A stretch of 21,222 bases of DNA from a virus. How positions within the stretch are numbered: position 1 is the stretch's first letter; the number at the start of each line of letters is the position of its first letter. Shown here piece by piece: positions 1-21,222 of this stretch. Position numbers and translations under genes: made by a program. The stretch lies in the IMG/VR virus record IMGVR_UViG_3300046818_000009, positions 1 through 21,222 of that record. One strand, written 5' to 3'. The notes beneath the pieces are model-generated. The model made no database searches, was not told where the DNA came from, and was given only the letters and a program-made list of their open reading frames with translations.

Positions 1-639
1 ATCATGCCCGAGCTCCAGGCAGCGGTTCGCGGTGCCGACCGTGACGGCCTCTCGCGTCGCTGTGCGGGCCGCAACCTCCGAGTAGGTGTCGAGGGTCCAG
101 CGCCGGCCGGCGCGATCGACAAAGGCCGTGGTCCCTTCCTGGAGTAGCTCGAGGGAGATCCGGGCGGAGACTTCACGGCGGGTGAGGCCGCCGACGACGC
201 CGGTGGCGACCTCCTGCTCGACCACCTTGGCGAAGACGTCGCGCGCCTGGCGCCCGATCGTCAGCCGTGCCGCGATCAGGCGATTGTCGAGCTGGCCGGT
301 AATCGCCGCGGCCGCCTGCTCATGGGCGCCGAAGAAGCGGCCCTCGGCGCCGGCGACGAAGGGTTCGTCGGGGTTGAGGATCGCGTCGACGATGGTCGCG
401 CCGTCCAGGTAGGAGCTGCGGATGGCGCGCTCGACCAGTTCGGGCGACGTCGCCGCGAGCTGGCGGATCGCTCGATCAAGGGCTAGAAGCTGCTGCTGGC
501 GGAATGCGGCGGTGCCGGTCGCCCCGCGCTCGATCGCCTGGCGCAGGAGGGCTTCGACGCGGCGCTTCGTGCGGGCGTAGAGGACGACGAGGCGATCGAC
601 GTCGGGATCGGAGGCCAGTCGGCGCGGCGCCGGCGGCAT
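1..639 (-). CDS. Phage minor capsid / head morphogenesis protein (3' end cut by window edge)
   Basis: The 213 visible codons run off the left edge without a stop, so the C-terminus is missing. The start is ATG at 639, with GAGGG six bases upstream, and it begins 2 bp after the stop of the preceding gene. The N-terminal 150 residues are helical and rich in Arg, Ala and Gln. Residues 176-205 read DRAGRRWTLDTYSEVAART then TREA, which matches my memory of the phage minor capsid protein 2 / head morphogenesis group (aromatic-Tyr, then ART, then REA). These proteins sit inside or on the head near the portal and are usually encoded after portal and capsid genes. The position downstream of the connector genes fits. 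Family confidence is moderate because the diagnostic C-terminal half is not in the window. Confidence 0.72.
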   Translation of the reverse strand, partial: MPPAPRRLASDPDVDRLVVLYARTKRRVEALLRQAIERGATGTAAFRQQQLLALDRAIRQLAATSPELVERAIRSSYLDGATIVDAILNPDEPFVAGAEGRFFGAHEQAAAAITGQLDNRLIAARLTIGRQARDVFAKVVEQEVATGVVGGLTRREVSARISLELLQEGTTAFVDRAGRRWTLDTYSEVAARTATREAVTVGTANRCLELGHD

Positions 640-641
640 GG

Positions 642-1064
642 CTAGCCCTCGAAGGCGGCGACCAGGGCGCGGGCGAGATCGTCGACGAAGCGCTCGCGGG
701 CTTCGTGATAGGCGGCGTTGCGGACGTCGTAGGCGTCGCGGTGGATCTGCCCCTCGTCGAGGTCCATAGCTGCACGATCGCAGTCGCGCTGCGCCAGGTG
801 GAGAAGCTCATGGACGATTACCTCGTCGGCGGTGTAGTTGCCGTGGGCCCCCCAGGCGTCGCGCGGCCACTCTTCGACCTTTCGGGTGAAGCGAATGTTC
901 GAGCGGCGGTAGGGGACGCTCTGGGCGTCGACTTCGGCGAGCGTGTCGTTTCCGTCCTCGTCCTCGTCGGGCTCTGAGTCCCAGACGAAGTTGATCTGCC
1001 AGCCATCGAGGCCGAGGCGCTTCTGCCACAGGGCGACCAGGTCTTCGATCTGGCGGCGGGTCAC
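642..1064 (-). CDS. HExxH zinc-metallopeptidase-like phage protein (SprT-like)
   Basis: This is a 140-residue protein. The GTG start at 1064 overlaps the upstream stop in a GTGA junction. Residues 85-89 are HELLH inside VIVHELLHLAQ, the zinc-binding and catalytic helix of HExxH peptidases. The N-terminus (ALWQKRLGLDGWQINFVWD) resembles the start of SprT-like and other small gluzincin-type domains. An acidic stretch (DSEPDEDEDGND) lies at residues 29-40. H103 to H109 or nearby acidic residues could supply the third zinc ligand, but I cannot identify it securely. It lies between a head-closure protein and a minor head protein, so it may act in virion maturation; that role is inference. Loss of activity is also possible. 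Confidence 0.75.
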   Translation of the reverse strand: MTRRQIEDLVALWQKRLGLDGWQINFVWDSEPDEDEDGNDTLAEVDAQSVPYRRSNIRFTRKVEEWPRDAWGAHGNYTADEVIVHELLHLAQRDCDRAAMDLDEGQIHRDAYDVRNAAYHEARERFVDDLARALVAAFEG

Positions 1065-1426
1065 TTCGGCTCCAGCTCGACGTGCGTCGTCTCGACCCCC
1101 GAGCCCGCGAGCTCCGCGAGGTCGGCCTCGGTGACGTTCTGGACCTCGCCCGTCTGCGGGCCCTTGCGGTCGGTCTCGAACTCGACCTGGTCGCCGGCGC
1201 GGAATTCGATCGCGGGGTCGCGGGTGTCGACCTTGAGGATCCGGCGGACGATCACGTCCCGGCCCTGTGCGGTCGTCTGCCGGTCGCGCTTCTCCTGGTA
1301 GTAGACGCGGGCGCTGCCCTCGAAGATCGGGTCGCCGGGGGTCGCGGGGACGCTGGCGCCGGGCTCGGCCAGGTGGCCGCCGCGGGTGACTTTGGTCAGC
1401 GTCGCGTTCGACTGAAGCGGCGCCAC
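1061..1426 (-). CDS. Head-closure / head-tail stopper-like protein (DUF6093-like)
   Basis: This is a 121-residue protein with a GTG start at 1426, beginning 2 bp before the end of the TAA of the upstream gene. The middle of the protein (residues 40-85) is a predicted beta-rich core around ARVYYQEKRDRQTT, RRILKVD and EFRAGDQVEFETD. I associate this pattern with small phage head-completion or stopper proteins (SPP1 gp16-type, DUF6093-like). These proteins close the portal channel and join the head to the tail. The position directly after a gp15/gp6-type connector and before a minor head protein fits. There is no catalytic motif. The family call is from memory and is moderate; another short virion protein remains possible. 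Confidence 0.55.
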   Translation of the reverse strand: MAPLQSNATLTKVTRGGHLAEPGASVPATPGDPIFEGSARVYYQEKRDRQTTAQGRDVIVRRILKVDTRDPAIEFRAGDQVEFETDRKGPQTGEVQNVTEADLAELAGSGVETTHVELEPK

Positions 1427-1427
1427 G

Positions 1428-1829
1428 TTACGGCCTCGCGCGAGCGCCGGTCGGCCGCAGGTTGGCCGCCTCGAGCAGCGCGAGGGCCTCGTCGCCGAAA
1501 ACCCGGCCGACGCCGCCTGAGCGGGAGAAGTCCGGGCCCGAGACGGAGTCGAAGCGAAGGCCCTCGGTCAGCTCGGGATGATGAAACAGGCGCGCTCCGA
1601 GGACGGTGATCGCCTGGCGGAGCATCTCCCATTGGTAGGGCGCGACGTCGGCCTCGGCGACCTTGAGGCCTTCCTGTGGGCCTGACGTCTGTCGCAGCCG
1701 CGGGCCGAGGGTGTTCTCGACGAGCGTCGTCGCGTAGCGGATCAGCTTGGCGGCCTTCGCGTCCGGGAGGGCCGCCGGCGATGCCTCGGCCTCTGTGCGC
1801 AGCTCGTCGGCGGTGATGTAGTCGGCCAC
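1428..1829 (-). CDS. Head-tail connector protein (gp6/gp15-like)
   Basis: This is a 133-residue protein starting at ATG 1829. It opens with MADYITADELRTEA and has a helical body (KAAKLIRYATTLVENTLGP, then WEMLRQAITVLGARLFHHP). This is the usual layout of HK97 gp6 / SPP1 gp15 connectors, where an N-terminal helix pair packs against the portal and a second helical part follows. The C-terminus (FSRSGGVGRVFGDEALALL) matches the end commonly seen in actinophage connectors, where the residues before the last helix form a Gly/Ser-rich loop. Its place after capsid genes and before a stopper-like gene supports the call. A strong hairpin (1862-1896) lies just upstream of the start, so this gene may be read at a lower level than the capsid gene. 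Confidence 0.65.
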   Translation of the reverse strand: MADYITADELRTEAEASPAALPDAKAAKLIRYATTLVENTLGPRLRQTSGPQEGLKVAEADVAPYQWEMLRQAITVLGARLFHHPELTEGLRFDSVSGPDFSRSGGVGRVFGDEALALLEAANLRPTGARARP

Positions 1830-1861
1830 GGTGGGGAAGGCTAGGAAAGGTTGCGGACGCA

Positions 1862-1896
1862 GCGAGGGCCCCGGACCAGGGATCCGAGGCCCTCGC
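1862..1896 (-). terminator. Strong hairpin between capsid-region and connector genes
   Basis: Arms GCGAGGGCC (1862-1870) and GGCCCTCGC (1888-1896) pair perfectly over 9 bp. An inner 4-bp stem CGGA/TCCG (1872-1875 with 1883-1886) follows after one mismatch, leaving a 7-base loop. The hairpin lies in the 117-bp gap after the stop at 1947. No clear T tract follows on the minus strand, so it may be a pause, an RNA-processing site or an incomplete terminator that sets capsid:connector ratios. Confidence 0.55.
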
Positions 1897-1946
1897 GCCT
1901 ACTACGCGGCCGCGCCCCCCGTCGAGCGGGCCGCGGAGCTTTTGTG

Positions 1947-2351
1947 TCAGCCGTCGATCTCGATCGTCGCGCCGCACTCGACGCAATGCGCCATCGTGGC
2001 GATCCTCGCCGGCCGCTCGACCTGACCGTCCGAGTTGACCTTCGGCGGGACGCGCTGATCGTAGATCTCGACCCGGCTGGCCGGCATCGGGCATCCGTCG
2101 AGGTGGGCCTGCTTCGGCATCTTCGCCGCGATCTTCTTCGCGGCCGCCGAGGGCTCCTCGTCGTCGCCACCGGCGGCCTTCTCGGTCGCCTCCGGCGTTG
2201 AGGCCTGCTTCTTCTCGATCGCGGCCTTGACGTCGTCGACGGTGATCCGACCCTCCGAGCCGGTCCCCTTGACTGAGCCGAGGTCGATCGAGTTCTCCTT
2301 CGCCAGCTCGGCGGCCTTCTCGGTCGCCTCCGGCGCTTTGGACTCGCCCAT
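1947..2351 (-). CDS. Capsid-region protein with E3-binding (PSBD)-like domain and C-terminal CxxC
   Basis: This is a 134-residue protein starting at ATG 2351, with AAGGAG 6-7 bases upstream. Residues 8-46 read like the peripheral-subunit/E3-binding domain of 2-oxoacid dehydrogenase E2 chains: a first helix (KAAELAKENSIDLGSV), the loop KGTGSEGRIT, then DDVKAAI. The same helix-extended-loop-helix shape occurs in some actinobacterial DNA-binding modules (Lsr2 C-terminal type). PEATEKAA is repeated at residues 7-14 and 53-60. The C-terminal half has C87 and CVEC at 123-126, a possible metal site. It follows the capsid and small acidic genes, so a head decoration or accessory role is likely but inferred. 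I see no enzyme partner in the window. Confidence 0.6.
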   Translation of the reverse strand: MGESKAPEATEKAAELAKENSIDLGSVKGTGSEGRITVDDVKAAIEKKQASTPEATEKAAGGDDEEPSAAAKKIAAKMPKQAHLDGCPMPASRVEIYDQRVPPKVNSDGQVERPARIATMAHCVECGATIEIDG

Positions 2352-2447
2352 CGTTTACTCCTTCGTTCGCGGATCCGTTTCCGTGCGCCCGGCGCCACGT
2401 TGGGCCCGAGCCGTGCATATGCGCCGCGAAGGGTAGGGCCAAACGCA

Positions 2448-2473
2448 GACGGGGCGCCCGAAGGCGCCCCGTC
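2448..2473 (-). terminator. Rho-independent-like terminator after the capsid block
   Basis: A perfect 11-bp stem (2448-2458 with 2463-2473) closes a CGAA loop at 2459-2462. On the minus strand it is followed by TGCGTTT, a short T-rich tail. It lies 22 bp past the stop at 2496, between the 80-residue gene and the next gene. It may limit read-through from abundant capsid transcripts. Confidence 0.7.
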
Positions 2474-2495
2474 CAAGGTCCCGGAGAAGTCGGAC

Positions 2496-2738
2496 TCACT
2501 CGTCGGCGGTTTCGACGCCGCCCTTCTTCCCCTTCGTGTCGCCGATCTCCTCGGTGCGGGGATTCTGATGCTCCCCGCCCTCGAAGTGGGCGGCCGTGTC
2601 GCCGAGCCGGTCGCGGTAGTCGCCGCGAGTCGGGCCCTTGCCGAGGGCGTCCTCCGGCCCCTGCGGCTCCGGCTTCGTGCCCGGCACCATCGGGGGTCCC
2701 TCGACCCCCGCCCTGTCGATCGTCTTGGTCTTACCCAT
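2496..2738 (-). CDS. Small hydrophilic virion-region protein, unknown function
   Basis: This is an 80-residue protein starting at ATG 2738, with GAGGAA about 6 bases upstream. It is Gly-, Lys-, Glu- and Pro-rich with almost no hydrophobic core (MGKTKTIDRAGVEG at the start, GDTKGKKGGVETADE at the end), so it is probably disordered. It is not recognised as a named family. It lies between the major capsid gene and the terminator hairpin at 2448-2473 and is therefore likely co-transcribed at a high level with the capsid gene. A head-decoration peptide or a capsid-stabilising tail are possible roles; neither can be shown from sequence. Its good ribosome site and tight spacing argue that it is real. 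Confidence 0.65.
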   Translation of the reverse strand: MGKTKTIDRAGVEGPPMVPGTKPEPQGPEDALGKGPTRGDYRDRLGDTAAHFEGGEHQNPRTEEIGDTKGKKGGVETADE

Positions 2739-2770
2739 GACGTTCCTCGCTTTCCGGCGAGCCTGCCGCG

Positions 2771-3715
2771 TCAGACGCGGCGGACCCCCCTCAGTCGGGC
2801 CGCGCCCGGACCGAACACGGCGAGCCCGCAGAAGAACTCGATCCGGGTCCGGTAGGCCGGCTTGGAGTCCAGCTCCCCGAGGTCGCGGACGTCGACGCCG
2901 CCGTTCGTCAGGCCGGTGACGGCACGGTCGCCCTCGTCGGAGCCGAACCGCACGGCGTAGATCGAGGACGTGACGTTGGATTCGCCGAGGACCTCCGTCT
3001 GCGGGATGATCCGCGCTCCCGCAGCGGTTTCGCCGATGTCGATCATCGGGATGCTGTTGTAGAAATCGACGACCCGACCGAACTCGTCGCGGTCCGCCGA
3101 GTGGAAGCCCTCCCGGCGGGCGGCCGAGCGGAGCCAGGCCTTGACGAGATCGTTCATGTACAGGGCGTCCGGCGTCCCGCCCTTGACCAGGGCGAGGAGT
3201 TCGTCGAGCTTGTCGAAGAAGGCGTGACGGTCTTCGGAACCGGCCCCGATCACCGGGAGGCCGTTGGCCCCCGCGTCGAGGACCTGTTTCCCCGTCAGGC
3301 GCTTCTTCAGCCCGTCGAACGAGTTGGCGTCGACGGCGACGTCGCCGTTGATGAAGGCGTCCTGGAACTTGATGGACGCCGCCTTCACCTTCATCCGGTC
3401 CTGCTCGGCCCGCTGGTCGTTCAGGTTGCCCCGGGTCTTGGCGATGAAGGTGTCGACGTCTGCGTCGCCACCGAGGATCACCAGGGCCTCGGTCTTCTGG
3501 TTGAAGGTGCCGGTCGACTCGGAGTAGGCGGCGTTGACGGCGCGGAACTCGACACCGGGCAGGGCCGCCTCCTCGTTGTAGGCGTAGGCGTTGCCCTCGA
3601 TCGGCTTCAGCGGAATCCGGTCGAGGACCACGGACTCCAGGAGAAACGTCTCGACGACGCCTCGCTGGAGGTCGTTTTGAGACAGCTTCGCTGCCTCAGC
3701 AAGGGTGAGAGCCAT
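2771..3715 (-). CDS. Major capsid protein (HK97 fold)
   Basis: This 314-residue protein starts at ATG 3715, with AAGGAG 8 bases upstream. The N-terminus (MALTLAEAAKLSQNDLQRGVVETF) and the motif PLKPIEGNAYAYNEEAALPGV are typical of an actinophage-type HK97-fold major capsid group. That group also shows an E-loop-like region with a conserved FRAVN..Y.ES and a middle block DVDTFIAKT. The C-terminal DSKPAYRTRIEFFCGLAVFGPGAARL is the usual closing strand. It forms the head shell. A scaffold gene lies immediately upstream and the portal before that, which is the classic order portal-scaffold-capsid. There is no N-terminal delta domain, which agrees with a separate scaffold protein. I am confident of the role; the exact subfamily needs a profile search. 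Confidence 0.92.
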   Translation of the reverse strand: MALTLAEAAKLSQNDLQRGVVETFLLESVVLDRIPLKPIEGNAYAYNEEAALPGVEFRAVNAAYSESTGTFNQKTEALVILGGDADVDTFIAKTRGNLNDQRAEQDRMKVKAASIKFQDAFINGDVAVDANSFDGLKKRLTGKQVLDAGANGLPVIGAGSEDRHAFFDKLDELLALVKGGTPDALYMNDLVKAWLRSAARREGFHSADRDEFGRVVDFYNSIPMIDIGETAAGARIIPQTEVLGESNVTSSIYAVRFGSDEGDRAVTGLTNGGVDVRDLGELDSKPAYRTRIEFFCGLAVFGPGAARLRGVRRV

Positions 3716-3733
3716 TGCGGCTGCTCCTTTCCT

Positions 3734-4435
3734 TTACTCGGACTCTCCCTCGCCCCCGCCTTTGTCGCTCTTCTTTGCCTCCTCCTCCGCTTTCGCGTAG
3801 TGGCGGCGAAGCCGCGCGGCCCCCATCGGTTCCTCGTCGCCGGACTTCGACTTGCTGCCTTTGTCGTCGTCCTCATCCTCGTCGTCGTCCCCTCCGCCCT
3901 TGTTGGGCTTCGGGTCCTCGACTGGGCGCTGCTTCTTCGACGAGACCATCCCGGGTTCTTCGCGGGCGAGCTTCTCCAGCGCGCGCTCGGTGTCGTCCTC
4001 GGTCTCTAGATCCTCGGGATCGAGGAGTTTGATCGCCCTCTGCGGGTTCTTGAAGCCAAGGCGACCGGCGACCCCAAGGGCCGTCGATTCACGCTTCGAG
4101 TCGGCCAGGTCCTTCTCGGCCTTATCGGCGCGTTCCTTTGCCTCTTCCACCTGCTTTTCCAGGCGCTCCAGCCGCCGCTCCAGGGCCTTCTTCTCGTCGT
4201 CTCCAGTCGAAGCGTCCTCCAGCCTCTTCTCCAGCTCGGCGATCCGGTCGTCGCGTTCTTTGCCCTCGTTCTTGAGGTCGCGAACTTCGCGATCCTTTTC
4301 GCTGATGCTGCGCTTCAGCTTGTCTGCCTCGTCCTTGGAGATCTTGCCGTCGTCTTCGTCAAAGCCGAGCGGAAAGCGCGGCGACCCGAGGACACCCCGG
4401 GCGGCGAAGGCGATGGCTGACTTGGCTCCGTGCAT
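3734..4435 (-). CDS. Capsid scaffolding protein
   Basis: This 233-residue protein is dominated by charged coiled coil. From about residue 35 to 115 it shows heptad-like runs such as KDEADKLKRSISEKDREV, ELEKRLEDAS and RRLERLEKQVEEAKERADK. Downstream is the conserved patch ALGVAGRLGFKNPQRAIKLL, seen in phage scaffolds, then an acidic and Lys/Gly-rich tail. It would assemble inside the procapsid and leave before DNA packaging. I chose ATG 4435 because GAGGAG lies 8 bases upstream. A GTG at 4444 is also in frame but would abut that ribosome site. The gene lies 18 bp before the major capsid start. A weak 5-bp hairpin (4477-4492) sits in the short gap after the portal gene. Confidence 0.87.
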   Translation of the reverse strand: MHGAKSAIAFAARGVLGSPRFPLGFDEDDGKISKDEADKLKRSISEKDREVRDLKNEGKERDDRIAELEKRLEDASTGDDEKKALERRLERLEKQVEEAKERADKAEKDLADSKRESTALGVAGRLGFKNPQRAIKLLDPEDLETEDDTERALEKLAREEPGMVSSKKQRPVEDPKPNKGGGDDDEDEDDDKGSKSKSGDEEPMGAARLRRHYAKAEEEAKKSDKGGGEGESE

Positions 4436-4518
4436 TGGCTTCACTCCTCGATCTCGAATTACCGGCGGTTTGTTGACCCGCTCCTACGCGGGGGGCTAGC
4501 CGACCTCGCCCGGTGCTG

Positions 4519-6102
4519 CTATTTCCCGGGTGCCGGTGGGACGTTGCCCCCGGCCTCCGGGTCTTCCTCCGGGTTCCCCGAGGGCGAAGCCCCGAGCCCG
4601 GTGAAGCTGTTGGCAGTCTGAATGTCCTCCCGGATGGCTTTGACCTCGGCGTCAACCTGTTCGTCGTCCCAATCCGGGTGTAGGTCTCTGACTGCGGTCT
4701 CGATCGACTCGACGGGCCCGCCGGTCGCCGTTGCGTGGCGGGCGAACTCCTCGGTCAGATCGCGTGGGAGCGGGTCCTGTAGCTCAACCGCCGGCGCAGC
4801 GCCGGGGTCCGACCAGCTCCGGGCCCAGCCACCCTCTGCAAGCGAGCGCGAGTCGAGAAGCTGAGCGGCCATCAGCATTTGCGGGATCGCGTCGTCCCAT
4901 GAGCGGCCCGAGCCGCGGCTCGCCGACGTCGCCGGCAGGAGGCGCACTCGAAGGGCCGTTCCCGTCTCGGCCGTGCCCTCGCCGGCGGCGGAGCCCTCGC
5001 CGAGGAACTGGACGGTCAGGCCACAACGGGAGGCAACGGTCTTAACGAGCTTGTCCTGCCATTCGATCAGGGCCTTAGCGTCGAAGGTGTACTCGAGGAC
5101 CTTGAAGGGCTCGCCGCTGCCCTCTTTGCCGAGCTGCGCGTCGAGGTCGTCGCCGGCGACCAGGACGTCCTCGCCGGCGTCGAAGAGCGGCTTTTCGATC
5201 GGGATCCGCGAACCGTCGCCGGCGTCGATCGAGTCGGGGAGCTGCGGGTCGCGCTTGGAGAGGGACTTGGCCGGGACGACGATCCGGCGCTTGGCGACCA
5301 GGCGGGCGTTCTCGACGCCGATCGTCATGGCCTCGTTCAGCGCCAGGAGAAGATGCTCATTGCCCTCGAAGACCGACCGGCCAAGGTGACGTTCACGGCC
5401 GCGGCGGAAGATCACGCGGCCGCAGAGGATGCCTGGTAGGCCGTGATCCCAGACGGTCTCGAGCTCCTCGGTCTCCGAGAACTCATCGAGGTCCTTCCCT
5501 TCGCCCAGCGTGTCGCGGGTGCCGAGGTAGAGCCGGTTCTCGATCCGGCCGACAGACTGGATTTCCAGGTGCCGCCAAACCTTGCGCTTTGCAGCGCGCC
5601 GGTTGTCGCGGGGATCCTCGAACTCGCTGACGAAGGCCGCGGCGATCAGGGCCGGGCCCACGTAGAGCGGTATGACGACCTCGCGCGAATGAAACGTCGG
5701 ATACGGGCAGGGCAGGATGCGGGGGTCCCCAGCTTCGATCCGCCACCACACCTCACCCTCGGTCGAGCGGATCTGCTCGGCATAGTGGAGCTCGGAGGGA
5801 AGGTCGGCGGTCTCGATGATCCGCGTGAGGTTGCCCTGGTCGGAGTCGGTGTTGGCACGGAAGCGGGGGTCCTTGCCGAAGAGGAGGTCGGCCTTGGCGG
5901 TGCTGATCCGGTCACCGATCGGGTCGACCACGTAGGGGCGATCGTCGGGCCAGCGGTGAGCGACCTTCAGGGCCGCCTCGTCAGCTTCGCGGAAGGCGGC
6001 GCGCCTGGCGACCTCGGAGATCGCGTTGTGATCGAAGGGCGGCGGCCAGCGTCTCTCCGCCTCGACGCGGGCGATCAGCATGTTCGCCGCGATTTCGGTC
6101 AC
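4519..6102 (-). CDS. Portal protein (SPP1 gp6-like)
   Basis: This 527-residue protein forms the dodecameric ring through which DNA enters the head. Features fitting the SPP1-type portal family include the early VVDPIGDRISTAKADLLFGK, with D/N-rich surroundings and ENxARLVAKRRIVVPA in the stem/wing region. A late LTVQFLGEG block is followed by ALRVRL and an acidic Pro/Gly tail. I chose GTG 6102. It makes a GTGA overlap with the upstream stop, the junction used throughout this window, and it has GGGGAAG five bases upstream. A TTG at 6120 would add six residues and ATG 6081 would remove seven. Its neighbours are large terminase (upstream) and scaffold and capsid (downstream), as expected. Confidence 0.9.
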   Translation of the reverse strand: MTEIAANMLIARVEAERRWPPPFDHNAISEVARRAAFREADEAALKVAHRWPDDRPYVVDPIGDRISTAKADLLFGKDPRFRANTDSDQGNLTRIIETADLPSELHYAEQIRSTEGEVWWRIEAGDPRILPCPYPTFHSREVVIPLYVGPALIAAAFVSEFEDPRDNRRAAKRKVWRHLEIQSVGRIENRLYLGTRDTLGEGKDLDEFSETEELETVWDHGLPGILCGRVIFRRGRERHLGRSVFEGNEHLLLALNEAMTIGVENARLVAKRRIVVPAKSLSKRDPQLPDSIDAGDGSRIPIEKPLFDAGEDVLVAGDDLDAQLGKEGSGEPFKVLEYTFDAKALIEWQDKLVKTVASRCGLTVQFLGEGSAAGEGTAETGTALRVRLLPATSASRGSGRSWDDAIPQMLMAAQLLDSRSLAEGGWARSWSDPGAAPAVELQDPLPRDLTEEFARHATATGGPVESIETAVRDLHPDWDDEQVDAEVKAIREDIQTANSFTGLGASPSGNPEEDPEAGGNVPPAPGK

Positions 6103-6263
6103 GCCGACTTCCCCAGCCAACGAGTGATCGTCGCAGGAGACACCTTCATGGCAGCCGCGATCTGCTGACGCCTATAACCCAGTCTCTCTAGGCCTGCGGC
6201 GAGCGCTACAGCTCGCCGCTTCTCCGCCCCGTGGAGCTTCCTATGTGTCCTCAGTCTCGTCAT
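6099..6263 (-). CDS. Mini helix-turn-helix DNA-binding protein between terminase and portal
   Basis: This is a 54-residue protein. The C-terminal 40 residues form a clear helix-turn-helix: a first helix (EKRRAVALAAGLERLGY), then RRQQIAAAMKVSPATITRWL, where IAAAM-V-SPATITRW is a typical recognition pair. It resembles the DNA-binding part of transposase- and terminase-small-subunit-type proteins. The start is ATG 6263, inside the last 23 bp of the large-terminase frame, with no good ribosome site, so translation probably depends on coupling to terminase. Its stop makes the GTGA junction with portal. A separate small-terminase candidate exists at 16158-16874. This protein could be an extra packaging-site binder or a local regulator; I cannot tell which. 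Confidence 0.6.
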   Translation of the reverse strand: MTRLRTHRKLHGAEKRRAVALAAGLERLGYRRQQIAAAMKVSPATITRWLGKSA

Positions 6264-8001
6264 GCTCGTCGCGGACGGCACGGAAGCGGCGGGCAGTCGT
6301 GGCGACACCGGCGAGCCAGGCATCCGGTCCGTGGTCGTCGCCCTTGTCGACTTTCCCGGAGTCATCGTCGGCGAACTCTAGGCCGCGTAGCTGACGGAGC
6401 AACACAGGGCACCCCGCCGGCGAAATCGCTGCAAGCTGCGTAGTCGGTGGCTTCGGTCCCCACGCCGCCTCGTTCCAGGGCGTCGGCAGGCCTTCGGTGA
6501 GCGCCTCGACCAGCGGCACCTTGGCGGCGTCGCAGGCCTCGACGAAGCGGGCCGAACGGCGGAAGAGCCGGCGGCTGTAGAGGATCGCCTCGTTCTTGTA
6601 CTCGCCGAAGGGGATCGAGACCGATTTCAGTCGCGGCCAGCGCGAGCGCCGCGCGGTCGAGAGAAAAGAGCGCATCGACTGGACGCCGGCGGCGTCGAAG
6701 TGGGCGCTCCCGACTCGGCCGAGTTTCTCGGCCATGCCAAGTAGAGGCTCGACGAGCTGCTCGGGCTCCAGGTGCGCGTGTACGACCTCGGCGACCGAGT
6801 AGAAGCCGCCGCGCTCAAGCGGATGAAGTACGAGGCCGTGCGTCTGCTCGCCCCAGTCGATCGCCGGGATCTCGGCCCGGGTGGGAGGAGCCGCCGGCGG
6901 GATCTCCCCACGTTCGCGTAGCTCGTCCAGGGCGCGCCCAATCCGCTCGGCGGCGTTGATCCCCGCGGGCGGGTAGACCTTGGCGCCAGGACGGCCCTGG
7001 AGGGCTTGCTCGACCGTTTCGGGGTACTCAGCCTCAAACTCCTCATCGGTCAGGTAGTTGTCCTTCTCCTTCTCGCGCCACTCCGGCGATCGCCGCGGGT
7101 CGGTCTTCGAGGGGAGGAAGACGAAGCGGATCGTCTCGGTCGCCATCGCCCGGCTGACGAGCTGGGCGAAGGCCTGGCCGTCGCCTTTAACCTCCTCGGG
7201 CCCGTTGCCGGTCGAGAGAACGATCGCCCGCCCGTCCTCGCCGAGGGTCGGCTGGACCGCAGTCCAGGTCTCGCCGGCCTGGCCGTTCTTTATGAAGCCG
7301 AACTCGTCGAGGATTACGAGGGCGGCCGTCTCCTGGCGGGCCGCGCTCGGGGTGCCGGCGAGGGAGGCGATCTCGCCCCGCCCGAGGACGCCGAAGCGAG
7401 TGTGCGATTGCTTCGTGTCGCGGGCCTCAGCCGGGCTTAGGAAGGGCGGGAGGCATTCCTGGATATTGCGAATTCGCGAGATCAACTTGGTCGCGTCGCC
7501 GCCGTGCTTCGAGAGGGCCAGGATCCGGGCGATCGGGTTCTCGGGGTCGAAGGCGAGAAGGTGGAAGGCGTCGTGCAGGGCGAGCCACGTCATGCCGAGC
7601 TGGCGGGCCTTTAGCCACACCTGGCGAAGCCACTCGCGAATCTCTTCAAGGACTTGACGTTGCTCGGGCCACAGGTCGAACGGGATCCGCCGACCCTTCG
7701 GCGGCTTCAGGTGGCCGTAGGCCTCAGTGAAGTAGACGTGCCCGGGCACCCATAGGCCAGTTACCGGGTGCAGGCCGCCTTCGGCGACCTTGCGGCGCTC
7801 GGCCTCCTCCCATGCCGCGTCGTAAGCGACGTCCTCGGCAAGCGCGAGCCGTTGCTCGAGGGGAAGCCAGCGGACCGCGTTGGGGAGGAACGGCTGAAGC
7901 TCGTCGCCGCCGCACTTGCCGAGCGTCCAGGCGACGAGCTGGCGCTTCTGTGCCTCGCTGAGCTTGCGGACCTCGGCCTCGAGGAGGCCGGTCCCGCTCA
8001 T
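6241..8001 (-). CDS. Terminase large subunit (packaging ATPase and nuclease)
   Basis: This 586-residue protein has both catalytic halves. The ATPase has a Walker A-like KARQLGMTW at 131-139 (the variant common in phage terminases), Walker B LVILDEF at 228-234 with D232/E233, and the coupling motif STGNG at 263-267. The RNase H-like nuclease shows AIDWGE at 380-385 (D382), HFDAAG at 434-439 (D436) and the acidic cluster DDHGPDA at 555-561. It cuts concatemeric DNA and pumps it into the procapsid through the portal. The start ATG 8001 overlaps the upstream stop (ATGA). The portal gene follows after a mini helix-turn-helix gene. All key residues are present, so it should be active. Confidence 0.93.
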   Translation of the reverse strand: MSGTGLLEAEVRKLSEAQKRQLVAWTLGKCGGDELQPFLPNAVRWLPLEQRLALAEDVAYDAAWEEAERRKVAEGGLHPVTGLWVPGHVYFTEAYGHLKPPKGRRIPFDLWPEQRQVLEEIREWLRQVWLKARQLGMTWLALHDAFHLLAFDPENPIARILALSKHGGDATKLISRIRNIQECLPPFLSPAEARDTKQSHTRFGVLGRGEIASLAGTPSAARQETAALVILDEFGFIKNGQAGETWTAVQPTLGEDGRAIVLSTGNGPEEVKGDGQAFAQLVSRAMATETIRFVFLPSKTDPRRSPEWREKEKDNYLTDEEFEAEYPETVEQALQGRPGAKVYPPAGINAAERIGRALDELRERGEIPPAAPPTRAEIPAIDWGEQTHGLVLHPLERGGFYSVAEVVHAHLEPEQLVEPLLGMAEKLGRVGSAHFDAAGVQSMRSFLSTARRSRWPRLKSVSIPFGEYKNEAILYSRRLFRRSARFVEACDAAKVPLVEALTEGLPTPWNEAAWGPKPPTTQLAAISPAGCPVLLRQLRGLEFADDDSGKVDKGDDHGPDAWLAGVATTARRFRAVRDEHDETEDT

Positions 8002-8336
8002 CGCCGGCGGCGGGCGTTCCCCGTGAAACGCTGCGCTGCGAACTGTTCCCGGCCGGCCTGCCGCCCGCGGATCCGACGACCGACTTCGCTCAGTTCGCGG
8101 CGGATGCTGAAGCCGGTCTCCAGGTAGTCACGCCGGAGACCATCAGCGAAGAAGGCGACGCCGCCGAACGCGCAGAAGGCCAGGACCGCAAACGCGATCA
8201 GGTCGAGGGTGGAGGACCACCATCCGATCACGACCAGGTAGACGTCGCCCGCGAGCGCTGCGGCGAATACGACGAGGAAGGACACGTCGAATAGGGCGAG
8301 CCAGAAGAGCCGCGTTGAGGCCCTGTCCTCCTTCAC
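7998..8336 (-). CDS. Small membrane protein with two predicted transmembrane segments
   Basis: This is a 112-residue protein starting at GTG 8336, set by a GTGA overlap with the upstream gene; it ends in an ATGA overlap with large terminase. Hydrophobic segments lie at about residues 9-31 (FWLALFDVSFLVVFAAALAG) and 44-66 (LDLIAFAVLAFCAFGGVAFF), with YLVVIGWW between them possibly dipping into the membrane. The C-terminal 45 residues are highly basic (RRELSEVGRRIRGRQAGR, ending NARRRR) and probably cytoplasmic. No family is recognised. Two transmembrane segments with a charged tail would fit a second holin, an antiholin or a superinfection-exclusion protein, but the lysis genes are about 1.5 kb upstream, so this is only a possibility. 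Confidence 0.65.
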   Translation of the reverse strand: MKEDRASTRLFWLALFDVSFLVVFAAALAGDVYLVVIGWWSSTLDLIAFAVLAFCAFGGVAFFADGLRRDYLETGFSIRRELSEVGRRIRGRQAGREQFAAQRFTGNARRRR

Positions 8337-8785
8337 ACCCGCGCTCCAGGGGGATCGTAGGTTGCGGCTTCCTCGGGCTTGAGGACGGCGCCTGCGACGT
8401 CGTAGGGCAGGAAGAGGACGGCCTGCTTCACCGTCTCCAGATCGACCGTCTCGCGGGTCGAGCCGGGGAACGGATCGTGGACGAGGTCGAGGCCGCGCAT
8501 GACGACGCAATGGTCACCGTCGATCGCCGGACTCGGGATGCTGGCGATCCAATAACCGGGGAAGACGGGCCCCTCGAAGCCGTCGACCAGGAAGACCGGC
8601 TCGATCCCGAACTGGGCAAGCTCCCGAATCCAGGCCTTGCCCCAATGCTGCTCGTCGTGGGGGTTCGGGAGGTCCTCGGGGGCAATCTCCAGGATTGAGG
8701 CGACGCAGGCCCGGAAGCAGTCGCCGCGCTGCGCCGGCGGGGCCTCGAACCCCCCGCCGGAGACCCGCTGCATGTATCGGATCAC
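8333..8785 (-). CDS. Papain-like (C39-type) cysteine peptidase candidate
   Basis: This is a 150-residue protein starting at GTG 8785 in a GTGA overlap; ATG 8773 is a second in-frame choice. Residues 19-34 (QRGDCFRACVASILEI) place a Cys at the N-terminus of a helix. GDHCVVMRG (90-98) supplies a His and LVHDPFPG (101-108) an Asp. The spacing C23-H92-D104 and the phrase HDP-P-G match a group of small bacterial and phage proteins that I believe have the papain-like/C39 fold. The likely reaction is cleavage of a peptide or amide bond; the substrate is unknown. It lies upstream of a membrane protein and the large terminase, and might process a virion or host protein. The triad is seen in sequence; the activity is inferred. 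Confidence 0.6.
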   Translation of the reverse strand: MIRYMQRVSGGGFEAPPAQRGDCFRACVASILEIAPEDLPNPHDEQHWGKAWIRELAQFGIEPVFLVDGFEGPVFPGYWIASIPSPAIDGDHCVVMRGLDLVHDPFPGSTRETVDLETVKQAVLFLPYDVAGAVLKPEEAATYDPPGARV

Positions 8786-9285
8786 TTCGGCTCGTCTCCG
8801 TTGCCGCCCTGCGCCTCCTCGTAGCGCTCGCGAGCTTCGTCGAGCTTGGCGCCGAGGTCGATCGGCTGGCCGTCCGCCGTCTGCTCGAGGGCCTCGGCCC
8901 ACAGCTCGAGGCAGGCGGGCGCGTCCTTGGGGAAGGTGCCGGCCGCCAGGTGATCGGACAGTTTGGAGAAGAGGAAGCCGATCGCACGATCGACGTGGGC
9001 TTTGAGGAGGAGCGCCTCGAGGTCTTCGGGTTCGCCGACCGTCAGGGAGACCGGCGGATGGCCTGTGCCGTGGACGACCAGCTCGACCAGGGCGCCGTTG
9101 ACGAGGGCGCGGCGCTCGCCCAGCTCGGGCCTCCAGGTCGTGAGGATCGCATGATGGGCGTCCTCCTCGGTCTCGCCGAGCTCGGGGTCGAAGGCCTGGA
9201 TCCGTTGCGCGGGAAGGGTGCGGTCCTCGCCGGCGCCAGGAAGGGTGAGTTCCAGGTCGGTCGTCTCGGTGCGTACTGCTTTCAA
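8782..9285 (-). CDS. Hypothetical phage protein, 167 residues
   Basis: No family is recognised. The start is TTG 9285, strongly supported by GAGGAGG five to six bases upstream in a conserved leader (9291-9328); no ATG or GTG gives a comparable site. The N-terminal half looks beta-rich (DLELTLPGAGEDRTLPAQRI, LVNGALVELVVHG). The C-terminal half is helical, with AIGFLFSKLSDHLAAGTFP and an acidic end (AQGGNGDEPK). It ends in a GTGA overlap with the cysteine-peptidase candidate, and is the first gene of a unit running through to large terminase and portal. The leader-linked promoter candidate suggests it heads a late operon. Confidence 0.65.
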   Translation of the reverse strand: MKAVRTETTDLELTLPGAGEDRTLPAQRIQAFDPELGETEEDAHHAILTTWRPELGERRALVNGALVELVVHGTGHPPVSLTVGEPEDLEALLLKAHVDRAIGFLFSKLSDHLAAGTFPKDAPACLELWAEALEQTADGQPIDLGAKLDEARERYEEAQGGNGDEPK

Positions 9286-9290
9286 TGGGA

Positions 9291-9328
9291 CCTCCTCGGG
9301 ATCGTGTTCTCGGGTTGCCGAGAAGCTA
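9291..9328 (-). promoter_or_regulatory. Leader/promoter candidate of the packaging-head operon (shared leader family)
   Basis: On the minus strand a TANNNT-type -10 (TAGCTT, 9328-9323) is followed after 7 bases by an element that also occurs at 13716-13725 and 16115-16124 (identical ten bases, CCGAGAACAC on the minus strand). The plus-strand segment 9291-9313 matches 16101-16124 apart from one extra T. It also contains a 7-bp hairpin (9307-9313 with 9318-9324). It ends in a GAGGAGG ribosome site for the TTG start at 9285. No -35 is clear. The element match is direct; the promoter role is inferred. Confidence 0.45.
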
Positions 9329-9344
9329 CCGAGAGGGCCGGAGG

Positions 9345-9380
9345 GCTCGGGGGCCCGCGGGGCAGGCCGGGCCCCCGAGC
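9345..9380 (-). terminator. GC-rich 12-bp hairpin after the DUF1508 gene
   Basis: GCTCGGGGGCCC (9345-9356) pairs perfectly with GGGCCCCCGAGC (9369-9380) around a 12-base loop. It begins 11 bp after the stop at 9392 and separates the DUF1508 gene from the leader of the next operon. No T tract follows on the minus strand, so termination might be imperfect, but position and stem strength make it the most likely end of the lysis/DUF1508 transcript. Confidence 0.6.
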
Positions 9381-9391
9381 GGGGGGTGAGA

Positions 9392-9613
9392 TCAGGCCGG
9401 GGCCGTCTCCAACTCCTCGGCGTCGGCCGCGTGGACCTCCTCGATCTGCTGACCGACCGCCTCGAGCGTCAGCCGCTTCGCGGTGCCCATCGCGCGGATC
9501 GCGTTGCCTTTCGACTCGAAGCCCTCGCCTCCAACGGCGACGATCTTCCCGTTGTCGGCTTTCAGCCGCCAGTAGTACTTCCCGTCCTCTTCGGACTGGT
9601 AGGTCTCGAACAT
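9392..9613 (-). CDS. DUF1508 (YegP-like) domain protein
   Basis: This 73-residue protein starts at ATG 9613, with AAGGGAGG four bases upstream. Its sequence follows the DUF1508/YegP domain: a Tyr/Phe strand (FETYQSEEDGKYYWRLKA), then DNGKIVAVGGEGFESK, then GNAIRAM. The family is small and beta-rich, of unknown molecular role, and common in bacteria. About 20 extra acidic residues (IEEVHAADAEELETAPA) follow the domain. A single copy of the domain fits in this length. It stands alone between the holin candidate and a terminator, with its own upstream palindrome at 9632-9645. Why a phage carries it is unknown. Confidence 0.85.
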   Translation of the reverse strand: MFETYQSEEDGKYYWRLKADNGKIVAVGGEGFESKGNAIRAMGTAKRLTLEAVGQQIEEVHAADAEELETAPA

Positions 9614-9631
9614 CAGGCCTCCCTTCAGAGG

Positions 9632-9645
9632 GGTAGACGTCTACC
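9632..9645. promoter_or_regulatory. Perfect 14-bp palindrome GGTAGACGTCTACC, operator candidate
   Basis: The palindrome GGTAGACGTCTACC is centred at 9638/9639, 18 bp upstream of the DUF1508 start. It contains TAGAC half-sites like those of palindromes at 14645-14667 and 16123-16143, though with a shorter spacer. A TAGGCT sequence (9655-9650) on the minus strand could be a -10. A regulator binding site is plausible; the palindrome is seen, the role is inferred. Confidence 0.35.
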
Positions 9646-9660
9646 GGGCGAGCCTACGCC

Positions 9661-9837
9661 TTACCGGCGAACGGCGTCGACGAAGCGGGAGACGACCAAG
9701 GGGCCGAAGCCGCAAATTGCGGCGATTGGTCCGGCGACGATCTGAGGGACCGCGACCTGCGTCAGGAAACCGTAGACGCTGCCGGCGATCGTCAGGCCGG
9801 AGACGACCTCGGCCGGGCGCTTGCGGAGGACCTTCAC
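9661..9837 (-). CDS. Holin candidate (58 residues, two hydrophobic segments)
   Basis: The start is GTG 9837, fixed by a GTGA overlap with the amidase gene; longer reading from 9990 would place most codons inside the amidase frame. The protein has a short basic N-terminus (MKVLRKRP), a hydrophobic segment at about residues 11-29 (VSGLTIAGSVYGFLTQVAV), a turn, and a second segment at about 33-50 (IVAGPIAAICGFGPLVV). The C-terminus ends in FVDAVRR. Size, topology and position right after two lysin genes fit a class II-like holin, which would open the membrane for the lysins. Holins are too variable for certainty. Another small membrane protein is possible. Confidence 0.6.
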   Translation of the reverse strand: MKVLRKRPAEVVSGLTIAGSVYGFLTQVAVPQIVAGPIAAICGFGPLVVSRFVDAVRR

Positions 9838-10454
9838 TTGAGCGGCTCCAGGTCGTAGTGGCGCCGGATCCGGTTGACCTTCCGGCGGGTGCGCTCGAAG
9901 TCCTCGGAGTGGGGTCGGTCCTCCTTCAGCCGGAAATACCTGGCGAGCAACAGGACGTAGCGCATCGGGTAGGAGGGACCCGGGTCCCAATGGCCGCCAC
10001 CGAGGATCCCGAGCTGCTTATGGGAAGCGACGCCGGAGCGGACCAGGAAGCCGGCCGGCGCGATGCCCCGGCGGATCGGGATCCCCCACTCCTTCGACCA
10101 GTAGGCGATCCAGCGGGCGGTGTTGGCGAGCTGGCGCGGATGCTCGCGGTACCACTCCGAGCGCTTCGTCGAGGCGAAGGCGATCTGCTCGATGTTGAGC
10201 GTGAACGGGTTGTCCGAGCTGCACGTCCAGGCCTTCTCGTCGTCGGAGACGAAGCGGGCGTCGTGGCCCTCTGCGTCGTTGGCGACGTGCGAGCTTGCTT
10301 CGGCGTCGGCGCGGTCGAAGAAGTCGGCGAGGCCCTGGAGGTCGCGGATCCCCTTCAGGTTCGATCCCTCGGTTGTGTGGAGGACGATCAGGCCCGGCCG
10401 AACGCCGCCCCGACTGGAGCGGTTGCGGACGATCTTCGTGACCTCGGGCTTCAT
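9834..10454 (-). CDS. N-acetylmuramoyl-L-alanine amidase endolysin (Amidase_2 type)
   Basis: This 206-residue protein begins at ATG 10454 in an ATGA overlap. It shows the Amidase_2 pattern: IVLHTTEG at 23-30 (zinc ligand H26), ASSHVANDAEG at 53-63, NIEQIAFA at 87-94 (the strand that normally reads IE), SHKQLG at 144-149 (H145) and GHWDPGP at 154-160 (H155, D157). These would supply the zinc site that cuts the amide between muramic acid and L-Ala in peptidoglycan. There is no signal peptide, so it needs a holin; a candidate follows immediately. There is no separate wall-binding domain; the C-terminal 45 residues are basic. An M15-type peptidase gene lies directly upstream, forming a two-lysin cassette. 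Confidence 0.88.
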   Translation of the reverse strand: MKPEVTKIVRNRSSRGGVRPGLIVLHTTEGSNLKGIRDLQGLADFFDRADAEASSHVANDAEGHDARFVSDDEKAWTCSSDNPFTLNIEQIAFASTKRSEWYREHPRQLANTARWIAYWSKEWGIPIRRGIAPAGFLVRSGVASHKQLGILGGGHWDPGPSYPMRYVLLLARYFRLKEDRPHSEDFERTRRKVNRIRRHYDLEPLK

Positions 10455-10933
10455 GAGTAGAAGTAGCGGACCCGTTCGGGTCGGGAGTCGACGTGGCGGA
10501 CGGTGCGGTCAGAGGGCGACTGGTAGCCGATCGCGCCGTTGGCAAAGACCTTCTCCGCGGTGGCCGCCTTGATCGGCGTCTGCGGATCGCAGGCCCGAGC
10601 CTCCAAATGCTGCGAGTTCGGAACGCCGCCTTCTGCGGCGTTGTGCGCCGGCGAGCGGTACCAGGAGAGGATTGCGAGCGGGCGATCGCCTTCTAGGTGG
10701 CGGACCCGCTCCATGTGGAGGGCGTGGCGCTGAGCCTTGCGGCGCAAGCGCGACGGGATCGCGATCCCGTCCTTCGAGGCTGCCTCCTTCCGGGTGAAGT
10801 TCGGCGAGAGGAATCCGTGGTCCCAACACTTTTGCTTGAAGGGACGGGCCTTGTCCGGGTCGAGGGGAACCGTCCAGGGCTTCCGCCAGTAGCGGCGCTG
10901 CTGGTCGGTCGTAAGCCATCGGGGGACGTCCAT
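10451..10933 (-). CDS. M15-type peptidase (D-Ala-D-Ala / L-Ala-D-Glu peptidase lysin)
   Basis: This 160-residue protein starts at ATG 10933 without a strong ribosome site. The N-terminal tail ends in SPNFTRKEAASKDG, a phrase typical of M15A proteins. The catalytic part has SWYRSPAHNAAEGG at 90-103, SQHLEARACD at 107-116 (H109, D116) and RHVDSRP at 146-152 (H147), giving the His-Asp-His zinc site. The first three elements and the ending RVRYF match phage peptidoglycan peptidases of actinobacterial viruses. It would cut peptide cross-links while the neighbouring amidase removes the stem peptide. The substrate bond is inferred from the family. It has no signal peptide. Confidence 0.82.
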   Translation of the reverse strand: MDVPRWLTTDQQRRYWRKPWTVPLDPDKARPFKQKCWDHGFLSPNFTRKEAASKDGIAIPSRLRRKAQRHALHMERVRHLEGDRPLAILSWYRSPAHNAAEGGVPNSQHLEARACDPQTPIKAATAEKVFANGAIGYQSPSDRTVRHVDSRPERVRYFYS

Positions 10934-10969
10934 CGGTCGAGGATGGTCCGCCCCCGGTCGGACGGAAAG

Positions 10970-11080
10970 CTAGTTGCTGAGCGATTTGGGGTTCGGGTAG
11001 CTGCGGTGCAGATGTTCGGAAAGCCACCGCATCTTGACCACGCCGGGCGGGATCAGGTTCTCCAGGAGCCGCGCGATCAT
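10970..11080 (-). CDS. 36-residue peptide gene upstream of the lysis cassette
   Basis: This very short gene starts at ATG 11080, overlapping the upstream stop as ATGA, and stops with TAG at 10972-10970, 37 bp before the peptidase start. The peptide begins MIARLLENLIPPGVV, with an amphipathic helix, and ends RSYPNPKSLSN. Its Leu/Ile-rich N-terminus could bind membrane or a partner. The overlap junction, used at most gene boundaries here, is the main support. No family is recognised, and random occurrence cannot be excluded. It closes most of the gap between the helix-turn-helix-like gene and the lysis genes. Confidence 0.45.
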   Translation of the reverse strand: MIARLLENLIPPGVVKMRWLSEHLHRSYPNPKSLSN

Positions 11081-11304
11081 GCCGCCAGGGCGACGACGTC
11101 GCCATGCTGCGAGACACTGAGCTCCTCGCCGATCTCCGAACCCGGGACCAGGGCCTCGACTTCCTCTCGAGGGAGGCCCGTCCGGCGCGAGATCCGGCCG
11201 AGGGTCGTCGAGCCGCGCTCCGCTATCTCGGCGGCCACGGCCTCGCGGATTCGCTCGCGGCGCATATCGGCCACGATCTGCTCAGGTGTGCGAAGGCGCT
11301 CCAT
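11077..11304 (-). CDS. Small helix-turn-helix-like protein upstream of lysis genes
   Basis: This is a 75-residue protein. The chosen start is ATG 11304, although its GGAGGG is very close (2 bases); TTG 11313 or 11325 are possible. The N-terminus is a charged helix (ADMRRERIREAVAAEIAERG). It is followed by TTLGRISRRTGLPREEVEAL, which reads like a helix-turn-helix (GRISRRTGL as the first two helices, PREEVEAL as the third). It might regulate the adjacent lysis cassette. A strong terminator-like hairpin (11329-11359) stands immediately upstream, so expression needs read-through or a promoter within the hairpin region. Confidence 0.55.
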   Translation of the reverse strand: MERLRTPEQIVADMRRERIREAVAAEIAERGSTTLGRISRRTGLPREEVEALVPGSEIGEELSVSQHGDVVALAA

Positions 11305-11328
11305 GCCCTCCAAGGTAGGCCCCAAACA

Positions 11329-11359
11329 CGACGGAACCCGGCTCGCGCCGGGCCCGTCG
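11329..11359 (-). terminator. Strong two-part hairpin between methyltransferase and lysis regions
   Basis: Outer arms CGACGG (11329-11334) and CCGTCG (11354-11359) flank an inner CCCGGC/GCCGGG stem (11337-11342 with 11347-11352) with a TCGC loop. On the minus strand it is followed by TGTTTGGGG, a short T-rich run. The remaining gap to the methyltransferase stop (11360-11462) holds a second imperfect hairpin (about 11395-11415) and no gene that I can see. This is a probable terminator of the accessory operon. Confidence 0.65.
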
Positions 11360-11462
11360 AATGGGACTCCCTAGCCGGCTACCGGGTCGGGAGCGGGGGC
11401 GGAATACCGCGCCCCTGGCGCTGGCTTCGTTGTGCACGACCGCCAGCTATGTGAGACGGAGG

Positions 11463-12214
11463 CTAGGCCATCGGGAGGACCTCTTGTCCCATTCGCGTCG
11501 CCGCGGCCTCGCAGTAGCGCTCGTCCAGCTCGATCCCAATCGCGCGCCGGCCGGTGTCCTTCGCCGCCCGCAGGGTCGAGCCCGAGCCCATAAATGGATC
11601 GAGGACGAGGCCACCAGGAGGAACCGAATAGGCGATCAGGGGCCCGACGACGGCGAGCGGCTTCTGGGTCGGGTGCAGCGCGCGGCCATGCTCGGAACGC
11701 GCCTCAATCACGGAGCGCATAAGCCGCGGTCCTCCGTCCTCGGAGGCATAAGCGGCCTCCTCGATCCGGCCCATGTGCGTCGGTCGCCGCTTTCGCCTCA
11801 GCGTCCGTTTGGTCGCGTCGTTCGTCGTCTGCGGATCGAGGTAGAGGCCCCCCCAGCTCCCGCGATACCAATGCAACGCGAACTCATGGACGCGGCGAAA
11901 GCGGTCGGTCAGGAAGCCACTCCCGTTGTGCTTTTTCCAGACGATCTCTTGGCCGAAGCTCCAACCGGCCGCGGCGAAATCGGCAGCGTGGGCGAGCCAG
12001 AAGCGCATCGACCCAAAGCACCAAAGCTGCGGGACGTCGCCGCCGAGAAGGTCGAGCCAGCCTCGGGTGCGGACGTCCCACTTGAGCGCGGTATCTCCGT
12101 AGGGCGGATCTGTGACTACTGCGTCGATGCCCCCCCCCCCTCAAGCTCCGCCAAGATCTCGCGGCAGTCGCCGCAGTAGATCGTGATCCCGCCCTCGTCG
12201 TAGTAGGGCTTCAA
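11463..12214 (-). CDS. Beta-class N4-cytosine/N6-adenine DNA methyltransferase, frame broken at an 11-G tract
   Basis: The gene would start at TTG 12214 (TTGA overlap with the upstream stop, GGAGG nine bases upstream). The peptide opens KPYYDEGGITIYCGDCREIL, the usual start of phage/type II methyltransferases. In the given sequence this frame reaches an 11-base G run (plus-strand C at 12130-12140) and stops at TAG 12118-12116 after 32 residues. The other half is open in the next frame and has AVVTDPPYGD (motif IV), HPTQKP, then VLDPFMGSGST (motif I) and GIELDERY. One added G joins them into 250 residues. The order IV then I is beta class. The first start inside the second frame is ATG 12008, which lacks DPPY and would be inactive. 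It could be phase-variable, a frameshifted gene or an assembly error. Confidence 0.8.
12130..12140 (-). repeat. 11-base poly-G tract (poly-C on plus) inside the methyltransferase
   Basis: Eleven consecutive C bases on the plus strand. Twelve (or nine) would restore a single reading frame through the motif IV region; eleven does not. Poly-G tracts of this length are known slippage sites in phase-variable bacterial methyltransferases. Confidence 0.95.
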
Positions 12215-12615
12215 ATCTTGAGTCCTCCGCCGTCCTGCTCGGAGTGGAAACCGAAGCCCGGCTGCCAGCCGATCGGCATTACCCAGACGTGCCACATGGG
12301 GCGGTTGTCGACGACGAAGCGCGCCGGGGGGAAGATCTCCAGGCCGAAGCGGTTGGGCCCGTTCGGCGCGAGCGCTTCCTTGACCGCCTGGAGGGTCGAC
12401 CAGCCGGGGTGAACGTTGCCGCCATCGTGGCGGCTGACGGTGAGAAGGTCGATCCCGGGGTGCGCCTCATACTGGCGACGCTGGACGACGAAGGTCCTGT
12501 TCCGGTAGCCGCCGACGACATCGGGGTTGCCCTTGGCGCGCGCCATCTTGACGAACTCGGCCGAACAATCCTCCCACGGCCCGCGTGCGCCCTTGCCGAG
12601 CTTCGAGGCCTTCAC
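12211..12615 (-). CDS. DUF7694-like phage protein
   Basis: This 134-residue protein starts at GTG 12615 in a GTGA overlap. Its central block (LTVSRHDGGNVHPGWSTLQAVK), then FGLEIFPPARFVVDNRPMWHVWVMP, matches a small phage domain (DUF7694) that I recognise by this wording: S-R-D, P-W--LQ--K, EIFPP and M-H-WV. The function is unknown. The first 60 residues are basic and variable. It immediately precedes the methyltransferase and ends in a TTGA overlap with it, so the two are probably translated together. Confidence 0.7.
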   Translation of the reverse strand: MKASKLGKGARGPWEDCSAEFVKMARAKGNPDVVGGYRNRTFVVQRRQYEAHPGIDLLTVSRHDGGNVHPGWSTLQAVKEALAPNGPNRFGLEIFPPARFVVDNRPMWHVWVMPIGWQPGFGFHSEQDGGGLKI

Positions 12616-12752
12616 GACGCGAAGAGGTAGACCAGGATCCCGATCTGGACGAGCCAGGCCACCTCAAAGAGAATGAGGCCGACTTTAGCCGCGGGCCCGA
12701 GGAGCCGCCAGCCTTCGCGGGCCGTGTGCCAGATCTCGCGAGTCCTCCTCAC
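12612..12752 (-). CDS. 46-residue single-pass membrane protein
   Basis: The start is GTG 12752 and the end is at 12612; both boundaries are GTGA overlaps, which rules out the longer in-frame reading. The N-terminus is basic and amphipathic (VRRTREIWHTAREGWRLLGP). A hydrophobic segment follows at about residues 22-45 (AKVGLILFEVAWLVQIGILVY). The topology is probably N-in with a very short C-terminus. Small membrane proteins like this occur among phage accessory genes. No family is recognised. Confidence 0.6.
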   Translation of the reverse strand: MRRTREIWHTAREGWRLLGPAAKVGLILFEVAWLVQIGILVYLFAS

Positions 12753-13099
12753 GCTGCCTCCCAGCTCCGGTCCTGGCGCTGCTGAACCAGGCCGCGTTCG
12801 CGGAGACGCTTCAGCGCCGCGGAGCCGTCCGAGGAGGCATACCCGCAGCACGCCTTGCCGCCGCCCTTGTAGCGGTCAGCGGCGGCGCCGAAGCCGCAGC
12901 ATCCCGTTCCGCGGTGCGCGTGGACGATCACGCCGGCTTCGACGGGGCGTATCGAGCCCTGGTCCTCGATCTTTCGCAGGATCGCCCGTTGGGCGTAGCT
13001 GAGGGCAGCGCCACGGCCGGCGCTCGAGCTGCGCTGCGCCTGCTCGGTCGGGACCTCGCCGCCGCCGAGCTGGAGTTGAGGCGGGCCGTCGTCGGTCAC
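12749..13099 (-). CDS. Winged-helix-like protein with paired Cys-Cys motifs
   Basis: This 116-residue protein starts at GTG 13099, fixed by a GTGA overlap. Residues 33-62 (LSYAQRAILRKIEDQGSIRP, then VEAGVIVHAHR) and 93-105 (SAALKRLRERGLV) look like a winged-helix fold: the first helices of MarR/DUF-type regulators and a final recognition helix plus beta turn. Between them are two CCG motifs (67-69 and 84-86), suggesting a bound metal or disulfides. The first 30 residues are probably disordered. It could be a small transcriptional regulator of the accessory region. The assignment is from pattern only. Confidence 0.55.
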   Translation of the reverse strand: MTDDGPPQLQLGGGEVPTEQAQRSSSAGRGAALSYAQRAILRKIEDQGSIRPVEAGVIVHAHRGTGCCGFGAAADRYKGGGKACCGYASSDGSAALKRLRERGLVQQRQDRSWEAA

Positions 13100-13251
13100 G
13101 ATTTCCAGTCGTCCAACGGCACTCGCCCTTCGACCTCGCCGAACCGTTCGGCCTCGCGGATAGCGTCCTCGCTCGGGATCACACGTTCGGGAGGGCACCA
13201 CTCGCCGGGTTCCCAGGGGTGGGCGGGTTTGTTGCCGCACCCGCACAACAT
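13096..13251 (-). CDS. 51-residue Cys-containing protein
   Basis: The start is ATG 13251 (AGG lies 5-8 bases upstream) and the stop is TGA 13098-13096, in a GTGA junction with the next gene. It begins MLCGCGNKPAHPWEPGEWCP, placing Cys at 3, 5 and 19, which could bind zinc, followed by an acidic helix (IPSEDAIREAERFGEVEG) and a short tail (PLDDWKS). Two facts support it: the junction and the good amino-acid composition. No family is recognised. It fills the gap between the 145-residue gene and the winged-helix-like gene. Confidence 0.5.
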   Translation of the reverse strand: MLCGCGNKPAHPWEPGEWCPPERVIPSEDAIREAERFGEVEGRVPLDDWKS

Positions 13252-13267
13252 GCCTACCTGGTCAACG

Positions 13268-13705
13268 CTAGGCATCTACGCCCCCCCCCTCGGATTTGTC
13301 GGCCTTCGAGATCAGCCCGGCGACCGCGAGCTGGTCGCGGACGTCGCGGACGAACTCTGCGGTCGCGATCATCGCGTCGGCGTCGAAGGACCGGGCTAGT
13401 CGGTTCGCCTCGTTCTGGATCGCGATCACCGCCGAATTCCACAGAACCCACGGCGTTCGCTTGCAGTGGACGGCGGCCTCGATCGCTTCCTCGGCGGTGA
13501 TCGGCACGGCGCCGTTTTCCTCGGGGTCGGAGCCGTGCATGTAGGCGACGGTGATCTGCGCCTCTGACGTCACCGGCTCGGCTTTCGGGTGGATAACAAA
13601 GTGGGCCCCGCCGAAGAAGGAGATCGCGACGATCCCGTTAGGCGAGTCGCCGACGCTGCGAATGACGCCGCTCTTCGCGTAGTGCTTGATCTTGAGTCCT
13701 GCCAT
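13268..13705 (-). CDS. Hypothetical phage protein ending in a 9-G tract
   Basis: This 145-residue protein starts at ATG 13705, preceded by a strong AGGAGG and the shared leader element. No family is recognised. The N-terminal half looks like a beta-sheet (GLKIKHYAKSGVIRSV, ISFFGGAHFVIHP) and the second half is helical (AEEAIEAAVHCKRTPWVLWN, ANRLARSFDADAM, VRDVRDQLAVAGLI). Near the C-terminus a run of nine G bases (13281-13289 on the plus strand as C) encodes the EGGG before VDA and the stop. Slippage there would change only the last residues. It heads the unit that continues to the methyltransferase. Confidence 0.65.
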   Translation of the reverse strand: MAGLKIKHYAKSGVIRSVGDSPNGIVAISFFGGAHFVIHPKAEPVTSEAQITVAYMHGSDPEENGAVPITAEEAIEAAVHCKRTPWVLWNSAVIAIQNEANRLARSFDADAMIATAEFVRDVRDQLAVAGLISKADKSEGGGVDA

Positions 13706-13739
13706 CGGTCCTCCTGTGTTCTCGGTTGGGGCGACTCTA
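13706..13739 (-). promoter_or_regulatory. Leader/promoter candidate of the methyltransferase operon (shared leader family)
   Basis: On the minus strand TAGAGT (13739-13734) is followed after 7 bases by ACCGAGAACAC, the element shared with 9304-9313 and 16115-16124, then AGGAGG five bases before ATG 13705. A short 5-bp hairpin (13749-13762) sits upstream, at the stop of the preceding gene. No -35 matches well. Element sharing is seen; a promoter is inferred. Confidence 0.42.
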
Positions 13740-13754
13740 CGGCGTCCTGCGGCG

Positions 13755-13964
13755 TCAGCCGCCGGGGAGGCCGGGCCCGGGCGGGCAGCCGTGCTTTCGC
13801 CAGGCCTTCATGTGGGCCCGGTACTCGGGCCGGTCCTCCAGCGGCGCCGGGTCCTTCATGGGGAAGGGATCGGACGGCGGCGGCGCGTTCGGTTCGCCGC
13901 CGCCCTCGATCAGCCGAAGACGACGGCGCTCCGCTCGCGCCCGCGTTCGCTTCCCCTTAGACAA
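13755..13964 (-). CDS. Small basic phage protein
   Basis: This 69-residue protein starts at TTG 13964, with GCAGG one base away and a partial overlap (8 bp) with the end of the secreted-protein gene. The N-terminal third is strongly basic (MSKGKRTRARAERRRLRL). Then come a Pro-rich linker (PNAPPPSDPFPM) and the ending RPEYRAHMKAWRKHGCPPG. It may bind nucleic acid or a virion part. No family is recognised. It follows the secreted decapeptide-repeat gene, so it may be expressed with it. The TTG start and short size keep confidence moderate. Confidence 0.5.
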   Translation of the reverse strand: MSKGKRTRARAERRRLRLIEGGGEPNAPPPSDPFPMKDPAPLEDRPEYRAHMKAWRKHGCPPGPGLPGG

Positions 13965-14625
13965 CCTGCTCGGCGGTAATGAACGTCTGCGTGATCTGGG
14001 CCGATTCGGGACCGACCGTGCAGGTCGAACCTGCGCCGCCGACCGACCGGGCGTAGATCGCGATTTCGTGAGGCCCGACCGCCAGGCCGAAGAAGTCGAC
14101 GACGACCATGACGTTGCCGTTGACGGAACCGTTGCCGACGTAGATCACACCGGCTCCGGGTGCCGCGGCCTGGCCGTCGACGCGGAGCTGGAACTGGCAC
14201 GGCAGGAAGCCGGCGGACGCCGAGCCGGTCCAGGAGACCTCCAGGATCGACGTCGGGTCTTCCTTGACGTAGGTTTCGATCGGATCGAGCGGGACGAATT
14301 CGTCGCTGACTTCGGCGCTCGCGGCGCCTGCCTCGAGGCCGAGCTGCGGGTCCGGCGCTTCGACGTCGGATGGCTGAACCTGATTGGTCCCTATGTCCTG
14401 CGACTGGACGCCTTCGGTTGCGAGGTCGGCGCTGGCGACGGTGCCGTTCTGGACGTCGCTCGTCCGAACCGACCCCTTCCGGTAGTCCTGTGTCGTCAGG
14501 CTGCCGTTGCGGATCTGCTTCCCGGTGATGAGCACCTGGCCGGCGACCGCGCCGGCGATGCCGCTCACGGCGGCTACGAGGGCAAGCGTGGCGATCGCCA
14601 GCGCGGCCCGGATCTGGAGCTTCAT
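13957..14625 (-). CDS. Secreted protein with ten-residue NGT/NGS repeats (actinobacterial-type)
   Basis: This 222-residue protein starts at ATG 14625, with GAGGAGG five bases upstream. Residues 1-29 are a Sec-type signal peptide (MKLQIRAALAIATLALVAAV, then SGIAGAVAG), with no lipobox. Residues 38-88 hold five tandem units of ten residues, for example KGSVRTSDV and NGTVASADL, with Asp then a hydrophobic residue at each repeat end. Such repeats are very common in secreted proteins of Solirubrobacterales-type actinobacteria, where a beta-helix is likely. The rest is beta-rich, with a probable disulfide pair (LPCQFQLRV, GSTCTVG). It has its own palindromic promoter region upstream. It may have come from the host. 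The role (surface modification, exclusion or adhesion) is inferred. Confidence 0.72.
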   Translation of the reverse strand: MKLQIRAALAIATLALVAAVSGIAGAVAGQVLITGKQIRNGSLTTQDYRKGSVRTSDVQNGTVASADLATEGVQSQDIGTNQVQPSDVEAPDPQLGLEAGAASAEVSDEFVPLDPIETYVKEDPTSILEVSWTGSASAGFLPCQFQLRVDGQAAAPGAGVIYVGNGSVNGNVMVVVDFFGLAVGPHEIAIYARSVGGAGSTCTVGPESAQITQTFITAEQVV

Positions 14626-14674
14626 GGATTCCTCCTCGGGGTTGGACTGTCTATATTGTAGACAGTCATGTCAA
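14626..14674 (-). promoter_or_regulatory. Promoter/operator region with 23-bp inverted repeat
   Basis: GACTGTCTA (14645-14653) and TAGACAGTC (14659-14667) form a perfect 9-bp inverted repeat with a 5-base spacer. On the minus strand it overlaps TATAGA (14655-14650), 7 bases before the ACC start of the leader, and lies beside TTGACA (14674-14669), though the spacing of 13 is short for a standard sigma70 promoter. A regulator binding here would block transcription of the secreted-protein gene. Confidence 0.5.
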
Positions 14675-14676
14675 GT

Positions 14677-14913
14677 CTACGATCTGCGGGCCTCGATCGC
14701 CTTGTAGAGCCGGGCATTGTGTGGACTGACTGTCTCCCCGCTGACCTTGCTGCGACACGGCTCACGCCGGCCCGCCCCGCAGTAGGGACAGGGGACGTCC
14801 TTCCCCCAGTCGCCGCGATACTCGAAGCTAGCCGAGGTCCCATCCTCGCCAACCGGGGCCCGGGGATCGCGATGCATCTTCGACAGCCTCACGACTCGAC
14901 CGATCGTAGCCAT
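14677..14913 (-). CDS. Phage zinc-finger domain protein
   Basis: This 78-residue protein starts at ATG 14913. Residues 42-66 carry CPYCG, then PC, then Ser/Thr and PHNARL: the C-x2-C...C...H pattern of the small phage zinc-finger domain seen in many actinophages (CP-CGA, GEPCR, HAAR wording). It probably binds DNA or protein through zinc. The N-terminal half has RVVRLSKMHRDPRAPVGED. It overlaps the end of the DUF6166 gene by 25 bp. It is upstream of the secreted-protein promoter, so it could be a regulator, but nothing in the sequence links them. Confidence 0.7.
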   Translation of the reverse strand: MATIGRVVRLSKMHRDPRAPVGEDGTSASFEYRGDWGKDVPCPYCGAGRREPCRSKVSGETVSPHNARLYKAIEARRS

Positions 14914-15251
14914 GCCGCGATCTGGTCGCCGGTAATTTGCCAGGATTTCTCACGGCTCAGCCCGGCGATCACGTCGTCCCTAAACACCTGGTAGCGCCGA
15001 GACACGGCCACCAGGCGATCGGCTTCATCCTCGCCGCCGGCGGCCTCTCCGCCGAAGTAGTCGATCAGGATGCAGCGGGCCAGGTCGGACGGGCCCGATC
15101 CGCTATATCCGACCTCGAAGCCGTCCGGCGAATGCAGGACGTAGTGTTTCAGCGCCTCCTCGGTCTCGCCGGTGCGGACGGTAACCGCCAGGCCGCCACC
15201 GGCAGCAGCGGCGAGACGCTCGCCGATATAGAGCTTTCGCCGGCCGCTCAC
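14889..15251 (-). CDS. DUF6166-like phage protein
   Basis: This 120-residue protein starts at GTG 15251 (GTGA overlap). Residues 40-70 read YVLHSPDGFEVGYSGSGPSD, then LARCILIDYFG, the typical DUF6166 pattern (Y-HSP-GFEWGY-GSGPADLA--IL-DY). The function is not known. The C-terminus (REKSWQITGDQIAAWLRSVE) matches the ending often found in that family, with the W and I spacing. The N-terminus (MSGRRKLYIGERLAAAAGG) is basic. It sits between a coiled-coil protein and a zinc-finger gene in an accessory block. Confidence 0.75.
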   Translation of the reverse strand: MSGRRKLYIGERLAAAAGGGLAVTVRTGETEEALKHYVLHSPDGFEVGYSGSGPSDLARCILIDYFGGEAAGGEDEADRLVAVSRRYQVFRDDVIAGLSREKSWQITGDQIAAWLRSVES

Positions 15252-16096
15252 CGCTCGCCCTCTTCCTCGGCCCGCGGCTGGACCAGCGGCGACGTCGACC
15301 AGCGCTCCAGTTCGCCGAGGGCCCGGGCCGCTCGGACCCACCAGGCCGGTGTATCGCCGGCGAGAAGCTCGACGAGCGTCTGGACGTTGGGGACCAGCTC
15401 GTCGCGGACCAGGGCTTCGAGTTCGTCGCGACGCTCCTCAGCGGCGGCGAGCGCATCGCGGAGCTTCTGGACCTCGATCGACTCCGGCTGTAGCGCTTCC
15501 TCGGCGGCCTCGGCGAGTGGCCGGGCCTCGTCGGCTATGCCGTTGTGCGGAACCCTAACGACCATCATCTGCCCGCCAGCGTCGCAGAAGATCACCGGGA
15601 GCGGATCCGGGATCTCCCTTGGAAGGCGCCGGGCAACGGCGAGCCATGTTCGGCCGAACTGGATCGCCGCAGTCCGCGTCATGTAGCCGGTCGGGCGGAG
15701 GTCCAACGCCTCCCCCCTGAAGGAACCGACCGCCAGCTCCTCCACCTTCGGGACTCTGCCGACCTCGATCACCCCGTCCTCTCCACCGGGCGGCGCCGGC
15801 GGGACCGCGATCTTCGACGCTCGGCGGAGCGTCTTCTCGATCTCGTCCTGAGCTTGCCCACTCCAGCCCGGAACGCCGCCGGCGATGATCTCCGAGACGC
15901 GGCGCAACGTCTCCTCGGCCCGGTCGCATCGGCGGGTGATCGTCTCGACCTGGCCCTCAGCGAATTCAGCGCCGATCTTGGCGCGCTGCCGCTCGACCTC
16001 CAGGGCCTCCTCGGCTTTGTCGGCGCGGGCGGCCTCCGTGTCGGCGCGCTGCTGCGCCTTATTGCGTTCGTCGATGAGCTTGTCTGCTCCTGCCAT
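15248..16096 (-). CDS. Coiled-coil phage protein, 282 residues
   Basis: The start is ATG 16096, with GAGGAGG four bases upstream in the shared leader; a longer frame upstream to 16345 lies mostly inside the TerS gene. An N-terminal coiled coil spans about residues 5-70 (KLIDERNKAQQRADTEAARA, ADKAEEALEVERQRA). A globular middle (RTWLAVARRLPREIPDPLPV, FCDAGGQMMVVRVP) follows, then a second helical part (SIEVQKLRDALAAAEERRDE) and an acidic tail. It resembles generic phage structural or accessory proteins; no named family is recognised. It comes directly after the putative small terminase. A structural or packaging-associated role is only a guess. Confidence 0.65.
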   Translation of the reverse strand: MAGADKLIDERNKAQQRADTEAARADKAEEALEVERQRAKIGAEFAEGQVETITRRCDRAEETLRRVSEIIAGGVPGWSGQAQDEIEKTLRRASKIAVPPAPPGGEDGVIEVGRVPKVEELAVGSFRGEALDLRPTGYMTRTAAIQFGRTWLAVARRLPREIPDPLPVIFCDAGGQMMVVRVPHNGIADEARPLAEAAEEALQPESIEVQKLRDALAAAEERRDELEALVRDELVPNVQTLVELLAGDTPAWWVRAARALGELERWSTSPLVQPRAEEEGER

Positions 16097-16143
16097 CGTG
16101 CCTCCTCGGTGATCGTGTTCTCGGTGTCCACAGTATAGACACC
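16097..16143 (-). promoter_or_regulatory. Leader/promoter candidate with TAGAC palindrome (shared leader family)
   Basis: The minus strand carries TATACT (16137-16132), then six bases, then ACCGAGAACAC and GAGGAGG before ATG 16096. Plus-strand 16101-16124 is almost identical to 9291-9313. GGTGTC (16123-16128) and GACACC (16138-16143) form an inverted repeat around the -10; the TGTC...TAGACA core agrees with 14645-14667. This supports a regulated promoter. Confidence 0.45.
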
Positions 16144-16157
16144 TTGCGGATGGCGGT

Positions 16158-16874
16158 CTACTTCGCCGGCGCCTTCGCCTGCTTCTCGCGGCGCTTCGCC
16201 TTGGCGGCGTCGACGCGCCGCGCCGTGTCGGCCCCGAGGAGGAAGGAGTCGAGGGCATCCGTGGGCATCGCCGCGGCACGCTCCTCTGCGGCCGCGCGTT
16301 CGGCTGCGGTGCGGCTGGAGTCATTCGCCTCGATCGGCCCGCCACGGTGGCCGCCGACGTTGGTCGTCGACTGACCCCTGGCGAGGCGCTCCGTCTGCAC
16401 GACTCGGGGGATCGCCCTGGCCGTGGTCGCCGCCAGCGGGACCAGTTGGTCCATAGGCAGCTTTTCGAGTTCTTCCCGCCCCGTCTTCTGGCCGAGCCGG
16501 CGCATCAGCTCCAGGCTCGGCGCCGCCATCGCCTCGAGCGCGGAGACGGTGAGCTCAGCTTGCCGTCTCGCCCGTTCGGCCAGCTCGTCCAGCGTGGACT
16601 CGTCGACGCGCTTGGCCGCCTCGGCGTCGAAGGCCTGCGCCCTGGCGACCCAGCGATGTTTGCTTGACCACCGATCCATGAGCGTCTTCGACTTGCCCAA
16701 CTCCCGCGCCACCCTGGCCGTACTGCGCTCGCCACCCAGGAGGAGGTAGCAACGGAAGGCGCGGAAGGCGGGATCGGTCTCCTCCGGCAGTCGATCCCAT
16801 GCGTTCTCGGGGGCAGCTTCGCGGGCGGGGCGCTTGCCTTTGCCTGTGGCTTTGGAGGTCTTCCGTTTCGCCAT
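16158..16874 (-). CDS. Small terminase subunit-like protein (DNA-binding, packaging)
   Basis: This is a 238-residue protein. After a basic N-terminus (MAKRKTSKATGKGKRP) there is a helix-turn-helix at about 36-75: AFRAFRCYLLLGGERSTARV and ARELGKSKTLMDRWSSKHRW, ending W-RAQAFDAE. This sequence pattern (RW, then ARA-AFD) is characteristic of a small-terminase group. The central helices (ELTVSALEAMAAPSLELMRR, then LGQKTGREELEKL) would form the oligomer ring. The C-terminus is charged. It would recognise the packaging site and load the large terminase, which lies about 8 kb away in the same direction. The start ATG 16874 has no clear ribosome site. The gap to the next gene upstream (16875-16955) holds no other gene that I can see. 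Confidence 0.65.
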   Translation of the reverse strand: MAKRKTSKATGKGKRPAREAAPENAWDRLPEETDPAFRAFRCYLLLGGERSTARVARELGKSKTLMDRWSSKHRWVARAQAFDAEAAKRVDESTLDELAERARRQAELTVSALEAMAAPSLELMRRLGQKTGREELEKLPMDQLVPLAATTARAIPRVVQTERLARGQSTTNVGGHRGGPIEANDSSRTAAERAAAEERAAAMPTDALDSFLLGADTARRVDAAKAKRREKQAKAPAK

Positions 16875-16955
16875 CGGATCGAGGGTACGGGCCTAGTCGG
16901 AGAGGCCGGGCATCCGGCGGACTGAGCGACCGCGGGGGAGCTGGAGATCCATAGA

Positions 16956-17411
16956 TCAGGATCCAGGGGGAAGGAGGGCGAGACCCGAGCCGGTGAGCTG
17001 CTCGAGGTCGCCGGCGAGGCGCTGGCCGACCGTCTGCCCGTCCGGGAGCATGAAGTGGGCGAGAAACTCGTCCTCGAAGCTGACGATCCCCGACTCCACG
17101 ACCTCGAGCTTGGCCTTGATCGCGAGGGCGAGCGCGCGCCAGCGCTGGCGGATCGCCTGGTCGTAGGCCTGCTCGATCGAGCCCGGACTACGGGCCTGGC
17201 CGGTCGGCGTGTAGGCGATCTCGTCGGCCTGGCGGTCGGGCATCGGCAGGAGGAAGCGGACGGTCTTCCCGTGGGCGCGGAAGGCGACGACGGCGGTCTC
17301 GCCCTCCCAGCCGTACATGAAGCCATCGCAGCCGTAGCGCGCGAGCGTCTTCTCGATCTCGGCCCTCGAGCGCTCGGCCGGGACCTTCGTTTCTGCGGCA
17401 TAGCGGCTCAT
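16956..17411 (-). CDS. Conserved phage protein of unknown function
   Basis: This 151-residue protein starts at ATG 17411, with GGAGG eight bases upstream. It begins MSRYAAETKVPAERSRAEIE, then KTLARYGCDGFMYGWEG, and contains RFLLPMPDR, then RRWRALALAIKAKLEVVESG and FEDEFLAHFMLPDGQTVGQ. I recognise this as a widespread phage hypothetical protein of about 150 residues, with no agreed activity. An in-frame ATG at 17540 makes an ATGA overlap with the upstream stop and would add 43 basic residues, so the longer form is possible. The strong ribosome site and the family's usual N-terminus favour 17411; the 125 bp between holds nothing else that I can see. Confidence 0.7.
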   Translation of the reverse strand: MSRYAAETKVPAERSRAEIEKTLARYGCDGFMYGWEGETAVVAFRAHGKTVRFLLPMPDRQADEIAYTPTGQARSPGSIEQAYDQAIRQRWRALALAIKAKLEVVESGIVSFEDEFLAHFMLPDGQTVGQRLAGDLEQLTGSGLALLPPGS

Positions 17412-17536
17412 CGTTTCATCCTCCGATTCCCGCGGACGATCCGCGTCGCTTTCGGTCGGACCCGGTTCAGGTTCGCGTAGCGCGTCGCGGGCTCGGTCGA
17501 TTCGTGTTCCTGCTCGGTCCGTCCTGCGCCGGCCTT

Positions 17537-17935
17537 TCATGGGTCGAGCTTCTCTTCGATGGCCTGCGCTACCTCCTCGACGAAGTTGACCAGGTCTCGG
17601 AGGACGGCGAACTCCTGCGAGGCGAGAAGGACGCCGGAACCATCGCGCATGGCCTGGCAGGCGATCCCGTATAGGTGGCGCAGCTCGTCGTGGCCGGCGC
17701 AGCCCTCGACGACTTCCTCGATCGAGACGGCCGTCGCGGTGGACCCGATCCCCTCCTCCTCCATGCTGACCGGAGTTACGCCGGGCGGTGTCGCGGTCGG
17801 CTCGAAGGCGTAGTCAATCGCGAAGGAGGGTTGGCGGTTGGGGAAGGCGAAGACGACGATCCCCGGTAGCTCGGCCGACGTCGAGCGCAGGCAATGGTCG
17901 GCTTCGTCGTAGCGGATCGTCAGCTCGCGGCTCAT
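17537..17935 (-). CDS. Hypothetical phage protein, 132 residues
   Basis: The start ATG 17935 overlaps the upstream stop at 17932 (ATGA). The N-terminal part is beta-rich (ELTIRYDEADHCLRSTSAEL, GIVVFAFPNRQPSFAIDYAF). The second half is helical and acidic (IEEVVEGCAGHDELRHLYGI, then FAVLRDLVNFVEEVAQAIEE). No family is recognised. The protein is a compact soluble fold by composition. It stands in a run of short coupled genes between the zinc-binding and TerS genes. A longer reading upstream of 17935 is excluded because it would lie entirely inside the 99-residue gene. Confidence 0.6.
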   Translation of the reverse strand: MSRELTIRYDEADHCLRSTSAELPGIVVFAFPNRQPSFAIDYAFEPTATPPGVTPVSMEEEGIGSTATAVSIEEVVEGCAGHDELRHLYGIACQAMRDGSGVLLASQEFAVLRDLVNFVEEVAQAIEEKLDP

Positions 17936-18231
17936 GCCTCTCTCCATTCGCCGGTGCTGGCCAGGGAGACCTCGCAGCCGTCGACGCGCCAGCCGAGCTT
18001 GTCGAACTCTGCGCGGGCCAGCTCGAGCCCGGTCCTGACGAAGGCCAGGTCGTCGGTGGACTCCCAATCGGGCTTCTCGACGTCGACGACCAGGTCGGTC
18101 GCCGCGCCGCCATCCGTGAAGCCCACCTTCGGCCGCTCGACCAGGCGCAGGAGGCCGAGCCGGTGATCGCCGAACGGGAGCTTGTCGCGGACGTCGCCGG
18201 CGATCCGGGCCCGCAGCCTCACCCGCCTCAC
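17932..18231 (-). CDS. Hypothetical phage protein, 99 residues
   Basis: The GTG start at 18231 overlaps the upstream stop (GTGA) and the gene ends in an ATGA junction. The sequence starts with basic residues (MRRVRLRARIAGDVRDKL) and includes VGFTDGGAATDLVVDVEKPD, then FVRTGLELARAEFDKLGWRV. It looks like a small mixed alpha/beta fold. No family is recognised. Its role is unknown; the surrounding genes are similar short coupled phage genes. Confidence 0.6.
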   Translation of the reverse strand: MRRVRLRARIAGDVRDKLPFGDHRLGLLRLVERPKVGFTDGGAATDLVVDVEKPDWESTDDLAFVRTGLELARAEFDKLGWRVDGCEVSLASTGEWREA

Positions 18232-18344
18232 GACACGGCCTCCAGCTTGCCAGGGCAGTCCGCCGCGCAGGCCTGGCCCTTGCCGGCCCCGCAGAAGCGG
18301 CAGGGCGGCGCGCTCGGGTCGATCGCCGCTACTGGCGCGTCCAT
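18228..18344 (-). CDS. 38-residue zinc-ribbon-like mini protein
   Basis: The start is ATG 18344 with AGAGGG about six bases upstream, and the stop is TGA at 18228 in a GTGA overlap with the next gene. The peptide contains CRFCGAGKGQACAADCPG: C-x2-C then C-x3-C, spaced like a short zinc ribbon. It resembles the first part of the phage zinc-finger domain at 14677-14913 but lacks the His motif. The frame upstream of 18344 lies inside the coiled-coil gene, so the short version is preferred. It overlaps that upstream gene by 16 bp. Confidence 0.55.
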   Translation of the reverse strand: MDAPVAAIDPSAPPCRFCGAGKGQACAADCPGKLEAVS

Positions 18345-18799
18345 GCGTCCCTCTCGTCCTCGGGGAGCTCGCCGATCTTCTCGACGAGCCAGTCCCGGAT
18401 GCTCGTCAGCTCCCAAGCGTCGACGTTCTCGGGCGGCGAGACCTCGGGGCGCCGGCGCAGGACCGCCTCGACGGTGAGGAGGGCCTCCTCTCGCGGTAGC
18501 GCCTGGAGCTTTTCCTGCCAGGTCCTCGGCTCTTCGTCGGACTCGGGGTGCCAGAGGAGAGAGAGGATCTCTTCGCGGCGCACCGCGAGCTGCTCGGCCA
18601 TGCGTTCGCATTCGGTGAGCTTGCCCTGGTACTCGGCCTCGGCGTCGGCCTTCTTCTCGCTGGCGGCGAGCTGGACCTGCGTCCCGAGTTTCTGGGCCGT
18701 CTGTCCGAGGCCGGCCATACGACGCTCGATCTCGTTTAGCTCGGTGACGAGCGCCGCGCGCCCCATCGCCTCTTCGATCTGTCCCTTGCTCAGGGTCAC
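18329..18799 (-). CDS. Coiled-coil phage protein, 156 residues
   Basis: GTG 18799 forms a GTGA overlap with the upstream gene, ruling out the longer in-frame reading to 19015. An N-terminal coiled coil covers about residues 5-75: LSKGQIEEAMGRAALVTELN, EIERRMAGLGQTAQKLGTQV, then KKADAEAEYQGKLTECERMA. The C-terminal half has EEALLTVEAVLRRRPEVSPP and AWELTSIRDWLVEKIGELPE. The last block resembles a helical tail in phage regulatory or recombination proteins, but I do not assign a family. Oligomerisation through the coiled coil is likely. Confidence 0.62.
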   Translation of the reverse strand: MTLSKGQIEEAMGRAALVTELNEIERRMAGLGQTAQKLGTQVQLAASEKKADAEAEYQGKLTECERMAEQLAVRREEILSLLWHPESDEEPRTWQEKLQALPREEALLTVEAVLRRRPEVSPPENVDAWELTSIRDWLVEKIGELPEDERDAWTRQ

Positions 18800-18984
18800 T
18801 TTTTGGCTCCTTTCCGCTGCCGTTTCGGTAGCGCGTTCTTGTGGACGATCACATGGAGATCGAGGACGCCGTCTTCGAGGCGCGCCGTGATCCCGCCGCC
18901 GTCCTTCAGCGTGGTCCCCACCTCCTGGCGAAGGAGGGCGTTCGGGTCGATGCCCTGGTCGTTGAGCAACTCGCGCAGCGTCAC
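18796..18984 (-). CDS. Hypothetical phage protein, 62 residues
   Basis: The GTG start at 18984 is set by a GTGA overlap. The N-terminal helix (LRELLNDQGIDPNALLRQEV) resembles a short dimerising or degradation-tag-like helix. A beta-hairpin stretch (GITARLEDGVLDLHVIVHKN) and a basic end (KRQRKGAKK) follow. The Lys/Arg tail could bind nucleic acid. No family is recognised. It is translated between two other short genes in the same unit. Confidence 0.58.
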   Translation of the reverse strand: MTLRELLNDQGIDPNALLRQEVGTTLKDGGGITARLEDGVLDLHVIVHKNALPKRQRKGAKK

Positions 18985-19208
18985 AACTCGGCCTCCATTG
19001 CGTCGGCGCCGTCAAGCATCGCGGCGGCGAGCTGGCGAAGCGCCGCCGGCGTTGGGCTCATGTGCAGCCGGGCGCCGCCGGTGCGAAGGTGGATCGACGT
19101 TTGCGCGGGCAGTTCGTCCGCGGCCGGCTCGAAGGTGACGTCGGCGACGGTGCCGTTCATATCGGCCATGCCGATCGTGCGGGTCCAGGGCTCGGACTCG
19201 GCGCTCAC
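18981..19208 (-). CDS. Hypothetical phage protein, 75 residues
   Basis: GTG 19208 overlaps the upstream stop (GTGA); the longer frame to 19397 lies inside the DnaA-like gene. The sequence starts MSAESEPWTRTIGMADMNGT and includes VADVTFEPAADELPAQTSIH, LRTGGARLHMSPTPAALRQL and AAAMLDGADAMEAEL. The beta-rich first part and a final acidic helix suggest a small soluble fold. No family is recognised. It follows the DnaA-like gene, so a replication accessory role is possible but unsupported. Confidence 0.58.
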   Translation of the reverse strand: MSAESEPWTRTIGMADMNGTVADVTFEPAADELPAQTSIHLRTGGARLHMSPTPAALRQLAAAMLDGADAMEAEL

Positions 19209-19786
19209 GGCTTGCCGTCCTCGCGTGGGTCGATCGCCATGAACGCGGCGGCGATGCCGTGCTCGGGGCGGACGGCCGCCAGGACTTCGTCGATCAGGTG
19301 GCGATAGCGCCGCGCCGACCAGGCCAAAGAGCCGCTCGGGCCGGTGATCCATAGGCGTCCGCCCGCGAGGCCGGGCGAGTGAAGCGGCCGGACCCACATG
19401 GCAAGGGTCGAGTCGGGGATCTCCGAGGCCTCGAAGCGGGCGAGGACCTCAACCCACAGCTCGGCACCGGCGGCCCTCTCCTCATCGCTGAATCCGTACC
19501 GGGCCCGAAGCTCGGCCTGGAGCTTCTCTACCTCCCTGGCGATCTCGTTCTCGGAGAAGTCGAGGCGACCGGAGGCGAGCATCAGGGCACAGACGGCGAC
19601 GACCATCGGGACCTCTCGAGGGTCTCGTCCTGCGACCACGATCGCCCTACGTGCAGTTTCCCTTCTCAGCTCCTCCAGATTCGGTCTCTCTTCGCGCGGG
19701 CGCCCGCGCGCGCCCGGGTACGCGCCCGCCTGCGCGCGCCCGCGCGTTGAATGCCGATTACGTTTGGAGTAAGGAGAACCGCTCAT
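19205..19786 (-). CDS. Replication protein with DnaA domain-I-like C-terminal region
   Basis: This is a 193-residue protein. Residues 108-172 read like the N-terminal (domain I) DnaA module: ELWVEVLARFEASEIPDSTL, then MWVRPLHSPGLAGGRLWITG, then SLAWSARRYRHLIDEVLAAV. In DnaA and many phage initiators this domain binds helicase or self-oligomerises. No AAA+ ATPase or DNA-binding domain IV follows, so it probably acts as an adaptor or helicase-loader partner. Residues 36-100 are helical (ETARRAIVVAGRDPREVPMV, EIAREVEKLQAELRARYGF). The N-terminal 35 residues are basic and Gly/Ala-rich, encoded by a very GC-alternating stretch (about 19695-19745). ATG 19786 has GGAGG eleven bases upstream, a little far. 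The adjacent gap is an origin candidate. Confidence 0.65.
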   Translation of the reverse strand: MSGSPYSKRNRHSTRGRAQAGAYPGARGRPREERPNLEELRRETARRAIVVAGRDPREVPMVVAVCALMLASGRLDFSENEIAREVEKLQAELRARYGFSDEERAAGAELWVEVLARFEASEIPDSTLAMWVRPLHSPGLAGGRLWITGPSGSLAWSARRYRHLIDEVLAAVRPEHGIAAAFMAIDPREDGKP

Positions 19787-19820
19787 AGGACACAACGCCT
19801 CCGAGAGACGGGCCTGGTCA

Positions 19821-19909
19821 GGCCGGGACGGGGTGGGCCGGGACGGGCCGGGGGTTCGCGCGCTGCTTCGACAACTACACGAAGCAGGCCGACGAAGCAA
19901 GTTGCTTCG
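19821..19909. repeat. Direct and inverted repeats in the replication-gene gap (origin/operator candidate)
   Basis: GGCCGGGACGGG occurs at 19821-19832 and 19836-19847. CTGCTTCG (19863-19870) pairs with CGAAGCAG (19880-19887) around a 9-base spacer. CGAAGCAA (19893-19900) pairs with TTGCTTCG (19902-19909) around one base. A further TGCTTC (19916-19921) follows. The repeated half-site CGAAGCA next to replication genes suggests initiator binding, though the inverted repeats could also be terminators. Confidence 0.5.
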
Positions 19910-19919
19910 CTGGAGTGCT

Positions 19920-20330
19920 TCACTCGTTCGCTTCGCCAAGGGATTCCCTCGCTTCCTCTCCCACCTGGCGCCGGCGAGAAGCGCCCGAGGCCTTGCCGCC
20001 CTTGGCTCCCGACTTCGCCCGTTTGGCCCGTTCGATTTCGACCTCCTCCCGCGACTTGTTGTAGTCGAGGAAGTCGTGGATCTCGAAGCCGCCACCGACC
20101 CGTTCCCAGCGGCCGGCGCCGACCAGGATCTCGGTCAGGTTGTGTAGCTCGGCCTCCTTCCCTGCGTACCAAAGGGCGAGGATCTCGTCGGGGACCAGCC
20201 CGTCCGTCAGGTGCTTTGCGCTGTAGGCGATCGCCCTCACGTCGAGCGCGAAGGCCTCAGGGCTCTTGGCCCATACCTTCAGCGTCTTTGGGTTGTCGAC
20301 AATGTCGTCGTCGATCCTGACCCAGCTCAT
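19920..20330 (-). CDS. Replication initiator / DnaD-like N-terminal domain protein
   Basis: This 136-residue protein starts at ATG 20330 (ATGA overlap). The sequence MSWVRIDDDIVDNPKTLKVW, then SAKHLTDGLVPDEILALWYA, then ILVGAGRWERVGGGFEIHDF, then LDYNKSREEVEIERAKRAKS is the typical opening of a phage replication protein (winged helix with WVRIDD..HPK, LTDG.IP, GAWE..G..IHD.L.YN). That family often continues into a primase-helicase-loader region; here the stop comes early, after a basic Gly/Ala tail, so only the DNA-binding winged helix is present. It precedes the repeat-rich gap and the DnaA-like gene, which fits replication initiation. Confidence 0.75.
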   Translation of the reverse strand: MSWVRIDDDIVDNPKTLKVWAKSPEAFALDVRAIAYSAKHLTDGLVPDEILALWYAGKEAELHNLTEILVGAGRWERVGGGFEIHDFLDYNKSREEVEIERAKRAKSGAKGGKASGASRRRQVGEEARESLGEANE

Positions 20331-20758
20331 AGAAGCCTCGCCTTCGACCAGCCGATCGCGATCACGGTCAACGCCGGCTCGCGCTCGTCGACGTGGAAGT
20401 CGATATCACCGAAGCGGAAGTGGTCCCGGGTGTCGTCGGGAATCCACCGTCCCTCCGGCCAGGCCGCGCGATCACCGACCAGGGCGTCACCGAGCGCCTT
20501 CTCGAGGGTGGCCCTGAAGTTGCCCTCGTCGCGCCGGCGTTTGGTCGTGAAGCGCAGCGAGGCCGCGGCTTCGACGAAGTCAACCTGCTCGCGCGGCCAT
20601 TCGCCCCGGGCCTGCGCGGCGACGAGCTGCTGAGTGAGCAACATCGACCACAGGGCCTTGAAGCGGCGATAAGCGCCGGCGTGGGGGCGCCCCCCGACCT
20701 CATTCAGGGACGGGGGAACGCGACCCGGGACCTCGATCCTGGCCTGTCCGTCATGCAC
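20327..20758 (-). CDS. RusA-type Holliday-junction resolvase
   Basis: This 143-residue protein starts at GTG 20758 (8-bp overlap with the upstream stop). The RusA pattern is visible: an N-terminal strand ending in PPSLNEVGG, a helical part with RRFKALWSMLLTQQ, then SLRFTTKRRRDEGNFRATLE at 67-86, KALGDALV at 87-94, and WIPDDTRDHFRFG at 105-117. In RusA the acidic residues come from D-x-D-N and from the W-x-DD block. Here D77 is kept but the second Asp of D-x-D is Gly79 before Asn80, and D91, D108 and D109 are present. The enzyme cuts four-way DNA junctions. It may be active with altered metal binding. It lies among replication genes, as expected. Confidence 0.8.
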   Translation of the reverse strand: MHDGQARIEVPGRVPPSLNEVGGRPHAGAYRRFKALWSMLLTQQLVAAQARGEWPREQVDFVEAAASLRFTTKRRRDEGNFRATLEKALGDALVGDRAAWPEGRWIPDDTRDHFRFGDIDFHVDEREPALTVIAIGWSKARLL

Positions 20759-21222
20759 CCGCGCCGATCTCCTTCAGCGTGATCCGGCGGGCTTTGTCGG
20801 CGGGTTCCTCGCTGAGGCGGATCGCCTCGTCGATCTCGGGCTTCCCGAGCTTCTTCAGGGCGGTGACACCGCGCTTGCGGACCTTCAGCTCGACGGGTTC
20901 GTCGATCGCCGCCTCGAGCGCGGCCTGTGAGATCAGGCCCTTCTCGACGAGCGGCGTCAGGTTCGCCTTCAGCCGCTCGGCGTTGTACTCGACCTGGCCG
21001 GGCGGCTGGCCCTTGATCTCGATCGTGCCGGCGGTGCGGCTCCAGCTCGCGTCGAGGTCCATGCGCCGGTGCAGCTCTTCGCTGAGCGGTCGCTTGGCCT
21101 CTCGACATTGGGCCTCCAGCTCCCGGATCCAGTGGAGGAACTCGGCCAGGTAGGTGTCCTCGGCCTTGACCAGGTCGACGATCTCCCCGGTGCGGGGATC
21201 GAGGACCTCGCGCTTCTCGACC
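20751..21222 (-). CDS. Conserved phage protein of unknown function (5' end cut by window edge)
   Basis: The frame is open from the right edge to the stop at 20751; its start is outside the window. A minimal ATG exists at 21062, but the upstream part is clearly coding: VEKREVLDPRTGEIVDLVKA, EDTYLAEFLHWIRELEAQCR, then EAKRPLSEELHRRMD. This and the rest (SWSRTAGTIEIKGQPPGQVE, YNAERLKANLTPLVEKGLIS, then RKRGVTALKKLGKPEIDEAI) match a widespread actinophage protein of unknown activity near recombination and replication genes. At least 156 residues are present. The ending ARRITLKEIGAGA overlaps the RusA-like gene by 8 bp. Confidence 0.7.
   Translation of the reverse strand, partial: VEKREVLDPRTGEIVDLVKAEDTYLAEFLHWIRELEAQCREAKRPLSEELHRRMDLDASWSRTAGTIEIKGQPPGQVEYNAERLKANLTPLVEKGLISQAALEAAIDEPVELKVRKRGVTALKKLGKPEIDEAIRLSEEPADKARRITLKEIGAGA

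What the first reader, a model, noticed from the sequence alone, without database searches (positions are those of the whole stretch)
13957..14625. Phage-encoded secreted decapeptide-repeat protein of host type
A signal peptide and five ten-residue units (pattern NG-T/S-V/L-xxx-D-V/L/I) resemble secreted proteins abundant in Solirubrobacterales-type actinobacteria. It has its own promoter/operator region inside an otherwise coupled gene array. This is the layout of a moron: a cargo gene expressed independently, possibly altering the host surface or blocking other phages.
Basis: partly seen in the sequence, partly recalled or inferred. Interest (0 to 1): 0.6.

Follow-up and report, generated by a model that had tools for sequence, protein, structure and literature searches.

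The report
Phage-carried secreted host-type surface fibre
This phage carries a gene, borrowed in style from its actinobacterial hosts, for a secreted protein with a ten-residue-repeat stalk and a globular head of the kind used by sugar-binding proteins; the same gene is scattered as movable cargo through at least a dozen other phages, where it probably changes the surface of the infected cell.

Summary
The gene is real, on the minus strand (14625..13957, 222 aa). It has a signal peptide, 5-6 decapeptide units (16 of 51 identities at lag 10; 0 of 100,000 shuffles) and a C-terminal domain. The signal-peptide-plus-repeat module matches secreted chromosomal proteins of Actinomycetota (82 of 198 genomes of the Nocardioides family). 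The C-terminal domain is predicted to be a TNF/C1q-like head, nearest to bacterial TNF-like lectins and fibre tips (Z up to 10.5), not a beta-helix. I found 12 further full-length relatives, 37-64% identical, all in viral contigs. Their stalks differ by exactly 10, 20 or 30 residues. In seven relatives the gene lies antisense to neighbouring tail or lysis genes; two of those phages encode an integrase. The window's closest relative (terminase 76%) is syntenic but lacks the gene. So moron-like cargo is well supported. Its promoter carries a palindromic operator that recurs elsewhere in the same phages, so expression belongs to a phage regulon rather than being independent, and no integrase was found in the window's own lineage. 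Function is inferred: a surface-displayed adhesin-like fibre, most likely for receptor masking or superinfection exclusion. The full-length family is unnamed in Pfam, NCBIfam and PHROGs.

The parts
13957..14625 (-). whole gene (222 aa + stop), secreted decapeptide-stalk / TNF-C1q-like-head protein
   Evidence: 12 full-length viral homologues
14542..14625 (-). signal peptide, residues 1-28, AxA cleavage site
   Evidence: sequence; alignment with phage and host relatives
14356..14538 (-). decapeptide-repeat stalk, residues 30-90, 5-6 units
   Evidence: periodicity test; indels of 10/20/30 residues
14305..14355 (-). proline/glycine-rich linker, residues 91-107
   Evidence: alignment (P91 and P93 invariant)
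13960..14304 (-). TNF/C1q-like beta-sandwich head, residues 108-222, invariant Cys143 and Cys202
   Evidence: AF2 models and fold searches; invariants
14631..14636 (-). ribosome-binding site AGGAGG
   Evidence: sequence
14645..14667 (.). palindromic operator GACTGTCTA-TATTG-TAGACAGTC
   Evidence: same operator perfect twice in relative G001
14655..14660 (-). candidate -10 element TACAAT inside the operator
   Evidence: aligned with TATACT of site 16125-16141 and TAGTCT of G001; no good -35 found here
16125..16141 (.). second copy of the operator (1 mismatch), upstream of gene 15248-16096; orthologous in position to G001:30345

Best explanation
The gene is a horizontally moving accessory (moron-like) gene of tailed phages, probably of actinobacterial hosts. 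It encodes a Sec-exported protein built like host surface proteins: a signal peptide or anchor, a decapeptide-repeat stalk of adjustable length, and a TNF/C1q-like head with a probable disulfide. It is transcribed from its own phage-controlled promoter, exported, and displayed on or shed from the infected (in some relatives, lysogenic) cell, probably as a trimer. Most likely mechanism (inferred, about 35% for this specific step): the head binds a surface glycan or receptor of the host, masking it and excluding further phages or stopping progeny from sticking to the producing cell. Shown here: architecture, homology, patchy distribution, insertion layout, and recurrence of the operator. Inferred: trimerisation, surface display, ligand, biological effect.
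For: Signal peptide and repeats. Homology of this half to chromosomal secreted proteins: 32 of 396 Actinomycetota, 82 of 198 of the Nocardioides family, often several per genome, and 30 of 396 with the 8-member viral profile. 12 full-length viral homologues, 37-64% identical, with C143 and C202 invariant and 10/20/30-residue indels. Antisense insertion next to tail or lysis genes in L171, L172, L173, L174, L175, L180, L188; integrase in the records of L172 and L174. G001, with TerL 76% and MCP 84%, is syntenic but lacks it. Compared with distant G003 the gene is better conserved (63%, dS 0.93) than TerL (46%, dS 1.10), portal (39%, dS 1.42) or amidase (49%, dS 1.38), with dN/dS about 0.34. Fold: Bd2734 TNF-like tip Z 10.5, BC2L-C lectin 9.8, Pgp3 9.7, PLTL lectin 9.5, BclA 7.8, C1QL2 7.3; similar top hits from the model made with phage sequences only. 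Such TNF-like heads are glycan-binding lectins or fibre tips in characterised cases (PMC10769870, PMC12914763).
Against: Head model confidence is moderate (pLDDT 60-84); the best Foldseek E is only 1e-3; the stalk is not modelled with confidence (pLDDT 30-48), and no trimer was computed. No functional data. No integrase in the window, G001 or G003, so a lysogenic role for this particular phage is unproven. No terminator-like site flanks the gene. TNF/C1q-like heads also occur in phage tail proteins.
Confidence: 0.6

Rival explanations
1. It is a virion protein: a small tail or head fibre with a TNF/C1q-like receptor-binding tip, made in the cytoplasm; the hydrophobic N-terminus is an assembly anchor.
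For: TNF/C1q-like folds occur in predicted phage tail proteins; the stalk half has a weak match to tail-fibre family phrog_892 (E 0.014 for the window protein, 1.4e-4 for L171); the gene is next to tail genes in several relatives.
Against: Signal peptide with AxA site homologous to host secretory proteins; in the window and G003 it lies among non-structural genes under an operator that in G003 is nearly confined to the non-structural half; it is antisense to the tail genes in L171, L173, L175 and L188; absent from the otherwise syntenic G001; phrog_892 matches only the low-complexity repeat.
Confidence: 0.12
2. It is an adhesin-like lysogenic-conversion or infection-time cargo whose head binds particles, other cells or a eukaryote rather than a phage receptor, changing attachment or aggregation of the carrier cell.
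For: Nearest structural relatives are adhesive lectins and spore or predator fibre tips (PMC10769870, PMC12914763); host homologues with similar stalks carry many different heads and collagen-like segments, as expected of surface fibres.
Against: One head type is conserved across diverse phages (mean identity 50%), which fits one shared phage-relevant target better than varied niches; no ligand known.
Confidence: 0.25
3. It is a lysis- or envelope-associated protein that helps disrupt the actinobacterial cell wall late in infection.
For: Neighbours include amidase and holin-like genes in L170 and lysis genes in L172, L174, L180; the signal peptide sends it to the envelope.
Against: The window already has an amidase, a peptidase and a holin-like gene; the head has no enzyme match; antisense orientation to the lysis genes in L172, L174, L180.
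Confidence: 0.08
4. It is an ordinary host gene piece recently picked up and not yet of any use to the phage.
For: The host-type module is abundant in actinobacterial genomes.
Against: 13 full-length relatives in viruses, none full-length found in 396 sampled Actinomycetota genomes; purifying selection, dN/dS about 0.34; own operator-promoter.
Confidence: 0.04

Closest known systems
Ltp-type superinfection-exclusion lipoproteins of temperate Streptococcus phages (TP-J34; PMC3952083)
   Same: Phage-encoded, exported to the cell surface, modular anchor-spacer-repeat design, argued by its authors to be a moron.
   Different: No sequence similarity claimed; Ltp is a lipoprotein without a TNF-like head; exclusion activity is shown for Ltp and untested here.
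Mosaic adhesive trimer (MAT) fibres of Bdellovibrio with TNF-like tips, e.g. Bd2734 and Bd2439 (PMC10769870)
   Same: Signal peptide, fibre stalk, C-terminal TNF-like tip; best structural match of the head (Z 10.5).
   Different: MAT proteins are about 850-1100 aa with an N-terminal ~130-aa domain and beta-prism/beta-helix stalks; here the protein is 222 aa with a short decapeptide stalk; no sequence homology (12% identity).
TNF-like lectins BC2L-C N-domain and PLTL (PMC12914763)
   Same: Predicted same fold of the head (Z 9.8 and 9.5).
   Different: Those are soluble lectins with known sugars; no stalk of this kind; glycan-binding residues were not shown to be shared.
Chromosomal decapeptide-repeat secreted proteins of Actinomycetota (e.g. 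Nocardioides L085/L090, L086, L139, L153; Pfam PF25296 Decapeptide nearest)
   Same: Signal peptide, LITGKQIKNGS-type start of the stalk, decapeptide repeats, C-terminal beta domain with VDG...AGxH motifs.
   Different: Host heads differ in sequence (hhalign probability 43% for the most similar group); the viral head is a conserved type not found in sampled bacterial genomes.

Membership tests
Moron (phage accessory cargo gene) | present or absent between otherwise syntenic relatives | tested here: met
   G001 is syntenic through the window (TerL 76%, MCP 84%) without the gene; 1 of 80 MCP-related records has it
Moron (phage accessory cargo gene) | independent transcription unit (own promoter) | tested here: inconclusive
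   operator-promoter signals upstream and conserved in a relative, antisense orientation in seven relatives; transcription not measured, no strong -35 at this site
Moron (phage accessory cargo gene) | own terminator | tested here: inconclusive
   no terminator-like site next to the gene in a simple scan; actinobacterial terminators are poorly covered by such scans
Moron (phage accessory cargo gene) | expressed in the prophage state / benefits host | not testable with these tools
   no expression data; integrase present in the records of L172 and L174 but not in window, G001, G003
TNF/C1q-like fold (head) | jelly-roll beta-sandwich of this type | tested here: met
   predicted strands and Z 10.5 to 7 against Bd2734, BC2L-C, Pgp3, PLTL, BclA, C1QL2; moderate confidence model
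TNF/C1q-like fold (head) | homotrimer | not testable with these tools
   only monomer prediction offered
Pfam PF25296 Decapeptide repeat region | score above the curated cut-off | tested here: not met
   P0002 has no Pfam match at E<=1; only host protein L086 hits, below cut-off
Pentapeptide repeat proteins (PF00805) | A(D/N)LXX repeats scoring above cut-off | tested here: not met
   no Pfam match for P0002; only a mixed phage/host profile resembles pentapeptide structures
Superinfection-exclusion proteins | blocks infection by other phages when expressed | not testable with these tools
   no experiment; no PADLOC match
Virion tail fibre | encoded in the co-oriented structural operon, no signal peptide | tested here: not met
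   signal peptide; non-structural position or antisense to tail genes

The most novel reading that the evidence does not exclude
A virus-specific family of host-mimicking surface fibres: phages took a host stalk module, fitted it with one conserved TNF-like, possibly lectin-like head, and pass it between unrelated temperate and virulent actinophages as a regulated cell-surface 'coat' that controls access of other phages.
Probability: 0.3. Interest if true: 0.75.

Novelty: new variant of a known kind. Interest (0 to 1): 0.55.

Why it matters
Surface-altering morons are known from Proteobacteria and Firmicutes. A conserved, mobile family with a host-type stalk and a TNF-like head in phages of probable actinobacterial hosts would give a concrete, testable receptor-masking factor. 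It would also give a handle on the very abundant but uncharacterised decapeptide-repeat secreted proteins of Actinomycetota.

Tried and rejected
Direct protein search of named phages and single-sequence scans of viral and genome contigs found nothing; only the path through MCP relatives and profiles worked. Pfam, NCBIfam, PHROGs and PADLOC gave no family for P0002 (phrog_892 tail fibre at E 0.014 covers the repeat only). Beta-helix: the stalk is not modelled as one; a profile with host proteins resembles pentapeptide-repeat structures, so a beta-helical stalk is not excluded. Using the C-terminal domain alone against 396 Actinomycetota found no clear homologue. A DNA pattern for two repeat units found no viral contig. 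Literature search for decapeptide-repeat proteins of these bacteria gave nothing relevant.

Full report
The window is a 21.2-kb virus record with terminase large subunit (6241-8001), portal (4519-6120), major capsid protein (2771-3715), minor head protein (1-639) and lysis genes (amidase 9834-10454, peptidase-like 10451-10933, a possible holin 9661-9837), nearly all on the minus strand. By capsid protein its nearest named phages are Streptomyces phage Rowa (70%) and Gordonia phages (about 62%), so an actinobacterial host is likely but not proven.

The finding's ORF exists at 13957-14625 on the minus strand: 222 aa, ATG, with AGGAGG upstream. It has a signal peptide with an AxA site, then six in-register ten-residue blocks (residues 30-89), a linker and a beta-rich domain. 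Identity at lag 10 is 16 of 51, and every fifth residue is hydrophobic; neither was reached in 100,000 shuffles.

Relatives. Single-sequence searches found nothing. A 70-kb viral record (G003), reached through its capsid protein, has a homologue 63-64% identical. A profile of the N-terminal module and then of eight full-length members raised the count to 12 viral contigs besides the window. All are full-length: signal peptide, stalk and the same head. Stalk lengths differ by exactly 10 (L189), 20 (L175, L188) or 30 (L172) residues, and 29 positions are invariant, including Cys143, Cys202, Trp132 and the C-x-FQ-x-RV-x-G segment.

Host-type module. In Actinomycetota the signal-peptide-plus-stalk half matches chromosomal proteins in 32 of 396 evenly drawn genomes and in 82 of 198 of the family of Nocardioides, e.g. 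KLITGKQIKNGTITTLDVKNGSV in N. szechwanensis against VLITGKQIRNGSLTTQDYRKGSV here. Those proteins continue into varied C-terminal domains, often after collagen-like GPxGPx stretches. A small group (L139, L153, L086, L165-L167) has a head that aligns weakly with the viral one (HMM i-Evalue 2.7e-4 for L139; hhalign probability 43%). No sampled bacterial genome gave a full-length viral-type match.

Fold. AlphaFold2 with two phage sequences gave a low-confidence model (mean pLDDT 46), yet its C-terminal part already matched TNF/C1q-like heads (Pgp3 Z 8.2, PLTL 7.1, Bd2734 6.6). With nine sequences the head rose to pLDDT 60-84. The ranking became Bd2734 TNF-like tip 10.5, BC2L-C lectin domain 9.8, Pgp3 9.7, PLTL lectin 9.5, F-BclA 8.6, BclA 7.8, C1QL2 7.3; the best Foldseek hit was BC2L-C, E 1e-3. 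These are mostly trimeric, and several bind glycans (PMC10769870, PMC12914763); ligand binding here is inference. The stalk is not confidently modelled.

Cargo layout. G001, the closest relative (MCP 84%, TerL 76%, TerS 66%), is syntenic across the window but has no homologue; the TerS-to-lysis segment is variable. Among 80 capsid-related records only G003 has it. Between window and G003 the gene (63%, dS 0.93) is more conserved than TerL (46%, dS 1.10), portal (39%, dS 1.42), amidase (49%, dS 1.38) and TerS (36%, dS 1.23); only the capsid protein is closer (73%, dS 0.81). dN/dS is about 0.34. This suggests exchange or unusual constraint. In L171, L173, L175 and L188 the gene runs antisense between tail genes. 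In L172, L174 and L180 it runs tail-to-tail against lysis genes, beyond a repressor-like and an ArsR-like regulator. The records holding L172 and L174 encode a tyrosine integrase. No tyrosine or serine integrase was found in the window, G001 or G003.

Control. The 51-nt upstream gap holds a perfect palindrome, TGTCTA-N5-TAGACA (14648-14664), with a -10-like TACAAT inside. A second copy (1 mismatch) lies at 16125-16141 with TATACT inside. G001 has two perfect copies, each with TTGAC[A/G]-N18-TAGTCT: one at the orthologous place after TerS, the other before a small antisense membrane-protein gene. In G003 a different palindrome, TGTACC-NN-GGTACA, sits 26 nt upstream of the homologue and recurs (7 sites in 20 kb, 0.09 expected), almost only in the non-structural half.

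Reading. The best-supported account is a mobile accessory gene for an exported, host-styled surface fibre with a TNF/C1q-like head. It works like surface-acting cargo such as the Ltp superinfection-exclusion proteins, which are exported, modular and argued to be morons (PMC3952083), but it is not a member of that family. Receptor masking is the mechanism I consider most likely, with adhesion as the main rival; neither is shown. A virion role is disfavoured by the signal peptide, the antisense and non-structural positions, and the absence from G001.

Noticed in passing
L083 (G003) 6568, 9940, 14902, 19747, 19888, 20344, 20545; 12 sites over the 70-kb record: Dispersed palindrome TGTACC-NN-GGTACA, strongly over-represented and tied to TANNNT promoters, nearly confined to the non-structural half: a stoperator-like or regulator network of an uncharacterised phage.
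   Followed up: partly
G001 (L130) 13725-13990: A 73-aa two-TM membrane protein gene antisense among structural genes, with the same TGTCTA-N5-TAGACA operator and a TTGACA-N18-TAGTCT promoter: looks like another moron.
   Followed up: partly
L171:2780, L173:6993, L175:7849, L188:4025: A GC-rich hairpin (GCCCC[CG]G...[CG]GGGGC) occurs once per locus, about 25-35 nt before the start of the homologous gene, after a CGCTAnnnT element: possible leader or insulating terminator specific to this gene.
   Followed up: partly
L173 6564-6962, L175 7580-7813, L172 7664-7954, L174 7528-7935, L180 7594-8004: A small lipoprotein, secreted or membrane gene precedes the fibre gene on the same strand in several phages; possible two-gene cargo unit.
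   Followed up: partly
L181 7582-7974; L172 6746-7327; L174 6650-7237; L180 6651-7253: ArsR-like winged-helix regulators (HTH_20 in L181 and, weakly, L172) next to the gene in four phages, in L181 overlapping it by 4 nt: candidate dedicated regulator.
   Followed up: no
L187 3583-6126: Four genes that read as a 7-deazaguanine (QueC/FolE/QueE/QueD-like) set in another carrier phage; judged by eye only.
   Followed up: no
window 16956-17411: Protein 50-57% identical to an unannotated gene of Mycobacterium phages MooMoo, ThetaBob, Yoshi and Sparky (phrog_17260); function unknown.
   Followed up: no
window 9661-10933: Two adjacent lysins (amidase and peptidase-like) followed by a holin-like 58-aa protein.
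   Followed up: no
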